From contig NZ_JAJFZL010000001.1 in the NCBI RefSeq assembly GCF_020733635.1, forward strand, positions 3,348,001-3,412,000: a DNA stretch of 64,000 nt, in the 5' to 3' direction. Below, one piece after another: positions 1-64,000 of the stretch. Numbering within the stretch: the stretch's first letter is position 1; each line of letters opens with the position of its first letter. Both the position numbers and the translations under genes were made by a program. The notes beneath the pieces were generated by a model, which saw nothing but the letters and a program-made list of their open reading frames with translations, was not told where the DNA came from and did not search any database. The DNA is from Nocardia spumae (lineage in GTDB: Bacteria; Actinomycetota; Actinomycetes; Mycobacteriales; Mycobacteriaceae).

Positions 1-1370
1 GTTGCCTCGAGGTCGTTGTCGGCGATGCGGCGGCCGAGTGCCGACAGCGCTTCGCGTGGATCGGCTTCCCAACCGATGATGCGCCAGCCAGAGCCTGCGA
101 TGTCGTCGAGCCGATGATGCGTTCCGCTGAAGGTTCGCACGAGCGGCTGGGGGAACAAGCGGCCGACCGGCGAACGCGGCGAAGGCGATGCCAGAAGGAA
201 ACCACGTCGATACCGGGCGGGTGGACGCCACCGGCCTTGGCGAACGCGTTCTCGAAATGGCGGGATACGCCCGAGCGCCCCGCCCACCGCATCACGAATC
301 GTCGCTGCCGAACGCGATTGCAGGGTGACCAGACGGCCGGCCCGGACCGACATCTTGGTCATCGCCTCGGCGTGTGGCCGACGCTCTGCCTCATAGCTAT
401 CGAGGATTCGCAGTGGCGCACCGTCGTTCACGACTGCCGCGATCTTCCAGGTCAGGTTCGTTACGTCGCGAATTCCCGAGTTCAGCCCCTGTCCGATCAT
501 CGGAGGCATCAGATGGGCAGCGTCCCCGCACAGCAGCACCCTTCCGATCCGCCAGTGTTCGGCGGTCTTGGCTCGGAAGGTGTAGATGAGATGACGCAGA
601 ATCTCCGCAGTGTCGGGGTCAGCGTCCTCAGCGATCACTCGCCGCGCGGCCTCTGGTGTGAGGAGCTCGTCGTGATCCTCCCACGGCATTACCTTCCGTT
701 CCCAGCGGTGCCCTCCGGCAGCGAGTCGACCTGTCAGGCGGGGTGCCGTCGGGTTCAGCGTCATCTGGAAATAGGGAATATGAGCAATCGGCTCCGGTAA
801 CTTCGCATCCACGATGAGCCAGGTATCCGTGTATTCGGATCCGACCAACCCGACGCCGACCGCGTCGCGGGTGGCACTCTTGGCGCCATCGCAGCCGATG
901 ACAAAGCGTGCACTCGCGTTCGCAGTGCCGCCGTCACCTCGACGAAATGTCAGTTCGACCCCTTCGTCGTCCTGCGTCAAACCGGTGAGCCGGTGGGCCA
1001 GACGGATATCGACATCCGGGTACTCCGCAAGGGCTGTCCGTAGTTGCTGATCCAGCAACGGCTGATAGATCGCCGATAGCCACGGATGTCCCTGAAGCTG
1101 CTCGGTGGGCAGCGTTGTCGCGACGACCTTGCCGCGAGCCGAGACCCACTGGGCGCCCGCCCCGAGGAGCATGTCGCTGGCGGCGCATGCGTACACTCCC
1201 GCCTTTTGCAGCGTGCGCAGGGCTTCACCGTCGAGTACACCGACCCGGGGGTTGGAGTAGACATCGCTCTCCCGCTCCACTGCGAGGACTTTCAAACCCG
1301 CACGTGCCAGAAGAAGTGCCGCCAACTCTCCGACCGGGCCCAGCCCGATCACAGCAACGTCGAATGTCAT
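1..1370 (-). CDS. FAD-dependent aromatic hydroxylase (MhpA/PheA-like), 3' end cut by window edge
   Basis: The reading frame is open from the ATG at 1370 to position 1, about 456 residues, with no stop, so the C-terminus lies outside the window. The N-terminus has the FAD Rossmann motif GLGPVGELAALLLARAG. The middle has a DG motif (FVIGCDGAKSATR). The second FAD motif reads GRVLLCGDAAHLMPP and continues GQGLNSGIRD. This arrangement is that of class A flavoprotein monooxygenases which use NAD(P)H and O2 to hydroxylate phenolic rings, such as 3-(3-hydroxyphenyl)propionate hydroxylase. The substrate cannot be read from the sequence. GGAGG precedes the start. A divergent TetR gene at 1688 is the likely regulator. 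The start overlaps the stop of a small upstream frame by ATGA. Confidence 0.88.
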   Translation of the reverse strand, partial: MTFDVAVIGLGPVGELAALLLARAGLKVLAVERESDVYSNPRVGVLDGEALRTLQKAGVYACAASDMLLGAGAQWVSARGKVVATTLPTEQLQGHPWLSAIYQPLLDQQLRTALAEYPDVDIRLAHRLTGLTQDDEGVELTFRRGDGGTANASARFVIGCDGAKSATRDAVGVGLVGSEYTDTWLIVDAKLPEPIAHIPYFQMTLNPTAPRLTGRLAAGGHRWERKVMPWEDHDELLTPEAARRVIAEDADPDTAEILRHLIYTFRAKTAEHWRIGRVLLCGDAAHLMPPMIGQGLNSGIRDVTNLTWKIAAVVNDGAPLRILDSYEAERRPHAEAMTKMSVRAGRLVTLQSRSAATIRDAVGGALGRIPPFRERVRQGRWRPPARYRRGFLLASPSPRSPVGRLFPQPLVRTFSGTHHRLDDIAGSGWRIIGWEADPREALSALGRRIADNDLEA

Positions 1371-1546
1371 GACAAGCCTCCACGCCCCGCGAAAGCCGTC
1401 CCCTCGAGGAGCCCATCGCCTACTTCATGGCCGGTCAGCGACTCGTTCATCGTGAGCCCGCTTCCGTCCCGCGGCAGCAGGCGACCGTCAGGGATCATCG
1501 CTTCTCCAATCTCTATACGGGGCAGGGTGTTCGCCACATCCAACAT
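1367..1546 (-). CDS. possible 59-residue protein coupled to the hydroxylase
   Basis: A frame beginning MLDVANTLPRIEIGEAM runs to a TGA that overlaps the hydroxylase ATG as ATGA, a typical sign of translational coupling. I do not recognise the family. It has no signal peptide or membrane segment and is rich in Gly, Leu and acidic residues. No convincing ribosome binding site precedes the ATG, so it could also be the surviving C-terminus of a longer lost gene. It is listed because of the overlap and the lack of any competing gene here. Confidence 0.35.
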   Translation of the reverse strand: MLDVANTLPRIEIGEAMIPDGRLLPRDGSGLTMNESLTGHEVGDGLLEGTAFAGRGGLS

Positions 1547-1593
1547 GTCGGTAACAGTGTTGCCGTTATTGTTCTCGGCAGTGTAAGCAGTTC

Positions 1594-1624
1594 GTTGATT
1601 CAATGTCAATGACTTCGAATCAAC
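1594..1624. promoter_or_regulatory. inverted repeat in divergent TetR/hydroxylase promoter region
   Basis: The 8-bp arms GTTGATTC (1594-1601) and GAATCAAC (1617-1624) are perfect inverted repeats separated by 15 bp. They lie between the hydroxylase and the TetR gene and are therefore a candidate TetR operator. The wide spacing is unusual for a single TetR dimer site. Confidence 0.45.
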
Positions 1625-1687
1625 TTGTGTTATGCCAGGTCGGGGTGCACTATCGGGCTCTGTGAGTGTTCGGCGATGGAGGGCGCG

Positions 1688-2356
1688 ATGACAAGCACGA
1701 CCGATGGGGGCCGGCTGACCTCGCGGGCTGCGCGGGCTGCCGAAACCCGGCGACGTCTCATCGATGCGGCGGTCGAAAAGTTCGCAGAACGCAGTTACGA
1801 CGAGGTTGCGGTGGCGGACATCTGCCAGGCTGCCGATGCTGCCCACGGGTTGGTATTCCACTACTTCGGTACCAAACGTGGCCTCTACCTGGAGGCGGTA
1901 CGGGAGACGTCGAATCGCGTCTTGCAGACCCACATACTGCGCCCCGGTATGTCGCCGGTCGAACAGCTCCGCAGTGCCTTCACTGCGCAATTCCGATATC
2001 TGGCCGCCCATCGAGGGCTCGCATTGCGCCTGGTGCTCGGCGGTCGAGGCGCAGATCCCGAGGCTTGGGAAATGCTCGAGGCAGGGCGCTGGCAAACGAT
2101 CGAAGCCTGGATCTCACTGCTGGGTCTCGACTCTCGGAACCAGGCGCTGCGTATGATGCTCCGGTCGGTTGTCGGCGCGATCGACGAGGCTGCCGTGTAT
2201 TGGTTGCAGAACGATGAGCCGTTCCCCGTGGAGGCGGTGGTCGAACGTCTGATCGAGCTGGCAGGCGCGGCGCTGCGGTCAGCCGCTGTTCTGGACCCCT
2301 CTCTCGAAGCGAAGGCCGCGATTCAGCCCTTGCTCGATGAGTTCTATGGAACCTGA
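1688..2356 (+). CDS. TetR/AcrR family transcriptional regulator
   Basis: The product has 222 residues. The N-terminal helix-turn-helix is clear: RRRLIDAAVEKFAERSYDEV, then VADICQAADAAHGLVFHYFGTKRGLY. The C-terminal ligand domain is unassigned. The ATG at 1688 is chosen because GGAGG lies just upstream; an in-frame ATG at 1676 and a longer frame from 1625 have no better site. It is divergent from the FAD hydroxylase, and an inverted repeat lies between them, so it probably represses that gene and itself in response to an aromatic or lipophilic ligand. Confidence 0.85.
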   Translation: MTSTTDGGRLTSRAARAAETRRRLIDAAVEKFAERSYDEVAVADICQAADAAHGLVFHYFGTKRGLYLEAVRETSNRVLQTHILRPGMSPVEQLRSAFTAQFRYLAAHRGLALRLVLGGRGADPEAWEMLEAGRWQTIEAWISLLGLDSRNQALRMMLRSVVGAIDEAAVYWLQNDEPFPVEAVVERLIELAGAALRSAAVLDPSLEAKAAIQPLLDEFYGT

Positions 2357-2511
2357 AGTCCGGCAATAGAATCCGCTGGGTATCTCAGCCGTCGGTCGTC
2401 GCGGATCTCTATCCGGTGTTCGTGCCGGCGGGCTGCCGGAGGGGGGATCGTCGGAGGAGCTCGGTATGGATCGGCCGTGTTCATGAGTGCTGGTGTGTCC
2501 CCGACTGCCCT

Positions 2512-2640
2512 CGAGGCCGGGGTCGAGCAAGATCTTCACCGCACCATCGGATTTGTGCTGAAACATTCGGTAGGCGTCGGCGGCTGCCGCGAGCGGCAGG
2601 CGATGGGTGGCGAAGAATTCCACACCCAGTGGTCCGAGTT
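2512..2640 (-). pseudogene. C-terminal remnant of a zinc-dependent alcohol/formaldehyde dehydrogenase
   Basis: On the minus strand about 42 codons read GPLGVEFFATHRLPL followed by AAAADAYRMFQHKSDGAVK and ILLDPGL. This matches the end of MDR-type Zn alcohol dehydrogenases, whose tail reads roughly THRLPLDEAPxAYxMFxxKxDGAVKxLLxP. No catalytic domain, Zn ligands or start are present, and the frame then runs on into unrelated sequence. It is a decayed 3' fragment filling the gap between the TetR gene and the glycosyltransferase. Confidence 0.6.
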
Positions 2641-2681
2641 CCGAGCAGCGGCATGATCTCGACCGGGCCGCGACCGCCGGT

Positions 2682-3785
2682 TCATGGTGCGGCCGCGGCG
2701 ATGACCGTGGATGCCAGCTCTGCCACCGGTGGCATGGCCTGGATTTCGGCGGCGATCTGTGTCGCCGTAGCGGCGAGGTCGCCGTCGGTGATCAGTCGCG
2801 TCAGCGCGGCGGCGTCGATGTGGTGAGGTCGTCGGGACAGCCCGGCTCCTCGCCGTTCGATGAGCGTCGCATTCCAGCGTCGGTCGCCGGGCGCGGGTGT
2901 GACGAGTTGCGGGACACCGGTGGCGAGTGCGGCGTAGATGGATCCGGCGCCGCCGTGGTTGACTGCGCCGTGGCAGTGTCGCAATGCGTCCGACAGGACG
3001 GTCCAGCCGACCGTGAGGATGTTGGGCGGCAGGTCGTTCGCGCGCTGGATTGTCCGGTTCGGACGGACGATGACGAACTCGGCGTCCACGGCCGGGGCCG
3101 CGCGCAGGATCGAGGTGATCATCGCGTTCGGCCCGTTTCCGAGCATGGTGCTACGGGTGACGAGGATTCGGGGCCGGGCGGGTGGCTCGAGCAACCATTC
3201 GGCGGTGGCGGTGCCCGGGGCCGAGTACGGGACGGGCCTTAGGGGCAGACCGGGAACGGACACGATACTGGCCGGCGCGATCGAGATCGTGGCGACGGGG
3301 TCGGTCGCCGGGTAGGCCCGCCCCATATGCCGCAACGTTCGTTCGCGGACCTCGGCGCCGTTGTCGAAGGCGATGTTGTGCAGGACCGACGGGATACCGC
3401 AGCGCGCGGCGGCCACCGCCCCCGCCGCGGCGAAGGGTTCATGGACGACGAGGTCCGGGGCGAAGGCCCGCGTGGCTTCTACCACCTGCTCGACGGCCGT
3501 CCGGTTGATTCCGGCGAAAACTCGCCCTGCTCCGTCGGCATCGGCCATGCCCCGCCCGGAGCGCAGCGCTGCGGCGGGGTGCAACAGCAAAGCGCGCACA
3601 ACGATCGGCGGCATCGACATCCGCGGCCACACTTCTCGCACGGGGATGCCCGACTTTCGGGCGACCATGGCATCGCCGCCGGTGGCGATCATCACCTGGT
3701 GGCCGGAGCGGTGCAGGTATTCGGCGAGCGGCATCATCGGAAACAGGTGCCCGATCAAAGGTGTGGCCACGACAAGGATTCGCAT
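2682..3785 (-). CDS. GT1-family (UGT/MGT-like) glycosyltransferase
   Basis: The 367-residue product begins MRILVVATPLIGHLFPMMPL, the usual N-terminal acceptor-domain strand and loop of the family. Near residue 270 it has the nucleotide-sugar signature HGGAGSIYAALATGVPQLV, followed by an acidic/basic pair and NATLIERRGAG. No signal peptide is seen, so it is cytoplasmic or peripheral. It is the last gene of a minus-strand operon, 14 bp after an Ag85-like esterase and downstream of an LmbE deacetylase. This suggests it builds or decorates a glycolipid or secreted glycoside. An upstream extension to 3866 would overlap the esterase and is not needed. The sugar and acceptor are unknown. Confidence 0.85.
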   Translation of the reverse strand: MRILVVATPLIGHLFPMMPLAEYLHRSGHQVMIATGGDAMVARKSGIPVREVWPRMSMPPIVVRALLLHPAAALRSGRGMADADGAGRVFAGINRTAVEQVVEATRAFAPDLVVHEPFAAAGAVAAARCGIPSVLHNIAFDNGAEVRERTLRHMGRAYPATDPVATISIAPASIVSVPGLPLRPVPYSAPGTATAEWLLEPPARPRILVTRSTMLGNGPNAMITSILRAAPAVDAEFVIVRPNRTIQRANDLPPNILTVGWTVLSDALRHCHGAVNHGGAGSIYAALATGVPQLVTPAPGDRRWNATLIERRGAGLSRRPHHIDAAALTRLITDGDLAATATQIAAEIQAMPPVAELASTVIAAAAP

Positions 3786-3799
3786 TCGACGACCTTGGC

Positions 3800-4783
3800 T
3801 CACATCCCCAGCGACCGGGCGATGATCGGCCAACTCGAGACGAGTTGGTCTCGCCAGTACGCCCAACTGTGGGTGCCGGTCGGGGTGTAGTCGAAGGTCG
3901 CCGGCACCGCGATCCGGCTCAGGTCGTCCTGCAGCCGCCTGGTGCAGTAGTTGACGGCGAATTCCAGTGGTCCGCCGGCGATGACCGAATTGGTCAGGTC
4001 CGGATTCGACGGTGTCTCATGCGGTCCGGGCGCACCGCTGCCACTCGACACGTAGACCGTCTTTCCCCGCAGCGCCCCGGAATTGGCCACGACGTCGTGG
4101 GCTGGCCAGTCGGGGTCCTCGGGCGGTCCCCACATGTTGTCGGGCTCGGCCCCTTTGGAACCGACCACATAACGAAGCTCGGCCTGCCCGCCCGGGTCGC
4201 TGGTGGCGTAGCACCCGCTGAACGCGGCCACCCCGCGGTACAGATCTGCGCCGCGCTCGGCAAGCATCATCGCAGCCTGTGCACCCATCGACACCCCCAT
4301 GACGGCGTTGGCCCCGTTGCCGCCGAACCGGGCGTCGAACAAGGGCGGAACCTCGCGGGTGAGCAGCGTCTCCCACTTCTGGTGGCCGAGCACCGGATCG
4401 TCGTGTTGCCAATCGGTGTAGTAGCTGCCCGGGGCGTGGACGGGCAGCACGACATTGACATCCTTGTCGGAGAAGAACGAGATCGCGCCGCCCTCGTAGG
4501 TCCAATCGTTCTGGTCGGGCAGCACGCTGTCGCCGCCCTCGAGCAGGTAGACCGTGGGGCGCGGTGAGTGCGATCCGGTGGGAAGCAGCACGTCGAGTTG
4601 CACGATCCGCCCCATCGCGGGTGAATCGACGAACACCTGCAACCATCGGTCGGTGATCGGGACGATGTGATCGATGCGGGCGGCGCCGCCGGGAGCCCGC
4701 GCGGGTTCGGCGGCGGCGGTTCCCATCCACGCCGACACCAGCACGATAATCGCCAGCACCGCGGCCACACGCGCCGAAATCAT
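3800..4783 (-). CDS. secreted antigen-85-like mycolyltransferase/esterase
   Basis: The 327-residue product has a signal peptide (MISARVAAVLAIIVLVSAWM, then GTAAAEP). The mature part has the alpha/beta-hydrolase fold of the antigen 85 family: a nucleophile elbow GVSMGAQAAM, a YLLEGGDS oxyanion region, a TYEGGAISFF segment and the late histidine in TGTHSWAYW. Ag85 enzymes transfer mycolic acids to trehalose and arabinogalactan outside the membrane. Whether this paralogue does that or acts as a generic esterase cannot be told. The ATG overlaps the deacetylase stop as ATGA, so the two are translationally coupled. Confidence 0.85.
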   Translation of the reverse strand: MISARVAAVLAIIVLVSAWMGTAAAEPARAPGGAARIDHIVPITDRWLQVFVDSPAMGRIVQLDVLLPTGSHSPRPTVYLLEGGDSVLPDQNDWTYEGGAISFFSDKDVNVVLPVHAPGSYYTDWQHDDPVLGHQKWETLLTREVPPLFDARFGGNGANAVMGVSMGAQAAMMLAERGADLYRGVAAFSGCYATSDPGGQAELRYVVGSKGAEPDNMWGPPEDPDWPAHDVVANSGALRGKTVYVSSGSGAPGPHETPSNPDLTNSVIAGGPLEFAVNYCTRRLQDDLSRIAVPATFDYTPTGTHSWAYWRDQLVSSWPIIARSLGM

Positions 4784-5730
4784 CGCGCACTCCGCCGGAG
4801 TAGACGCCACACGACCTCGCCACCGCGGCGGGCGAGTGAGCGATGGATCATCGCACACAGTTGTCTCTCACCGCCGAGAACTTTTGTCTGACTGCGATAT
4901 TCACACACGGCGTCGAGCTTCACCTGCTCGTATTCGGCGGCGGGAACCGTGTACGGAATCCAATTCCACTCGTCGAGGCCGACGCCCGCGCTCTCCTGGC
5001 GGAGGTAGTCGGTCGCCGCCGGCCCGGCTGCGAGCAACGACATCGCCTCCATGCCCAGACCGCTGCGCGGACTTGCCCAGCCGGGCGCGTCGCGCCAAGG
5101 AAACGGCGCGGTGCGTGCTACCGGATGTCGCCGCCGCGAACACTCCGACAAGGCGTTGAAATCTTCGTAGAACGCGATTCTGCCCACGCCGCCGTTTCCC
5201 ACCGCGCACCGCAATGCCGCGACGGCGACGGCGACGTGGTCGACGTGATTACCGACTCCGAGCGGAGCCATGACCACGACGCCGGGGTTGGCCAGAGTGT
5301 CGTGAATCGTGGCCTGGATCGAGTCCACATCACCCAACTCGCCGGCCGACCGCGGGGTCCTGAAGATCTGCGCCGGCGTACGCAACGGTGGCGGCCGGAA
5401 CAGTCGTTCCCGCAAGCCGATCCGGCGCGACGATGCGCCCAATATCCGCAGCGCCTCGTCATCCTCGGTGCACCTGACCGAATAATCGGCAAAAGCCCTC
5501 TGTCGTCGGGTGGTCGCCCTCACCGCGGTATCACCCGAGTAGATGGTCTGCACGACGACCGGTACGCCCGCGGCGGTCTCGGAGCCGATGAACGCGCCGA
5601 CGGCGAAGACGGCATCGTCGAGATGGGGCGACAGCACCACCACACTGGACGACCTGTCGGTCAAAGACCGGTGATCGATGACATGGGGCCGCCGCATCGG
5701 TGCTCGACGATACTTGGCAGGGAAACGCAC
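4780..5730 (-). CDS. LmbE/PIG-L family deacetylase
   Basis: The product has about 316 residues. The N-terminal metal motif reads SPHLDDAVFAVG (the family PHxDD) and the second motif is GNHVDHVAVAV (HxDH), so the Zn ligands are present. The family removes N-acetyl or N-acyl groups from amino sugars, as MshB, Mca and the teicoplanin deacetylases do. The GTG at 5730 (AAAGG nearby) is used; an ATG at 5697 is the alternative. It lies 53 bp downstream of an ECF sigma gene and overlaps the Ag85-like gene. With the glycosyltransferase this implies a glycoconjugate that is glycosylated, deacetylated and acylated. Confidence 0.82.
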   Translation of the reverse strand: MRFPAKYRRAPMRRPHVIDHRSLTDRSSSVVVLSPHLDDAVFAVGAFIGSETAAGVPVVVQTIYSGDTAVRATTRRQRAFADYSVRCTEDDEALRILGASSRRIGLRERLFRPPPLRTPAQIFRTPRSAGELGDVDSIQATIHDTLANPGVVVMAPLGVGNHVDHVAVAVAALRCAVGNGGVGRIAFYEDFNALSECSRRRHPVARTAPFPWRDAPGWASPRSGLGMEAMSLLAAGPAATDYLRQESAGVGLDEWNWIPYTVPAAEYEQVKLDAVCEYRSQTKVLGGERQLCAMIHRSLARRGGEVVWRLLRRSAR

Positions 5731-5783
5731 GGCCTTTTACCCTCGATCCGGTGAGCGAGTGAATTCGAGTGGCGTGCGGTCGA

Positions 5784-6305
5784 TCACGCGCATGTCACCG
5801 ATCCGTTCACCCCAAGGTCGCGTAGCGATTGCCTGAGCCGTGCGACCCCGAAGTGCATGCGTGACTTCACCGTCCCGGGCGGGATATCGAGCTCGGTCGC
5901 AATCTCATCGGTCGACCGTCCCTCGAAATAGGCCAGAACGATCACCACGCGCTGGCGAATATCCAGCGAACCGAGGGCATCGGCGAGCACGCACGAATCG
6001 AGAACTCGTCCGAACTCGTCCGGTCCCCGCGCCCGCTCGGGCACCGTCGCGGTCGGAAGTTCACGCCGGTTCCGGGCGCTGCGGTGAGCGTCGATCGCCA
6101 GATTGCGCGCCACCGTGCACAGCCAGGCGCGAACCGAGATGCCGGATTGATCCAACACCTCGGGCCGCAGCCACGCACGAACGAACGTTTCCTGCACGAT
6201 TTCTTCACGCTGGCCGTGATCACGCGTCAGAACATTCGCGTACCTGCACAGTGCCGAGCGATGCTCGAACTGCAAACGACGAAACAATTCTGCGCGGTCA
6301 GCCAT
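5784..6305 (-). CDS. ECF sigma factor, SigL-like
   Basis: The 173-residue product begins MADRAELFRRLQFEHRSALC. Region 2 contains EEIVQETFVRAWLRPEVLDQ and VRAWLCTVARNLAIDAHRSAR. Region 4 contains RSTDEIATELDIPPGTVKSR. The overall pattern, including the HPEV-like spacing and the RxWLxTVARN block, is closest to mycobacterial SigL. SigL is normally followed by its membrane anti-sigma RslA; here the next gene is a deacetylase and no anti-sigma gene is visible. It probably heads and activates its own envelope operon. An ATG at 6320 is an alternative start; neither has a strong Shine-Dalgarno sequence. Confidence 0.85.
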   Translation of the reverse strand: MADRAELFRRLQFEHRSALCRYANVLTRDHGQREEIVQETFVRAWLRPEVLDQSGISVRAWLCTVARNLAIDAHRSARNRRELPTATVPERARGPDEFGRVLDSCVLADALGSLDIRQRVVIVLAYFEGRSTDEIATELDIPPGTVKSRMHFGVARLRQSLRDLGVNGSVTCA

Positions 6306-6683
6306 AGCGATACATCCCATCGAAGGCGCGGCGCGCTCCGCACTTCGCGTACCGACGCGCACTCACACAGCCGCGACCCGACACCAACTGTAGCCCCCCC
6401 AGCTGCCAGACTTTCGCGTCCCGCGTGGATCAGGCAACAATTGGCAAATGCGCGCACGTTCATCGCACAGCTCGGTGTGGGTACCCGCCACCACTACCAG
6501 GTACTTTCCGATTGCCTGCCTGCGTTCCGCGCCACAGTCAGGTGACAGCGTGTCTACGCCCGTGGTGCGCCCTTTTCGGGCGCACCCGCACGCAGGGCGG
6601 AGCAGCGGCAGGGCAGGCCCCAGCACGCGGACCTGGTCCGCACGGTGGGCCCCGGATGAACCAGCCCCGATCCGAGGGAGGTC
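6306..6683. other. 378-bp intergenic region with strong hairpin, no clear gene
   Basis: This region holds the promoter of the sigma operon (reading left) and the leader of the possible cysteine-rich peptide (reading right). A long minus-strand frame here (6363-6770) shows no recognisable protein. Besides the hairpin at 6564-6586 there is a second short palindrome, GCGGACC-T-GGTCCGC, near 6626-6640, so the transcript towards the right could be structured. Confidence 0.5.
6564..6586. terminator. strong stem-loop, terminator or leader element
   Basis: Perfect 9-bp arms GGTGCGCCC and GGGCGCACC enclose the loop TTTTC. No T-tract follows on either strand. It could be an L-shaped terminator of the kind common in actinobacteria or part of a structured leader before the small frame at 6690. 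Confidence 0.5.
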
Positions 6684-6689
6684 ATGGCC

Positions 6690-6815
6690 GTGAATTCGTT
6701 TCTCATCCGGGTCGCCTCTCGCGGTGCGCTGACCGGTGCGTCGGAGCAGCTCCGACGCTGCGGTTGTCATCGCAGGTGCACCTGTTTCGAGAGCGCGCCG
6801 TGTGGCGGCTGTTGA
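6690..6815 (+). CDS. candidate cysteine-rich small peptide (41 aa)
   Basis: A GTG at 6690 is preceded by GAGGGAGG with about 8 bp spacing, the best ribosome binding site in this stretch; an in-frame ATG at 6684 is too close to it. The peptide starts VNSFLIRVASRGALTG and its last 17 residues, CGCHRRCTCFESAPCGGC being the core, hold six cysteines in a C-x-C-x3-C-x-C-x5-C-x2-C pattern. Third positions are roughly 70 percent G or C, compatible with coding. It ends 54 bp before the stop of the cupin pseudogene on the other strand. It could be a metal-binding peptide or a RiPP precursor, but no maturation enzyme is adjacent. I do not recognise a family. Confidence 0.4.
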   Translation: MNSFLIRVASRGALTGASEQLRRCGCHRRCTCFESAPCGGC

Positions 6816-6868
6816 GGGATCACTGCGTCACCGCGTCAATGATCATGTCGGCGTGCAGGTTCGGGTGA

Positions 6869-7355
6869 TCAGGCTTGGGCGAGCTCGTCGCGCCAGATCG
6901 GGCTGTCGACGTACTGGTTGTCGCAGTGTTGCGAGCTCGCGCGGATCTCCTCGACGCTCGCTTCGCCGCGGTGCACCGCTCGAGCAGCCGGTAGAAGTCG
7001 AACCGGTGCAATCCCGGAGTGAAGACCACGAGCAGTTCGGCCTCGGCCTCGTCGGCGCGAACGAGGACGGGGGCGGTCTGCGCGGAAGCGGTCACCGGAA
7101 CTCCGTAGGTGTCGGTGGTGTGTGGCACCCGCTGGCGCCTGCTACAGAGTCGACGGAGCAGCCCGGCCGACTGTGACATCGCGGCGAAGGCTGTTGTGAC
7201 TTCGGTGCGCGGCCGGAGGTGTGGACGATGTCGACGCGTTCGGCGACCGCGCCATCCGTGGGGTCGTAGGTCCCGGCGAACGGCAGACCGCCGGCCGCGG
7301 TCGTGCGTAGCACCCGCCGCACGTGTTGCGCACGTGGCGACGGGTGCACTCGCGA
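6869..7355 (-). pseudogene. frameshifted cupin-domain protein
   Basis: Two minus-strand frames join into a cupin-like C-terminus. One reads AEAELLVVFTPGLHRFDFYR then LLER. After a +1 shift near 6985 the other reads VHRGEASVEEIRASSQHCDN then QYVDSPIWRDELAQA and a stop at 6869. This is the tail of quercetinase-type cupins, in which ELLVVFTPG follows the last cupin strand. Upstream, fragments such as LRTTAAGGLPFAGTYDP lie in yet another frame and no intact metal-binding HxH motif is found. At least two frameshifts make the gene non-functional. Confidence 0.65.
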
Positions 7356-7397
7356 TGGGAACCGTCACCGGTCGCTACTTCGTCACGAGCAGTGGGT

Positions 7398-8714
7398 TCA
7401 ACCGGCCTGGTTGTTGTAGGTGAACTCGTTGACGGCGGTCTTCTTCGTGTCGGAGATGGTCAACAGGTTCGTGACGGCGATGGCGACGGTCTTCTCGATC
7501 CCGAGATGGCGCGGCGCGGTGACCGTGATCGAATTGTCGCCGACCTTGACGTCGGTCCCGCGCGCGGACCCGAAGTAGACCACACAGGCCGAGGCGAACG
7601 CGGTGGTCGACGGGACCGCGATCGTCACCGGCGTGCCCGCCCGACCGCTGGTGGGGGACACCGACTTGATCTGGGGCACATCGATGTTCACGGTCGGCGC
7701 CCCGAGGAGACTGAGGTAGGTGTTGTTGGCGTGCTGATAGGCGAGCTGGCCCATCCAATCCTGCTCGGTCTTGCCGAGCGCGTCGGATGAGTGGACCGCG
7801 TAGTCGGTGTTCAGCGGAGGCTGTTGAGTCGGCTGCACGTACGGTGACACGCCGCTCTTGACCAGCTTCTGCGCGAGGTCCTGGATCTGGGCCTGGACGG
7901 TCTGGCCTTTCTCATCCGTGCATTCGCTCGCGTAGGGGCCGGGGTCGGGGAAGAAGGACTGGATGCTGGTCGGTCCCGGCCCCAGGTTCCACCACACGTT
8001 CGCGACCACGTCGTATTTGTTCCATGTCGCCTGGCCATTGGGGAACCGGTTGTCGAACCACGTGGCAAAGGCCTGGTTTCCGGCAGTCGGGGCGGCGAAG
8101 GTATAGGTGTCGAACGTGACGTGGGGGTTGATCTTCGCGAACTGGGACTGCAGAGACAACGCCACTGTCGTGACGAGGCAGCCGCCGAGGCTGTGGCCGG
8201 TGAGGTGAACGGTAGCCGGTTCACTCGTACCGCAGAGAGTTTGCAGCGCGGACACCAGCGTCCCGGATCCGCCCGGCAGCCCGAGAACACACCTCGCCGC
8301 CATGATGTCGTCGAAGGCGGCCGAGGCGCCCTTCGCGATCACGGGTGCCGAACCGGGAGGCGGCGTGCCGCCCCGCGGGAACGGCACCTGCGTGAAAACC
8401 TCGAAATCCTCGGCCAGATCTATGAGCGAGCTGAACACCGTCCCACGGAAGCAGACTGCCAGCTCCGAGGGGTCTTTCACGTTCTGGACCACGAACGCCA
8501 TGTTCGCGCGAAAGGAACTCAGCCCCAGCCACACGACTTTCCACGAGTCGAGGCCCGGGGTCTCGGCCATCATCGATCTGATTCCGTCGAGCATTCGCTG
8601 CTGTTGCTGCGCCGACGTCTCACCGTCCGGAAGCGGAACGGCGGCGATCGGCGAAAAGGCGCACAGAGTCATCATCGAATTGACGTTCTGATTCACCGTC
8701 GCAGCACTACTCAT
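7398..8714 (-). CDS. class 3 lipase with C-terminal IPT/TIG domain
   Basis: The 438-residue product has the lipase class 3 core: AVCFRGTVFSSLIDLAED, then the nucleophile elbow VHLTGHSLGGCLVTTVAL, and later DTYTFAAPTAGNQAFATWF. A likely catalytic His lies in the DYAVHSSDAL stretch. The last 90 residues (PQIKSVSPTSGRAGTPVTI onwards) form an IPT/TIG immunoglobulin-like domain ending EFTYNNQAG. No signal peptide follows the ATG at 8714, which has GGGAG upstream; the longer frame to 8873 does not add one. A TIG domain on a class 3 lipase is uncommon and may mediate surface or substrate binding. Confidence 0.85.
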   Translation of the reverse strand: MSSAATVNQNVNSMMTLCAFSPIAAVPLPDGETSAQQQQRMLDGIRSMMAETPGLDSWKVVWLGLSSFRANMAFVVQNVKDPSELAVCFRGTVFSSLIDLAEDFEVFTQVPFPRGGTPPPGSAPVIAKGASAAFDDIMAARCVLGLPGGSGTLVSALQTLCGTSEPATVHLTGHSLGGCLVTTVALSLQSQFAKINPHVTFDTYTFAAPTAGNQAFATWFDNRFPNGQATWNKYDVVANVWWNLGPGPTSIQSFFPDPGPYASECTDEKGQTVQAQIQDLAQKLVKSGVSPYVQPTQQPPLNTDYAVHSSDALGKTEQDWMGQLAYQHANNTYLSLLGAPTVNIDVPQIKSVSPTSGRAGTPVTIAVPSTTAFASACVVYFGSARGTDVKVGDNSITVTAPRHLGIEKTVAIAVTNLLTISDTKKTAVNEFTYNNQAG

Positions 8715-9227
8715 CCGTGCCACTCTCCCTCGTCGTCCGAGGGAGCGCGTGAAGCAACTCCCCTCATGCGGGAAGCCGGCCGCCTCCGCTGTCGAGGCTA
8801 CGAACGACCACCATTGCTTCGGGACCGGCCCTACTACCGGGCTGAATCGCCCGGACCAACCAGACCACTTCACGACGTCCGCAAGGAGCGCGGGACGTGT
8901 TTCAGCGTAGCGCCGTGCCGGCCGTCGCGCTGGTCGAATGTCGAGCAGAGGCCGCCCGCCGCCGGTGCCCGTGCGGAGCCGCCCCGAGAGCGGGCCCTCG
9001 GTGTGCCTCGACGTCGCTCTTGTTCGAGGTCATGGAGCACTCGACGAGTTGCCAAGCCTCGATAATCCTCTCCTGGATCGACGTCGATGGCCCGTGGCTC
9101 GGGGCTGCGATTCTCGAATTGCACTCGAAGGCAATGGATCCCGAAGTCGGCCGCGATCCGATCCGGCCTCACCCCCGGCGGCTCCGTCGTGCGAACCGAT
9201 GCAGCGGTCGCGGCGTACCCTGTCGCT
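8715..9227. other. 513-bp stretch without a supported gene
   Basis: Long frames exist on both strands (for example 8870-9466 minus), but their composition is Arg/Pro-rich and I see no family motif. The left end must hold the lipase promoter. Given the remnants nearby, it may be decayed coding DNA. Confidence 0.4.
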
Positions 9228-9749
9228 CTACGCAGGTCGGTCCGTCCCGGCCGCTTTCCTGCGCCGCCGTGGTTCGGCCGACCGCGGCGGCGTCCGACGC
9301 ATGTGGTCTCGCGCGCGGGTGAGGATATCGGCGAGTGTCTCGATGTCGGAGCGGGACAGTGGGGCGAACAGCAGGTCGTCGATGACAGTGACGTGACCGG
9401 GGAAGACCCCCGCGAGCACGGCGCGGCCCTCGTCGGTGATGGTGACGGTGATGCTGCGCTCGTCATCGGAGGACAGCGTGCGGGTCACAAGGCCCCGCTT
9501 CTCCAGTGTTTGGGCCTGGTAGGTCAATCCGCTGCGGCTGTAGACGACGCCGTCGGCCAGATCGGTCATCCGCCGACTGCCCCCCGGGGAATCGCCGAGG
9601 CTGGCCAGGAGCTGGAACTGCACGTAGCTGAGATCCCCGGCCTCCCGCAACTGCTGCTCGACGGCGTGCTTCAGCAGGCTGCTCGCCTCGATGAGGGCGA
9701 AGTACGCGCCCAACTGGGTGGCATCCAAGGACGGCGGCGACGAGGGCAT
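9228..9749 (-). CDS. MarR family transcriptional regulator
   Basis: The 173-residue winged-helix protein has a dimerisation helix (LGAYFALIEASSLLKHAVEQ), then LSYVQFQLLASLGDSPGG, a recognition region MTDLADGVVYSRSGLTYQAQ and the wing LVTRTLSSDDERSITVTITD. It is divergent from an NADPH:quinone-type oxidoreductase. Three copies of a CTTCGA-centred palindrome fill the shared promoter, so it most likely represses both genes and is relieved by a quinone, electrophile or oxidant. There is no cysteine in the visible core, so a direct thiol switch is unlikely. Confidence 0.88.
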   Translation of the reverse strand: MPSSPPSLDATQLGAYFALIEASSLLKHAVEQQLREAGDLSYVQFQLLASLGDSPGGSRRMTDLADGVVYSRSGLTYQAQTLEKRGLVTRTLSSDDERSITVTITDEGRAVLAGVFPGHVTVIDDLLFAPLSRSDIETLADILTRARDHMRRTPPRSAEPRRRRKAAGTDRPA

Positions 9750-9767
9750 GAGCCGAGCCTATCAGTA

Positions 9768-9839
9768 CTTCGAACTCGAAGCATTTGCTTCGAGTTCGAA
9801 GCAGTGCTAGCGTAATCGACAGTTGCTTCGAATTCGAAG
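9768..9839. promoter_or_regulatory. triple palindromic operator of the MarR regulator
   Basis: Three 14-bp sites match CTTCGA-(A/G)(C/T)-TCGAAG: 9768-9781, 9788-9801 and 9826-9839. The third is a perfect palindrome (CTTCGAATTCGAAG). Centre-to-centre spacings are 20 and 38 bp. They sit between the MarR start and the oxidoreductase start and can block both promoters. Confidence 0.8.
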
Positions 9840-9862
9840 TAAGCAATCGGAAGGGGAAGACC

Positions 9863-10801
9863 ATGAAGGCAGTACGGTTCCACGAAACCGGCGGCTCGGA
9901 GGTTCTGCGCTACGAAGACGCGGACCTGCCGGTCCCCGGTGCCGGTGAGGTGCGCATCCAGGTGGCCGGGTCGGCGTTCAACCCGGCCGACGCCGGAATC
10001 CGCGGCGGCTTTCTGCCGATCCCGGTGACGTTGCCGCACGTTCCGGGCTACGACGTGTCCGGCACGATCGACGCGATCGGCCACGGGGTGGACGGCCGCA
10101 CCGTGGGTGAGAACGTCGTCGGGTTCATACCCATGAATGCCGACGGCTCGGCAGCGCAATACGTCGTCGCCCCGGTGGAAGCGCTGGTGAAAGCTCCGAC
10201 GAGCATCCCGCTGGCCGAGGCGGCCGGGTTGCCGTCGGTCGGGCTCACCGCGTCACAGGCACTCTTCGAGGCGGGCGAGCTCGAGGCCGGGCAACGGGTG
10301 CTGATCAACGGTGCCGGCGGCCCGGTGGGCGGGTACGCCGTGCAGCTGGCCAAGCGCGCGGGTGCGTACGTCATCGCCACGGCGAGCCCGCGCAGTGGCG
10401 AGATCGTGAAGGCGGCCGGTGCGGACGAGATCATCGACTACACGGCCACCGCCGTGCTCGACGCGGTGACCGAGCCGGTCGATGTGCTGCTCAATCTGGC
10501 CCCGATCACCCCTGAAGGATTCACCGCCCTGGTCACGCGCGTCCGTGATGGCGGCGTGGTCGTCTCCACGACACCGACCGTGACGACGCCCGGCGACGAC
10601 GAGCGAAACGTGCGCTCGGCCACGATCTTCGTCCACCCCGACGCCGACGTGCTCGCGCACCTCGTCGCCCTCGTCGACCGCGGTGATCTTCACGTCGAGA
10701 TCGCCCGGCGCGTGCCGCTGAGCGAGCTGCCCGCGATCCATCGGCAGGCCGACGCGGGCGAGATCCACGGCAAGGTCGTCGCTGTCCCACCCGCAGTCTG
10801 A
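9863..10801 (+). CDS. NADP-dependent oxidoreductase, MDR quinone reductase type
   Basis: The 312-residue product begins MKAVRFHETGGSEVLRYEDA, typical of Zn-independent medium-chain reductases (QOR/zeta-crystallin). The nucleotide-binding motif is GAGGPVGGYAVQLAKRAGA and the tail HGKVV matches family C-termini. No Zn ligands are seen. It probably reduces quinones or reactive enones with NADPH. An AAGGGGAAG site precedes the ATG. Control by the divergent MarR regulator is implied by the shared operators. Confidence 0.88.
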   Translation: MKAVRFHETGGSEVLRYEDADLPVPGAGEVRIQVAGSAFNPADAGIRGGFLPIPVTLPHVPGYDVSGTIDAIGHGVDGRTVGENVVGFIPMNADGSAAQYVVAPVEALVKAPTSIPLAEAAGLPSVGLTASQALFEAGELEAGQRVLINGAGGPVGGYAVQLAKRAGAYVIATASPRSGEIVKAAGADEIIDYTATAVLDAVTEPVDVLLNLAPITPEGFTALVTRVRDGGVVVSTTPTVTTPGDDERNVRSATIFVHPDADVLAHLVALVDRGDLHVEIARRVPLSELPAIHRQADAGEIHGKVVAVPPAV

Positions 10802-10900
10802 CGATCCGCCTCGACCCGCCGATATCGACCGTCACCGACGAGCCACACCGTCTCTCGATGCGTGAACAGGTCCGCGGTTCGAAGTAGCTTCGTCGGCGCG

Positions 10901-11995
10901 CTAGGTGCGATCGATCGGCAGCAGCAGGCCCGTCTCGGGGTCGTACCAGCGACAGGATCGCCAGGGGAGGAGGAGTGACAGCACAGTGCCGGGTTCGGCG
11001 CGGAAGGTCGGTGGCGCTTGGACTCTCACCGTCTGTCCGGCGAGGGTCGTGGTGAGCAGGGTGGCGGAGCCGAGGGGTTCGAAAACCTGGAGTTCGGCCT
11101 CTACCGCGTGGCCTCGGTGCTCGCCGTTCACGACGATGGACTCGGGGCGGATGCCGAGCCTGATCGCCTTCCCGGCAAAGGTGGACAGGGCAGCGGGTGC
11201 GGGCAGTGATCGGCCGCCCAGGTCGAGACGGGGGCCGGACTCGCCGGCCGTGATCGTGCCGGTGAGGAAGTTCATGGGCGGGCCGCCGAGGAAGGCGCCG
11301 ACGAATTCCGTTGCGGGATCGTCGTATACGTCGGTGGGTGCGCCGCACTGAACCACCACGCCCGCGCGCATGACCGCCACCCGATCGCCCAGCGACAGCG
11401 CCTCCACCTGGTCGTGCGTGACGTAGATCGTGGTGGTGCCGAGCTCGGCGACCAGCTTCTTCAACTCGGCGCGAAACGACATGCGCAGCAGGGCATCCAG
11501 ATTCGACAAAGGCTCGTCCATGAGCAGGACATCGGCGTCCATCACGATCGCGCGGGCCACCGCGACCCGCTGGCGCTGCCCCCCGGACAGTTTCGCCGGA
11601 TAGCGATCGAGATACGGTGTGAGCTGCAGTAGTTCGGCGGCCCAAGCGACCTTGCGCCGCACCTCCTCGCCTGACACCCCGTGCATGCGCAGCCCGAAAC
11701 CGATGTTGTCGGAGACCTTTTTGTTGGGGAACACCGCATAGGACTGGAACACCATCGACAGGTTGCGCCGTCGCGGTTCGAGATAGGTGACGTCCCGGCC
11801 GCCGATCACGATCTGCCCCGAGTCCGGCACCTCCAGTCCGGCGATCATCCGCAGCAATGTCGTCTTGCCGCAGCCGGAAGGCCCGAGCAGCACCACGAAT
11901 TCGCCGTCGTCGACCGTGAGCGATACCTCGTCGGTGGCGCGGGCCGCGCCGCCGGGATAGGTCTTCACCAGGTCACGCAGGACCACCTCAGCCAT
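10901..11995 (-). CDS. ABC transporter ATP-binding protein (MalK/UgpC/PotA type)
   Basis: The 364-residue product contains Walker A (GPSGCGKTTLLRMIAGLE), a Q-loop (MVFQSYAVFPNKKVSDNI), signature LSGGQRQRVAVARAIV, Walker B (VLLMDEPLSNLDA) and the switch His (YVTHDQVEAL). The C-terminal TOBE/OB region (after GAFLGGPPMNFLTG) marks the CUT1/polyamine-type importers. It is the last gene of a four-gene importer operon and energises the two permeases. Confidence 0.93.
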   Translation of the reverse strand: MAEVVLRDLVKTYPGGAARATDEVSLTVDDGEFVVLLGPSGCGKTTLLRMIAGLEVPDSGQIVIGGRDVTYLEPRRRNLSMVFQSYAVFPNKKVSDNIGFGLRMHGVSGEEVRRKVAWAAELLQLTPYLDRYPAKLSGGQRQRVAVARAIVMDADVLLMDEPLSNLDALLRMSFRAELKKLVAELGTTTIYVTHDQVEALSLGDRVAVMRAGVVVQCGAPTDVYDDPATEFVGAFLGGPPMNFLTGTITAGESGPRLDLGGRSLPAPAALSTFAGKAIRLGIRPESIVVNGEHRGHAVEAELQVFEPLGSATLLTTTLAGQTVRVQAPPTFRAEPGTVLSLLLPWRSCRWYDPETGLLLPIDRT

Positions 11996-12022
11996 CGCGG
12001 ATCCCTGTCGTCGGAAGGTCTT

Positions 12023-12907
12023 TCATCGAAGCGTCGTCCCCCACATATTCACCAGATAGCGGCGCATCACCAGGATGAACAACAGCGCCGGGATGATCAG
12101 CGCGAACCCGCCCGCGAAACGGTACGGCGCCGACGCCTCCGACAGCGAGGTGAGCACCTGTGCCGGCAGCGTGCGGTGGCCCAATGTCACGATCGTCGCT
12201 CCCAGGATCTCGTTCCAGGACAGCACGAAGGTGAAGATCGACGAGGCGGCCAGCCCCGGAAGCGCCAGCGGCACCACCACTGTGCGGGCGGCCTGCCAGC
12301 GTGTGCAGCCGAAGACCTGCGCGGCTTCCTCCAGATCGGCCGGCACCGCGACGAAGATGCTCGCGGTGATGAGTACGGTGGTCGGCAGGGCCAGGGTGGT
12401 GTGTACCAGTGTCACGGCCAGCACTGTGTCGTAGACGTGGGCGTGCAGGAAGATCGTCGCCAGCGGCACCGACAGCACCACGATCGGCAACGCGCGCACC
12501 AGCAGAATGAACACCTGATAGGTGTCCTTACCGCGGAACGCGTAGCGCGCCAGCGCATATCCCGCGGGCGCGCCGATCACCAGTGACCAGAACACCGTGT
12601 AGAGCCCGACCAGCACCGAGTTACCGAAAGCGGGCGCCGTTCCCGTCGCCCGGAAGAACGACGACAGCGTTTCGACCGAAAAGTGATCGGGGATCAACGG
12701 TTTCGGAAACCTGTCCAGAGTCTCGCGCGAGGACACCGCCGAGAGCCCGATGAGCACGATCGGCAACGCCATGAACACCGTCACCGCGATGCATCCCAGC
12801 TGGACACCCACGGCCCGCCACCGCCGCCTGCGTAGCGGTGCTCGATCGACCGGCGGTAGGGCAGTTCGCGACTCGGCGGCACCGGTGCCCGGGAACACCT
12901 CGCTCAT
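12023..12907 (-). CDS. ABC transporter permease (MalG/CUT1 type)
   Basis: The 294-residue integral membrane protein has about six hydrophobic segments, the first at GVQLGCIAVTVFMALPIVLI. The EAA loop reads LEEAAQVFGCTRWQAARTVV followed by VPLALPGL and contacts the ATPase. The ATG at 12907 overlaps the stop of the preceding permease as ATGA. A longer frame to 13456 only shadows that gene. Confidence 0.92.
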   Translation of the reverse strand: MSEVFPGTGAAESRTALPPVDRAPLRRRRWRAVGVQLGCIAVTVFMALPIVLIGLSAVSSRETLDRFPKPLIPDHFSVETLSSFFRATGTAPAFGNSVLVGLYTVFWSLVIGAPAGYALARYAFRGKDTYQVFILLVRALPIVVLSVPLATIFLHAHVYDTVLAVTLVHTTLALPTTVLITASIFVAVPADLEEAAQVFGCTRWQAARTVVVPLALPGLAASSIFTFVLSWNEILGATIVTLGHRTLPAQVLTSLSEASAPYRFAGGFALIIPALLFILVMRRYLVNMWGTTLR

Positions 12908-13749
12908 CGTGCATCCTTCGGCTGTCGCACGGTCCGCAGATACAACGCCGCGGTGCCGAGTGAAATGGCCAGCACGACAAGGGAAACGCAGCTCGCCACC
13001 GCGGGATTCTGCAGATTCGCATACCACTGGTAGGTCTCGCCGACCAGCAGCGGGAAATCGCGCCCGGTCAGGGCCTGCGCGACCGCGAAGGCCTGCAGCG
13101 CCAGGATGGTTCGCAGGATCAGCGCCGCCTGCAGGCTCGGTCCGAGCAGCGGCAGCGTGACGTGGCGCAGCCGCTGCCAGAGGCTCGCGCCGAAAACCTG
13201 TGCGGCCTCCTCGTAATCGCGCGGAATCAGCTGCACTCCCGCGACCACGATGACGAACACCAGCGACGTGGCGCGCCAGATCTCGGCGAGCACGACGGCC
13301 AACAGCATCGTGCCGGTGTGCTGGTAGCTCAGCCACTGCACCCCGTCGTGGGACACCCCGAGCCATACCAGCAGCGAATTCAGGTAACCGCGATTGCCGA
13401 AGATCGACAGCCACACCAGGCCGGCGGCCAGCTCCGAGATCGCCAAGGGCAGGCACCAGAGATAGAAGTGCCCACCCGCGAGTCCGGGCCGGGCCTGCAG
13501 CAGCAGCGCCATCCCGACGGCGAGCACCAGCTGGATCGGGACGACGATAACCAGCAGCAACAACGTATTCCGCAGCGCTTTCAGGAAGTACGGATCACCG
13601 AACAGACGATGCCAGTGGGCCAGCGTGAACCCGTGGCCGTCTTCGAAGGCGGCGAGCACTCCCTGTATCAGCGGCCAGCCGAACAGCGCCGCCATCAGCA
13701 CCAGCGAGGGCAGCAGCAGCATCCACGGGGAGCGCAATCGTGCGGTCAT
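12904..13749 (-). CDS. ABC transporter permease (MalF/CUT1 type)
   Basis: The 281-residue membrane protein starts MTARLRSPWMLLLPSLVLMA. Its EAA motif is YEEAAQVFGASLWQRLRHVT. It starts 2 bp after the binding-protein stop and overlaps the next permease by 4 bp. The two permeases form the membrane channel of the importer. Confidence 0.92.
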   Translation of the reverse strand: MTARLRSPWMLLLPSLVLMAALFGWPLIQGVLAAFEDGHGFTLAHWHRLFGDPYFLKALRNTLLLLVIVVPIQLVLAVGMALLLQARPGLAGGHFYLWCLPLAISELAAGLVWLSIFGNRGYLNSLLVWLGVSHDGVQWLSYQHTGTMLLAVVLAEIWRATSLVFVIVVAGVQLIPRDYEEAAQVFGASLWQRLRHVTLPLLGPSLQAALILRTILALQAFAVAQALTGRDFPLLVGETYQWYANLQNPAVASCVSLVVLAISLGTAALYLRTVRQPKDAR

Positions 13750-13751
13750 GG

Positions 13752-15062
13752 TTACTCCACCCGGCACAGTTCGGCGACCGGGTCGGGGGCCCAGCACGGC
13801 ACCTTCAGGTCGTCGAGGATACTTTGCAACACCCGTGCCTGCTGATCGAGCGTCGATCGAATATCGGCCCCACCCAGCACGATCGAGCGGAAACTGTCTT
13901 GGAACACCTTGTTCACCTCACCCTCGCGCCGGCCCAGGCCCACCGGTGGCAGCGAGACGATCGCGCCCGGCGCCCGCTGCTGGCGTTGCACCGCCTCGGC
14001 CTCGAGTTGGATCGCCGGGGGCAGATCTCGTGGGATCGCCGCGCTGACGGCGGGGAAGAAACCATTGGAGCGCAGCAGCGCAATCTGGTTGTCCGGCTGG
14101 GTGAATGCGGTGATCGTGCGCTGTGCCAGCTCGAAATCCGGACAGCCCTTGGGAATTGCCAGCCCGGCCAGCACGGCCATGTAGCCCAGTCCATGTGTGC
14201 CGCGGGGCGCGGGCACCATCCGCCAATTCCGGGGATCGCGTTCGGGCGCGTGCACCAAGCGCACCACGTGATCCCAGGCCATGCGCACCTCGCCGCTCTC
14301 GAGCGGCTCCTGCATGAAGTCGTAGGTGGTGCTCGCCGGCACGCAGTTGGACCACAGCTCGCGCAAGTACTCCCAGGCGGTGACGGCCTCGGCGGAACGA
14401 AACGTGGTGATCTGACCGCCGGTGAACGACGGCAGCAGATAACCCTGAGTGAACCTGTGCAGCAGCCCTTTCGGGCCCGCGGGCAGGCCCAGCATCGGGT
14501 GATTGCCATTGGCGCGGCGGGCCGCGACAGCCCAGTCGAGAAATTGGTCGTAGGTCAGCGCCGCGACATCGACGCCGGAGGGCAGATGCTCCAGCGCCTC
14601 GGCGTGTGCGGCGAGCACGTAACTCGCGGTGGCCCAGGGGATGTACCAGGTGCGGTCGGTGCCGGACTTCGCGAGCCGCAGGTAATCCGGTGACCAGCCG
14701 CGGTTTCCGAGATCGATGAGCAGGCCGGTCGAGTCCTGCAGGTATTTCGGTGCCAGTGGGGCCAGGTCGCCGTGCAGCCCGGCGAGCAGGCCGATCTTCG
14801 TCGAACCCGCCCCCACCTGGCTGCGCACCTGCGTCGAGAACGGGCCCTCCTCGACGGTCACGTAGCTGATGCCGGGCGCGGTCCGGCCCAGCAGAGACCG
14901 GAAGCGTTCGGCCTCGTCCGTGGGACGAAACTGGGTGGACAGCAGGATCATTGCGCCACCGCCGGTGGTGGCGAAGCCGGTACACGCCGCCGCGGTGAGC
15001 GCCGCCGCGCCGATACCCGCCGCGTGCAGGAGGGATCTGCGCGTCGTTCCCAATCGTGGCAT
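13752..15062 (-). CDS. ABC transporter substrate-binding lipoprotein
   Basis: The 436-residue protein has a twin-arginine-like start with a lipobox: MPRLGTTRRSLLHAAGIGAA then ALTAAAC, with Cys27 as the lipid anchor. The body has the layout of family 1 binding proteins (IGLLAGLHGDLAPLAPKYLQ, WYIPWATASYVLAAHAEAL, a hinge MVPAPRGTHGLGYMAVLAGL). Its order with two CUT1 permeases and a MalK-like ATPase points to a sugar or sugar-phosphate-like ligand, but no binding-site signature identifies it. No sugar hydrolase or regulator is adjacent. Confidence 0.88.
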   Translation of the reverse strand: MPRLGTTRRSLLHAAGIGAAALTAAACTGFATTGGGAMILLSTQFRPTDEAERFRSLLGRTAPGISYVTVEEGPFSTQVRSQVGAGSTKIGLLAGLHGDLAPLAPKYLQDSTGLLIDLGNRGWSPDYLRLAKSGTDRTWYIPWATASYVLAAHAEALEHLPSGVDVAALTYDQFLDWAVAARRANGNHPMLGLPAGPKGLLHRFTQGYLLPSFTGGQITTFRSAEAVTAWEYLRELWSNCVPASTTYDFMQEPLESGEVRMAWDHVVRLVHAPERDPRNWRMVPAPRGTHGLGYMAVLAGLAIPKGCPDFELAQRTITAFTQPDNQIALLRSNGFFPAVSAAIPRDLPPAIQLEAEAVQRQQRAPGAIVSLPPVGLGRREGEVNKVFQDSFRSIVLGGADIRSTLDQQARVLQSILDDLKVPCWAPDPVAELCRVE

Positions 15063-15421
15063 CCCTTGCCCCTTGCAGCACCAACCGTGGCATACAGCCC
15101 GTTGCCAGGGTGGAACTTAAGTGGCGTCAGGGCGATTGTCAAAGGAACCGACAGGAAGGAACACGCTCGTTACATCGTGCCGATGCGTCGCACCACAACG
15201 CCCACTTCGGTGACCGATCCGCGGCGGTGTCGGGAATACGGCGGGGTGGGGATGGTGGCCGCGCACCCGAACCCGGTCCCGCCGTGTGAGCTGGAATCTG
15301 CCCGTAGACGTTGTGTGCGCCGATCGTGTTCGCGGTGGACACTGGACAGTATGCGCAGGTGTCGCGCCATGGAAGAAGCCACCGCGATCGAACCCCCGAT
15401 CGCGCCGGCGTTCGGACGCCG
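15063..15421. other. 359-bp divergent promoter region
   Basis: This stretch contains the promoters for the ABC operon (left) and the membrane protein (right). I saw no clear operator palindrome and no supported small gene. Confidence 0.5.
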
Positions 15422-16186
15422 ATGACGCACTGGTTCAGCACCACCATCGTCGACACCGGACGGCTGCCGCTGTTCGCGATGATGGTCGCCTTCACGCTGG
15501 CCTTCGCGTTCATCCGGATCAGTACGCGGCTCATCCGAGCCGAAGTGAGCTGGTGGCCCGGCAATGTGACCCCAGGTGGGCTGCACATTCATCACGTTGT
15601 CTTCGGGCTGGTGATGATGCTCGCGTCCGGCCTCGGTTTCGTCGCGCTCGCGAACTATGAGACCCCCGTCGCCAACTGCATCCTCGCGGCGGTATTCGGA
15701 GTCGGTTCGGCATTGGTCCTCGACGAATTCGCGCTCATACTCCACCTGCGCGACGTGTACTGGAGCGAAGAGGGCCGCGCGAGTGTCGACGCGGTATTCG
15801 TCGCCTTCGCCATCTCCGTCCTGTTCGTGCTCGGCGTGCATCCGCTGGGACTTGCCGAGGGCGATCTCGAGCGCGACGGAGCAGCCGTCCTGGCCGCCGA
15901 TATCGGGTTCCTGATCCTGCAGTACGCGCTGGCGTTCGTGACCCTCTTCAAAGGCAAGCTCTGGACCGGGCTCATCGGGCTGTTCTTTCCGCCCCTGCTG
16001 ATCGTCGGCGCGATCCGGCTGGCCCGGCCGCAGTCTCCGTGGGCACGCTGGAGATATCGTGACCGGCCCGCCAAGCAGATCTCGGCACAGCGTCGTGAGA
16101 CCCGCTATCGCATACCGGTGACCCACGCGAAGATCCACGTTCAGGAACTTCTGGCCGGGCGGTTCGAGCTTCAGTCCCGACAGTGA
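15422..16186 (+). CDS. integral membrane protein of unknown function
   Basis: The 254-residue protein has about five or six hydrophobic helices: LPLFAMMVAFTLAFAFI, HIHHVVFGLVMMLASGLGFV, VDAVFVAFAISVLFVLGV, DIGFLILQYALAFVTL and LWTGLIGLFFPPLLIVGAI. A polar WWPGNVTPGGLHIHH segment precedes helix 2 and an acidic LDEFALILHLRDVYW segment follows helix 3. These His/Asp/Glu clusters near the membrane could bind metal. The C-terminus is basic and cytoplasmic. I know it only as a conserved actinobacterial membrane protein. The ATG at 15422 begins MTHWFSTTIV; longer upstream frames are not supported. Confidence 0.75.
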   Translation: MTHWFSTTIVDTGRLPLFAMMVAFTLAFAFIRISTRLIRAEVSWWPGNVTPGGLHIHHVVFGLVMMLASGLGFVALANYETPVANCILAAVFGVGSALVLDEFALILHLRDVYWSEEGRASVDAVFVAFAISVLFVLGVHPLGLAEGDLERDGAAVLAADIGFLILQYALAFVTLFKGKLWTGLIGLFFPPLLIVGAIRLARPQSPWARWRYRDRPAKQISAQRRETRYRIPVTHAKIHVQELLAGRFELQSRQ

Positions 16187-16222
16187 GCGAGCACAGAGAA
16201 TGTCTGTCGACAGGCGTCGAGG

Positions 16223-16852
16223 TCACCTGGCGGTCGAGGTCGCCGGGAGCGGGTCGGTCCAGTACACCGCGTGACCCCACAGCTGCCACAGCGTCTCGAC
16301 GGCGGTCTCGTCGGTGAGCTCGATGTGGGGGTCGTCGTTCTGGTACTGCCAGGTGAGGCAGAACTGTTCGATCATGGCGGTCAGTGCGGACGCGGCGATC
16401 TCGGGATGCAGGCCGGGGCAGTACCCCGCGGACTGGGCCGCGCGAATGTCGCGCGCGATGAGTTCTGTTGCGCTGCGGTGGATCTCGCGCCACCGGGCCG
16501 CGAACGCGGGGTCGATCATCGCGGCCTGGCTGATTCCGATGACCTCGGCCAGATGTTCGCGGTAGTGCAGCCAGAACAACCGGATCGCCTCCCGCAGCGC
16601 GGCGATCGGGGTGAGGCCGCTGCGGTAGGGCTCGGCGATCTTGGCCTGGAGCTTTTCGCTGAAGTCTTCGGCGAGCTCCGCCAGCAGTGCTTCCTTGCCG
16701 TCGTAGTGCTGGTAGAGCAACGCGGGCGATCGGTCCGCTTCGGCGGCGATATCGCTCAAGCGGGCGTTGAGGTAGCCGTCCCGGGTGAAGACCCGGCGGG
16801 CACCCTCCCGGAACGCTTCTCGCGTCGCGCGGCCGCGCGCTGTCCTGGCCAT
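16223..16852 (-). CDS. TetR family transcriptional regulator
   Basis: The 209-residue product starts MARTARGRATREAFREGARR. The HTH reads YLNARLSDIAAEADRSPALL, then YQHYDGKEALLAELAEDF. The C-terminal half resembles the TetR protein at 19302: HYREHLAEVIGISQAAMIDP here against [20 protein letters not shown] there, and both have GYCPxL. The two are therefore paralogues flanking the catabolic block. GGGGAG lies before the ATG. It probably responds to a CoA ester or its acid. Confidence 0.87.
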   Translation of the reverse strand: MARTARGRATREAFREGARRVFTRDGYLNARLSDIAAEADRSPALLYQHYDGKEALLAELAEDFSEKLQAKIAEPYRSGLTPIAALREAIRLFWLHYREHLAEVIGISQAAMIDPAFAARWREIHRSATELIARDIRAAQSAGYCPGLHPEIAASALTAMIEQFCLTWQYQNDDPHIELTDETAVETLWQLWGHAVYWTDPLPATSTAR

Positions 16853-17038
16853 ACACTCCCCATTCGGTCGCGGCCAGTTTTCCGCTACCGCGCCGCTGTC
16901 GCCCTGACGGAACCGCCGTTCCGTTGCTGAACGCATGAACTTTACCCTCGTTCAGGTCGCCTACCTCGTCGGTCGGCACGTCCTGCCCGCACTGTCGCCG
17001 GCGGCAAGGGTGTGGCGCGGTGGGGATCGGTCAGCGGG

Positions 17039-18562
17039 TTATCGGTGTCCGGCGCGCAGTTCGGCCTTGAGCACTTTGCCGGTCGCGCCCCGCGGCAGCT
17101 CGTCGGCGAATTCCACCGAACGCGGGCACTTGAAGTGCGCCAGCCGCCCACGGCACCACTGAACGAGATCCGCCTCGGTCACCGTCGTGCCGCTGTTCGG
17201 GACCACGACGGCGTGTACGCGCTGGCCCCATCTCCCGTCGGGGAGACCGATCACGGCGACCTCGGCGACGTCGGGGTGCTCGGCCAGCGCGAACTCGACC
17301 TCGGCGGGGTAGATGTTCTCGCCGCCGCTGATCACCATGTCCTTGGCGCGGTCGACGATGAACAGATACCGATCGGCGGTGAGCCGGGCGATATCGCCGG
17401 TGCGGTACCAGCCGCCGTCGGTGAAGGCCGCATCGGTCGCGTCCTGATCGCCCCAATACCCGGGGAACAGATTCTCGCTGCGGATGAGCAGTTCGCCCGG
17501 CTCGCCGGCCGCCACATCGGTGCCGTCCGGGGCTGTCACCCTGGCCTCCCAGCCGAGGGTGAGCTGGCCGGCGCTCGTCAGATACGGGCTCTCGGGGGTG
17601 TGGTCGTGTGGAAGCAGTTGGCTCACGAACGACTGGCATTCGGTGCCGCCGTAGATCTGCCGGAACCGGCAGCCGAGGGTTTCCACGGCCGCGCGCAGCA
17701 GGGCAGGGGTGATCGGTGCCGAGCCGTACTGGATTTCCACGAGCGCGGACAGGTCGGGCCGGTGGTCGCGGGAGCGGACCTCGTCGACGAGCATATCGAT
17801 GAGAGTCGGTCCGGCGGTGAAGAACTCGATGCCCTCGGCTTCGATCGTGTCCACCACCGCGGCGGCGTCGAAGGTGTCGTGCACGGTCAGCGTCCCCGCG
17901 GTCAGCATGACCTGCATCGCCTGGGCGAAGCCGGCCAGGTGGAACAGCGGCATGATCTGCAGGTGCCGCGATCCGGTGACCTGGTCGCCGATATCGAGGG
18001 CGAAGCCGGACAGTGACCGGATGAGCGATCCGTGATCGAGCGGGATGAGCTTGGGCCGACCGGTGGTTCCGCTGGTGTGCATCAGCGCGAACACCGAATC
18101 GGAGGTGAGCCGCTCGACCGGGCGCGGCGGTGCGGCCGCGGTGGCCTCCGGTCGCCAGCCGTCGTCTCCCTGGCCGGCGAGTACGACCCTGGCCTCGACC
18201 CGATGGGGGAGTTCGGCGGCATCCACCGTGGAGACCAGATCCGGGCCGGCCAGTACCGCCGCCGGATCGAGCATGGCGAGCAGCGGCGTCAACTCGTGTG
18301 CGGACAGCCGCCAGTTGATCAGGGCGGGGAGCGCCCCGGCCCGCATCAGGGCCAGCGCTTGGATGAGGTAGGCCGCGCTGTTGCGTGCGATGACCGCGAC
18401 CACATCACCTGAGCCGATGCCCAGCGCGGCCCAGCCACCGGCCCGCCGCTCGACTTCGGCGAGGAGTTCGCCGTAGGTGTAGGCGTTGTCGGCGTCGCGC
18501 AGCGCGGGCCGGTCGCGCCGCCCGATGGCCCGCCACTCCAGCACGTGTATCCAGCTCTGCAT
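17039..18562 (-). CDS. acyl-CoA synthetase (ANL/FadD family)
   Basis: The 507-residue adenylate-forming enzyme contains the P-loop LMHTSGTTGRPKLIPL, the A5 motif IYGGTECQ, the hinge region GGWYRTGDIARLTADRYLFI and the catalytic lysine in ATGKVLKAELRAG. It activates a carboxylic acid to its CoA thioester using ATP. The substrate is unknown. It is downstream of the VOC gene on the same strand (30 bp gap), and both are probably transcribed from the promoter with the 14-bp-arm palindrome. A second synthetase lies in the divergent operon. Confidence 0.9.
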   Translation of the reverse strand: MQSWIHVLEWRAIGRRDRPALRDADNAYTYGELLAEVERRAGGWAALGIGSGDVVAVIARNSAAYLIQALALMRAGALPALINWRLSAHELTPLLAMLDPAAVLAGPDLVSTVDAAELPHRVEARVVLAGQGDDGWRPEATAAAPPRPVERLTSDSVFALMHTSGTTGRPKLIPLDHGSLIRSLSGFALDIGDQVTGSRHLQIMPLFHLAGFAQAMQVMLTAGTLTVHDTFDAAAVVDTIEAEGIEFFTAGPTLIDMLVDEVRSRDHRPDLSALVEIQYGSAPITPALLRAAVETLGCRFRQIYGGTECQSFVSQLLPHDHTPESPYLTSAGQLTLGWEARVTAPDGTDVAAGEPGELLIRSENLFPGYWGDQDATDAAFTDGGWYRTGDIARLTADRYLFIVDRAKDMVISGGENIYPAEVEFALAEHPDVAEVAVIGLPDGRWGQRVHAVVVPNSGTTVTEADLVQWCRGRLAHFKCPRSVEFADELPRGATGKVLKAELRAGHR

Positions 18563-18592
18563 GAGATGTCCCTTCGGGCGACGGGCCCGCTG

Positions 18593-19153
18593 TCAGGCGG
18601 TCAGGGTGCGGTCGGCCCGGGTCCGCGGTGCGTGCGCCACGTCCGCCTCGGTGAAATCGCGCATCCAGCAAGCGAATTCGAGCAGAATCCCGTCCGGATC
18701 CTGGAAGTAGAACGAGCGGACGTAGACGCCGGGGTGCATGGTGGTGGCGACCTGCGTCGGGCTTTCGTCGTGATTGACGACGGGGGCGACCTTGATGCCC
18801 TTGGCCTTGAGTTCGGCGCGGTACTCGTCGAACTTGTCCGCGGGGACGTCGAAGGCGACGTGGTTGAGTGAGCCGATGGCGCTGGACCATTCGCCGAATC
18901 CGGGCACGGCGACCGGCGCGGAGATGCCGGGGACCGGTTCGGGGGCGTCGGGAAACCAGAAGAACGCCAGGGAGTTTCCGCCGCCGGCATCGAAGAAGAA
19001 ATGCTGGCCCTGTCCGTCGGGGAGGTCCAGCGTCTTGATCAACGGCATCCCCAGGACTCCGGTGTAGAACTCGACCGTTCGCGCCATGTCGGAACAGACC
19101 AGCGCGACATGATTGAAGCCCCTGAGCTGAAATTCTGGATTCTCTCGCGTCAT
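18593..19153 (-). CDS. VOC-family (glyoxalase/extradiol dioxygenase-like) protein
   Basis: The 186-residue single protein has two VOC modules. Metal-ligand candidates are the His in GFNHVALVCSD, the His in GSLNHVAFDVPAD and the Glu in GILLEFACWM. Such proteins are lyases, isomerases or ring-cleaving dioxygenases. The presence of all three usual ligand positions argues for catalysis. AGGAGG lies before the ATG. It is the first gene after the palindrome and cotranscribed with the acyl-CoA synthetase. Confidence 0.82.
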   Translation of the reverse strand: MTRENPEFQLRGFNHVALVCSDMARTVEFYTGVLGMPLIKTLDLPDGQGQHFFFDAGGGNSLAFFWFPDAPEPVPGISAPVAVPGFGEWSSAIGSLNHVAFDVPADKFDEYRAELKAKGIKVAPVVNHDESPTQVATTMHPGVYVRSFYFQDPDGILLEFACWMRDFTEADVAHAPRTRADRTLTA

Positions 19154-19176
19154 CGCCGTCCTCCTGGCTGCCGTGA

Positions 19177-19212
19177 TTTTATGAATCTGAGGTTAACATC
19201 AGATTCATAAAA
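19177..19212. promoter_or_regulatory. TetR-type operator: palindrome with 14-bp arms
   Basis: The arms TTTTATGAATCTGA (19177-19190) and TCAGATTCATAAAA (19199-19212) are perfect inverted repeats around GGTTAACA. The site lies in the divergent promoter between the VOC gene and the TetR gene at 19302. A related half (ACATCAGATT) recurs at 19970, before the second acyl-CoA synthetase. Confidence 0.8.
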
Positions 19213-19223
19213 CGGCCATAGGC

Positions 19224-19244
19224 TGCCTCCTGCCTCCTGCCTCC
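19224..19244. repeat. three tandem copies of TGCCTCC
   Basis: A 7-bp unit TGCCTCC is repeated three times head to tail and followed by a partial copy, between the operator and the TetR start. It may be a slipped-strand hotspot that changes promoter spacing. Confidence 0.7.
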
Positions 19245-19301
19245 TGCGGCCCTGTCGCTCCGGCCGCTATCGTCGTGTCCGACGAGGTGAGGAGTCCGGA
19301 T

Positions 19302-19919
19302 ATGACCGAACGTGCGCGCCCGACGATTCGTGGCCGGGAGACCTTGGCCGCGATCGAAGCTGCGGCACGAAAGGTGATCGCCGACAAAGGCTTTCTCAAG
19401 ATGACGATTCCGGACATCGCCAAGGAAGCGGGGCGTTCGCCCGCCTCGTTCTACAACTACTTCGACTCCAAGGAAGACCTGCTCGCACACTGGGCCGAGG
19501 AGTTCAAGGTCGAGGCGAGCCGTCGTGCGCGGCCCGCATACGGTCCTGGTCTGTCGCATCGGGAACGAGTCGCGCGGTCCGTGCAGGCGCATTGGGACAC
19601 CTATCGGGAGCGCCTCGCCGAGATGGTCGGCGTCAGCCAGTTGGCGATGGTCAACGACGAGTTCGCCCGATACTGGCGCGAACTCTGTGACGACGCGGTG
19701 GCCGGCATCGCGGAATCCATCGTGCGTGCGCAGGACGAGGGCTACTGCCCGGACCTGGTGCCGCGGGTCACGGCCTCGGCGATCGTGTCCATGCTCAATC
19801 AGTTCTGTTACGACCACCTCGCCGGTGGTGCTCCCGACGTCGACGACGACGAGGCTGTCGCCGCGCTCACCGACATCTGGTACCGCGCCATCTACTGGAA
19901 GCCCGCCGACCGGGTCTGA
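19302..19919 (+). CDS. TetR family transcriptional regulator
   Basis: The 205-residue product has HTH segments [20 protein letters not shown] and [20 protein letters not shown]. Its ligand-binding half is paralogous to the regulator at 16223. The ATG at 19302 has GAGGAG at good spacing; the GTG at 19275 is less likely. It is divergent from the VOC/synthetase operon across the long palindrome and is the natural candidate to bind it and the related site before the gene at 20031. Confidence 0.87.
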
Positions 19920-19969
19920 TCGATCGCAGATCGGGTCTTGCCAGTCGCGCAATCCTCGGACATGATTAT

Positions 19970-19985
19970 GACATCAGATTTACAT
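19970..19985. promoter_or_regulatory. second, partial copy of the TetR operator
   Basis: The sequence ACATCAGATTTACAT shares ACATCAGATT with the right arm and spacer of the operator at 19177-19212. The left half, TGATTATG, is only a weak match. It lies about 50 bp before the start of the acyl-CoA synthetase gene and could co-regulate that operon. Confidence 0.5.
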
Positions 19986-20030
19986 TTCGGGCGGACGGAC
20001 AGCGCGGTCCCGCAGAAACACAGGAGTCCG

Positions 20031-21584
20031 ATGAAGGTCGATGCGTCACTGGCACATATGGTGCGGCACTGGTCGCGGGTTCGCCCGCACGCGACCGCCA
20101 TTACGGTGGGTGGCCGAGGGGCGCTGACCTATCGCGAACTCGACGAGCTGACTTCGCGATTCGCCAACGGGCTGCGCGGGCTCGATGTCGGGGCGGGGGA
20201 CCGGATCGCCTTTCTCGGCCGCGACACCCGCACCTGGGCAACCGTGCTGGTCGGCGCCTCGAAGGTGCGGGCGGCGGGAGCGCCGCTGAACTGGCGTCTG
20301 GCACGGCCGGAGATGGCGGAGATCCTCGCCGATGCCGAACCCGCGGCCATCGTGTGCGAACCGCAGCTGCTGCCGCTGCTCGGCCTGCCCGCGGGAGAGC
20401 CCGGCGACGGCGACTGCCTGGTGGTCGACGGGGTGGCCACGCCGCTGCGGGCCTGGCTCGATGGGCAGAGCGCCGTGGATCCCGGCGGTGAGCCGGAGCC
20501 GGAGGATATCGCCTTCCTCTTCTACACCTCGGGCACCACCGGACGGCCGAAGGGCGTCCAGCTGGCCAACCGCAGCGTGAGCGCCAACCTGGCCAAAACC
20601 GCGCCGTGGTCGATCGGGCCCGACGATGTGGTGTTCGTGCCCGCCCCGACCTTCCATCTGTCCGGCAGCGGATGGCTGTTCCTGTGTCTCGCGCGCGGCG
20701 CGCACGCGCTGTATGTGAACGAGGTCGTGCCCGCCGAGGTGCTGCGGCTTTTCGAAACCCATTGCGTCACACATGCGCTCGTGGTGCCGGCGGTGCTGCA
20801 GATGCTGGCGCGCGACCCCGTGGCATCCGAGGTCGACTACTCGCACCTGAAGATGATCATCTACGGCGGCTCGCCGACCTCGACGACTGTGCTCGCGGAG
20901 GCCCGGCAGGTGTTCGGCTGCGAGCTCACCCAGTCCTACGGCATGACCGAGAGCAACGGGCCCATCACCTTCCTGTGGCCGGCCGATCACACGGCAGACG
21001 CTCCGGCGCACAGATTGACCTCCGCCGGGCGGCCCGTCGACGGCGTCGAGGTCGCCGTATTCGACCCGGTCGCGGGCGAACGGCTGTCGTCCGGGCAGGT
21101 CGGGGAGGTGTGGACTCGCAGCGATCTGCTCATGACCGGTTACCGCAACAGGCCCGCCGAGCAGGCGGCCGCCGTCACCGAGGACGGCTGGCTGCGCACC
21201 GGCGACGCCGGCTACTTCGACGACGACGGCTATCTCTACATCACCGACCGGGTCAAGGACATGATCGTGTCGGGTGCGGAGAACATCTATCCGGCCGAGG
21301 TCGAGAACACCCTCATGGAACATCCGGATGTCGCCGACGCCGCGGTCGTCGGTGTGCCGCACGAGAAGTGGGGCGAGACGGTCAAGGCGGTCGTGGTGGC
21401 GCGCCCGGGTGCGGCGCTCGAGGCCGGGCAGATCATCGATTACTGCCGGGGGCAGCTGGCCCATTACAAGTGCCCGACCACGGTCGACGTCGTGGACGAC
21501 CTGCCCCGCAATCCGAGCGGCAAGATCCTCAAACGGGTGCTGCGCGACCGTTATTGGCCGAGAGACGGCCGCAGGGTCGGATAG
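20031..21584 (+). CDS. acyl-CoA synthetase (ANL/FadD family)
   Basis: The 517-residue enzyme contains FLFYTSGTTGRPKGVQLAN (P-loop), QSYGMTESNGPITF (A5), EDGWLRTGDAGYFDDDGYL (A7/A8) and the catalytic lysine in NPSGKILKRVLRDR. AGGAG precedes the ATG at 20031. It activates an unknown carboxylate to the CoA ester. It heads a five-gene plus-strand operon with hydrolase, SnoaL, enolase-superfamily and ketopantoate-reductase-like genes, preceded by a partial TetR operator. Confidence 0.9.
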   Translation: MKVDASLAHMVRHWSRVRPHATAITVGGRGALTYRELDELTSRFANGLRGLDVGAGDRIAFLGRDTRTWATVLVGASKVRAAGAPLNWRLARPEMAEILADAEPAAIVCEPQLLPLLGLPAGEPGDGDCLVVDGVATPLRAWLDGQSAVDPGGEPEPEDIAFLFYTSGTTGRPKGVQLANRSVSANLAKTAPWSIGPDDVVFVPAPTFHLSGSGWLFLCLARGAHALYVNEVVPAEVLRLFETHCVTHALVVPAVLQMLARDPVASEVDYSHLKMIIYGGSPTSTTVLAEARQVFGCELTQSYGMTESNGPITFLWPADHTADAPAHRLTSAGRPVDGVEVAVFDPVAGERLSSGQVGEVWTRSDLLMTGYRNRPAEQAAAVTEDGWLRTGDAGYFDDDGYLYITDRVKDMIVSGAENIYPAEVENTLMEHPDVADAAVVGVPHEKWGETVKAVVVARPGAALEAGQIIDYCRGQLAHYKCPTTVDVVDDLPRNPSGKILKRVLRDRYWPRDGRRVG

Positions 21585-21627
21585 CCCTCCGCGAGTACAC
21601 CTTTCATCATCACAGCAGGAGCGACCA

Positions 21628-22743
21628 ATGGCGATCGACAAGACATTCATCGGACTTCCCTCCCCGGCGATCGGGAGGGCGGGCGCGGGCGGGCACCCGT
21701 GCCAGGGCGTCTACCACACCCCGGCGGGTAGATCCCCCAAGGTGGCGGTGATCGCCACCCACTATCAGATCGATTTCTCCGAGCACTATCTCGCCGAATA
21801 TCTCGCCGAGCGCGGATTCGGTTTCCTCGGCTGGAACACCCGCTTCCGGGGGGATGAGAACCACTTCTTGCTCGATCACGCACTGGTCGACATCGGCGTC
21901 GGTGTCCGCTGGCTGCGTGAGGTCGCCGGGGTGGAGACCGTTGTGCTGCTGGGCAATTCCGGCGGTGGGTCGCTGATGGCGGCGTATCAGTCGCAGGCGG
22001 TCGAGCCGAATGTGACGCCGCTGCCGGGTATGCGGTTGGCGGCCGGTGTCGAGGAACTGCCCGCCGGCGACGCCTACATCTCCGTCGCCGCGCACCTGGG
22101 CCGGCCCGATGTGCTGACCGCGTGGATGGACGGCGCGGTCGTCGACGAGAACGATCCGCTCAAAACCGATCCGTCCCTCGATCTTTTCGAGCCGCACAAC
22201 GAACCGCCGTACAGTGCGGAATTCGTCGCCCGCTACCGGGCCGCGCAGGCCGCGCGCAACCGGCGCATCACCGCGTGGGTCAAGGCCGAGCTGGCGCGAC
22301 TGACCGAGGGCGGATATCACGACCGGCCGTTCAGCGTGTTCCGCACCTGGGCCGACCCCCGCACGGTCGACCCGACGCTCGAGCCGACCCGACGCCGGCC
22401 GAACAGTTGTTACGCGGGCAAGCCGGTGCGGGCCAACCGCTCCGTCTACGGCATCGCCGCCGCGTCCACCCTGCGCACCTGGTTGAGCCTGTGGAGCCTC
22501 GACGATTCCCAGACCCGCGCGCAGCCGCATCTGGCCCGGATCGTGGTGCCGTCGCTGGTGGTCAACGCCGATGCCGACACCGGGGTCTTTCCCAGTGACG
22601 CCGCCGCCATCTTCGATGGTCTGGCCGGCACCGACAAACAGCGCCACGATGTGCACGCGGACCACTATTTCCTCGAACCGGCCGGTGCCCGTACCGAACT
22701 CGCCGATCTGATGACCGCCTGGATCGAAAAGCGGTTCGCATGA
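21628..22743 (+). CDS. alpha/beta hydrolase
   Basis: The 371-residue product has a nucleophile elbow VVLLGNSGGGSLMAAYQSQA (Ser in GNSGG), a likely acid in VVNADADTGVFPSDAAA and a late His in VHADHYFLEPAGARTEL. A long helical insertion or lid follows the nucleophile. No signal peptide is present. It probably hydrolyses an ester, lactone or C-C bond in the pathway. AGGAG precedes the ATG. The stop overlaps the next start as ATGA. Confidence 0.8.
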   Translation: MAIDKTFIGLPSPAIGRAGAGGHPCQGVYHTPAGRSPKVAVIATHYQIDFSEHYLAEYLAERGFGFLGWNTRFRGDENHFLLDHALVDIGVGVRWLREVAGVETVVLLGNSGGGSLMAAYQSQAVEPNVTPLPGMRLAAGVEELPAGDAYISVAAHLGRPDVLTAWMDGAVVDENDPLKTDPSLDLFEPHNEPPYSAEFVARYRAAQAARNRRITAWVKAELARLTEGGYHDRPFSVFRTWADPRTVDPTLEPTRRRPNSCYAGKPVRANRSVYGIAAASTLRTWLSLWSLDDSQTRAQPHLARIVVPSLVVNADADTGVFPSDAAAIFDGLAGTDKQRHDVHADHYFLEPAGARTELADLMTAWIEKRFA

Positions 22744-23192
22744 GCGAGAGCGCGAGCGACGCATCGGCGCCGGCCGATCGGCTCGATCCTGGACTGGAGC
22801 GGTTGGCCGCGGATTTCATCGCCGCGGTCGAGCGAGGTGATACCGACGAGATCGCCGAGCGCATCTATGCCCCGGACGCGATCATCTGGCACAACAGCGA
22901 CGGCGTCGAGATGACCGTCGCGCAGAACCTCGCGACGCTGGCCTGGCTGTCGGCAACCCTGCGGGACATGCGCTACGAGGAGGTCGTGCGGATGCCTGCT
23001 CGCGACGGCTACGTGCAACGGCACGTCTTGCGCGGACACTGCCCCGGTGGTGAGGAAATCACCGTGCGCGCCTGCTTCTTCGTCACCGTCGCGGGCGGGC
23101 GGATCACTCGCATCGAGGAGTACCTGGACACCGCGGCCAGTGCGGACGTGCGCAGATACCGTCCCGAAAGTCTCACCGCGACGAACCCGTAA
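22740..23192 (+). CDS. SnoaL-like / NTF2-fold protein
   Basis: The 150-residue protein reads LAADFIAAVERGDTDEIAER, then IYAPDAIIWHNSDGVEMTVA and later ITRIEEYLDTAASADVRRY, the usual cone-fold pattern. Such proteins can be isomerases, dehydratases or hydrolases of small pathway intermediates. The His in IIWHN and the acidic residues of VRMPARDGYV could be catalytic, but the reaction is unknown. It is translationally coupled to the hydrolase. Confidence 0.78.
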   Translation: MSESASDASAPADRLDPGLERLAADFIAAVERGDTDEIAERIYAPDAIIWHNSDGVEMTVAQNLATLAWLSATLRDMRYEEVVRMPARDGYVQRHVLRGHCPGGEEITVRACFFVTVAGGRITRIEEYLDTAASADVRRYRPESLTATNP

Positions 23193-23259
23193 GCCGGCAC
23201 CGACGCCGAAACCGCGTGCGGGCCGCGCCCGCCGCCATCCCCGAAAAGGAGCAATGCCG

Positions 23260-24423
23260 ATGCGCATCACCGCGATCGTGGAGATCCCGGTCCGGCTGCA
23301 CGGCGATGTCGCCAACGCGCTGGTGAACTTCTCCGGCCACACGATCTCGCTGGTCGCTGTGGTCTCGGACGTGATCCGTGCCGGCAAGCCGGTGGCGGGG
23401 GTGGCGTTCAACTCGATCGGCCGCTTCGCGCAGAGCGGGATACTGCGCGACCGGATGATCCCGCGTGTCCTTGCGGCACAGCCGGATTCGCTGCTCGACG
23501 AACAGAATCGGATCGATCCGGCCGAGGTACTGCGGGCCGCGATGCGAGACGAGAAGCCCGGTGGCCACGGTGACCGGGCGGCGGCGGCGAGTGCGCTGGA
23601 ACTGGCCTGCTGGGATCTGAACGCCAAACTCGACGACGAACCCGCGTATGCCCGCATCGCACGGCATTTCGGGCGTGAGCCGATCACCGGCGGAGTGCCG
23701 GTATACGCCGCCGGCGGGTACTACTACCCGGACGGGGGGATCCCCCGACTGCGCGAGGAGATGAGCGGGTACCGGGATCTGGGGTACGACGCGTACAAGA
23801 TGAAGATCGGCGGCGCGCCGCTGGCCGAGGACCTCGCGCGGATCGAGGCCGTCATCGATATCGCCGGCGCCGCCGATCGGGTCGCGGTCGACGCGAACGG
23901 CCGGTTCGATCTGTCCGCCGCCACCGACTGGGGCACGTCGCTGAGCCCCTACGGGCTGCGCTGGTACGAGGAGGCGGGTGATCCCCTGGACTTCGACCTG
24001 AATCGTCAGCTCACCGACGGTTACCCGGGGCCGGTCGCGACCGGAGAGAACTTGTTCTCCGTACAGGACGTGACGAATCTGGTGCGATTCGGCGGCATGC
24101 GCCGGCGCCACGACATCTTCCAGATGGATGCCGGACTCGGCTACGGACTGACCGAGTACGCCCGCATGCTCGGCGTCCTCGAAACACATGGCTTCGACCG
24201 GACATTCGCGTTCCCGCACGGCGGGCATCTGCTCAACCTGCACATCGTGGTCGGCTTGGGACTCGGCGGCTGCGAGTCCTATCCGGGCGTCTTCCAACCC
24301 TTCGGCGGCTACAGCGAGCAATGTGTCCTCGCCGACGGGCGGATCGCGCCGTCGGACGCTCCGGGTTTCGGTCTCGAACAGAAGTCCGGCCTGGCCGATC
24401 TCATCACCGAACTGCTGGCGTGA
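23260..24423 (+). CDS. tarD: enolase-superfamily dehydratase, D-tartrate dehydratase type
   Basis: The 387-residue protein closely resembles D(-)-tartrate dehydratase of the mandelate racemase subgroup over its whole length. Visible markers are YAAGGYYYPDGGIPRLREEM, KMKIGG (Lys180, Lys182), VDANGRFD (Asp211), WYEEAGDPLD (Glu237), ATGENLFS (Glu263) and FPHGGHLLNL (His320). From memory of the Bradyrhizobium enzyme, Lys184, Asp213, Glu239, Glu265 and His322 are catalytic or metal ligands; each maps here with an offset of two. It should dehydrate a 2,3-dihydroxy acid with Mg2+. The surrounding genes suggest the true substrate may be a larger diacid. The ATG at 23260 suits AAGGAG better than the one at 23254. 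Confidence 0.82.
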   Translation: MRITAIVEIPVRLHGDVANALVNFSGHTISLVAVVSDVIRAGKPVAGVAFNSIGRFAQSGILRDRMIPRVLAAQPDSLLDEQNRIDPAEVLRAAMRDEKPGGHGDRAAAASALELACWDLNAKLDDEPAYARIARHFGREPITGGVPVYAAGGYYYPDGGIPRLREEMSGYRDLGYDAYKMKIGGAPLAEDLARIEAVIDIAGAADRVAVDANGRFDLSAATDWGTSLSPYGLRWYEEAGDPLDFDLNRQLTDGYPGPVATGENLFSVQDVTNLVRFGGMRRRHDIFQMDAGLGYGLTEYARMLGVLETHGFDRTFAFPHGGHLLNLHIVVGLGLGGCESYPGVFQPFGGYSEQCVLADGRIAPSDAPGFGLEQKSGLADLITELLA

Positions 24424-24433
24424 GGAACGACCC

Positions 24434-25432
24434 ATGAAGATCGCGATAGTCGGTTGTGGCGCAATGGGCTCGATCTACGCCGGTAAGCTCGCCGCCGCCG
24501 GCAACGATGTCCTGGCCGTCGTCCGCGGGCAGGAGACCGCCGAGCAAATCTCCCTGCACGGCATGCGGATCACCGGGCCCGAATCCGATGTGGTGGTCGC
24601 CCTGCGCGCCGCTGTGGCTCCCGTAGAGGAGATGGATCTCGTCGTGCTCGCCGTGAAGGCCGCCGACGTGGCTGTCGCCGCGCGAGCCGCGCTGCCGCTG
24701 CTCGGCGAGGCGACCCCCGTCCTGACCATCCAGAACGGCCTCGGATCGGCGGATACGGTGGCCGGGATCGTCGGGGCGCATCGCGTCGCGGTGGGCATCG
24801 CGAGCGGTTTCGGCGCCTCACGCCGCGGGCCCGCCCACGTACACCACAACGCCATGAGCGCGATGCGGTTCGGCGCTTACTCCACCCTCGATCACGCGAT
24901 CGCGGAGAACATCTCCGCCGTCTGGCGGGACGCGGGTTTCGATGCCGCCGCGGCGGCCGATATCGCCGCGATGCAGTGGGAAAAACTGATCTGCAACGTC
25001 GCCTACAGCGCGCCGTGCGCATTGACCGGCATGACCGTCGGCGAGGTCATGGACGACGCGCGGATGGGACCCGTCAGCCGCGCGGCCGCCACCGAGGCGT
25101 GGACCATCGCCCGCGCATCCGGCATCGCGATAACAGTGACGGACCCGATCGAACACGTGCGAGCGTTCGGCGCCCGGATGCCGGCCGCCAAACCGTCGGC
25201 ACTACTCGATCACGAGGCGCGGCGGGTCAGCGAAATCGACGTGATCAACGGCGCGGTGCCCAGCCAGGCGAGACGGATCGACCTCGAGGCGCCGGTGAAC
25301 TCGACGTTGACCGCCCTGGTGAAGTCCATCGAAAGTCGGTGGGAACACGGCCCGACGGCCGTACGCGGCGGCGTGGGCAGGGGTGATTCCGGGATGCACA
25401 GCGGTGCTCAGGAGCAGGCCGCCGGGGCGTAG
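24434..25432 (+). CDS. ketopantoate reductase-like dehydrogenase (PanE/ApbA)
   Basis: The 332-residue product begins with the NADP motif MKIAIVGCGAMGSIYAGKLA, has LVVLAVKAADVAVAARA and TIQNGLGSADTVAG, and carries the catalytic Lys in AAMQWEKLICNVAYSAP. The EIDVINGAVPSQARR motif and the following N/S residues match the C-terminal domain. Placed in a catabolic operon, it more likely reduces or oxidises a 2-keto/2-hydroxy acid of that pathway than serves pantothenate synthesis. The last 25 residues are poorly conserved and end the operon. Confidence 0.83.
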   Translation: MKIAIVGCGAMGSIYAGKLAAAGNDVLAVVRGQETAEQISLHGMRITGPESDVVVALRAAVAPVEEMDLVVLAVKAADVAVAARAALPLLGEATPVLTIQNGLGSADTVAGIVGAHRVAVGIASGFGASRRGPAHVHHNAMSAMRFGAYSTLDHAIAENISAVWRDAGFDAAAAADIAAMQWEKLICNVAYSAPCALTGMTVGEVMDDARMGPVSRAAATEAWTIARASGIAITVTDPIEHVRAFGARMPAAKPSALLDHEARRVSEIDVINGAVPSQARRIDLEAPVNSTLTALVKSIESRWEHGPTAVRGGVGRGDSGMHSGAQEQAAGA

Positions 25433-25586
25433 CGAGGTCGGCGAACGAGGCCCGTATTGTCCGCCGACCAGTCCCGCGCCCGGTGGCGATATCCACGGAC
25501 ACGCTGAGGAACCGGGCCCCTGTCGCACTGAATTCCCATGGCTCGAAGGGGACGAATCGCGCGCTCTCGCGGTCATAATCGACTCT

Positions 25587-26273
25587 ATGCGTCGCACCGA
25601 TCCGACCAGCACCAACAATGCTCGCCCGGTTGTTTCGCTCGCTGCCGAAGTGCCGCGGGTGGGGTCGTTCAGGTTCTGGTTCGCGACGCGGCGCTGGGAG
25701 TGGGCGGAGGAGGTCTACCGGATGCACGGCTACGCCCCGGGCGAGGTCGTGCCGACCACCGAACTGCTGCTGGCGCACAAGCATCCCGACGACCGCGACG
25801 AGGTCGCCAAGACCATCGCACGGGCGATCGAGCTGGGGGAATCCTTTTCCAGCCGGCACCGCTTCGTCGACACTGGCGGTGGGGTCCATCAGGTGCTGGT
25901 GGTCGCCGACCGCATCTACGACGACAGCGGCACGGTCACCGGCACGACCGGCTTCTATATCGATCTGACCGACACCCTCGCCGAGACCGAACGCGTGACC
26001 CTGTCCGCGATGCTTCCCGATGTCATCGAACACCGGGCGGTGATCGAGCAGGCCAAGGGGGTGTTGATGTACATCTACCGAATCAGTTCCACGCAGGCGT
26101 TCAAGGTGCTGGCTTGGCGTTCACAGGAAACCAACACCAAACTCCGCGACCTGGCGGCCCAGCTCGTCGACGACCTCGCGGAGGCGCCGGCACTGCAACC
26201 GGATGCTGTCACCGCCTTCGATCATTTGCTGCTCACCGCCCACACCCGCATACCCGGCACCGGGTGGCGCTGA
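25587..26273 (+). CDS. PAS-ANTAR RNA-binding antiterminator regulator
   Basis: The 228-residue product has an N-terminal PAS fold (WEWAEEVYRMHGYAPGEVVP, HPDDRDEVAKTIARAIELGE, then TGTTGFYIDLTD). A C-terminal ANTAR domain follows (AVIEQAKGVLMYIYRISSTQ, then AFKVLAWRSQETNTKLRDLA). PAS-ANTAR proteins bind paired hairpins in nascent RNA and prevent termination, often in stress or secondary metabolism. No histidine kinase partner is adjacent. The ATG at 25587 is used; a longer frame from 25383 overlaps the previous gene. Confidence 0.85.
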   Translation: MRRTDPTSTNNARPVVSLAAEVPRVGSFRFWFATRRWEWAEEVYRMHGYAPGEVVPTTELLLAHKHPDDRDEVAKTIARAIELGESFSSRHRFVDTGGGVHQVLVVADRIYDDSGTVTGTTGFYIDLTDTLAETERVTLSAMLPDVIEHRAVIEQAKGVLMYIYRISSTQAFKVLAWRSQETNTKLRDLAAQLVDDLAEAPALQPDAVTAFDHLLLTAHTRIPGTGWR

Positions 26274-26387
26274 TCGGGCCGTGGGCATCGCTCGATCAGC
26301 GGGCGGTGTCGTTCGCCTTCGAGGGGGTAGTCGACCACGTGCAGGCGATGCCCGAAACAACACGGTTATCCCGACAGGAGGTATGTG

Positions 26388-26714
26388 ATGCCGAAGGAAT
26401 GGACCGCGAAACAGGAACGCGAATACGAGCACATCCGCGAATCGGAGAAGTCTCGCGGTGCGAGCGACAAGCGGGCCAAGGAGATCGGCGCGCGGACTGT
26501 GAACAAGAACCGTGCCCGGTCCGGCCAGTCACGCAGCGCCAGCCGATCCTCGGTCCAGGACCTCTCACCGCAGCGCCGGGGCGGGAAACGCTCGCATTCC
26601 GGTGCGCAGGGTCCCACCTACGACCAGCTGTACAACGAGGCTCGCCAGCGCAATATCGATGGCCGTTCCAAGATGAACAAGTCTCAGCTCGCCCACGCTC
26701 TCGGTCGCGACTGA
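26388..26714 (+). CDS. small basic 'plasmid stabilization'-type protein
   Basis: The 108-residue protein has an N-terminal MPKEWTAKQEREYEHIRESE then KSRGASDKRAKEIGARTVNK, a low-complexity Arg/Ser middle (SPQRRGGKRSHSGAQG), and a C-terminal LYNEARQRNIDGRSKMNKSQ segment like Rho-N/SAP helices. It is widespread on bacterial chromosomes despite its name and is probably a nucleic-acid-binding stress protein. ACAGGAGG precedes the ATG at 26388; the ORF could also be read from GTG 26385. Confidence 0.8.
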   Translation: MPKEWTAKQEREYEHIRESEKSRGASDKRAKEIGARTVNKNRARSGQSRSASRSSVQDLSPQRRGGKRSHSGAQGPTYDQLYNEARQRNIDGRSKMNKSQLAHALGRD

Positions 26715-26755
26715 CTCGGCGTTCGTCCGGGTCGGTGAATTCGCCGCCGCCGACA

Positions 26756-26788
26756 CCGCCGGCGCAGCGTGCGCGCTGACGCCGGCGG
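26756..26788. terminator. bidirectional terminator hairpin
   Basis: The outer arms CCGCCGGCG and CGCCGGCGG (9 bp) and the inner arms CAGCG and CGCTG enclose the loop TGCG, with one bulged A. It lies between the convergent ends at 26714 and 26797 and can terminate both. Confidence 0.75.
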
Positions 26789-26796
26789 GCGGACGG

Positions 26797-27582
26797 TCAC
26801 TGCGGCGGGTGTGCGCAGCAGTCGTGCGGTGTTTGCCGCTGTCCGCGGCCGGCGACACCGCCGTCGATGGCGGTGGCGACGCGATCCAGCCAGTCCGTTC
26901 CGGTCTCGTCGACTGCGGCGGCGTATCCGTCGTTCCAGTTCCACCACTCGTAAGGCGGTGTCCGAGGGTAGCCCTCGGGCGAATCCTCCCAGTTCTCCTG
27001 TCGTCCGAGGGCCGTCATGTCCAGGTAGCTCCAGGTGTTTCCGAAGGACTCGTCGCCACGCCGGTTGATGAAATACGTGCGATAGACCCGGTCGCCCTCG
27101 CGGATGAAGGCGTTGGTGCCGTGCCATTCGTCGACGCCGAAGTCCACGTCGAACTGGTCGGTGATGGTGTACCAGGGGATCGGTGACCAGCCCATCCGGG
27201 CCTTCACCTTCTCGATCTCGGGTTGCGGTGCGCGCGAGGCGAATGCGAGCGTGGTGTCGCGGGCGTTGAGGTGCGCGAGATTGCCGACGTGGTCGGCGAT
27301 CATCGAGCAGCCGCGGCAGGCGTGATCGGGCCAGCCGACCACGCCGGGCTCGAAGAATGCGCGATAGACGATCAGCTGGCGGCGGCCCTGGAACAGGTCG
27401 AGCAGACTCGCCGCGCCGTCGGGTCCGTCGAACGTGTACTGCTTGTCGACGGCCAGCCACGGCATGCGGCGGCGTTGGGCCGCCAGGGCGTCGTGGGCGC
27501 GCATCACCTCCTTCTCTTGCGCCAGTAGCTCCAAACGCGCTGTCTCCCACTCGTTCACGGAAACGATCGGCGGTGTCTTCAT
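26797..27582 (-). CDS. DUF899 thioredoxin-like protein
   Basis: The 261-residue protein starts MKTPPIVSVNEWETARLELL and has the family hallmarks MPWLAVDKQYTFDGPDG, VYRAFFEPGVVGWPDHACRG followed by CSM, and YWWNWNDGY-like PYEWWNWNDGY. The CRGC pair sits at the thioredoxin-type active-site position. The reaction is unknown. It is the third gene of an ArsR-controlled operon, 28 bp after ArsR. Confidence 0.85.
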   Translation of the reverse strand: MKTPPIVSVNEWETARLELLAQEKEVMRAHDALAAQRRRMPWLAVDKQYTFDGPDGAASLLDLFQGRRQLIVYRAFFEPGVVGWPDHACRGCSMIADHVGNLAHLNARDTTLAFASRAPQPEIEKVKARMGWSPIPWYTITDQFDVDFGVDEWHGTNAFIREGDRVYRTYFINRRGDESFGNTWSYLDMTALGRQENWEDSPEGYPRTPPYEWWNWNDGYAAAVDETGTDWLDRVATAIDGGVAGRGQRQTPHDCCAHPPQ

Positions 27583-27610
27583 CGCGGTGTCCTGTTCGGT
27601 GTCGGATCGA

Positions 27611-27943
27611 TCAGTCTCGATCGAGGATGTTCTTCAACGCGTCGAGCGGGCCGTCCCAGTCCCGCGCCAGCGCGGCGAGGAATTGTTGCGCCACCTGCAT
27701 CGGCGCGGAACGCAATCGGTAACGCACCCGGCGGCGCTCTCCCGGCTCCGCGGTGACCAGCCCGGCGTCGGACAGCAACGTCAGATGTTTGGCGATCGCC
27801 TGGCGGGTGATCGGCAGCCGAGCCGCCAGGTCGGTCGCCGTGGCGGGCCCGGCGGAGGCCAGCGCCGCGAGTATCGCGCGCCGGCTGGGGTCCGCCAGGG
27901 CTACGAAGACCTGCTCGGCAACCGCCTCCTGGTCAGGCCGCAT
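27611..27943 (-). CDS. ArsR family winged-helix regulator
   Basis: The product has about 110 residues: VFVALADPSRRAILAALASA, then ATDLAARLPITRQAIAKHLT, LLSDAGLVTAEPGERRRVRY. It has no metal-binding Cys motif, so it belongs to the non-metal ArsR group usually paired with SRPBCC proteins. The ATG at 27943 overlaps the SRPBCC stop by 11 bp. Its likely operator is the perfect inverted repeat at 28385-28425. Confidence 0.88.
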   Translation of the reverse strand: MRPDQEAVAEQVFVALADPSRRAILAALASAGPATATDLAARLPITRQAIAKHLTLLSDAGLVTAEPGERRRVRYRLRSAPMQVAQQFLAALARDWDGPLDALKNILDRD

Positions 27944-28367
27944 CGAGGTAGTCGGCCAGCTCACCGAGCTCGTTCTGCCACCCGCGGGTGTTGCCCTCGA
28001 ACGCCGCCTTGTAGGCGTCCTCCGCGAGCTGGGCGAAACCGGTCTCGACCACGGTCAGCCGGGTGCCCGCCGCTACCGGCTCCAGCGTGAACTCCACATA
28101 GGTGCGGCGCGGATCTTCCTCGGGAAGCCCGAAAATGTGCCAGGTGAACCCGAATACGTGCGGTTCCTCGACCCGTTCCACCCGCATGTCCGCGGTGTGG
28201 CCTCCTTCGTTCCAGCGCATCCATGCCTTACCACCCGGGCGCAGCTCGATGCCGGCCTCGTTGCCGAACCACGTGCCCAACCCCTCGGCCGTGGTCAGCG
28301 CCGCCCATACCTTCGCCGGCGGGTGCGCCAGCTCGATCGTCCGTTCGATGCGATCGGGAAACCCCAT
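27933..28367 (-). CDS. SRPBCC/AHSA1-domain protein
   Basis: The 144-residue protein begins MGFPDRIERTIELAHPPAKV, then WAALTTAEGLGTWFGNEAGI, and ends in the long helix NTRGWQNELGELADYLDAA. The fold binds hydrophobic ligands; the ligand is unknown. GGAGGTGG precedes the ATG at 28367. It is first in the operon and partner of the overlapping ArsR gene. Confidence 0.87.
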   Translation of the reverse strand: MGFPDRIERTIELAHPPAKVWAALTTAEGLGTWFGNEAGIELRPGGKAWMRWNEGGHTADMRVERVEEPHVFGFTWHIFGLPEEDPRRTYVEFTLEPVAAGTRLTVVETGFAQLAEDAYKAAFEGNTRGWQNELGELADYLDAA

Positions 28368-28384
28368 AACCACCTCCATAGATA

Positions 28385-28425
28385 GCAACTCACTGGTTGC
28401 GATACTATTGCAACCAGTGAGTTGC
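28385..28425. promoter_or_regulatory. perfect 16-bp inverted repeat, ArsR operator
   Basis: The arms GCAACTCACTGGTTGC (28385-28400) and GCAACCAGTGAGTTGC (28410-28425) are perfectly complementary, with a 9-bp AT-rich spacer. The repeat lies 18 bp before the SRPBCC start. As DNA it is a strong candidate site for the ArsR dimer. Each arm also contains an internal GCAAC...GTTGC inverted repeat, so two dimers could bind. Confidence 0.85.
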
Positions 28426-28999
28426 GTCAACCGGCCTGTGGCTCGGCGGTCGACATCGGGGAGTGGTCGAACACAACGGAACCCGCGACATCACCTATCG
28501 CGACCTGATAGCCGAAGTCGACCGGGAGGCAAACGCTTTCACCGTTCGCGGTCGCGCTGCGAGCGCGGGTCGACGATTCAGCTGAGATGCAGCGCCGGTC
28601 CGGTCGACATGAGACCGACGTTACCGACACGGGAAAAGAATCCGAACAGCATCAGTGATGCCCCGGCGAGCGCAACGGCCGAGGTGAAACCGGTCAGTTG
28701 GGCTTGTCTCGAAGGGCGATCACGCGACTTTCCCGGCTACTACCCGTGGCTGCCATTCGAGGAAACGCTGCAACGCTGCCACGACGCCGGAGTGCTGCGT
28801 CTGGGCGTGCGTCACACCTTCTCCCTGATCGTGTCACACCTGGTTCACCGGCAGCGGCGAGCGCGAGTTGCCTCCGTCTGTGGGGTGTGGGGCACGGGAA
28901 TTGTTCAACCTCCAGGCTTCGGGTAGTCGCCGCTTGTGGGCGGGTCGGCGTAGGCAATTCGGCCCGCAGACGATGTCCTCGAGGCACGGAAGGCCCGAC
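28426..28999. other. 574-bp stretch with decayed coding fragments
   Basis: No intact gene is seen. A short acyl-CoA-synthetase-like fragment lies at 28463-28585. Around 28700-28810 a plus frame reads RDFPGYYPWLPFEETLQRCH then DAGVLRLGVRHTFSL. It looks protein-like but has no start, and I cannot assign it. Confidence 0.45.
28463..28585 (+). pseudogene. N-terminal remnant of an acyl-CoA synthetase
   Basis: Forty codons read VVEHNGTRDITYRDLIAEVD, then REANAFTVRGRAASAG before a stop. The first 27 residues match the N-terminal strand and helix of ANL ligases (xGxRxxTYRELxAEVDRxANAF). The downstream part is lost. The assignment rests on a short match. Confidence 0.35.
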
Positions 29000-29521
29000 A
29001 TGAGCAAGTTATTGACCATCTACCTGTCCGACCACTACACCGGTGCGGTGGGGGGCGCGGAGTTGGCCCGCCGCCTGGCCAGTTCGCATCGCGGTAGTCC
29101 CGAAGGTGAGCAACTGCGCGAGATCGCGGACGAGGTGGCGTCCGATCGGGACGCGCTGCGGCAAATCATGGCCGGGCTGGGCATCCGGCCCGCGCTGTAT
29201 CGCCGCCTGGCGGCATGGCTCGGGGAGAAGGTCGCGCGGCTCAAACTCAACGGCCGCCTGCTCCGTCGGTCGCCGCTGAGTTCGCTCATCGAACTCGAGG
29301 CGATGCTCGTCGCCGTCGAGGGCAAGGCCGCCGGATGGCGGCTGTTGCGCGCACTGGCCGAGCACGACGACAGATTCGCCCGCGACCGGCTCGACCAGCT
29401 CGAGCAACGCGCACGCCAGCAGGCCGATATCCTCGAGGAGTTACGACGGACCGTGGGCATCGACGTTCTCACCTCCTCGCCGGATCGAACGAAACATCTT
29501 GTCGCACACGGTAATCAGTGA
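29000..29521 (+). CDS. conserved hypothetical helical protein
   Basis: The 173-residue protein begins MSKLLTIYLSDHYTGAVGGA and continues ELARRLASSHRGSPEGEQLR. It is strongly helical with heptad-like stretches (RLDQLEQRARQQADILEELR) and no membrane segment. The layout suggests a four-helix, ferritin-like bundle, but no di-iron motif is apparent. I do not recognise a function. The start has no strong Shine-Dalgarno (GGAAGG is 8 bp upstream). Confidence 0.7.
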   Translation: MSKLLTIYLSDHYTGAVGGAELARRLASSHRGSPEGEQLREIADEVASDRDALRQIMAGLGIRPALYRRLAAWLGEKVARLKLNGRLLRRSPLSSLIELEAMLVAVEGKAAGWRLLRALAEHDDRFARDRLDQLEQRARQQADILEELRRTVGIDVLTSSPDRTKHLVAHGNQ

Positions 29522-29646
29522 GCATGAGCCGTCCGGGTGCCGTGCCTCGCGGCTGAACCCGCCGAGATGGCGCCCTCGCTCCGCACTCTTTCCGCCGGTC
29601 GGGTGTTCGATGGCATCGACATGGCAGGTGGAGGACATGGAGGGGA

Positions 29647-30609
29647 TCAAGCGCCGCGGGGCGAGGCAGTGCGCTCGTTGTCGGACCGACGGACCGGACG
29701 CGGTCCGGAAGGTGAACAGGCGGCGAAGTGATCCCGAGATCTCGGTCGCCGATCAGCCGCGGCGCGGACGGTGGCCGGTTCGTCGAGGGCCTGCTCCCGC
29801 AGCGTGGTCAGGATGCGGGTGAGTATGCGAGAGACCTGCATCTGGGAGCAGCCGATCGTCGTGGCGATCTCCTGCTGGGTTCTGTTGTCGTAGTACCGCA
29901 GGGTCAGTACTCGCCGGTCGCTGCGGGGGAGTCGGGCGAGTAGTGGCCGCACCGCCGCGGCGTCCTCGAGCAGGCCGTAGCAAGGGTCGATGGCGCCGAG
30001 CCGGTCGGCATGCGACAGCGGAAGGTCGCCGCTGTCGTTGTCGGTGCCGGGGGTGGTGTCGAGGGAGTCGGCGGTGTAGCCGTTGGACGCGATCAGTGCC
30101 TGGGTGATCTCCTCGGCCTCGGCGTCGAGTGCGGTGGCGATGTCGCGAGCGGTGGGGATGTGGCCCAGTTCCTGCATGAGGAGCGGGGTGACGGAGGTGA
30201 TCCTGGCGCGGAGTTCCTTCAGCCGGCGTGGGACGCGGACGGCCCAGCTCTGGTCGCGGAAGTAGCGGCGTACCTCTCCCATGATGGTCGGTACGGCGAA
30301 GGAGACGAATGGGGCGCCCGCCGCGGGATCGAACCGGTCGACGGCGTGCACCACGCCCATGCGCGCGGTTTGTTGCAGGTCGTCGAATTCGATGCCGCGG
30401 CCGGCGTACCGGCGAGCGATATGGTCGGCCAGCGGCAGGCAACGCCCGATGATCTCGTCGCGCAGCGTCGGGCGGTGGGGGTCGGTCGGGTCGAGGGCCG
30501 CGAGTTCGACGAGCCGGGGCTCGATTCCGTCGTAGGGGTCGTGGCCGCGGTTGGCGCGGCGGGCGGACGGTGACGGGGCCGGTCGGATACTGCTGGTGTG
30601 TGCGGTCAC
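29647..30609 (-). CDS. SigF/SigB-family alternative sigma factor
   Basis: The 320-residue protein has region 2 (GIEFDDLQQTARMGVVHAVD, FVSFAVPTIMGEVRRYFRDQ), region 3 (VPRRLKELRARI) and region 4 (LRYYDNRTQQEIATTIGCSQ, MQVSRILTRIL). This is a type III stress/sporulation-type factor. It lacks an adjacent anti-sigma or anti-anti-sigma gene. A basic tail of about 55 residues follows region 4, longer than usual. The start is a GTG at 30609. A 62-residue gene lies upstream on the same strand. Confidence 0.88.
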   Translation of the reverse strand: MTAHTSSIRPAPSPSARRANRGHDPYDGIEPRLVELAALDPTDPHRPTLRDEIIGRCLPLADHIARRYAGRGIEFDDLQQTARMGVVHAVDRFDPAAGAPFVSFAVPTIMGEVRRYFRDQSWAVRVPRRLKELRARITSVTPLLMQELGHIPTARDIATALDAEAEEITQALIASNGYTADSLDTTPGTDNDSGDLPLSHADRLGAIDPCYGLLEDAAAVRPLLARLPRSDRRVLTLRYYDNRTQQEIATTIGCSQMQVSRILTRILTTLREQALDEPATVRAAADRRPRSRDHFAACSPSGPRPVRRSDNERTASPRGA

Positions 30610-30794
30610 GGGGGACTCCTCAGGTGCAGGTGATCGAATCCAGGCGCATCTGTGCGCGCTTTGTCGACATGAGTGCGATGTGCCCGCCCTCGGGTGGGCA
30701 AGCGAGAAGGAACCGGGGCGAGGGCAACGGCGAATTCCATTGCGGGTGGGGATGTGTCATCCCGTTCGGAACGAGTGGGCCGGCGAATAGGGCG

Positions 30795-30983
30795 CTATCG
30801 CGCGCGGCGATTCCGTGCCGGAGCCGGGCTTGGCGGTCGTGCGGCTTCGGTCGGATGATGGCGCATGACCTCGATCCACCAGTCGGCCAGCGGGCTGGGG
30901 TCGGGCCAGCGCACGGCGGGGGGATCCGCGCTTGTCGCGGCGGCGGCAACTTCGCCATGAACGGTATCGGGTGTGTTGTCCAT
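30795..30983 (-). CDS. small hypothetical protein (62 aa)
   Basis: The frame MDNTPDTVHGEVAAAATSAD continues DPSPLADWWIEVMRHHPTEA and ends in a basic tail. AGGAG lies 10 bp before the ATG. The WWIEVMRHHP segment could be an amphipathic helix. It precedes the sigma factor gene by 185 bp in the same orientation. I do not recognise a family. Confidence 0.5.
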   Translation of the reverse strand: MDNTPDTVHGEVAAAATSADPPAVRWPDPSPLADWWIEVMRHHPTEAARPPSPAPARNRRAR

Positions 30984-31269
30984 CGGATCGTTCTCCTGAA
31001 CTACCCGCCGGACGCTGGACTCGCGGTGGCGCCTTCCCGGTGATTTCGACAAGGACCTGTCCGCAGCGACCCGGCGCGTGCGAGGCGGGAGTGCCGGCCG
31101 GAGGGGATTGTCGACATGGCCGGCCGGGCCGCGGAGTATCGGTGAGCCGAATTCTCGGCTGATAGCACCGCCCGATGGGCGGGACGACAATCCCGGCTGT
31201 GGCGATCGTCGAGGCAGTCTGGGCCTGCTATCGCTCCAGTACACCCTGCCCGGAGCGCGAAGTCAACAC

Positions 31270-31281
31270 TGTAGGTCTACA
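31270..31281. promoter_or_regulatory. TGTAGGTCTACA palindrome, distal TetR-site candidate
   Basis: This is the first of three TGTAnnTCTACA-type sites around the two paralogous TetR genes (others at 31459 and 33056). It is 225 bp upstream of the TetR start. Confidence 0.5.
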
Positions 31282-31458
31282 ACCGCGCGCCCTGCGAAAC
31301 CCCGCGTGGCGATGAGATCCGTTCGCTTGCCACGGCGCGCGGGGCCGACCGTGGCCCGCTGTGCTGCCGGTTGACCTCGGTCGCGGTGCGGCGGGATTCG
31401 TCGCTGGTGGCCGGCGGGCTATCGCAAACTGGACGTGACGGTCCGGATCTGTCAACGT

Positions 31459-31470
31459 TGTAGATCTACG
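31459..31470. promoter_or_regulatory. TGTAGATCTACG palindrome before TetR gene
   Basis: The 10-bp perfect core GTAGATCTAC lies 36 bp before the TetR start at 31506. It shares its form with the sites at 31270 and 33056, suggesting autoregulation. Confidence 0.65.
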
Positions 31471-31505
31471 TACGGAATCCGCCCTGAGAACGGAGCGCCT
31501 TCGTG

Positions 31506-32270
31506 ATGGCTGAACCCTCGAGTAGTCGCAGGAAAACCGGGGCCGGTCGCCGGGACAGTCCGGTGACCCGGGCGGTTGTGCTGAGGGCGGCGCTCGCGAT
31601 CGTCGACCGCGATGGGGTCGACGGGTTGTCGATGCGTCGCCTGGCCGAGGCGGTCGGTCGTGATCCGATGGTGATCTACCGACACGTGTCCAACAAGGCG
31701 GCGGTGCTCGATGGTGTCGCGGAGGTGGTGTTCGCCGAATTGTCGGTCGATGCCACGGCCGCCGACTGGGTTGCCGAAGTGCGGCGCGTGGCCCGGGAGT
31801 TCCGGCGCGTGGCGTTGGCGCATCCGCGAGTGGTGCCGCTGCTGGTGACCCGGCCGCTGGCGACGCCGCTGGGACAGCGGCCGCGCGCGGTCGTGCGGCC
31901 GCTGGAGGACATGCTCGCGCTGCTCACGCATGTCGGGTACTCGGTGGTCGACGCGTTGCACATCTATCGAGCGCTGTTCGGGTTCCTGTACGGGCATGTG
32001 CTCAACGAGTTGCAGGAGATCGTGGAACGTCCCGAGGAAACCGATGATCTGCTGCGGCTGGGGTTGTATCGGCTGCCGATCGGTGAGTTTCCGCTCGTCC
32101 GGGGCCTGGCGCCGGTGCTGGCGGACTACGACGGCGCCGTGGAGCTGGAACGCGGGCTCGACATCCTGCTGGCCGGCCTCGCGGCGACGTTGCCTGGACC
32201 GCATCCCGCTACCTCCCGGTCGGGTGAGGCCGTATTACCCGGTCCAGGCGATGCGCCCGCCGCCGGGTGA
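31506..32270 (+). CDS. TetR-type regulator, paralogue A
   Basis: The 254-residue product has an N-terminal HTH (RAALAIVDRDGVDGLSMRRL, AEAVGRDPMVIYRHVSNKAA). A TetR_C-like ligand domain follows (VDALHIYRALFGFLYGHVLN, ELQEIVERPEETDDLLRLGL). It is about 65 percent similar by eye to the convergent gene at 32275, including the long block around FGFLYGH, so the two arose by duplication. GGAG lies upstream and a GTG directly before the ATG is an alternative start. The gene ends 4 bp from its paralogue. Confidence 0.87.
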   Translation: MAEPSSSRRKTGAGRRDSPVTRAVVLRAALAIVDRDGVDGLSMRRLAEAVGRDPMVIYRHVSNKAAVLDGVAEVVFAELSVDATAADWVAEVRRVAREFRRVALAHPRVVPLLVTRPLATPLGQRPRAVVRPLEDMLALLTHVGYSVVDALHIYRALFGFLYGHVLNELQEIVERPEETDDLLRLGLYRLPIGEFPLVRGLAPVLADYDGAVELERGLDILLAGLAATLPGPHPATSRSGEAVLPGPGDAPAAG

Positions 32271-32274
32271 TGGT

Positions 32275-33018
32275 TCAGTCCGGATTCGACGAGCGTGGTG
32301 CAGCCTGGGTGATGGTGGCGGTGAGGCCGGAGAGCAGCGTGTCGAGGCCGCGTTCCAGTTCGGCCACACCGTCGTAGGCCGCCAGCTGTGAGGCGAGGCC
32401 GCGTAGCAGCGGGAATTCGGCTATCGGTAGATGGTGCAGGCCCAGGCGTAGCAGGTCGGTGGTTTCCTCCGGCCGGTCGACGATTTCCTGCAACTCGTTG
32501 AGGATGTGCCCGTAGAGGAATCCGAACAGCGCTCGATAGATGTGCAGGGCGTCGCTGCCGCTGAAGTCGGCCTGGGTGAGCAGGTCGAGAATATGTTCCA
32601 GCGGACGCAGGGTGCCCAGGGGGCGCAGTCCCAGCGGCGTCGCCAGCGGGTGGGTGACCAGCAGCGGCACCGCGTGCGGGTGCGCCACGGCGAGTCGGCG
32701 GAAATCGCGGGCGACGAGGCGTAGTTGGTGGCGCCAGTCGGGATCGGTGGTGTCGACGGTCAGTTGGTCGAGCACGTACTCGGTGACGCCGTCGAGCAGC
32801 GCGGCCTTGTTCGCGGCGTGCCGGTAGAGCGCTGTCGGATCGTGGCCGAGCCGGTTGCCGAGGCGTCGCATGGATAGCCGGTCGATGCTGTCGCGGTCGA
32901 TGATCTCGAGCGCGGCAGCCAGGATGACCGGACGGGTCAGTGGATGGGCACCGTGGTCCGCGGTGACGTCGTTGCGTCGATCCTGTCCGTCGGACGGACC
33001 GGCCCTGGTCTCGTTCAT
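32275..33018 (-). CDS. TetR-type regulator, paralogue B
   Basis: The 247-residue product has an HTH (LAAALEIIDRDSIDRLSMRR, LGNRLGHDPTALYRHAANKA) and the shared C-terminal block SDALHIYRALFGFLYGHILN, ELQEIVDRPEETTDLLRLGL. It converges with paralogue A. The site TGTAATTCTACA lies 38 bp upstream of the ATG at 33018. The longer frame to 33210 runs through that site and is unlikely. Confidence 0.87.
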   Translation of the reverse strand: MNETRAGPSDGQDRRNDVTADHGAHPLTRPVILAAALEIIDRDSIDRLSMRRLGNRLGHDPTALYRHAANKAALLDGVTEYVLDQLTVDTTDPDWRHQLRLVARDFRRLAVAHPHAVPLLVTHPLATPLGLRPLGTLRPLEHILDLLTQADFSGSDALHIYRALFGFLYGHILNELQEIVDRPEETTDLLRLGLHHLPIAEFPLLRGLASQLAAYDGVAELERGLDTLLSGLTATITQAAPRSSNPD

Positions 33019-33055
33019 CACCCGTACCACCTGTCCGATCGCTGTATGCTTACAG

Positions 33056-33067
33056 TGTAATTCTACA
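33056..33067. promoter_or_regulatory. TGTAATTCTACA palindrome before TetR paralogue B
   Basis: It matches the TGTAnnTCTACA form found upstream of paralogue A. A further half site (TTGTAGAC) follows at once. It is probably an auto- or cross-regulatory operator. Confidence 0.6.
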
Positions 33068-33367
33068 TTGTAGACAGACGGTGTTATAGGGTCTAGGCTG
33101 GCGGTTGCGAACCGGGTCGTGCGTCGGCCGATCGGACAATCCGGACGACCGGGGTCCGATGCGCATACCGGATACGGGACCATTCCGATGGCCATGAAAT
33201 ACAAGATCAATCACCGAGTTCGGGCAGCGAAGGCGTAGATGGCCGAGCCGGGAACGCCAGAGGAAGCGCGTTCGCACGCCGAGTCGCTCCTCGAGCGGGC
33301 AATCGGCGCGAGCGTCCGGCATCGGTTCGGGCGCACCGCGAGACCCGGCAATTCGAGGGTATGGACA
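33068..33367. other. 300-bp region before the desaturase
   Basis: This region holds the desaturase promoter. In-frame upstream codons exist from 33239, but the conserved N-terminus begins at 33368. I saw no clear operator. Confidence 0.4.
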
Positions 33368-34684
33368 ATGGCAATAACCGAAATCGGTGTCTACGCGCAC
33401 CTCCGTCCCGTCGATATCGAAGCGCTCGGCGATGAACTCGACGCGATCCGGCGTGACATCGTCGCACAGCGGGGCGCACGGGACGCGGCGTACATTCGCC
33501 GCACAATCACTTGTCAGCGGGGCCTGGACGTCACCTCTCGATTGGTCATCGCCCTGAGCCGGGGCACAGTGGGCTGGGCGCTGGGGACGGCCGGACTGGC
33601 GGTGGCCAAGAGTATCGAGAACATGGAGCTCGGCCACAATGTCGGTCACGGTCAATGGGATTGGATGAACGATCCCGAAATTCATTCCGGCACTTGGGAA
33701 TGGGATATGGCGGGGTTGTCGTCGCAATGGCGTTATGCCCACAATTTCCGCCACCACGTGTACACCAACGTCCTCGGTATGGACGACGATATCGGCTTCG
33801 GCGTGATGCGCGTGACCCGAGACCAGCCCTGGCGGCCTCGGCTACTGTTGCAGCCGCTCCAGAACTTCGTGCTGGCGGCCCTGTTCGAATGGGGGATCGC
33901 CCTGCACGACCTGTACTCCGAACGCGATCGTGCCGCCACCCCCGCGGGAAAGGCCGCGGAGACCAAGGCGTTCGTGCGAAAGATCGGCAGACAGCTCGGC
34001 AAGGACTATCTGCTGTTCCCGGCGCTGAGCGGGCGGCGGTGGCGCCGGACGCTGGCGGCGAACGCGGCGGCGAACGTGGCCCGCAACCTCTGGGCGTACG
34101 TGGTCATCTTCTGTGGCCACTTTCCCGACGGCGCGGAGAAATTCGAACCCGCCGTGGTCGAGGAGGAATCGAAGCCGGAGTGGTATTTGCGGCAGATGCT
34201 TGGCACCGCCAACTTCGACGCCGGGCCGTTGCTGGCGTTCCTGAGCGGAAATCTGTGCTACCAGATCGAACACCATCTCTTCCCGGACCTGCCCAGCAAC
34301 CGCTACGCCGAAATGAGTCACCGGGTGCGAGCGCTGTGCGCTGAATACGACCTCCCGTACACGACCGGCCCGCTGCTGCGCCAATATCTGCTCACTCTGC
34401 GCACCATCACGAAACTGGCCCTACCGGACCGCTTCCTCATCGCGACCAGTGACGATGCGCCCGAGACGGCCTCGGAGAAGAAATTCCGAGACCGCAACGA
34501 ATGCGGTGACGGCCGCCCCGGAACCGCCCCCGGCTCGACGGGCCGCAGTGGCCTGCGCTCGGCGCTGCGCGCATTGGCGAGGCAATCGGGGCCGCTCGGA
34601 CGGAGAAGATCGCAGGTGCGCAGAGTCGAACCAGCGGATCTCCCCGTGCCGAGTCGAGCCCTCGAGGTGGCCGGTTGCGTATGA
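33368..34684 (+). CDS. desA3: acyl-CoA (stearoyl) delta-9 desaturase, DesA3 type
   Basis: The 438-residue membrane di-iron desaturase closely follows mycobacterial DesA3: MAITEIGVYAHLRPVDIEAL, then ENMELGHNVGHGQWDWMNDP (His box 1), HNFRHHVYTNVLGMDDDIG (box 2) and QIEHHLFPDLPSNRYAEMSH (box 3). DesA3 converts stearoyl-CoA to oleoyl-CoA with an oxidoreductase partner, which is not adjacent here. The conserved DDAPETASEKKF tail is followed by a 55-residue basic extension. The ATG at 33368 matches the family start. Confidence 0.92.
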   Translation: MAITEIGVYAHLRPVDIEALGDELDAIRRDIVAQRGARDAAYIRRTITCQRGLDVTSRLVIALSRGTVGWALGTAGLAVAKSIENMELGHNVGHGQWDWMNDPEIHSGTWEWDMAGLSSQWRYAHNFRHHVYTNVLGMDDDIGFGVMRVTRDQPWRPRLLLQPLQNFVLAALFEWGIALHDLYSERDRAATPAGKAAETKAFVRKIGRQLGKDYLLFPALSGRRWRRTLAANAAANVARNLWAYVVIFCGHFPDGAEKFEPAVVEEESKPEWYLRQMLGTANFDAGPLLAFLSGNLCYQIEHHLFPDLPSNRYAEMSHRVRALCAEYDLPYTTGPLLRQYLLTLRTITKLALPDRFLIATSDDAPETASEKKFRDRNECGDGRPGTAPGSTGRSGLRSALRALARQSGPLGRRRSQVRRVEPADLPVPSRALEVAGCV

Positions 34685-34734
34685 CGCACGCCGATCCGAG
34701 GCCGTACGCGGGGGCCATGACAGGAGTACCGACC

Positions 34735-35187
34735 ATGACATCACAATCGAACGCGTTCGAGGTTTGCCGACGGGAGTGGGCGACCCGCCGGGTGCGGCTG
34801 GAGTTCGATGTCGCGGACACAATGGCCGACGGTGTGTGGTGGCCGTACAGCCGCGACCTCGCCGCGGAACTCGCGGGTCTGTTCGCGGCGCTGCGGCCGG
34901 GCTTCGGGCCGATCCGGCGCGTGATCTACCACCTCGACGAATGGTCCACCGCCCCAGGCGAACTGGTATGCCGCGGACGGCGTGTCCGGCTCGACGGTTA
35001 CCGGCTCCGGCAAACGCGCACCCTCGTCATCGTCGGGATCGACGCGACACTGACCCTTCGGCTCCTCGCTCCGGCCGCGGCCACGACGGGCGCGGGCAGG
35101 CGCCAGGATTCCGAAGACCGCGCGGCGCCCGATATCGAGGCATGGCTCGGAGCCCGGCGGCGGATTACGCCACGGCGCCGCCGATGA
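34735..35187 (+). CDS. DUF5994 family protein
   Basis: The 150-residue protein has the family pattern RLEFDVADTMADGVWWPYSR then DLAAELAGLFAALRPGFGPI and RRVIYHLDEWSTAPGELVCR. It is soluble, with a basic C-terminal tail. Its function is unknown; relatives are common in mycobacteria and Nocardia. CAGGAG precedes the ATG. Confidence 0.8.
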   Translation: MTSQSNAFEVCRREWATRRVRLEFDVADTMADGVWWPYSRDLAAELAGLFAALRPGFGPIRRVIYHLDEWSTAPGELVCRGRRVRLDGYRLRQTRTLVIVGIDATLTLRLLAPAAATTGAGRRQDSEDRAAPDIEAWLGARRRITPRRRR

Positions 35188-35240
35188 GGTCGGCGGGGGC
35201 CGAGTCCACTGGAAGTACCCAACAGATCCGAGGGATCGCC

Positions 35241-35552
35241 ATGATTGTCATCATCGGACTCGTCATCCTTGTCGCCGCTGTACTCGTCGGTGTCGCGGGA
35301 GTGTTCGCCAACAGCGGCTCCGCGCACACACTGACCGACGACTTCGCGGTGTTCGGCTAACACGTCACCGGTTCGACCGGGGTGCTGTTCCTCTACGGCA
35401 TAGTGGTCGGCGGCATCGGAGTCGCCGGCCTGGCACGTCTGCTCGGCACCACCGATGTCACCGGTGCCGCGCCCGCACCGTACCCCGGTGATCAGCCGGC
35501 GCCCCATCGCCGCGGTCTGAGTCAGATGTTCGGTCGCTCCGGCGCTCGATAG
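35241..35552 (+). pseudogene. small membrane protein gene interrupted by in-frame TAA
   Basis: The frame starts MIVIIGLVILVAAVLVGVAG and reaches FAVFG, then meets TAA at 35358-35360. In the same frame it continues HVTGSTGVLFLYGIVVGGIG and a polar tail to TAG at 35550-35552. The family, a two-helix membrane protein of actinobacteria, has FGYHVTGSTGxLFLYG here, so the TAA replaces a Tyr codon (TAC to TAA). The intact product would have about 103 residues. As it stands only a 39-residue one-helix peptide is made, unless the stop is read through or is a sequencing error. Confidence 0.8.
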
Positions 35553-35577
35553 AAACTCCCCTCGTGACCGTCCTCGA

Positions 35578-35634
35578 ACCCTGACCATCGCATCGCGATA
35601 ACGCCGCACAGCGTGGCTATCGCGTGGTCAGGGT
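35578..35634. terminator. large compound stem-loop between convergent genes
   Basis: The outer arms ACCCTGACCA (35578-35587) and TGGTCAGGGT (35625-35634) are 10 bp. The inner arms CGCGATA and TATCGCG are 7 bp, then ACGC/GCGT, around loop CGCACA. It overlaps the last codons of the PurN-like gene. It probably terminates that gene and the opposing one. Confidence 0.7.
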
Positions 35635-36242
35635 CGACTATCGAGGTAGAGATGGTGGCCGGTGGCGATCTGCTGAACGACCAGCGGCAGGAGAGTGTGC
35701 TCCGCGGTGAGCACACGCGCGGCGAGTGTGTCGACGGTGTCGGCGGCGAGCACCGGAACCTCGAGCTGGGCGATCACCGCGCCGGTGTCGTATTCGTCGT
35801 CGACGATGTGGACCGACGGGCCGCTGACGGTGTCGCCGGAGTCCAGAACTGCTTGGTGAACGTGGTTTGCATACATCCCGGGCCCGCCGAAGCGCGGCAA
35901 GAGCGCGGGGTGGATGTTGAGAATGTTGGGCGCGAACTGCTTTCGAGTTCGCGGGCCGAGCTTCTTCATATAGCCGGCCGTGACGACCAACTCGACCGAA
36001 TGCTCGACGAACATCGCACGAATTGCTTCGTCGAGTTGATCGGGACCGGGGTGGGTCTTGCCGGAGAGATGCCGGGTCGCGATCCGGTGCTCCCGCGCAT
36101 ACGCCAATCCAGGCGAGCCACTGTTGTTGCTGATCACGGCCACTACCTCGAACCGCGCCGCGGGTTCGGCCGCGGCACGGTGCAGAGCTCGAAGGTTGGA
36201 GCCGTTGTGCGAGACGAGGACACCGACGCGGAGCTTGGGCAT
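35628..36242 (-). CDS. phosphoribosylglycinamide formyltransferase-like protein (PurN family)
   Basis: The 204-residue product begins MPKLRVGVLVSHNGSNLRAL. It retains the catalytic triad region: VVAVISNNSGSPGLAYAREH, the His in NILNIHPALLPRFGGPGMY and the Asp in SVHIVDDEYDTGAVIAQ. GARTs transfer a formyl group from 10-formyl-THF to GAR. A housekeeping purN is normally next to purH, which is not here, so this may be a second copy with another amine substrate. GMYANHVHQAVL resembles GARTs. Confidence 0.82.
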   Translation of the reverse strand: MPKLRVGVLVSHNGSNLRALHRAAAEPAARFEVVAVISNNSGSPGLAYAREHRIATRHLSGKTHPGPDQLDEAIRAMFVEHSVELVVTAGYMKKLGPRTRKQFAPNILNIHPALLPRFGGPGMYANHVHQAVLDSGDTVSGPSVHIVDDEYDTGAVIAQLEVPVLAADTVDTLAARVLTAEHTLLPLVVQQIATGHHLYLDSRP

Positions 36243-36390
36243 GAACAGCAAGCTTTCCAGCTCCGGTGACCGGACGCATTCTCCGCTCAGCGCGACCCTG
36301 CGGGGGCTGTCGATCTCGCGGGCCTGTTGTCTGCGCGGTGAATTGATGACTCCTCGAGCCCGCGATCGATGCTTCGATACCGGCCGGAGT

Positions 36391-36876
36391 TCACACGGTG
36401 TCGGCGCTGGTGTCGACCCGGGGTTCGGTATGCAGCAGTCCAGGTGATGTCGCGAAGCCGTGGCGGGTGTAGGCGTTGACGGCGTTCTTGGTGGACTGGA
36501 CGGTCACGCGTTCGAGTCCGAGTCGACCGGCGAGGTCGACAACGGCATCGATGAGCCGGCCGCCGAGTCCATCGTTTCGGCGTTCCGGGATCACGTACAT
36601 GCTCTGCAGATCGCCCATGGCTCGATCTCGCGAGAGCACGCCTGGAACTCGCGGGGTGATCGCCAGCCATGCCATCCCGATGAATGCCTCGTCTTCGATC
36701 AAGACCAGGCAGTGGTGGGAGGCTCGGTGATCTCGTGCCCAGGAGGCGAAGCTTTCGATGAACTCCTCCTGTGGCCCGGGAGGCGTGCCCTGGTTTTCCA
36801 GGAACCACCGCCAGCGCAGTTGGGCCACGGCGGCCAGTTCGTCGTCTTCGGCGGGGCGAATCGTGGTCGTACTCAT
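36391..36876 (-). CDS. GNAT family N-acetyltransferase
   Basis: The 161-residue protein starts MSTTTIRPAEDDELAAVAQL. The acetyl-CoA site reads MYVIPERRNDGLGGRLIDAV and the C-terminal part LGLERVTVQSTKNAVNAYTR then HGF is typical. The substrate is unknown. It lies 37 bp downstream of alkB on the same strand. Confidence 0.85.
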   Translation of the reverse strand: MSTTTIRPAEDDELAAVAQLRWRWFLENQGTPPGPQEEFIESFASWARDHRASHHCLVLIEDEAFIGMAWLAITPRVPGVLSRDRAMGDLQSMYVIPERRNDGLGGRLIDAVVDLAGRLGLERVTVQSTKNAVNAYTRHGFATSPGLLHTEPRVDTSADTV

Positions 36877-36913
36877 GCGGGCATCGTGGCACGGTGCCGC
36901 AGTCGATTTCGCG

Positions 36914-38071
36914 TCAGCTCGCCAGTCCGTAGGACGCCAGAATGCGCTCGCGCTTGTGCGGTGCGATATTGGCGCGGGTCACGTCTCCGTCGTAGTGCGC
37001 GCGCACTCGCGGGTCCATCACTCGCCGCCACAACGGCGGCACCGCGGCCAGCAAGATCATGGTGGCGTACCCCGCTGGTAGTTGCGGAGCCTCCTGAGTG
37101 CTGCGCAGGGTTTGGTAGCGCCGGCCCGGATTCGCGTGGTGGTCGCTGTGGCGCTGCAGGTGGAACAGGAAGATGTTGGTGACCAGGCGATCGGAGTTCC
37201 AGCTGTCGGCCGGTGAGCAGCGGGCCCAACGGCCACTGGGGAGCCGGCTCCGCAACAGTCCGTAGTGCTCGACGTAGTTGACCGTTTCCAGCAGGCAGAA
37301 TCCGATCACGGCCTGCAGCAGCAGGTACGGCAGGATGCCGAGACCGAAAACCAGCATCAGCGCACCGAACAGGACCACTGTCATCGACCAGGCCTGCAGG
37401 ATGTTGTTGTGCACCGACCACCAGCGTAAGCCTCTGCGCTGCAGCCGATCACGTTCGATGTGGATGGCGGAGCGGAAGCCGCCGCCGATACTGCGGGGCA
37501 GAAACATCCACAACGACTCACCCAATCGGGCGCTGGCCGGATCCTGCGGAGTCGCGACTCGGGCATGGTGTCCCTTGTTGTGCTCGACGAAGAAATGGCC
37601 GTACCCGGATTGAGCCAGCGCGATCTTGGCGAGCCAGCGTTCGGATCGCTCGACGCGATGCCCCAGTTCGTGGGCGGCGTTGATTCCGATGCCGCTGACG
37701 AGGCCGAGCGTCGCGGCCAGGCCGAGTTTGTCGATCAGGTCGAGTTCCGGACCGGCCCACAGGTAGGCCGCGATCGCGAGCCCCGCCAGTTGGATCGGCA
37801 GGAACAGGTAGGTGCACCAGCGGTAGTACCGGTCGCGGGACAGGCGCTCGTAGTCCTCGTCGCGCGGGTTGGAGTCGTCGTCGCCGACCATGATGTCCAG
37901 CAGCGGAATCATGATCAGCACGATGATGGGCCCGATCCACCAGAAGGCTTCGATTCCGGTGTGGGCGACCAGCTGGGACGGGAGTAAGGCACATCCCGGC
38001 GCGATCAAGCCCAGCATCCACAGGTATCTCTTGGAATCCAGTGACCTCGCACGCGAACCAAGAGAAGACAA
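36914..38071 (-). CDS. alkB: alkane 1-monooxygenase (AlkB)
   Basis: The 385-residue protein carries the AlkB histidine clusters: NAAHELGHRVERSERWLAKI, FFVEHNKGHHARVATPQDPA followed by SARLGES, and LQRHSDHHANPGRRYQTLRS, plus the signature NYVEHYGLLRSRL. About six membrane helices are visible. It terminally hydroxylates n-alkanes and needs rubredoxin electrons. No rubredoxin or rubredoxin reductase gene is adjacent, which is unusual for actinobacterial alkB. The start is taken as TTG 38071 because GGAGG lies 8 bp upstream and MSSLGSRARSLDSKRYLW fits the family. No in-frame ATG precedes the first helix. Confidence 0.9.
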   Translation of the reverse strand: MSSLGSRARSLDSKRYLWMLGLIAPGCALLPSQLVAHTGIEAFWWIGPIIVLIMIPLLDIMVGDDDSNPRDEDYERLSRDRYYRWCTYLFLPIQLAGLAIAAYLWAGPELDLIDKLGLAATLGLVSGIGINAAHELGHRVERSERWLAKIALAQSGYGHFFVEHNKGHHARVATPQDPASARLGESLWMFLPRSIGGGFRSAIHIERDRLQRRGLRWWSVHNNILQAWSMTVVLFGALMLVFGLGILPYLLLQAVIGFCLLETVNYVEHYGLLRSRLPSGRWARCSPADSWNSDRLVTNIFLFHLQRHSDHHANPGRRYQTLRSTQEAPQLPAGYATMILLAAVPPLWRRVMDPRVRAHYDGDVTRANIAPHKRERILASYGLAS

Positions 38072-38538
38072 TGATCCATCCTCCACCCGACGGACCCGAC
38101 CTGCGGCCAGATCGGGATTATGACAGATAATAGGAGATGATCTTGAAATCGTTACGCGACGAGGAGATTTCAGGGACGTTTGCCAACCCGTTTGTGTCCG
38201 GCCACTGGCTGGAATGCGGCCGTGAGCGGCCGAGAACTCCGGTTCGATTCCTCCGCGAGCGAACTCGGCCGGGTCCCGTTTTGTACGGCAGGCGGTCAGC
38301 GGGGACGGATCGTCGACTCCGACGGACAGTGGGCTCACTGCGGTGGTCCACCTCGTTCGCATCCACCAGCGTGCAGGGGTATCGCCCAGTAGAGCCGCCC
38401 CGAACCAGCTGATGCGCAGCTACGCCACCCGTTGCGCACAGCTGCGTCCCGCGTTCCGGCTACCGCGGCGGGGCTGCCCGCTCAGCGCACGCAGCGCCCA
38501 TCAACCGTGTTGTCTCCCCGGGGCTTTCGCTCGCGTTG
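38072..38538. other. 467-bp region without a supported gene
   Basis: This stretch includes the alkB promoter. A CGGCCG-TGAG-CGGCCG hairpin lies near 38219. I saw no regulator gene and no family match in the open frames. Confidence 0.45.
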
Positions 38539-38638
38539 TCAGGCGTCGGCGGCCGCGGGCGACAGGCCCAGCTGGGTCAGGAAGGCGGCGTTGTCCCAGA
38601 GTTGGGTGTCACGCTCGGGCGAGGTGGTCGGTCGTCAT
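38539..38638 (-). pseudogene. decayed gene downstream of the SDR
   Basis: An ATG at 38638 overlaps the SDR stop as ATGA and reads MTTDHLARA before a stop. In the next frame the same stretch reads ERDTQLWDNAAFLTQLGLSP followed by AAADA and a stop at 38539, which looks like a genuine C-terminus. An internal deletion or frameshift seems to have joined the head and tail of one gene. The family is unknown. Confidence 0.5.
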
Positions 38639-39537
38639 CGGGGCCCCTGCTCGCGAGTTCGGTTGGGCGCAGCGGTGGATGCCGCGGTGTGGTCGGCCGC
38701 GTGGCGTTCGATGCGGTCGAGGTAGGCGCGGCGGACGGCGGCGTCGATCCCGGTCAGAGCGCGCCGATCGTCGACGAGGCGCCGGACGGCGTTTTCGATG
38801 AATCGGGGAACGAGCGTCTGCACCGCGGTCCACCCCGGTGCGAGCCAGCCGGGCACCGAGACCCGCTCGCGGCGGTGACGCACACTGTCCACCACCGCCG
38901 CGGCGACGTCTTCGGGATCGACGGTGGGCATACCTTTGCCCAGGGGTGCCCCCGAGGCCAGTTCGGTGCGAACCGCTGAGGGCAGGACCGCGGTGACGGT
39001 GACGCCGGTGCCGCTGTATTCGCGGCGTGCGGCCAGCGACAACCCGAGGGCGGCGAACTTGGATCCGTTGTAGGTGACCATGCCCGCGAGCGGGATCATG
39101 CCGGCCATCGAGGCCACGTTGACGATGTGGCCACGTCCTGCTTCGACCATGCCGGGCAGTACCGCGCGCATGCCGTTGACGACCCCGCGCACGTTGACGT
39201 CGAGGATCAGGTCGGTGGTCGCCTCGGATTCGTCGACGAAGCTGCCCAACGGCATCACCCCCGCGTTGTTGACCAGGATGTCGATCCGGCCCTCGGCCTC
39301 GATGACCCGGGTGAGGAATTCGCGCCAGGAATCGACGCTCGTCACGTCGAGGGTTCCGCTCGAGCAGTGCGGCAGTCGCGCGGCGGTGGCGGCGGCGACA
39401 TCGGTGTCGATGTCGCCGATCCACACGTGGGCACCGCGGGCAGTGAACGCTTCCGCGGTAGCGGCGCCGATTCCGCGCCCGCCGCCGGTGATCACGACGA
39501 CGGCGCCGTCCAGGTTGATGCGGGAAGTATCAGACAT
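38635..39537 (-). CDS. short-chain dehydrogenase/reductase
   Basis: The 300-residue product has the NAD(P) motif VVVITGGGRGIGAATAEAFT, DILVNNAGVMPLG, the catalytic Ser in GHIVNVASMAG and YNGSK as YxxxK. It starts 12 bp after the BVMO stop (GGGGAC before the ATG). With the monooxygenase and patatin it probably forms an alcohol-to-ketone-to-ester degradation route. Confidence 0.9.
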   Translation of the reverse strand: MSDTSRINLDGAVVVITGGGRGIGAATAEAFTARGAHVWIGDIDTDVAAATAARLPHCSSGTLDVTSVDSWREFLTRVIEAEGRIDILVNNAGVMPLGSFVDESEATTDLILDVNVRGVVNGMRAVLPGMVEAGRGHIVNVASMAGMIPLAGMVTYNGSKFAALGLSLAARREYSGTGVTVTAVLPSAVRTELASGAPLGKGMPTVDPEDVAAAVVDSVRHRRERVSVPGWLAPGWTAVQTLVPRFIENAVRRLVDDRRALTGIDAAVRRAYLDRIERHAADHTAASTAAPNRTREQGPR

Positions 39538-39549
39538 CGTTGTCCCCAT

Positions 39550-41010
39550 TCAGGTGGTGGTGAAGTCGCGGTCGTCGGGCTCGGTGAGCATGGCGGTCAT
39601 GGTTTTGCGGTCGAAGGGCCACAGGTCGATGGTGTTCTCCTCGGTGAAGTACCAGGAATCGCAACCGGTGTTCCACACGGTCGGTGCCATCGCCTCGGCG
39701 ACGCTGTCGTTGAATCGGACGGTCGCTTCCTCGGTCACTTCCACGGTGTCGAGCTCGCTGTCGCGGAAGCGTTCCAGCCACCGGGTGATGTAGCGGGCGG
39801 TCACCTCGGCGGAGTACTGCAACGAGATCGACCCGGTGGGCGAGTTCGGCCCGAGGACGGTGAACAGGTTAGGGAAACCGGGGATCGCGGTCATCCGGTA
39901 GGCGCGGGGGCCTTTCGCCCAGGCCTCGTCGATGCTCACACCGTCGCGGCCACGCAGGTTCATCGGGCGCATGTAGTTGTGTGGGTGGAAGCCCGTCGCG
40001 AAGACGATCACGTCGAGGTCGTGGTGGGTGCCTTCGGCGGTGCGGATTCCGGTTTCGGTGATCTCGCTGATCGCCTCGGTCACCAGGGCCGCGTTATCGG
40101 CGCCGATCGCGCGGTAGTACGTGCCCGAGAGCACCTGCCGCTTGCAGAACGGCTCGTAGTCGGGAGTCAACGCGGCACGTAACCCGCGCTCGCGGACCTG
40201 GGTCGTCAGTGACCAGCGGGCGAGTTGTTGCGCGGCTCGGCGTCGCCACGTCGGTTTCAACGCGATATCGGCCAGAATGCCCGAGGTCCACAACAGGCCG
40301 GCATAGAGGCGCCGATGCGCGGCGGGTGCGGCGGCGAGCAGTTGTGCGAACAGTCGCGGCTGCGGCAGGCCCATCGGCGCCCAGACCACCCACTGGGGTG
40401 TCCGGGCGAAGTGGGTCAGCTGTGCCGCCCGCGGTTGCAGCGCCGAGACCACTTGCACGCCGGTGGATCCGCTGCCGATCACCGCGACGCGCTTGCCGGC
40501 GGTCTCGATCGCATCGTCCCATCGGGCGGTGTGCACGACGGATCCGGTGAACCGCTCGATACCGGGGATGTCGGGAGTGAAGGGGTGGTGCAGCACGCCG
40601 GTGGCGGCGATGACGAAGTCGGCTCGCAACTCTCGGCCACCGGCGAGGGTGACGGTCCACCCGTCGGCGCCGTGGACGGCGTCGGTGACCTCGCTGTCGA
40701 GCACGAGGTGATCGTTCAGGCCGAACTGCTCGACCACGTCGCGGTGGTAGCGCTGGATCTCGCTGCCCTCGGCCCAGATTCGGGTCCAGTCGGGTTTGGG
40801 TGCGAAGCCGAACTGATAGATCTGGGACGGGACGTCACAGGTGAGGCCGGGGTACCGGTTCCAGTACCAGACCCCGCCGACGTCGGAGCCCTTCTCGACG
40901 ATGACGAAGTTCTCGAATCCGGCCTGCTTGAAGATCACAGCGGCGGTGATTCCGGCGACGCCGGCGCCGATGATGACGATCTTCGGGTCACGCGGTGCGG
41001 TCGTGGTCAC
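39550..41010 (-). CDS. Baeyer-Villiger-type flavin monooxygenase
   Basis: The 486-residue product contains the FAD motif IVIIGAGVAGITAAVIFKQA, WYWNRYPGLTCDVPSQIYQF, the BVMO fingerprint FTGSVVHTARWDD (FxGxxxHxxxW) and the NADPH motif VAVIGSGSTGVQVVSAL. FATGFHPHNYMRPM is the late flavin motif. It inserts oxygen into a ketone to form an ester or lactone; substrates in this branch include ketones and thioamides (EthA/MymA relatives). It starts with GTG and lies between patatin and SDR genes in one operon. Confidence 0.9.
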   Translation of the reverse strand: MTTTAPRDPKIVIIGAGVAGITAAVIFKQAGFENFVIVEKGSDVGGVWYWNRYPGLTCDVPSQIYQFGFAPKPDWTRIWAEGSEIQRYHRDVVEQFGLNDHLVLDSEVTDAVHGADGWTVTLAGGRELRADFVIAATGVLHHPFTPDIPGIERFTGSVVHTARWDDAIETAGKRVAVIGSGSTGVQVVSALQPRAAQLTHFARTPQWVVWAPMGLPQPRLFAQLLAAAPAAHRRLYAGLLWTSGILADIALKPTWRRRAAQQLARWSLTTQVRERGLRAALTPDYEPFCKRQVLSGTYYRAIGADNAALVTEAISEITETGIRTAEGTHHDLDVIVFATGFHPHNYMRPMNLRGRDGVSIDEAWAKGPRAYRMTAIPGFPNLFTVLGPNSPTGSISLQYSAEVTARYITRWLERFRDSELDTVEVTEEATVRFNDSVAEAMAPTVWNTGCDSWYFTEENTIDLWPFDRKTMTAMLTEPDDRDFTTT

Positions 41011-41113
41011 GGATGGTCGGCTTTCTCTGACAGATGGGCAAGGAGTTCAGCGCATCGGTGGCGGTGCGGCCCGGCGTCGGGGAGACGCGGCAATGCGGAA
41101 AGACGCCCGCGAT

Positions 41114-42061
41114 TCATCGGAAGCCGTTGTGCTGATCGAGTTGTCGCCGGGTAGTGGACAGAGAATGTTCGAAGGTGGCCAGGCGCCGGCGTGGATCCAT
41201 GAAGTTCGCGCCCATCACCGCCAGATCCTCAGCGTCCGGATGCAGCCGAAGCACCTTGGTGCCGTTGTCGCGCAATCCGGTCACCTCGCGGTCGAGCTGT
41301 TCGCTCATCCGCCTGCGCAGCTGTCGTTCCAGCGCGGTCGCCGGACCGGTGGCCGGTACCGGTTCGGTGGATGCCATCGGCGCGATCACCACCAGCTCGT
41401 CTAGCTCGAGTTGTAGGAGCAGGTCGACCGAGGCGGTCGACGCGGTTCCGCCGTCGACATACCGCCGCCCGGCGATCGGCACCGGCGGGAACCAGCCCGG
41501 TATCGCCCAGGATGCGCGGATCGCTTGTCCGATGGTCGCCGCGGGGGCCTCGGGTGACCCGAACGCGACGCGCTGACCGGTGGCGTAGTCCATCGCGGCC
41601 AGCCACGTCGCCGGATGCGGGACCCAGGTGCGGCCAGGGTTGAGGCGTTCGGCCATGCGCTGCAACCAGCCGGCATCACCTCGTCCGCTCGGAAGTAGGG
41701 CCGAACCCCAGGTCAGCAGGCCTTGCCCGGCCTTCGCCGCTTCCAGCAACTCCCGCTCGGGCAGGCGCCAGCGAAGGCGCGGTGCCGGCGGAAGGCGTCC
41801 AGGGGCGGACCGAATATGTTCGGCCAGAACGGGATCGGTGCTGGTTCCGGCTTGCATGGCGACCACGTCGTCGACGCTGACTCCGCTGCCGAGCATGGTG
41901 ACGAACTCCGCGCCCGCCGACGTCCCCACGAGGGCGTCGGCTTCACGCGGGTCCCAATTCAGGGCGGTCGCCACGGAATCGAGGGCAGCGGCGATCCATG
42001 CGGCCCCGACTGTTCCGCCGCACCCGATGGCGAGCCCGCGTCGTGGGGATGTTCGGCTCAT
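41114..42061 (-). CDS. patatin-like phospholipase/esterase
   Basis: The 315-residue product has the oxyanion loop GLAIGCGGTVGAAWIAAALD, the nucleophile elbow ALVGTSAGAEFVTML (Ser in GTSAG) and the dyad Asp in GRRYVDGGTASTASVDLLL. It hydrolyses acyl esters. AGGAG lies upstream of the ATG at 42061. First in the operon and divergent from a TetR gene, it may hydrolyse the ester produced by the BVMO. Confidence 0.87.
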   Translation of the reverse strand: MSRTSPRRGLAIGCGGTVGAAWIAAALDSVATALNWDPREADALVGTSAGAEFVTMLGSGVSVDDVVAMQAGTSTDPVLAEHIRSAPGRLPPAPRLRWRLPERELLEAAKAGQGLLTWGSALLPSGRGDAGWLQRMAERLNPGRTWVPHPATWLAAMDYATGQRVAFGSPEAPAATIGQAIRASWAIPGWFPPVPIAGRRYVDGGTASTASVDLLLQLELDELVVIAPMASTEPVPATGPATALERQLRRRMSEQLDREVTGLRDNGTKVLRLHPDAEDLAVMGANFMDPRRRLATFEHSLSTTRRQLDQHNGFR

Positions 42062-42104
42062 GCGTACTCCTTGCTCCAGCCACGTCCACAAGTGGACTGA
42101 CGTA

Positions 42105-42124
42105 TCATTCCACTGACGGAATGA
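42105..42124. promoter_or_regulatory. TetR operator, TCATTCC-n6-GGAATGA
   Basis: The perfect 7-bp arms TCATTCC (42105-42111) and GGAATGA (42118-42124) lie between the divergent patatin and TetR starts. A further TCCACT/AGTGGA pair overlaps it. Confidence 0.75.
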
Positions 42125-42141
42125 AATGTCACTCAACTTCG

Positions 42142-42834
42142 ATGGAAGCTATCATCACTGGCGTGGCCGGACCGAAGTCAATCGGGGACAAGCGCGCTCA
42201 GCGAGCGGAACGCATGCGCGAGGAAACGCGCCGCGACATCATCGAAGCCGCCTTCGATTGCTTCGCCGAAAGCGGATACCACGACACCTCGATCGCTGAC
42301 ATCGCGACCCGGCTGGGGATCGGCCACGGCACCTTCTACCGGTACTTCCAGAACAAGCGCGACATCGTCGATCATGTCGTGGACGACCTGTTCGGCCGGG
42401 TCCTGGAAGCGCTGGCGGCCGAAAACGCCCCCGCCGCCGCGGATACTCTGGAGGACTACCGTGCCCAGGTCGGCCGCATCGCCGACGGCTTGACCGACCT
42501 GCTGTACTCCGACCCCCGCATTCCCCGATTGCTGTTCACCGGGCTGGGCGGTGTCGATTCCGAACTCAACAAGCGAATGTTCGGCGTCCTCGACTCGGCC
42601 AACACGCTGACCGCCGGTTACCTCGAACACGGGATCGAACGCGGTTATCTGAGCGCCGAACTCGATGTCGACCACACGGCAGAGGCGATTATGGGCATGC
42701 TGCTGGCGGGTGTTCTGGCCGTCGCCAGAGATACCGCGGAATCGGCCGCGGTGGATGGGAACGAGCCGACCGAACGGCAACGGCGACTCAGTCGAGCGAT
42801 CCAGCGGCTGATGTTCGACGGAATCACCCCCTGA
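42142..42834 (+). CDS. TetR family transcriptional regulator
   Basis: The 230-residue product has a long basic N-terminus (DKRAQRAERMREETRRDIIE) followed by the HTH ESGYHDTSIADIATRLGIGH then GTFYRYFQNKRDIVDHVVDD. The ATG at 42142 is chosen because an earlier ATG at 42121 lies inside the probable operator. It likely represses the patatin/BVMO/SDR operon and itself. Confidence 0.86.
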   Translation: MEAIITGVAGPKSIGDKRAQRAERMREETRRDIIEAAFDCFAESGYHDTSIADIATRLGIGHGTFYRYFQNKRDIVDHVVDDLFGRVLEALAAENAPAAADTLEDYRAQVGRIADGLTDLLYSDPRIPRLLFTGLGGVDSELNKRMFGVLDSANTLTAGYLEHGIERGYLSAELDVDHTAEAIMGMLLAGVLAVARDTAESAAVDGNEPTERQRRLSRAIQRLMFDGITP

Positions 42835-42937
42835 CCCACCGAACCGGCTCCGCTGCCGGGGTGTAGGACCTTCCCGATACGACCGAGCTGTGCCCGCGTC
42901 CGACCGAACCGGTTGGCACACTGCAGCTGTGGCGACG

Positions 42938-43891
42938 ATGGGACGGACCGGGCGGGTGTCGATCCGAACCCGGTCGATCGGATGGTGTCTGATCTCGTGG
43001 GCGTTGTTCGCGAGTTCCGGATCACTGGCCAAGGCGGTGATGGTGACCGGTTGGTCGGCGGCGACGGTGACCTCGGTGCGGATCACGCTGGCCGTGGCAC
43101 TACTGGTGCCGGTGGTTGCCCTGCTGCGACCGCGGGCGTTGCGGTTCCGTCCTACCGATCTGTGGTTGCTGCTCGGCTACGGGGTGCTCGGCGTCGCCGG
43201 AGTACAGCTGCTGTTCTTCGTCGCCGTAGCCCGGGTCCCGGTGGGAGTGGCGATGGTGCTGGTCAATCTCGCGCCCGCGCTCGTCGCGCTGTGGGTGCGC
43301 ATCGTGCGGCGTACTCGGCTGGCGGGGCGGGTGTGGCTCGGCATCGGATTGGCTGTCGTCGGATTGGCGTTCGTCGCGCAGCTCTGGCAGGGCGCGCGGC
43401 TGGACCTGCTCGGTATCGCCGGGCTGGGCTCGGCGATCTGCTCGGCCGGATATTTCCTGCTCGGTGAGCACGGCGCGAGCAAGCATGACCCGCTCGGGCT
43501 GACGGCGGCCGGGTTGGCGATCGGTGCCGTGGTGGTGGGCCTGTTCACCCCGCCCTGGTCGCTGCCCTCCCAGCTACTCTCGGCCCCTGCGGAATTGAGT
43601 GGTGTGCGGGTGCCGGTGTGGCTGGTGCTGCTGGTACTGGCCGTGGTCGGCACCGTGCTGCCCTACCTGGCGGGGCTTCGAGCTCTGCGGTATCTGCCCT
43701 CGGCTCCGGCGAGCGTGCTGGTCGTGGTGGAGCCATTGGTGGCCGCCGTGCTGGCATGGCTGCTGCTCGGCCAGTCGCTCGGGCCGGCGCAGATAGCAGG
43801 AGCGGTGATCATGCTGATCGGCGCGATGCTGGTGCAACTGGCCATGCCCGAAACCGCTTCCACACTTCCGGACCGAACGCAGAGTCGGTGA
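42938..43891 (+). CDS. EamA/DMT-family transporter
   Basis: The 317-residue protein has ten hydrophobic helices in two EamA repeats, the first starting IGWCLISWALFASSGSLAKA and the second around AGLGSAICSAGYFLLGEHGA. It ends LLGQSLGPAQIAGAVIMLIG, as the family does. It probably exports a metabolite or drug. The start is uncertain (ATG 42938, GTG 42929 or GTG 42890). Confidence 0.85.
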   Translation: MGRTGRVSIRTRSIGWCLISWALFASSGSLAKAVMVTGWSAATVTSVRITLAVALLVPVVALLRPRALRFRPTDLWLLLGYGVLGVAGVQLLFFVAVARVPVGVAMVLVNLAPALVALWVRIVRRTRLAGRVWLGIGLAVVGLAFVAQLWQGARLDLLGIAGLGSAICSAGYFLLGEHGASKHDPLGLTAAGLAIGAVVVGLFTPPWSLPSQLLSAPAELSGVRVPVWLVLLVLAVVGTVLPYLAGLRALRYLPSAPASVLVVVEPLVAAVLAWLLLGQSLGPAQIAGAVIMLIGAMLVQLAMPETASTLPDRTQSR

Positions 43892-43923
43892 TCCGAGCCT
43901 CGAGCCCGCCGGTGTGATCGAAT

Positions 43924-43949
43924 GCTGCGCCGACAGCTGTCGACGCAGC
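43924..43949. terminator. near-palindrome between convergent genes
   Basis: GCTGCGC and CGACAG pair with CTGTCG and ACGCAGC, with one mismatch over 26 bp and no loop. It sits between the convergent ends at 43891 and 44044. It could terminate transcription by forming a hairpin or could bind a protein. Confidence 0.4.
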
Positions 43950-44043
43950 GGCGCAGGTCCCGCACAGACGAGTGGTACACAGCGGGTGACCGAGTCCCGG
44001 AAAGGGCTCGCCGCGGTGCACCCCCGTCGTGTCGACCGGCAGG

Positions 44044-45309
44044 TCAGGCCATCGCGGAGACGCGGTCCGCGTCGGTGATCGCTACCGTAGGAGAATCGGG
44101 GCGTGTGGCCGGCCGGACCGGCAGGCTGGTCAAGCCGTGAATGAGCAGGCTCTTTCGCCACGTCAGATCGCTGAGTTCCCCGTCGAGCGACATATCCGGG
44201 AAGGTGGCCAGCAGCCGCGAGATCGCGGTCGTGGCCTCCATGCGGGCCAGGGCGGCGCCGAGACAGTGATGGATGCCGTGTCCGAAGGCGATGTGCCGGT
44301 TCCCGGGTCGTTCGAGGTCGATGCGGTCCGGCTCGGGGAACCGGGCGGGGTCGCGGTTGGCGGCGGCGAGCGAGATCAGGATGAACTCGTCCGCGTCGAT
44401 GTCCTGATCGCCCAACGTGATCGGGGCGGTGGTGTAGCGGGCCGTCGCAAGGTGCAGCGAGCCCTGGCAGCGCAGGATCTCCTCGACGTAGGCGGGTATC
44501 GCCTCGGGGTCCGCGCGCAACCGCTCGGCGATTGCGGGCTCGCGCAGTAGCTCGAGTACCGAGTTGCCGATCAGGTTGACGGTGGTCTCATGCCCCGCTA
44601 TCAGCAGCAGGAGCAGCATGGCGATGAGTTCGTGCTGGTCCAGGCTGTCTTCGTGGTCTTTCGCGATGATCAGTTGGGAGAGCAGGTCGTCGCGGGGGTC
44701 GTCGGTGCGTGCGGCGATCAACTTCGTCAGGTAGGTGAAGTACTTCACCCCGGCGGTGGCGCGTTCCTCGTTCGTGGCGGTGTCGCTGACGACGACAGCG
44801 GTCCACGAGCGGAAGTCTGCCTTGTCGTCGTCGGGCACCCCGAGTAGTTCGCAGATCACCGCGATCGGCAGCCGGAACGCGTAGCTGTCGATGAGGTCGA
44901 CAGTCGTTCGCGCGCTGATGTCGTCGAGCAGGGTGTCGGCGATCGAGGTGATCCTCGGTTGCAGGTCGCGGATGGCGGGGCCCGCGAACGCTTTCGCGAC
45001 GAGGCGGCGCAATCGGGTGTGCTGGGGCGGATCGGCGAACAACATGTTGTCGCTGATGGCGGTGTTGAACATCTCGGCCGCACCGTTTTTGGCCAGCACG
45101 GCCTGTCCCTCGGGTGACCCGATGCGCTTGCTGATGGTCGGCTCCGCGAAGGCTTGCTTGGCCACGTCGTGATCGACGATCAACCAGCCGAGGACACCGT
45201 CCAATCGGATTCGATGGAGGGGGCCGCGCTCGCGCAGCGCCCGGTAGGTCGCATGCGGATCCTGGTAGAAGTCGTCGGTCAGTTCGAGGATTTCCATCTC
45301 GGCTGTCAC
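44044..45309 (-). CDS. cytochrome P450
   Basis: The 421-residue soluble class I P450 has the I-helix LLLLLIAGHETTVNLIGNS (about 233-251), the ExxR motif in VEEILRC (about 275-281) and the heme ligand Cys349 in FGHGIHHCLGAALARMEA. Its length and pattern resemble CYP105/107-type biosynthetic or xenobiotic enzymes. No ferredoxin or reductase gene is adjacent, so electrons must come from elsewhere. It starts with GTG 45309 or ATG 45297. Confidence 0.92.
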   Translation of the reverse strand: MTAEMEILELTDDFYQDPHATYRALRERGPLHRIRLDGVLGWLIVDHDVAKQAFAEPTISKRIGSPEGQAVLAKNGAAEMFNTAISDNMLFADPPQHTRLRRLVAKAFAGPAIRDLQPRITSIADTLLDDISARTTVDLIDSYAFRLPIAVICELLGVPDDDKADFRSWTAVVVSDTATNEERATAGVKYFTYLTKLIAARTDDPRDDLLSQLIIAKDHEDSLDQHELIAMLLLLLIAGHETTVNLIGNSVLELLREPAIAERLRADPEAIPAYVEEILRCQGSLHLATARYTTAPITLGDQDIDADEFILISLAAANRDPARFPEPDRIDLERPGNRHIAFGHGIHHCLGAALARMEATTAISRLLATFPDMSLDGELSDLTWRKSLLIHGLTSLPVRPATRPDSPTVAITDADRVSAMA

Positions 45310-45889
45310 CGGCTACCACCGACCGGCGAAACCGTGGCTGAGCTCGAATCCAGGTAGTGCACTGTCCCTCAGTCCTTTCGACGAACGTTCTGACTTGCGA
45401 CCGATGCGGTCCGGAACGAGTAATCGATCAGGCTTGCATCGGTGAGAGGTCGAGCGGTTTTCGATCGGGTGAAACAGGAGGCCCGGCCCACAGACTAGCC
45501 ATGGTTACTGTCTAGTAAACATCTGCGTATCCGAGTAGCTTCCGTGTGATCATCGCATGGATGCGCCGCGCGGGCTGCGGGGCTACTCGGAAGTCATTGG
45601 AGCGGAGTCTTATTCGAAACCATTGAGCGAAACAGATAGTAGCTCAGCCTCATCGGCCGAACGCTTCTGTGCCGCTGCCGTCGAGCAGCGCGGTGTATGC
45701 GCGACCACGTCACGGAAAGCGCAGACAAGCCGGTGTCGCTGCCGGAAGCGCAAAGTTGTGGGCGGAGGTAGAGAAGAAGTCCCCCCTGAGATCATCGAGC
45801 ATCGCCTCAGCGAAGACAGCCGCTGGACCGGTGCTACAGACCCGTCGCCGATCGCTGGGCGATTCGGGTTCCCGGCTTGCTCGGGGTGG
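45310..45889. other. 580-bp region without a supported gene
   Basis: This region includes the P450 promoter. Frames on both strands lack family motifs. The left end of the YoeB remnant lies beyond it. Confidence 0.45.
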
Positions 45890-46131
45890 CACGACAGGAT
45901 GTGAATGACCGCGTGCTCGACCCGGTACACCAGCCGGTGGTCCTGGGTGATGCGTCGCGACCACCATCCGGACAGATGGTGTGGCAAGGGTTCCGGCTGT
46001 CCGATTCCGTCCGCGTGGCCGGTGACCGCAATGTCGTCGAACAGGCGATTGATCGTGCGTGCGGCGGCTCGGTCGTTGGCTACCGTCCAGACGTCGTTGG
46101 TCCCCGTTTCGGTGTGGAGTTGCAGCTTGAC
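45890..46131 (-). pseudogene. YoeB toxin remnant
   Basis: A continuous frame reads VKLQLHTETGTNDVWTVAND, RAAARTINRLFDDIAVTGHA, DGIGQPEPLPHHLSGWWSRR, then ITQDHRLVYRVEHAVIHILS and CHP. This matches YoeB ribosome-dependent endoribonucleases up to the last strand, where the usual RYHY end is replaced by unrelated sequence. The expected start codon is GTC. With start and C-terminal catalytic residues lost it cannot be functional. Confidence 0.75.
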
Positions 46132-46290
46132 ACCACTCCCGCCGGATCACAGTCGTCGGGCACGTCCAGACGTTCGCGGGGGACGGGTACACCCGCGGCG
46201 AATTCCGCGAGCCCAGGCTGCAGGTGCCGCGCGTTGGCGGGGGTGTCGAGCAGGTGCGCTGTCTCCGACGTTGTCAGCTGATTGACTCGA
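46128..46290 (-). pseudogene. YefM antitoxin remnant (C-terminal half)
   Basis: The frame upstream of YoeB reads TTSETAHLLDTPANARHLQP, then GLAEFAAGVPVPRERLDVPD and DCDPAGVVSS. It matches the Phd/YefM C-terminal segment (ETAYLLRSPANARRL). The N-terminal DNA-binding half is missing where the TenA-like gene begins. The stop that should end it next to the toxin start is lost. Confidence 0.7.
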
Positions 46291-46293
46291 CGG

Positions 46294-46908
46294 ATGAGCC
46301 TTTCGACGCATCTCGAAGACATCGGGCTTCCGCAGATCCGGCAACAGCTCGCCCATCCCACCGTGGCCGGTATCGCCCGGGGTGATCTGCCGGAACAGGT
46401 CTTCCGGTCCTGGCTCGAGCAGGACTATCTGTTCCTGCTCGACTACGTCCGGGTCTTCGCGCGACTCGCCTGGCAGGCACCGGCGTCCCATCTGGGCGAT
46501 CTCGTGGATCTGGCCCACGCGACCTATCACGACGAGCTCTCGTTGCATCGCTCGCTGGCCGCCGAATTCGGGGCCGATCTCGACGGTGCGGCGAAAGGGC
46601 GGACGTGCGCGGAGTATTCGGCCTTCCTGCTGGAGTCGGCGGCGTCCTACGCTGATGGTCTGGCGGCGCTGTACCCGTGCATGTGGGGCTACTCCACGCT
46701 CGGTGCGATTCTGGCGCGGAACCTGCCCGACGAGCCGCGCTATCGACGGTGGATCGAGACCTACGCCGATCCGGAATTCGCCGCATCGACTCGCCGCTGT
46801 GCCCGGATGCTCGACGAGGTCGCCCTCGACCCCGCCCGCGCCGAACGTCTTTTCCGGCAAGGTCTCCGGTTCGAGCTGGAGTTCTGGGATGTGCAGGCGA
46901 GGCCTTGA
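46294..46908 (+). CDS. TenA/PqqC-family protein (thiaminase II-like)
   Basis: The 204-residue helical bundle reads LEQDYLFLLDYVRVFARLAW, then ATYHDELSLHRSLAAEFG, ASYADGLAALYPCMWGYSTL and RWIETYADPEFAASTRRCAR. TenA hydrolyses aminopyrimidines for thiamine salvage and normally uses a Cys in its active site; here CMWGY and CAEYSAF supply nearby Cys candidates. No thiamine gene or TPP riboswitch is adjacent, so another substrate is possible. Confidence 0.82.
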   Translation: MSLSTHLEDIGLPQIRQQLAHPTVAGIARGDLPEQVFRSWLEQDYLFLLDYVRVFARLAWQAPASHLGDLVDLAHATYHDELSLHRSLAAEFGADLDGAAKGRTCAEYSAFLLESAASYADGLAALYPCMWGYSTLGAILARNLPDEPRYRRWIETYADPEFAASTRRCARMLDEVALDPARAERLFRQGLRFELEFWDVQARP

Positions 46909-47012
46909 GGCAGAACCACACGCTTCGCAGCCTCTGGTCGGCGGCCGCCGACTCGTAGTGGTGGGCGGCACGGTTCTGGTCCGCGCGACCGGCCCGGGTA
47001 AACAGACAGGAA

Positions 47013-47235
47013 CTATGCCGTGCGCCGATGCGGGTTGCGCCGGCGCTGAGTCCATCGGGGTTCGATCCGTTCACCCGGTGTCGGCGCGTCCCGAACGCCG
47101 CGCGGCTCGGGGGAAGTGATGGCATGGTCGCGGCAGCGTGTCGGTACCGGGCAGTTCGCACACACGCGCATGGCGTGTTCGGACGGGTTATCGGTCTGCG
47201 CGTAGATAGGGAAGCGGCAAGGGTGAAACTCAGGT
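47013..47235 (-). pseudogene. WhiB-like protein remnant
   Basis: A minus frame reads HPCRFPIYAQTDNPSEHAMR, then VCANCPVPTRCRDHAITSPE and PRGVRDAPTPGERIEP. It has the WhiB Cys pattern C...CxxCxxxxxC and a TPGER motif, but the GV(W)GG turn is degraded to GVRDA. No start codon or ribosome binding site is visible and the following alpha/beta hydrolase gene ends just beside it. It appears truncated at its N-terminus. Confidence 0.55.
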
Positions 47236-47257
47236 CGCTTCGCCGAGTGCTGAGGGA

Positions 47258-48079
47258 TCAGCCGATTTCGTCGAGGAATTTCTCGACGAGGCTGTTGTAG
47301 TTCGCGGGCTGCTCCATATTCGGGTAGTGACCCGCGTGGTCGATGGTGGTGCGGCGAGCGTGCGGGACCGCGTGCAGCAGGCGGTCCACGGTCGCCGTCA
47401 GGTCGGGGGAGTCGAGTGCGCCGTCGACGGCGAGTACGGGGACGCGGATGGTCCGCGCGCGAGTTGCGACATCGGCGACGCGAAGATGGTAATCCGGTTC
47501 CGGGGCAGTGTGTTTGGCCAGGGTCCGGCCCGCCATCAGTCGAAGCTTCTCGATCACGGCCGGGTCGACGTCGGCCGGCGAACGGGTCGGGCCTGCTGCC
47601 CAGGAGATGAACCCGTCCATCCATGCGGCGATATCGCCGCGCGCCAGCGCGTCCGCTTGGCTTTCGGCGGTCTTCTTCGACCAGCGGTCGCGGTACTCCG
47701 GCTCGCCGATGCCGCGGCCGCTGACGATCAGACCGTCGACCAGCTCCGGATGTTCGATCGCGGCGTCGACCGCGAGCATGGCACCCATCGATACGCCCAC
47801 GAGCACAGCGGAAGTCACCTCCAGCTGACGCAGGAGTGCGGCCAGGTCGTCGACTTGACGGAAAGGCTTTGTCGCGTTCGCGGATTCGCCGTGCCCCCGA
47901 GCGTCCGGGGCGATCACTCGATGCCGTCGGCCCAGGGCCGACAGCTGGGGATCGAACATGGTGGAGTCCACGAAGCTCGCGTGCAGCAGCACCACGGGAC
48001 GACCTTCGCCGCCGGTGTCGCGATACGCCAGAGCGCCGTCGTCGGTGTCGAAGGGGAGTGAATCGGTCGCGCCCAACAT
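47258..48079 (-). CDS. alpha/beta hydrolase
   Basis: The 273-residue protein has VVLLHASFVDSTMFDPQLSA (HG-like oxyanion), the nucleophile elbow AVLVGVSMGAMLAVDAAIEH, an acid in VLAVDGALDSPDL and the catalytic His in TTIDHAGHYPNMEQPANY. It resembles lactonases and hydrolases of the epoxide/3-oxoadipate-enol-lactonase branch. It is divergent from a MarR gene with two operator copies. The ATG at 48079 lies inside the first copy, so repression could also block translation. Confidence 0.86.
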   Translation of the reverse strand: MLGATDSLPFDTDDGALAYRDTGGEGRPVVLLHASFVDSTMFDPQLSALGRRHRVIAPDARGHGESANATKPFRQVDDLAALLRQLEVTSAVLVGVSMGAMLAVDAAIEHPELVDGLIVSGRGIGEPEYRDRWSKKTAESQADALARGDIAAWMDGFISWAAGPTRSPADVDPAVIEKLRLMAGRTLAKHTAPEPDYHLRVADVATRARTIRVPVLAVDGALDSPDLTATVDRLLHAVPHARRTTIDHAGHYPNMEQPANYNSLVEKFLDEIG

Positions 48080-48095
48080 GACAACCAAGGTGTCA
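48079..48095. promoter_or_regulatory. MarR operator copy 1
   Basis: TGACAACCAAGGTGTCA has the form TGACA-n7-TGTCA. It overlaps the start codon of the hydrolase. Confidence 0.75.
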
Positions 48096-48110
48096 TAAAT
48101 AGGGCCAGTT

Positions 48111-48127
48111 TGACAACTCGGGTGTCA
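48111..48127. promoter_or_regulatory. MarR operator copy 2
   Basis: TGACAACTCGGGTGTCA has the same form as copy 1, 32 bp away (three helical turns), and lies 12 bp before the MarR start. Confidence 0.75.
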
Positions 48128-48138
48128 TACTTGGCGTC

Positions 48139-48624
48139 GTGGACGATTCCCTCGCGCCCGATGAGCTCGCACGTCGCCTGATGGAGGTTTTTGCCGAGGT
48201 CGGCATCCTCTACCGGCATGTGTATCGAAAGATCGAGCAGGACGCGCTGCCGCCGGGACTGTCGGTCGGCGTCCGCGCCGTCTGCGATCTGCTCGCCGCC
48301 CGCGAGCCGATGACCGTTCCGCAGATGGCGCGCGCGTTGGCGTTGAGTCGCCAGTTCGTCCAGCGGATGGTCAACGACGCCCTCGAACAGGAGCTTGTCG
48401 ACACTCGCGAGAACCCGAGGCATCAACGCTCGCCGTTGGTCGGGGTGACCGCGAAGGGGCGGGCGGTGATGGCCTCGACCGCCGCTCACGAACACGCCGT
48501 GCTGCGCGGCGTCGGCGGGAACCTCACCGGCGCGGATATCGATACGTGCCTGCGAGTGCTTCGTCACCTGGGCGAGCCCTTCGCCGATGTCGACCTGGAC
48601 GGCACTGTCGGACAGCGCGATTGA
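48139..48624 (+). CDS. MarR family transcriptional regulator
   Basis: The 161-residue winged-helix protein has the recognition region MTVPQMARALALSRQFVQRM, then VNDALEQELVDTRENPRHQR and SPLVGVTAKGRAVM. It begins at GTG 48139. The two TGACA-n7-TGTCA sites between it and the divergent hydrolase gene are its probable operators. Confidence 0.86.
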   Translation: MDDSLAPDELARRLMEVFAEVGILYRHVYRKIEQDALPPGLSVGVRAVCDLLAAREPMTVPQMARALALSRQFVQRMVNDALEQELVDTRENPRHQRSPLVGVTAKGRAVMASTAAHEHAVLRGVGGNLTGADIDTCLRVLRHLGEPFADVDLDGTVGQRD

Positions 48625-48957
48625 GTGAGCGATCGTTCCTCGGTGCGTGGCTCCTCGGTTGTCGTGAGCGTGGCTCGCATTCGCCGGCCCCCCGCGCGAA
48701 TGACAGTCGCGGCGTTACTGTTTCGACGTCGGCAACGCACATCACCGCATGGAGTGTGAGGATGCCGATATGGTCGGTCGATGGTGTGATCACGGCATCG
48801 GCTCCGAGCACGCGACGGCGCCGTCATCAGTCGCTGTTCGTGGACCCGCGTGGTTGTGATGGCTTATCGTCGGGTTCTCGCGGACATCCCGGCTGTGCGA
48901 GCGGCAGTCGGCGGCCGCGTCCGGTGCTTACCCGAAACGCGACGTCAGGGAGGAAAT
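48625..48957. other. 333-bp region before the hemerythrin gene
   Basis: I saw no supported gene or clear operator. In-frame codons extend upstream of the hemerythrin start but lack conserved sequence. Confidence 0.45.
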
Positions 48958-49536
48958 GTGGACATTACCGAGCTGATTCTCGATGATCATCACGAGCAGC
49001 GGCGGCTGTTCGCGATCCTGGAGCAGATCGATCGCGGGGAAACCGGTGCGCTGTCCGCGATCTGGGGCAGGCTGGCGGCCTTCCTCGAACTGCACGCGCA
49101 GGCCGAGGAGGAGATCTTCTATCCCGCGCTGTTGCGGGCCGGGATCGAGGCTCGGCGCGCGAGCGGGCCGGAGGACGAGACACTCGACGCGATCGGCGAC
49201 CACAACGAGATCAGGGACGCGGTCGCCGAAGTAGCGCGACACCGGGTCGGCACCGACGAGTGGTACGCGGCCGTCGCGGCGGCGAACCTGGCCAACAGCG
49301 ATCATATGGCCGAGGAAGAACGCGAGGGGCTCACCGACTTCCGTCGCCTGGCCGGGCTGCAACGCCGCCATCGGCTTGCCGTCGCCTTCGCCGCCTACGA
49401 GGCGCGCAACCACGCCGGCGTCGAGCCCGTCGACAAGGATCCCGTCGATTACGTCCGCGCCGCAGAGATGACGCTGCGCACCGGGCCGAACGGATCGCTC
49501 AGCGTCGGCAGCCTGAAGCGAAATCCGCCGATCTGA
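48958..49536 (+). CDS. hemerythrin (HHE) domain protein
   Basis: The 192-residue product reads DITELILDDHHEQRRLFAIL, LAAFLELHAQAEEEIFYPAL, DAIGDHNEIRDAVAEVARHR and AANLANSDHMAEEEREGLTD. These His/Glu residues can bind a di-iron centre. HHE proteins sense or detoxify O2, NO or peroxide. The GTG at 48958 has AGGGAGG upstream. It stands alone. Confidence 0.88.
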   Translation: MDITELILDDHHEQRRLFAILEQIDRGETGALSAIWGRLAAFLELHAQAEEEIFYPALLRAGIEARRASGPEDETLDAIGDHNEIRDAVAEVARHRVGTDEWYAAVAAANLANSDHMAEEEREGLTDFRRLAGLQRRHRLAVAFAAYEARNHAGVEPVDKDPVDYVRAAEMTLRTGPNGSLSVGSLKRNPPI

Positions 49537-49673
49537 CCGTTGATTCGGGGCCGACCGCGCGGGGCTGTCCTCGGATTCTGCTGCCGCACAGTGCTTTCGG
49601 TGTCGGAGTTCGCTACCTGCCGACAGTGCGGTAGCCGTCCGCCGGGGTCGCGCGCTCGCGGCACGCGCCTCGT

Positions 49674-50318
49674 TCAGTCCTTCCGGCCGCTCAGCGCGAG
49701 GGAGGTGCCGAGCCCGATCATCACCAGACCTCCGGTGCCGCCGACCGCCGCGAGCCGGCGTGGCGAGCGGGCGAACCACGTGCGCGCCGCGCCCGCGGCC
49801 AGGGCCCAGCCGGTATCGAGGACCAGGCCGAACGCGGGGATGATGGCGCCGAGCAGCAGCATCTGGCCCGGAATCCAGCCGTGGTCGAGGGTGACGAACT
49901 GCGGCAGGAGGGCGGCGAGGAACACGATCGATTTGGGGTTGGCGAATCCGACGACGAGGCCGTCGCGCAGCACCCTGCCCGTCCGATACGGCATGTCCGG
50001 TGCGGCGGCGGAGAAGGATTCCGCGAGGTCGCCGCGGTGGCGGATCGCCTGGACGCCGAGATAGACCAGGTAGCCGGCGCCGAGGAGTTTCACCGTGGTG
50101 AAGACGGTGGACGAGGTAGCGACCAGAGCTCCGAGCCCGACGGCGACGGCGACGACCTGTGAATAGACGCCGACCGCATTGCCCGCCACGGTGAGCAGGG
50201 CCTCGCGGCGTCCCAGGGTGATCGCGCGGGTAATGGTGAACAGGACGCTCGGCCCGGGGACGACCACCAGCAGGAAGGCCAACCCCGCGAATCCGAGGAG
50301 ATGATCGGTCGACACCAC
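49674..50318 (-). CDS. LysE/RhtB family amino-acid exporter
   Basis: The 214-residue membrane protein has about six helices: LLGFAGLAFLLVVVPGPSVL, FTITRAITLGRREALLTVAG, VKLLGAGYLVYLGVQAIRHR and DGLVVGFANPKSIVFLAALL then PQFV. The PGPS and NPKS motifs are family markers. It starts at GTG 50318 or 50315. It exports amino acids or homoserine lactone-like compounds. Confidence 0.88.
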   Translation of the reverse strand: MVSTDHLLGFAGLAFLLVVVPGPSVLFTITRAITLGRREALLTVAGNAVGVYSQVVAVAVGLGALVATSSTVFTTVKLLGAGYLVYLGVQAIRHRGDLAESFSAAAPDMPYRTGRVLRDGLVVGFANPKSIVFLAALLPQFVTLDHGWIPGQMLLLGAIIPAFGLVLDTGWALAAGAARTWFARSPRRLAAVGGTGGLVMIGLGTSLALSGRKD

Positions 50319-50702
50319 GTCATCACCATAGCCAGTGCCGCGGAGATCGTCTGCGCGGCAGCACATATCACCCGCGCCGCCGCGGCGGAACGACGTGTCG
50401 GTCGCGCAGGCGTCCCGGTCGTCGGCGGCGACGCGTCCGGCGGCCACCGTGGTGGGAGGCTCCGGCTCCGCCCCGGACGCTCGATCGGTGATCGGTTCGC
50501 CGAAGGTGATGGGCGGACCGACACGAGTCGATGTAATGTCACAGATCTGCCGATTTCTGCTGGTCCACGGGTATCTTTCGAAGGTCGGTGCGGCGCCGGC
50601 CAACGGCGGCGCGCATCCGTGTTCGCTGGATTACCGGGGCCTTGCCCGCACTGCTGCGCATCTTCGGTCCGAGTACCACTCTGACAAGACGGGTGTGGTG
50701 TC
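50319..50702. other. 384-bp divergent promoter region
   Basis: This stretch separates the exporter and the secreted lipase. I saw no clear operator palindrome or small gene. Confidence 0.45.
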
Positions 50703-52352
50703 GTGAAATATCTACGGAGTATTGCGGTCGCGATGGCGATGGGTTGTGCGCTGACGTGGGGGCAATCGGTCGCGGTGGCCGACCCGCCGCCCCGGACTCC
50801 GGCGCCGGCTGCCGCCGAACCGACGACTCCGCCGGCCGCCGAACCCGGCACGAGGGCCGCCACCGATCAAGCCTCGCCGCCCGCCTCCGGTCCGGCGGCC
50901 GCGCCGTCGAGCGCTGGTCCGGGCGCTCCCACCGCGTCGGAACCGTCGCCGCCGGTCGCCCATGCGGATCCGGGCCCATCGGCGTTCCAGCGATGGCTCG
51001 ACGACCATATTCCGGCGCCGTCGTCGGTCCTGTCCGGAACCGGCTCCGCTGCCACCGCACCAGGAGAGCAGCAGGATCCGTCGGCGCTGTGGAAAGCGAT
51101 TCAATCCAGCCCGACCGGTGACCCGTTCTTCGATGCCGCCCCGCCGGACCTCGCACGCTACGCGCCCGGTGACGTGATCGAATCGCGTGACGTCAGCTGG
51201 CCGGCGGTACCGATGGTGTTCCTGACGGTGCTCACGCCGGTGCAGCGGGCGATCCAGCTGAAATTCCGGACCACGGATTCCTCCGGTGCGCCGTCGTTCG
51301 GGACCGCGACGCTGCTGCTGCCCTTCGGGCAGTGGACCGGGCCGGGAAGTCGCCCGGTGCTGCTGAACGCCCCACCGATCAACGCGCTCAACCGGCGCTG
51401 CACTCCCGGCTGGGTGTTCTCGCACGGGTACGACCTCACCTCCGGCAACGGCAACGATTTCGTCCCGTCACCGACCATGTGGGCCGCGAGCCAGAACTAC
51501 GCGGTGGTGATCCCGGACCACGAGGGGCCGTTGATGGCCTACGCCGAGCCGACCGTGGCCGGACACATCATGCTCGACACCGTGCGTGCGGTGCGCCACC
51601 TGATGCCGGACCAGTTCGGCGCGAGCCGTTTCGCGATGACCGGCTATTCCGGCGGTGCGATCGCCAGCTACGCCGCCGCGATGCTCGAGCGCGAATACGC
51701 CCCGGAACTCGCACCCAACCTGGCCGGTGCCGCGATGGGCGGCCTGCCCGTCGACTACGAATCCTTCGCGAAGACCTTCGACGGCTCCTACGCCTCGGGA
51801 CTGATGTTGACCGTGACTCTCGCGCTGGCCCGGGAACATCCCGAAATTCTCGGTCGCATGAATCATCTCGCGCAGTGGGCGGCTATCTCCCCGCTCAAGG
51901 ACGTGTGCAGCTCGACCATGGCCGACGTCGGGATCTTCGTACCCTATGCGGCCCTGGCGAATATGGCCGACCCACTCCATACCGAATTCGCCGACACGAT
52001 GTTCCGGCGATTGAGCCTGAAAGGTAAGAAGGCGGGCATGCCGATCTATGTCTACAACGGCGTGCACGATCCCTGGATGCCGGTCGCGAAAGCCGAAGCG
52101 TTCTATGCCGAACAATGCGCTCTGGGGGTTCCCGCCACGAAGAGCATCGTCGGCGGTGAACACATTCTCGGCTACTTCGACGGCTTTCTCGGATCCACGC
52201 AGTGGCTGGGTGAGCGATTGTCCGGTGTTCCGGCACCGAACGCCTGCGAAGTGGCGCCACGCCCGGATGCCGCACCACAACACAGCACTTCGAGCGCCGC
52301 GCCGAGCGGCGCCCCCCGCACCGAGGCGCCGCCCGCATCACCCGGGCGGTGA
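50703..52352 (+). CDS. secreted lipase (LIP family)
   Basis: The 549-residue product has a signal peptide (MKYLRSIAVAMAMGCALTWG, then QSVAVA) and a Pro/Ala-rich linker of about 70 residues. The catalytic domain includes ESRDVSWPAVPMVFLTVLTP, RPVLLNAPPINALNRRCTPG, the nucleophile in FAMTGYSGGAIASYAAAML, an Asp in VYNGVHDPWMPVAKA and the His in SIVGGEHILGYFDGF. This is the secretory lipase family common in mycolate-containing bacteria. The C-terminus is a second Pro/Ala-rich tail. It starts with GTG. Confidence 0.9.
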   Translation: MKYLRSIAVAMAMGCALTWGQSVAVADPPPRTPAPAAAEPTTPPAAEPGTRAATDQASPPASGPAAAPSSAGPGAPTASEPSPPVAHADPGPSAFQRWLDDHIPAPSSVLSGTGSAATAPGEQQDPSALWKAIQSSPTGDPFFDAAPPDLARYAPGDVIESRDVSWPAVPMVFLTVLTPVQRAIQLKFRTTDSSGAPSFGTATLLLPFGQWTGPGSRPVLLNAPPINALNRRCTPGWVFSHGYDLTSGNGNDFVPSPTMWAASQNYAVVIPDHEGPLMAYAEPTVAGHIMLDTVRAVRHLMPDQFGASRFAMTGYSGGAIASYAAAMLEREYAPELAPNLAGAAMGGLPVDYESFAKTFDGSYASGLMLTVTLALAREHPEILGRMNHLAQWAAISPLKDVCSSTMADVGIFVPYAALANMADPLHTEFADTMFRRLSLKGKKAGMPIYVYNGVHDPWMPVAKAEAFYAEQCALGVPATKSIVGGEHILGYFDGFLGSTQWLGERLSGVPAPNACEVAPRPDAAPQHSTSSAAPSGAPRTEAPPASPGR

Positions 52353-52370
52353 GGCGGACGGCGCCGCAGC

Positions 52371-53069
52371 TCATGTCGCGCGGGCGACGACCAGCACGTT
52401 CTTGCCGAAGAGTTTGCCGGTGAGGGTGTGCAGTGCCCTGCTCACGGGGAAGACCACGCGATCGTAGAACGCGAGTGATCGCGGGTCGATCGTGCCGTCG
52501 CCGGAGCCGACGGCACGGTAGGCCAAGGTCGCGAAGAATCCGATGGGATCGCAGTAGCGCGATTCCACGATCTCGAGGCCGGCGTCGCGCAGCAGCCGTT
52601 CGAGCTGGGCTCGCCGGTAGCGGCGGTGGTGCCCGACCTTGGCGTCCATGGAGGTGAACAGGATTTCGAGCGCGGGCACGTAGACGACCAGGGTGCCACC
52701 GGGCCGCAGCAGCGACGCCAGGTGTTCCGCTGCGGCCTGATCGTCTTTGATGTGCTCGAGGACGTTGAATGTGTAGATGAGGTGGTACCGCTCGTCCTCG
52801 GGAATCGGCGCTTCGTGGTCGATGACCCGATACCCCTTGGACCGCAATGTGTTCTGCAGGCGCTCGTCCGGTTCCAGGCAGTCGGGGGTGATTCGCCGTG
52901 CGGTGAGCATGTCGGCGTAGGTTCCCGATCCGGCGCCGAAATCCAGCACCCGCATACCGGGTGAGGTGAGATATGTGCCGACGGTGTCGGCGAGGAATGT
53001 GTTGTAGTTGACCGCCGCGGCCATTACTTCGAGATTGTCACATCCGGTATAGGCGAAGTCGCTAACCAA
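52371..53069 (-). CDS. class I SAM-dependent methyltransferase
   Basis: The 232-residue product contains MRVLDFGAGSGTYADMLTAR (motif I), YHLIYTFNVLEHIKDDQAAA (motif II region) and LRPGGTLVVYVPALEILF. It ends in a hydrophobic LAFYDRVVFPVSRALHTLTG segment, as in methyltransferases of cell-surface glycan pathways. It lies opposite a GtrA gene, 245 bp away. The TTG at 53069 is chosen for its AGAGGAG site at 8 bp; ATG 53117 is the alternative. Confidence 0.82.
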   Translation of the reverse strand: MVSDFAYTGCDNLEVMAAAVNYNTFLADTVGTYLTSPGMRVLDFGAGSGTYADMLTARRITPDCLEPDERLQNTLRSKGYRVIDHEAPIPEDERYHLIYTFNVLEHIKDDQAAAEHLASLLRPGGTLVVYVPALEILFTSMDAKVGHHRRYRRAQLERLLRDAGLEIVESRYCDPIGFFATLAYRAVGSGDGTIDPRSLAFYDRVVFPVSRALHTLTGKLFGKNVLVVARAT

Positions 53070-53314
53070 CAGTCCATCTCCTCTGTGGGCCCCTGGTACA
53101 GATTTGTCCGATGGCATGCCGTGATGCCGGCCAGTTCTGTTCATCGCCGACGATGCCGATCAGCGGAATCGTCGTGGTCCTCGGTCGAGCGCGGATGTCG
53201 TGAATCCAGACGCTAGTTGATGAACGCCGAGGCAGCCCTGAAATCGGGTCCCGTGCAAGGGGCGTGTCAGGTCGGCGTCAGCCCGGTGACAGCGGGGCGG
53301 AAGACAGTGTTGTC

Positions 53315-53857
53315 ATGAACAGCGCAGCACTTGCCTCCTGCGGCCCGCGGAAAGTACCCGGGGACACGACGATCCTGGGAGACGTCGATCTGAGCCTCGG
53401 GCTCTCCCCGATGCTGCGCGCGGAATGGCTCACCCGCGGTCGACGGTATCTGCGCGGCGAACATCCCTGTGCCCAGCTGATCCGCTTCGCACTGGTCGGT
53501 GGGGCCAGCAATATCGCCTACGCCGTGCTGTTCATGGTCATCAGCGGATTCGGCCCGCTCGTCGCGAATATCGTCGGCTCACTCGTCAGTACGGCTATCG
53601 CGAACGAACTACATCGCCGGCTCACCTTCCGGGCAGCCGGACGCGTCGGGTGGATCACCGCGCAGTGGGAGGGTGGTGGCCTGGCGCTCCTCGGCCTTCT
53701 GATCACCACGGCGGCACTGGCCGGCCTCCGATTCTGGGCGCCGGGGCTCGGCGATATCGCCGCGGCGAGTGCGGTGATCGCGATCATGGGTGCGATCGGC
53801 GGTATGCGTTTCCTGGCATTGCGCGGCTTCGTTTTTCGCGACCAACCGCAGGGATGA
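53315..53857 (+). CDS. gtrA: GtrA-like flippase family membrane protein
   Basis: The product has about 180 residues and four helices: LIRFALVGGASNIAYAVLFM, VANIVGSLVSTAIANELHRR, ALLGLLITTAALAGLRF and AASAVIAIMGAIGGMRFLAL. The GtrA motif NELHRRLTF is present. GtrA proteins move polyprenyl-linked sugars across the membrane. The start may be ATG 53315 or earlier. The methyltransferase gene is divergent. Confidence 0.83.
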   Translation: MNSAALASCGPRKVPGDTTILGDVDLSLGLSPMLRAEWLTRGRRYLRGEHPCAQLIRFALVGGASNIAYAVLFMVISGFGPLVANIVGSLVSTAIANELHRRLTFRAAGRVGWITAQWEGGGLALLGLLITTAALAGLRFWAPGLGDIAAASAVIAIMGAIGGMRFLALRGFVFRDQPQG

Positions 53858-54241
53858 CCTCGCGACAAGGCGCTGTCGTACTGCGGGTTCGTCGGCATCG
53901 CCCGTGCCGTTCGTGGCCCAGCGGCGTACCGGGGTAGTGAGAAATTCTCCGCAGCTAACGATTGGCGCACGGTGGCGAACAGTTGTTGCGGGCGTCGGTA
54001 TCAGTACGTGTCGCGCGCCGTTCGGGCTGGACCATATATTTGCCCGAAGACCTGCGTTCGGCCATGCCGGCGACCGGATTCGAGCGTGGGCGGGGATGAT
54101 TTCGACTTATCCGGCCGGATACGGATTTGGTAAATCTTCACTGGCCGGCCGTGCCGGGCGCTTAAAATACCTCAGCCGCACCGTATAAAACACGTTAGAG
54201 GGTCGGGAATCACTGAGAGATCTTCGCCCAGGAGGTGTGAA
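53858..54241. other. 384-bp region with a low-GC segment
   Basis: No gene is supported. The last 80 bp are unusually AT-rich (TTAAAATACC, TATAAAACACG) and hold the promoter of the next gene. Confidence 0.5.
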
Positions 54242-55009
54242 ATGCCGGAGGCCGGTCATCGGCGCATGTCACGTCCGATATTGATTGCGGGCATGTTGCC
54301 ACTTGCGGTCCTTCTAGGAACGGGAGTGGCCACCGCGTCGCCCATTGATAGTGTGCTCTCCCCGGCTGATGCCGCCCAGGCGCCCGCTATGCCGCCACCG
54401 GCATTGGATTGGCAATCGCTGGCGCATGATGTCCAGGGGCTGCTTCCCTTCCCGCTACCTCTGCCACTGCCGCCCGCAGAAGCACCTGTCGCCCCACAGA
54501 ATCCGCCCGCCGCCGAGATTCCCGTCACCCCGGACAACTCGTTCGCCTACGGAGCGTTCGCCCCGCAGAATTCGGTGGCCGGCGACAGTAGTTCGCCCGC
54601 GTCCGGTCCGGTGGATGCGGTACCGGCCGAGGTCCAGCATCCGATCGAGGAGTTCTGCGAGCAGGTTCCCGCCGAGCCCGGCCGATGCGCCGCCACCGTG
54701 GTCGACGCGGGCGTCGGCGCCGCCATCGGAGCCGGTATCGGCGCGGCGGTGTCGGCGCCGCTGGCTATTCCCGCCGCCATGGCCGGTGCGGTCGCCGGAT
54801 TCGTTGTCGGTCTGCCGTTCCTGCCCACCGGCGTGGTGGTCGGTCCGCTGCTCGGTGCGGCCGTCGGTGCCGCGGTCGTCGCGGGCCCGGCCGCCGCGCT
54901 CGGTGGCGCGCTGGGGGCGGCGATCGGGACCATCGTGGGGATCACCTCACCGCTCCCGGCGGCCGGGCCCGTCGGCGCGGTCGAGGGCGCCGTCCCCGCC
55001 CCGATGTAG
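54242..55009 (+). CDS. secreted or surface protein with Gly/Ala-rich hydrophobic domain
   Basis: The 255-residue product has a signal peptide (RPILIAGMLPLAVLLGTGVA, then TASP) and a Pro-rich middle (LPFPLPLPLPPAEAPVAPQN). A single Cys pair follows (EFCEQVPAEPGRCAATVVDA). A long glycine-zipper-like C-terminal region (GVGAAIGAGIGAAVSAPLAI, AAVGAAVVAGPAAALGGALG) makes up the rest. The latter could insert into the mycomembrane. I do not recognise a function. CAGGAGG precedes the ATG. Confidence 0.75.
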   Translation: MPEAGHRRMSRPILIAGMLPLAVLLGTGVATASPIDSVLSPADAAQAPAMPPPALDWQSLAHDVQGLLPFPLPLPLPPAEAPVAPQNPPAAEIPVTPDNSFAYGAFAPQNSVAGDSSSPASGPVDAVPAEVQHPIEEFCEQVPAEPGRCAATVVDAGVGAAIGAGIGAAVSAPLAIPAAMAGAVAGFVVGLPFLPTGVVVGPLLGAAVGAAVVAGPAAALGGALGAAIGTIVGITSPLPAAGPVGAVEGAVPAPM

Positions 55010-55032
55010 CGCACGGTCGGCTGATCCGTGCG
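55010..55032. terminator. bidirectional terminator hairpin
   Basis: The arms CGCACGG and CCGTGCG (7 bp) enclose a 9-nt loop. It lies exactly between the convergent ends of the secreted-protein gene and the hydrogenase operon. Confidence 0.7.
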
Positions 55033-55038
55033 CCGGGA

Positions 55039-55533
55039 TCATTCGTCGCCGGATGCGCCGTGGCCGAGGGGGGTGCGCAGCCGGGCGTGTTCGGCCCGGA
55101 CCGTCTCGACCAGGCGGGGCAGTGCCGCGGCGACCGGTGCGGACAGCCCGGTTCCGAGGCCGAGATCGGCTGCCTCGACGGCGAGGACCACCAGTTCGCG
55201 TGGCACTCGGTCGAGGGCTCGCGCCAGAGGGAGCGCGTCGGGGATGCCCAGAGCGTGTGAACTGGTGGCGGTGGTGAGACCACGGAGAGCGTCGACCGTG
55301 GTGTGCCAGATGCGACCGGGAGCGGACGGCTCACAGAGGACCGCGTCGATCACGATGGCGAGGTCGGCGTCGTCCCAGGCGTCCAGCAGGGCGGTGGGTT
55401 CCCCGTCGCAGACCGTGACGAGAGTGTCCGGCAGCCGGAGTGAGTCGATCCGCGCGGCCGACAGCGGGCCGATGCCGTCGTCGCGCCGGAACTCGTTGCC
55501 GACGCCGATCACCACCAACCGGGGCCGGGTCAT
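55039..55533 (-). CDS. [NiFe] hydrogenase maturation protease
   Basis: The 164-residue protein reads [20 protein letters not shown], then GPLSAARIDSL, DADLAIVIDAVLCEPSAPGR and HTTVDALRGLTTATSSHALG. The early Glu (GNEFRRDD), Asp and His match the Ni-sensing site of HycI/HyaD proteases. It trims the C-terminus of the large subunit after Ni insertion. Its ATG overlaps the hydA stop as ATGA. It is the last gene of the operon. Confidence 0.88.
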   Translation of the reverse strand: MTRPRLVVIGVGNEFRRDDGIGPLSAARIDSLRLPDTLVTVCDGEPTALLDAWDDADLAIVIDAVLCEPSAPGRIWHTTVDALRGLTTATSSHALGIPDALPLARALDRVPRELVVLAVEAADLGLGTGLSAPVAAALPRLVETVRAEHARLRTPLGHGASGDE

Positions 55534-56822
55534 CGGCGTTCCAGGTCGAGATCGAGAAAATGGGCCGAGCAGGAGATGCACGGGTCGTAGTTGCGAATTG
55601 TGCGCTCGCACAACGAGGTCAGCGCGCTGTCGTCGAGGCCGAGATTGGCGGTGACCATCCGGCGCAGGTCGTCCTCGATGGCGGCCTGGTTCTGTGAGGT
55701 GGGCGGGACGATCGTGGCCGAGCGGACGGTTCCGCCGGCGTCGACCTCGTAACGGTGATACAGCAGTCCGCGCGGGGCTTCACTGATCCCGTGCCCGACA
55801 CCCGCGCGCGGCGCGACGGGAACGGCGGGCCGAGCTGGGGTCTCGTATTCGTTGATCAGGCGCAGGGCTTCGTCGATGGCGTACACGACCTCGATCGCGC
55901 GAACCAGGATGCTGCGGAACGGGTTCCGGCATTCGTCGCCGAGGCCGATCTCGGCGGCGACCTGCCGGGCCAGTGGTGAAAGCCGGGCGGAGTTGAGGGT
56001 GTAGCGGGCCAGGGGACCGGTGAGGTAGCGGTTGCGGTCCAGCGTCGCGTGCAGGGCGGTGGAGTGCGGAACCTGCTGTTCGACAACGTGTTCGCAGAAT
56101 TCGGCCGCGGTGGCGACGAGTCCGGTGCTCACGTGGATGCCACCGGTTTCGATCGCGTATCGGCCATCATCGCTGACGGCCAGTAGGTCGTGCTCGAGCT
56201 CCAGATCGGGGAATTCGAGGTTCGCCGCGAAGCGGGCGGTGTGAATGGCCGAATCCAGCGCACGGCGCAGTTGTTCGGCGACGAGGGAGAAGTCGGTGGG
56301 CGAGGGGGTGGAGTAGAAGCCGCCGACTCGCACGTTGACCGGGTGAATCGCGCGCCCGCCGAGGAACTCGAGCAGCGCGTTGCCGGCCTTCTTGATCGCC
56401 AGCCCCTCTTCGACGAGGTCTCGGTGGTCGGCGGCGAGGGCGACGGCGTCCGGGTAGCCGAGGAAGTCGGGGAGGTGCAGCAGATGAATATGCAAGGTGT
56501 GGCTGGCGATCCACTCACCGCAATACATCAGGCGGCGCAGTATCGCCAGCGGCCGATCCAGCTCCACCCCGCACAGTTGCTCGAGCGCGTTGCACGCGCT
56601 GGTCTGATAGGCGACGGGGCAGATGCCGCAGATGCGGGAGGTGATGTCGGGCGGTTCGGTGTACGCGCGTCCCCGCAGGAAGGCTTCGAAGAAGCGCGGT
56701 GGTTCGTAGATGTTCAACTCGACTCGCTGCGCGACGCCGTCGCTGATGACGACACGCAGCGCGCCTTCGCCTTCCACCCGTGCCAGCGAGCTGACCCGCA
56801 ATTGCCTACTGCGATGGCTCAT
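55530..56822 (-). CDS. hydA: [NiFe] hydrogenase large (alpha) subunit, group 3b
   Basis: The 430-residue product has the Ni-Fe ligands in both motifs: [15 protein letters not shown] (Cys65, Cys68) and [11 protein letters not shown] (Cys415, Cys418) near the C-terminus. A tail LDLDLERR after His421 should be removed by the downstream protease. The [12 protein letters not shown] start is standard. Group 3b enzymes are soluble NADP-linked bidirectional hydrogenases, also called sulfhydrogenases. The start overlaps hydD by 17 bp. Confidence 0.93.
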
Positions 56823-57579
56823 CGTGAACCCGTTCCGCGAATTCCGGCGCGGCCACCGCGAACGTGCTGAAGGTGTGGTCTATGTCGTCGGTGGACATTC
56901 CGTTGATACGCAGGATCGGCAGCAGCGCACCGATATTCGGCTTCGCCATGGGGCCGAAGCAGCCGAAGCAACCGCGCCGGTACGCCGGGCACAGGGCGCC
57001 ACAACCGGCCTGGGTGACCGGGCCCAGGCAGGGAATGCCGTGTGCCACTGTCACACACGTGGTGCCGCGCCGTTTGCACTCGGTGCACACGCTGGTATTC
57101 GGAATGTCCGGCTTGCGACCCGCCAGGAACGCGGTCAGGGCGCCGAGTAGTTGGTGTCGGTCGATGGGGCATCCGCGCAGTTCGAAATCGACCGGTACGT
57201 GCGCGGATATCGGGGTGGAGGTGGCCAGCGTCGCGATGTGCTGCGGGCTGGCGTAGATCAGCGATGTGAATTCGGTGATATCGGCGAAATTGCGCAGCGC
57301 CTGGATGCCGCCGTGAGTCGCGCAGGCGCCGATCGTCACGAGAATTCTGGATTGCTCGCGGATTTCGGTGATGCGCCGGATGTCGTCGGGCGTGGTGATC
57401 GAACCCTCCACCAGCGAGACGTCGTACGGTCCCGGCTCGACCGCACTGGAGGCTTCCAGGAAGTGCACGATACGCACCCGGTCGGCGAGGGTGAGTAGTT
57501 CGTCCTCGCAGTCGAGAAGGGTGAGCTGGCAGCCGTCGCAGGAGGTGAACTTCCAGACCGCGAGTGTCGGGGTATCCAT
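56806..57579 (-). CDS. hydD: [NiFe] hydrogenase small (delta) subunit
   Basis: The 257-residue protein reads [20 protein letters not shown] (Cys14, Cys17), then [49 protein letters not shown] and [20 protein letters not shown]. It carries the proximal [4Fe-4S] cluster and further Cys-rich motifs. It overlaps the hydG stop by one base (TGATG). It passes electrons from the NiFe site towards hydB and hydG. Confidence 0.92.
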
Positions 57580-58433
57580 CACAATTCCCGGATGGCCAGT
57601 AGTGGTTCCGCGGTGGCGTAGTCGACGACCGGCCCGTCCCGGCACAGCAGCAGCGGACCGAGCTGACAGTGTCCACACCGGGCCACACCGCACTGCATGT
57701 TGCGCTCCAGCGACAGTCGGATGTCGGTGGCGGCGACGCCCTTGCGCCGCAAGGTCCGGGCGCAGAACCGCATCATCGGTTCCGGACCGCAGAGGAATGC
57801 CGTGGTGTGTGCGGAGTCCAGTCGCAGCTGAGCGAGGGGTTCGGTGACGAATCCGACCGCGCCGGTCCAGCCGGGAGCCGGGTGGTCGACGGTCTGGTGC
57901 AGTTCGAGCGAACCGGTCGCGGCCCAGCGATCCTGGTCGTGGCGGAAGAGAATGTCCGACGGCGTCCGCGCCCCGGTGATGAGGATGACGCGCCGATAAC
58001 GGTCGCGCGCGGCAAGCGCACCGGCGATGACCGGCCGCAGTGGCGCGAGCCCGACACCGCCACCGATGATCACCAGGTCGCGCCCCGCCGCGGATTCCGG
58101 ATGCCATCCGATGCCGAACGGTCCGCGCACACCGATCACGCCGCCGATGGTGGTGTCGTGCAACGCCGCGCTGACCGCCCCGACCGCCCGGATCGTATGT
58201 TCGAGCACATTGTCGGTCGTGGTGGGGTCCGCGCTGACGGACACCGCGATCTCGCCGACGCCGTAGCTGTAGAGCATCATGAATTGACCGGCTCGAAATC
58301 GTTGTGCCGCAGTGTGAATCGGCTCGAGCGCGACGGTGACGGTGTCCCGGGTCTGCGGGACGCGTGCGATGACCCGGTAGGGCAGCATCGTATCGCCGAC
58401 CGCGGTCGGGCGAGTCTCGGCCGCGACGTTCAT
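57579..58433 (-). CDS. hydG: hydrogenase gamma subunit, FAD/NAD(P)H-binding
   Basis: The 284-residue protein of the ferredoxin-NADP-reductase superfamily has the FAD motif [20 protein letters not shown], the nucleotide motif [20 protein letters not shown] and a C-terminal [2Fe-2S] motif [20 protein letters not shown] with a later Cys. It exchanges electrons with NADP(H). Its ATG overlaps the stop of the cyclic-nucleotide-binding gene as ATGA. Confidence 0.91.
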
Positions 58434-58936
58434 CGCGGACCTGACCCGTCGTCGGAATGCGCGTGGTAACGGCCGGATTCGAGGGGGTTGCGGTAGAGGT
58501 CCAGCAGCCTCGCCCGGGTGGCCTGCAGCCGGTCGAGCAGCGCTTGGAACAACATGAGGACCAGTGCCAGCCCGAACTGCGGATCGGCGTCGGCCAGACG
58601 GGACAGAGCTGTGGAATCGAATTCGATCGCCTCGACCGGCTCGGTGACGCACGCCCCGAATTGCCAGCGGTACGGCGGTACCAGCCATGACCAGCCCAGC
58701 AGCTCACCGGGACCGAGTGTCTGTATCGCGATGTCGGCCTGCTCGGGCACCTGCGCGTCGAGCAGGACGCGGCCGCTGCGAATGAGCCAACAGTGCTCTG
58801 CCGCTTCACCTTCCGTGATCAACCGCCGGCCGGCCGGATAGGACACATCCCGTCCGGTGGCGGCCAGAGCCTGTAGCTGCGACTCGGTCAGCGTCGCCAG
58901 GTGGGCGAACTCCGACAACTCGTCAACGCTGGTCAT
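58430..58936 (-). CDS. cyclic-nucleotide-binding domain protein in hydrogenase operon
   Basis: The 168-residue protein has a single cNMP domain: [40 protein letters not shown] and [40 protein letters not shown]. No helix-turn-helix follows, so it is not a Crp-type regulator. The family phosphate-binding cassette (RxAxV) is replaced by an altered segment around [15 protein letters not shown], so cAMP binding is uncertain. It overlaps hydB at its start and hydG at its stop. Its stoichiometric coupling suggests an accessory or regulatory subunit. Confidence 0.85.
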
Positions 58937-60080
58937 CACCGGCCCCTTCGGCCAGCGCGGCCACTTCGGCGGTCAGATCGATGCCGGCCGGGCACCACGC
59001 GATGCAGCGTCCGCAGCCGACGCACCCGGAGCTGCCGAACTGGTCGTACCAGGTGCTCAGCTTGTGGCTGAGCCACTGCCGGTACCGGCTCTCCCCGGAC
59101 CGCCGCACACTGCCGCCGTGCTGGTAGGAGAAGTCGAGTTCGAAGCACGATGACCAGTGCTCCCATCGTTCGGCGTGGTCTCCCTCGAGGTCGGTGACGT
59201 CCTCGGTGCTGGTGCAGAAGCAGGTGGGGCACACCATGGTGCAGTTGGCGCAGGTGAGGCAGCGACTCGCCACGTCCTGCCAATGCGGGGACTCGCTCGA
59301 GTCACGGATCAGGGACCGGAGGTCGAGGTCGGGCATCGATCGGCCCATCCGGCCCGCGGCCTCGGTGACGGCTTCTCGCGCCTGTGTGACATCCGCGGCG
59401 CTCGCCTGGTGGGTGCCGACCTCGGCGAGGACGCTCGCGCCGGCCTCGGTGCCGATATCGACCAGAAATCGGTGGCCGAGCCGGTCGATACGCTCGGTGA
59501 GGGCGAGGTCGTATCCGGCCGAGACACCGGGGCCGGTACCCATGGAGGCGCAGAAGCACACGCCCCCCGGTTCGATGCAGTTCGCGGCGACAACGAACAG
59601 ACCCTCGTGCCGCCGGTCGAACGAGGTATCGCCGTGTTCGCCGCCGAGGACTCGCTGAAGAATCGCGATCGAGGCGAGGTCGCAACCGCGGACGCCGAGA
59701 AATGCGTACCGGGCCGGGGCCTCCTCGATCGGAGCGGATTCCAGATCCGGAGTGATGTCGGCGATTTTGCGGCGGGGCGGGTGCAGGAACTGCTTCCACG
59801 ATCCGGGGCCGGCGGAATGCGAGAACACGGCGGCGTCTTCTCGGCGCACCAAGCGGTATCGTCCGGGCGCGGTCTGCACTCCCCACCCGTCGGGCAGCGC
59901 AGCACCGGTCTCGAGCTCGCCCAGCACCACCGCACCGTCACGCACCTGCGGGCCGATCACGTTATATCGGTGTGCGCGCAGGACCTCCACCAAGCGGTCG
60001 AGGCCCGCTCGGTCGATCACCGCCGCGTCACCGGGCATCATCGAACGACCTCGTTTCGGTCGGGGAGGAACATCCGACAT
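58923..60080 (-). CDS. hydB: hydrogenase beta subunit with two 4Fe-4S clusters
   Basis: The 385-residue protein has the dicluster motifs SRCLTCANCTMVCPTCFCTS and SSGCVGCGRCIAWCPAGIDL near its C-terminus, and the N-terminal HydB fold (YAFLGVRGCDLASIAILQRV). It links the small subunit and the flavin subunit. The ATG at 60080 is preferred because the DosR-like box is centred 40 bp upstream, as at the ATPase gene; ATG 60038 is the alternative. It is first in the operon. Confidence 0.9.
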   Translation of the reverse strand: MSDVPPRPKRGRSMMPGDAAVIDRAGLDRLVEVLRAHRYNVIGPQVRDGAVVLGELETGAALPDGWGVQTAPGRYRLVRREDAAVFSHSAGPGSWKQFLHPPRRKIADITPDLESAPIEEAPARYAFLGVRGCDLASIAILQRVLGGEHGDTSFDRRHEGLFVVAANCIEPGGVCFCASMGTGPGVSAGYDLALTERIDRLGHRFLVDIGTEAGASVLAEVGTHQASAADVTQAREAVTEAAGRMGRSMPDLDLRSLIRDSSESPHWQDVASRCLTCANCTMVCPTCFCTSTEDVTDLEGDHAERWEHWSSCFELDFSYQHGGSVRRSGESRYRQWLSHKLSTWYDQFGSSGCVGCGRCIAWCPAGIDLTAEVAALAEGAGDDQR

Positions 60081-60112
60081 CGAGTCTGCTCGGGGGTGGG
60101 CAGCGGCCGCGA

Positions 60113-60126
60113 GGGGCGAAAGTCCC
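60113..60126. promoter_or_regulatory. DosR-like box upstream of the hydrogenase operon
   Basis: GGGGCGAAAGTCCC (complement GGGACTTTCGCCCC) closely matches the mycobacterial DosR consensus GGGACTWWAGTCCC. It lies 33 bp before the hydB ATG and right after the GNAT stop at 60138. Confidence 0.75.
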
Positions 60127-60137
60127 GCTTTCGAACC

Positions 60138-60605
60138 TCACAAGTGCAGGATCACGTGAACGACGCCGTCTTCTCGTTGTGCGGCCATCGGGAGATCGAT
60201 ATCCATCAGTAACTCCATCATTTTCGAATTCGCCGCCATGATGTCGGCGGCGAATCGATCGATCCCGTGCCGGCGGGCGTCGGCGGCCAGGCGCGTGAGC
60301 AATGCGGTTCCGATGCCGGACTGCTGGTCTTCGTGGGCTACCGCCATGGCGACTTCGGCACAGTGGGTATCGGCCAGCACGACATAGTTCGCGACGCCGA
60401 TGAGCCGGTCGCCGAGAAATGCGCCCACCGCGTAATGTCGCGGGTCGTCGCTCGCGATCACGTCGGCCAGATGATCGAAGTTCTTCGGCCGCGGGCCGAA
60501 GAACCGGTAGTAGCCGTCGCGGTCGTCGAGAGCCGCGTGCAGATCGCGGATAGCGGCCTTGTCACGTGTGGTGAGCGTGCGATAGGTGATGTCGGAAAGA
60601 TCCAT
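60138..60605 (-). CDS. GNAT family N-acetyltransferase
   Basis: The 155-residue product begins MDLSDITYRTLTTRDKAAIR. The acetyl-CoA site is VAHEDQQSGIGTALLTRLAA. The DRDGYYRFFGPRPKNFDH segment resembles GNATs of the mycobacterial protein-lysine acetyltransferase group, which follow a cNMP domain in PatA. GGAG precedes the ATG at 60605. It lies 40 bp after the flavodoxin-like gene and is probably in the ATPase operon. Confidence 0.84.
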   Translation of the reverse strand: MDLSDITYRTLTTRDKAAIRDLHAALDDRDGYYRFFGPRPKNFDHLADVIASDDPRHYAVGAFLGDRLIGVANYVVLADTHCAEVAMAVAHEDQQSGIGTALLTRLAADARRHGIDRFAADIMAANSKMMELLMDIDLPMAAQREDGVVHVILHL

Positions 60606-60645
60606 CGTCATTCTCCGCAGTGCCGGTGGGCGTGGATCCGCGTCA

Positions 60646-61014
60646 TCAGCAACGGATGATCTGTGCAGCGATATCCGCTGCCCAGTCGGTGACGCGTTGT
60701 TCGTCCCGGAAGTCACCGGCGCGATTCTTGGCCATCGACGAGGCGATGAACCCGCGCGCATCAGGTGCGAGTCGACCGCCGAAGACGGTGGCGAATCGTT
60801 TGGTGAGGCGCCGCGCATCGCGATGCCGGCGACCCGGGTAGAGAGAACCGCCGATGACCACGGCCCCGTATTCATCGAGCGAGCGGATCTCGCGTGCGGG
60901 GCGCACCCGCGGGTCGAGTCCTGCTCGTCGCAGTGCCTCGGCTATCCATTGCGCGATCTCGGCCGTGCCACCGCGTGTGGAACCGAAGGCGATCAGTACC
61001 GGTTCGGGTGTCAT
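60646..61014 (-). CDS. flavodoxin-like protein
   Basis: The 122-residue product reads MTPEPVLIAFGSTRGGTAEI, the P-loop-like FMN site, then IAQWIAEALRRAGLDPRVRP and YGAVVIGGSLYPGRRHRDAR. It belongs to the flavodoxin/MioC/HemG branch and probably carries electrons or acts in heme oxidation. Its ATG overlaps the ATPase stop as ATGA. GGAG lies upstream. Confidence 0.86.
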   Translation of the reverse strand: MTPEPVLIAFGSTRGGTAEIAQWIAEALRRAGLDPRVRPAREIRSLDEYGAVVIGGSLYPGRRHRDARRLTKRFATVFGGRLAPDARGFIASSMAKNRAGDFRDEQRVTDWAADIAAQIIRC

Positions 61015-63737
61015 GGTGAGCTCCTCTCGTGGGCGCGTGTGCGCAGGTGACGTGCGGTCGAGATCGGTGATCGCCTGCCGCATGGTCGAGCCGAGCCGGT
61101 CGTGAAGCGGGCCGCCCGACGTTGCACTCGATGGCCGGGGGTGCGCGGGCGCTCGGCCGGCACGGGTGCGGGTACGCGGAAGAACCGGCGTTTGGCCGTT
61201 TCGGCCAGAGCGAGGTAGACGAGGACCAGAAGGGCGAGGGCGCCGAAGAACGCGATCGGCAACGGCGTGAACCCCAAACGGTTCGCGAGCGGGGTGAAGG
61301 GCAGTATGACGCCGGTGGTGGCGGCGACGAGAACGGCGGCGAGGACCCCGTTACTCGGGCGGCTACGGTAGAAGGGACTGCGCCGGGTGCGGATGACGAA
61401 CAGCACCAGCGTTTGAGTGCACAGGGATTCGACGAACCAGCCGGTCTGGAAGAGGGTTTCACCGGCATGGAAAACGGTCAGCATGAGCGCGAAGGTGGCG
61501 AAGTCGAATACCGAGCTGATCGGTCCGAAGACGAGCATGAATCGGCGGATGAGCCCGATATCCCAGCGTGCGGGGCGGGCGAGTTGCTCGGGGTCGACGG
61601 TGTCGGTCGGGATGGCGAGCTGACTGGTGTCGTAGAGCAGATTGTTGAGCAGGATCTGTGCGGGCAGCATGGGGAGGAACGGCAGAAACGCTGAGGCCCC
61701 CGCGGCGCTGAACATGTTGCCGAAGTTGCTGGAGGTGCCCATGAGCACGTATTTCATGGTGTTGGCGAAGATGCGCCGTCCGGCCATGACACCGTCGGCG
61801 AGCACCCGCAGGTCCTTTTCCAGCAGCACGATATCGGCGGCATCCTTGGCGACGTCGGTGGCCGAATCGACCGACACCCCGACATCGGCGGCGTGCAGGG
61901 CCAGCGCGTCGTTGACTCCGTCGCCGAGGAACGCCACATCGAGTCCGGTGTGACGCTGGGTGCGCACGATCCGTGCCTTCTGCTCGGGATCGACCCGCGC
62001 GAAAATAGTCGTGGTGGGGAGTTTTTCGGCGAGTTGCCGGTCGTCGAGCCGATCCAGGTCGGCTCCGGTCAGGGGCAGGCCCGCCTCGAGCCCGAGTTCG
62101 GTGCAGATGTGGGCGGCGACCGCGGGGTTGTCGCCGGTGATGACCTTGACGGAGATACCGAGGGTGGCCAGGCGCTGCAAGGCTTGGCGCGCCGAGGTTT
62201 TGGGCGGGTCCAGGAAGACGAGGAATCCGCTCAGTGTCAGGCCGGTCTCGACGTCGGCGGTCAGGTGGTCGTGGTGGGGTGCGGGACGGGTGGCGACCGC
62301 GACGATCCGGTGTCCGGCCGCGAATTCGTCATCGAGTGTGGCGCGGGCGGTGTCGGGAATCCTCGTGCAGCGTGCCAGCACCGCTTCCGGTGCACCTTTG
62401 GTGATGACCGTCGCGGTGCCGTCGGGCTGGTCGACGAGAACCGACACCAGCCGGCGCACGTGATCGAAAGGCAGAGTCGCTCGTCTGGAAAAGCGTTGCG
62501 CGCCAGGATGTGTGGCGCCACATGCCGTCCACAGGGCGGTGTCGAGCGAGTCCGCGCCGACTGGCCGGCCGTTCGTCATGGTGGCGTCGGTACAGGCCAG
62601 CCCCAGCGCCACCGGGTCAGCGCCCGGGGTGCCGTCCAACGCGAGCGACCGCAAGAATTCGATGCGCCCTTCGGTGAGGGTTCCGGTCTTATCGGTGAAC
62701 AGCACTTCCACATCACCGAGGTCTTCGATGCACACCATGCGTTTGACCAGGACCTTGCACCGGGCCAGTTGCCGTGACCCAGCGGCGAGACCGGTGGACA
62801 CGACAGCGGGCAACAGTTGCGGTGAGATGCCGACCGCGATCGCCAGCGAGAACAGCAACGCGTCGAGCACCGGCCGATGCAACGCGAGATTGACCGCGAA
62901 GATGCCGGTGGTGAGCGCCGCGGCCACCCAGACCAGCAGCATGGAGAACTTGCGCAGTCCGATCTGAAATTCGGTGTCGGGCTGTCGTTTTCCCAGTCCG
63001 AGGGCGATGCGCCCGAACGCGGTCGCGCCCGCCGTGGCCACCACGACCCCGCGCGCGTGACCAGCGCTGACGACGGTGCCCATCAGCGCGCAGCTGGACA
63101 GGTCCGCGACCGGGGTATCCGGTGGCACCGGTTCGACGGATTTCGTGACGCCGGCCGACTCGCCGGTCAGCACCGACTCGTCGCACTGCAGGCCGTTCGC
63201 CGACAGCAGCCGGACGTCCGCGGGTATCAGCTGCCCGGCCCGCAGTTCGACGATGTCGCCGGGGACGAGGTCGATCACATCGACCGAGACCGGTCGGCCG
63301 TCGCGGATCACGTCGGCGCCGTGTCGTATTCGCTCGTGCAGGGCCTCGGCCGCGCGTTCGGCGCGGAACTCGTTCACTGCCCCCAACCCCACCGATACGG
63401 CAAGAATGACACCGATGACCACCGCGTCGGAATGCTCACCGAGCAGGGACGACACCGCGGCGGTGACCGCGAGCAGCAACAGCAACGGTGAACGGAGCTG
63501 ACGCACCACCACGGTGACCAGCCGTACGCGATGAGTACGCACCGCGTTGGGCCCGATCCGTCGCCGTCGGCGCGCGGCCTCCGCCGCGGTGAGGCCCGTA
63601 TCCGTCGCGGACAGCCGCGTTGTGACCTGTACGGGAGTCAGGGCGGCCGCGGTGGTCGCGGGCAGGGATTCGGGCAGTGTGGTGGCGGCGGCGGTCGTGA
63701 CAGCTGCTGAGGGCGATCGCACCGCGGCACCGTTCAT
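61011..63737 (-). CDS. mgtA: P-type ATPase, MgtA-like Mg2+ importer (P3B type)
   Basis: The 908-residue protein has the phosphorylation motif LFTDKTGTLTEGRIEF (Asp349), the actuator TGES in DESVLTGESAGVTKS, and the ISPQLLPAVVSTGLAAGSRQ helix M4 motif. GDGVNDALALHAADVGVSVD and the C-terminal LLNNLLYDTSQLAIPTDTVD then FMLVFGPISSVFDFATF are specific to MgtA/MgtB ATPases. It imports Mg2+ or a similar cation. The ATG at 63737 is used because the DosR-like box is centred 43 bp before it; the frame to 63953 overlaps the HAD gene. Confidence 0.9.
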   Translation of the reverse strand: MNGAAVRSPSAAVTTAAATTLPESLPATTAAALTPVQVTTRLSATDTGLTAAEAARRRRRIGPNAVRTHRVRLVTVVVRQLRSPLLLLLAVTAAVSSLLGEHSDAVVIGVILAVSVGLGAVNEFRAERAAEALHERIRHGADVIRDGRPVSVDVIDLVPGDIVELRAGQLIPADVRLLSANGLQCDESVLTGESAGVTKSVEPVPPDTPVADLSSCALMGTVVSAGHARGVVVATAGATAFGRIALGLGKRQPDTEFQIGLRKFSMLLVWVAAALTTGIFAVNLALHRPVLDALLFSLAIAVGISPQLLPAVVSTGLAAGSRQLARCKVLVKRMVCIEDLGDVEVLFTDKTGTLTEGRIEFLRSLALDGTPGADPVALGLACTDATMTNGRPVGADSLDTALWTACGATHPGAQRFSRRATLPFDHVRRLVSVLVDQPDGTATVITKGAPEAVLARCTRIPDTARATLDDEFAAGHRIVAVATRPAPHHDHLTADVETGLTLSGFLVFLDPPKTSARQALQRLATLGISVKVITGDNPAVAAHICTELGLEAGLPLTGADLDRLDDRQLAEKLPTTTIFARVDPEQKARIVRTQRHTGLDVAFLGDGVNDALALHAADVGVSVDSATDVAKDAADIVLLEKDLRVLADGVMAGRRIFANTMKYVLMGTSSNFGNMFSAAGASAFLPFLPMLPAQILLNNLLYDTSQLAIPTDTVDPEQLARPARWDIGLIRRFMLVFGPISSVFDFATFALMLTVFHAGETLFQTGWFVESLCTQTLVLFVIRTRRSPFYRSRPSNGVLAAVLVAATTGVILPFTPLANRLGFTPLPIAFFGALALLVLVYLALAETAKRRFFRVPAPVPAERPRTPGHRVQRRAARFTTGSARPCGRRSPISTARHLRTRAHERSSP

Positions 63738-63773
63738 ACTGTCGATGGTTCCGGCGAGCGGCCGGTCCCACCA

Positions 63774-63787
63774 GGGACCAAAGCCCC
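63774..63787. promoter_or_regulatory. DosR-like box between the ATPase and HAD genes
   Basis: GGGACCAAAGCCCC resembles the DosR consensus GGGACTWWAGTCCC (complement GGGGCTTTGGTCCC). It lies 37 bp before the ATPase ATG and about 84 bp before the HAD start, so it can serve both directions. Confidence 0.65.
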
Positions 63788-63870
63788 TGCCGGAGTAGCA
63801 CCCCGTCACCGGCGCGGATGAGGACTTGTGGACCTTGCCGTGGCGGTGCGCAGCGGAGCAGGGTGGGGGG

Positions 63871-64000
63871 GTGGAGGCTGCGGAACCGGCGGGCCCGGTG
63901 ATCGATACCCGTCTTTTCGATGCCGTGGTGTTCGACATGGATGGTGTCGTCACCGATACGGCCTCGATTCACGCCGCCGCATGGACGCAGGTGTTCGATC
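63871..64000 (+). CDS. HAD-superfamily hydrolase, beta-phosphoglucomutase-like, 5' part only
   Basis: The open frame starts at GTG 63871 after GGTGGGGGG and runs off the right edge. Its 43 residues contain the HAD motif I VVFDMDGVVTDTASIHAAAW. This is the subfamily of beta-phosphoglucomutase and trehalose-linked HAD proteins. It is divergent from the ATPase and shares its DosR-like box. The rest lies outside the window. Confidence 0.8.
   Translation, partial: MEAAEPAGPVIDTRLFDAVVFDMDGVVTDTASIHAAAWTQVFD

Follow-up and report, generated by a model that had tools for sequence, protein, structure and literature searches.

The hydrogenase (hyh) and Mg2+ ATPase (mgtA) operons of Nocardia spumae follow each other on the minus strand, each preceded by a palindrome resembling the DosR box, and the question raised by this locus is whether DosR (DevR) controls both of them. 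An earlier note had proposed such control, partly because the two palindromes are almost equally spaced from the first ATG of their operons. Having analysed the whole stretch of 64,000 nucleotides (the window) together with related loci, we think it very probable, on comparative grounds, that both boxes are activator sites of DosR for the hyh and mgtA operons, whereas the equal spacing does not hold as an argument in the case of hyh.

The boxes and the operons behind them

Both palindromes that had been described as close to the DosR consensus are present: GGGGCGAAAGTCCC at 60113-60126 and GGGACCAAAGCCCC at 63774-63787 each agree in 12 of 14 positions with GGGACTWWAGTCCC, which we take to be the DosR box consensus. 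On the minus strand, that of the two operons, the hyh box reads GGGACTTTCGCCCC and is conserved in Nocardia, and the mgtA box reads GGGGCTTTGGTCCC and is conserved before mgtA orthologues. They are the sole matches with at most two mismatches in the whole window, in which 0.27 would be expected and in which 4 of 100 shuffles gave two or more; by itself, the window makes a weak case against chance. Throughout the genome the box was found at 16 places, versus 34 for a control, the same pattern read backwards, so that its count is not raised above the control. The signal is the clustering of the boxes and their conservation in relatives, not raw counts: 6 of the 16 matches fall in an island of about 16.1 kb that the 60113 and 63774 boxes open (Poisson probability, at that length, of about 3e-12, the stretch having been picked after the cluster had been seen). 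Further matches lie at 699082, 1993267, 4306517, and 4852872 of contig C1. Those at 1383288, 4519459, 4757186, and 4770598 of the same contig fall within called genes whose third-position G+C is high and are probably due to chance.

All genes of the hyh operon are on the minus strand. The first is hyhB (58923..60041), encoding the 4Fe-4S electron-transfer subunit (Fer4_22), whose reading frame extends up to a probably unused ATG at 60080; in NCBIfam it is closest to sulfhydrogenase beta subunits, under their cut-offs. It is followed by a gene for a small protein with a cNMP-binding domain (58430..58939; PF00027), by hyhG for the FAD/NAD(P)-binding gamma subunit (57579..58433; family matches), by hyhS and hyhL for the small (56806..57579; PF01058, with NCBIfam ShyD as the best match, under cut-off) and large (55530..56822) [NiFe] hydrogenase subunits, and by a hydrogenase maturation protease gene (55039..55533; TIGR00072, above cut-off). 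The operon had been assigned to the group 3b hydrogenases, and it is indeed 3b-like in having all four subunits (B, G, S, L) and both Ni-binding motifs, the latter in HyhL; the formal class is less certain, as HyhL and HyhS have sulfhydrogenase 2 families as their best NCBIfam matches but score far under the cut-offs of these. The order hyhB-G-S-L-protease is the same in the mycobacterial loci compared, M. smegmatis not being among these. In the window, as in the other Nocardia loci examined, hyhB and hyhG are separated by the cNMP-domain gene, and tblastn (E 1e-8) did not find it in the mycobacterial hyh loci.

The mgtA operon, also on the minus strand, starts with the gene of an MgtA-type Mg2+-translocating P-type ATPase (61011..63737), which scores 733 bits against the TIGR01524 cut-off of 610.75 and has MgtA as its best PDB match (8uy7, 573 bits). 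The start of the next gene, for a short flavodoxin-like protein of 122 aa (60646..61014; PF12724 positions 1-69 of 145), overlaps the mgtA stop; the protein aligns weakly with the flavodoxin of the dosR cluster. The third gene encodes a GNAT acetyltransferase (60138..60611) akin to the catalytic half of the mycobacterial Pat/KAT acetyltransferase (NF058543 E 8e-13, profile 139-285; PDB matches 4nxy and 4ava). Unlike Pat/KAT, it has no fused cNMP domain, and its 48 bits, over the GNAT half only, against an NCBIfam cut-off of 460 do not make it a member of the Pat family. We also considered a Pat split into two proteins, one half resembled by the hyh cNMP protein and the other by the GNAT protein, and set it aside because the cNMP match is a weak one (E 3e-4), surpassed by those to three other families. 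The 5' end of a HAD/trehalose-phosphatase/GH65 fusion gene (63871..64000, plus strand, with a provisional start codon) is divergent from mgtA, and the 63774 box sits in the intergenic region common to both.

The dosR/dosS pair and its clusters

The proposal of DosR control hinged on a DosR homologue in the genome, and a dosR/dosS pair is present, about 520 kb from the two boxes. The Nocardia DosR aligns with the solved DevR (3c3w) over residues 1-208 with 347 bits, and the recognition helix AEKTVKNYVSRLLAKLGM is identical in the two. It is the single match at E <= 1e-75 in this genome, which has 46 GerE loci; among the 30 best of these 46, the next after DosR is 39% identical. The DosS-type kinase matches the GAF-domain structures 2vzw (236 bits) and DevS 2y8h (215 bits), domains that presumably bind heme, as well as the catalytic domains of DevS and DosT (3zxo, 3zxq). 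In the PDB, 2vzw is named a probable histidine kinase response regulator. A dosR match was found in at least 93 of 98 Nocardia genomes.

Compared with the DosR/DevR regulon of mycobacteria, DosR and DosS are orthologous and the box is the same. Moreover, the Nocardia clusters hold universal-stress proteins, nitroreductases, a pyridoxamine-oxidase-like protein, an S30AE protein, and a further P-type ATPase, companion families of a kind typical of the mycobacterial regulon; PMC8125079 places universal-stress proteins and Acg in it. The Nocardia version differs in consisting of two clusters about 516 kb apart and in including the MgtA-type Mg2+ ATPase with the flavodoxin-like and GNAT genes. Of six stretches round universal-stress genes outside both clusters (L084-L089), only L086 had boxes at 11/14, or at 13/14 by the asymmetric pattern; it had two.

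Promoters, start codons, and conservation

Upstream of hyh, 18 of 30 Nocardia loci (the window being one) have a box of at least 11/14 (0.61 expected) and 11 have one of at least 12/14 (0.09 expected), while 12 loci are under the 11/14 threshold. In a wider named set (80 loci fetched, 76 usable, some genomes shared with the Nocardia set), 1.24 loci with an 11/14 box within 250 bp would be expected, and only 17 of the 76 have one. A -10-like hexamer, CAGACT (60083..60088, minus strand), lies 24 nt past the hyh box; AGACT stands 23 or 24 nt past the best box in 18 of the 30 Nocardia loci, again including the window, and in 92 of 17319 random 18-nt windows. The corresponding hexamer of mgtA, AACCAT (63745..63750, minus strand), is 23 nt past the box and 7 nt before the ATG. 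Three near relatives (L221-L223) keep NACCAT at the same spacing from the box, and there, as in the window, the ATG is 6-7 nt past the hexamer. Neither element has the first T of TANNNT, and when 10 places of this genome were examined, giving 14 combinations of box and orientation, only 5 of these had NANNNT 23 or 24 nt downstream.

At mgtA, a box of at least 13/14 precedes 11 of 19 loci, window included (0.04 expected), and 8 are under this threshold. Of 17 Nocardia genomes, at least 12 have the mgtA orthologue within 20 kb of a dosR match. For contrast, mgtA homologues outside the DosR setting were compared: L237 and L238, two from Nocardia with 63% identity, have no box at 13/14, and the 11 from other genera of the same family, ten of which were usable (the upstream sequence of L271 is missing), yielded a single weak box (L265, 11/14). 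Two mycobacterial loci, chosen for having mgtA close to hyh, gave two 12/14 boxes (L210) and one of 10/14 by palindrome, or 13/14 by the asymmetric pattern (L199). The DosR box at mgtA thus seems to follow the genomic neighbourhood. GNAT orthologues have a box within 300 bp upstream in just 1 of 18 loci. A GNAT match occurs in 17 genomes, but in only 4 of them (G043, G045, G078, G081) is it within 20 kb of any listed dosR match; a comparison of 101 hyh and 32 mgtA loci found the flavodoxin-like gene in this genome alone. What would place these two genes in the DosR regulon is only their position behind mgtA.

The earlier note had centred the boxes 40 and 43 bp before the first ATG of each operon and had called this consistent with leaderless or near-leaderless transcripts. 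The distances stand, at 39.5 bp to ATG 60080 and 43.5 bp to ATG 63737, but ATG 60080 lacks support as the start of hyhB, since an in-frame stop follows its position in 8 of 30 Nocardia loci (window included) and a conserved start lies about 39 nt further on. An ATG or GTG is found at +33 to +48 relative to ATG 60080 in all 30 loci, 25 of which have no in-frame ATG, GTG, or TTG between -9 and +30, and in 22 the conserved start has a Shine-Dalgarno-like sequence before it (GAGG in the window). The more likely start in the window is therefore the ATG at 60039..60041 (minus strand), or else the second one at 60036-60038. The inferred transcription start falls downstream of the A of ATG 60080 and some 36 nt upstream of the conserved start, so that the hyh transcript is probably not leaderless and has a leader of about 36 nt; the equal spacing would then be coincidental. 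For mgtA, the start at ATG 63737 is backed by the three near relatives. A near-leaderless transcript is plausible there, as the spacing fits the window and these relatives; in more distant relatives there seems to be a leader.

Competing explanations and the regulation proposed

Control by DosR through leaderless or near-leaderless transcripts at both operons would explain the near-equal distances to the first in-frame ATG and the ATG 6-7 nt past the mgtA hexamer, but we find it very unlikely in view of the conserved hyh start with its Shine-Dalgarno-like sequence, the intervening stop codons, and the inferred transcription start lying past the A of ATG 60080. Less likely still is that the palindromes arose by chance in G+C-rich DNA or are sites of another NarL-type regulator. 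The frequency of two or more sites in window shuffles, the genome-wide count no higher than the control, and the 46 GerE matches speak for it; yet the boxes cluster with families known from DosR regulons and are kept at a fixed distance from the -10 element, and there is one close DosR copy. To us the least probable explanation is that the 60113 box is the terminator hairpin of the mgtA operon, with hyh transcribed by read-through from the mgtA promoter. This box is palindromic and separates the GNAT stop from hyhB, on the strand that carries both, but a T-run is absent after it, relatives keep it with the 23-24 nt spacing to AGACT, and just 5 of 101 loci, this genome's included, have a GNAT homologue round hyh.

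DosR control of both operons is supported by the dosR/dosS pair, the box island, the footprints at fixed -10 spacing, and the linkage of the Mg2+ ATPase to dosR in relatives, all read directly from the genomes. The regulation itself is predicted. Under hypoxia, the DosS-type kinase would phosphorylate DosR, which would bind each box over the -35 region and draw RNA polymerase to the weak -10 element that lies 23-24 bp beyond. The 63774 box would thereby induce a leaderless or near-leaderless mgtA-flavodoxin-GNAT transcript, and the 60113 box a separate hyhB-cNMP-hyhG-hyhS-hyhL-protease transcript with the leader and Shine-Dalgarno sequence described above. The products may re-oxidise NAD(P)H with release of H2, supply Mg2+, and acetylate proteins in dormancy.

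Enterobacterial MgtA answers to Mg2+ via PhoPQ; the Nocardia protein differs in being linked to dosR with a DosR box upstream. Hyh (hydrogenase 3) is described as a member of the dos regulon of M. smegmatis, under DosR control, in PMC8125079 and PMC13098282. The former also reports that CO failed to induce Hyh in M. smegmatis, which we counted against the DosR reading. Also counted against it were the genome-wide number of boxes, the hyh and mgtA loci under the thresholds, the distance of about 520 kb to dosR, the scarcity of boxes at GNAT orthologues and at mgtA homologues of other genera, and the missing first T of the -10 elements. Control of hyh by DosR being already known in M. smegmatis, the Mg2+ ATPase link looks like an addition.

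It is conceivable, though unlikely, that Nocardia, and perhaps some mycobacteria, combine active Mg2+ uptake under DosR with a Pat-like acetyltransferase free of cAMP control; the single GNAT box among 18 loci and the restriction of the flavodoxin-like gene to this genome among the loci compared weaken this reading. If it were true, action of the acetyltransferase on, for instance, universal-stress proteins or DosR itself would close a feedback loop on the dormancy programme, and Mg2+ would support ribosome hibernation and ATP economy.

The corrected hyhB start matters for the design of reporters, and the promoter model (box, 23-24 nt, NANNNT) is tight and directly testable. In our opinion, strong comparative evidence widens the DosR regulon to an MgtA-type magnesium importer, with a Pat-like acetyltransferase behind it in this genome, and would thus tie magnesium uptake to the hypoxic response.

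Boxes and regulators

The earlier note had placed DosR-like boxes at 60113-60126 and 63774-63787, and both positions hold in the window (contig C1:3348001-3412000), on the minus strand. The first precedes hyhB of a group 3b-like [NiFe] hydrogenase operon, and the second an operon of mgtA (Mg2+ P-type ATPase), a short flavodoxin-like gene and a GNAT acetyltransferase gene. They are the sole matches in the window, at two mismatches or fewer, to GGGACTWWAGTCCC, which we take to be the DosR consensus. By window statistics alone they are a weak finding, as 0.27 boxes are expected and 4 of 100 shuffles give two or more. A genome-wide scan gave 16 matches in 7.07 Mb, below the 34 of the reversed pattern. 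Nevertheless, we regard the boxes as real despite the weak window statistics because six of the 16 cluster within about 16.1 kb (3408113-3424250; Poisson probability about 3e-12 for a stretch picked after inspection), which begins at the hyh and mgtA boxes and extends beyond the window's right edge.

Both partners of the proposed dosR/dosS pair were found. The DosR response regulator gene (L019:15975-16616, minus strand; L019 is the dosR/dosS cluster) matches DevR 3c3w at 347 bits across residues 1-208, and the recognition helices of the two are identical. The DosS-type kinase gene (L019:12440-14164, minus strand) matches the GAF structures 2vzw (236 bits) and DevS 2y8h (215 bits), besides the DevS and DosT catalytic domains. 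Among the best 30 of 46 GerE loci, the next-closest protein is 39% identical to DosR. Of 98 Nocardia genomes, counting this one, 93 have a dosR match (E <= 1e-75). In this genome dosR carries a weaker box of its own, AGGACTTTGGTCCA (11 of 14 positions agreeing with the consensus), which lies 75.5 bp ahead of the start codon; TATGGT stands 23 nt past the box.

Other genes of the 16.1-kb island code for universal-stress proteins, a short-chain dehydrogenase, a nitroreductase, an alpha/beta hydrolase and another P-type ATPase, which shares 35% identity with MgtA. That ATPase gene lies at L016:19276-20000, past the window's edge (C1:3424276 onwards), and the centre of the box GGGACTGTCGTCCC is 32.5 bp from its first ATG. 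Divergent from mgtA runs a fusion gene of about 1319 aa (HAD hydrolase, trehalose-phosphatase and glycosyl hydrolase 65; window 63871-64000 on to L016:10830), relatives of which are found close to hyh in several other actinobacteria. The regulators DosR and DosS belong to another cluster (2877-2892 kb), together with universal-stress proteins, a nitroreductase, a flavodoxin, a pyridoxamine-oxidase-like protein and an S30AE protein; the S30AE-type (ribosome hibernation-like) gene, L019:17307-18149, has an 11/14 box just upstream.

The hyh promoter

HyhB is present in 34 of the 98 Nocardia genomes, and 30 of their loci, the window's own included, were scanned over the stretch between 200 bp before and 40 bp after the equivalent of ATG 60080. 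A box of at least 11/14 was found in 18 loci (0.61 expected) and of at least 12/14 in 11 (0.09 expected); in 15 of the 18 it begins at -40 to -49, as in the window. Moreover, AGACT stands 23 or 24 nt past the best box in 18 of the 30 loci, compared with 92 of 17319 random 18-nt windows from the same loci. In a wider named set, 17 of 76 usable hyh loci (80 fetched) reach 11/14 against 1.24 expected. Since a nitroreductase-like gene directly precedes hyhB in many mycobacterial loci, the promoter may lie farther from hyhB there. The -10 model, NANNNT, has its limits within this genome: ten box places give 14 rows by orientation, and the hexamer stands 23 or 24 nt past the box in five of them (hyhB, mgtA, dosR, one universal-stress gene and a place whose gene is unclear), while the remaining nine lack it at that distance.

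The 30 Nocardia hyh loci speak against ATG 60080 as the hyhB start: eight have an in-frame stop downstream of its equivalent, and in 25 the interval from -9 to +30 is free of start codons. All 30 offer an ATG or GTG farther on, at +33 to +48, preceded in 22 by GAGG, GGAG or a similar Shine-Dalgarno-like motif. In the window, the minus-strand layout is the box (60126-60113), a 24-nt spacer, CAGACT (60088-60083) and a start at 60041 after GAGG. Assuming the usual distance from the -10 element, the transcript would begin near 60077, which would leave ATG 60080 just upstream of it and give a leader of about 36 nt. The earlier note had argued from equal spacing to the ATG for leaderless or near-leaderless transcripts from both operons, and for hyh this fails.

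The mgtA promoter and the genes behind it

For mgtA the leaderless argument is still plausible. An orthologue (E 1e-250 or better) is found in 18 of the 98 genomes, and 19 loci were used, including the window's. A sense match of at least 13/14 to the asymmetric pattern GGGNCTTTSGNCCC lies upstream in 11 of the 19 (0.04 expected); the pattern was built from this genome's own matches, so the relatives alone are an independent test. With palindrome scoring, 10 of the 19 reach 11/14 (0.22 expected). The order box, 23 nt, NACCAT, 6-7 nt, ATG, shared by the window and loci L221, L222 and L223, fits a leaderless or one-base-leader transcript. Four further loci (L228, L229, L233 and L236) have a TACC- or TATC-type hexamer, devoid of the final T of TANNNT, 22-23 nt past the box, and there a leader seems to follow.

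A dosR match lies within 20 kb of mgtA on the same contig in at least 12 of 17 genomes (orthologue at least 70% identical; this genome counted), and within 0.6 kb in at least five (G001, G006, G027, G060 and G072); among the matches listed, dosR is also 1.2 kb (G040) and 7.5 kb (G085) from hyhB. The short flanks of 16 of the 19 mgtA loci contain one or more genes that resemble genes of the island. As a contrast set, ten usable homologues of mgtA from other genera yielded one weak box. Two mycobacterial loci have mgtA near hyh; in L210 there are two 12/14 boxes, in L199 a weaker one. An exact GGGNCTTTSGNCCC match also lies at C1:3803499-3803512, before or inside the start of a gene that by eye resembles an acyl-ACP desaturase, with hypD and a second [NiFe] hydrogenase about 11-21 kb away.

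The DosR case is weaker for the flavodoxin-like and GNAT genes than for mgtA, because the mgtA-flavodoxin-GNAT order is so far confined to this genome, few genomes have the GNAT gene near a listed dosR match, and a box precedes the gene itself in one of 18 GNAT loci. Of the 98 genomes, 17 have a GNAT orthologue (E <= 1e-25), which in at least four (G043, G045, G078 and G081) lies no more than 20 kb from a dosR match; in G043 and G045 the gene directly follows mgtA, without the flavodoxin-like gene.

Protein identities and the proposed regulon

At 733 bits the ATPase exceeds the TIGR01524 cut-off of 610.75 bits, and its best PDB match is MgtA. The flavodoxin-like protein (window 60646-61014), at 122 aa shorter than its family, covers profile positions 1-69 of 145 and aligns weakly with the flavodoxin beside dosR; it may be degenerate and may not bind FMN normally. 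The GNAT protein is related to the catalytic half of Pat, yet falls under the Pat family cut-off. The hydrogenase has both Ni-binding motifs and a maturation protease, and its maturation is plausible as HypD is encoded elsewhere in the genome.

The hyh operon also contains a gene for a small cNMP-domain protein (window 58430-58939), as it does at the other Nocardia loci examined and in some further actinobacteria (Amycolatopsis, Kutzneria, Lentzea, Kribbella and Rhodococcus). By eye, WQFGA apparently replaces Arg-Ser/Thr-Ala, which we take to be the usual cAMP-binding motif, and for this reason the protein may partner the hydrogenase instead of sensing cAMP.

The M. tuberculosis DosR regulon includes a different P-type ATPase gene, ctpF. 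Hyh is reported to belong to the M. smegmatis dos regulon (PMC8125079; PMC13098282) and not to be induced by CO (PMC8125079), and DosR motifs in mycobacteria are mentioned in PMC3388012. We think that DosR probably drives both the hyh and mgtA operons in N. spumae, a reading that is well supported, ordinary in kind and somewhat extended.
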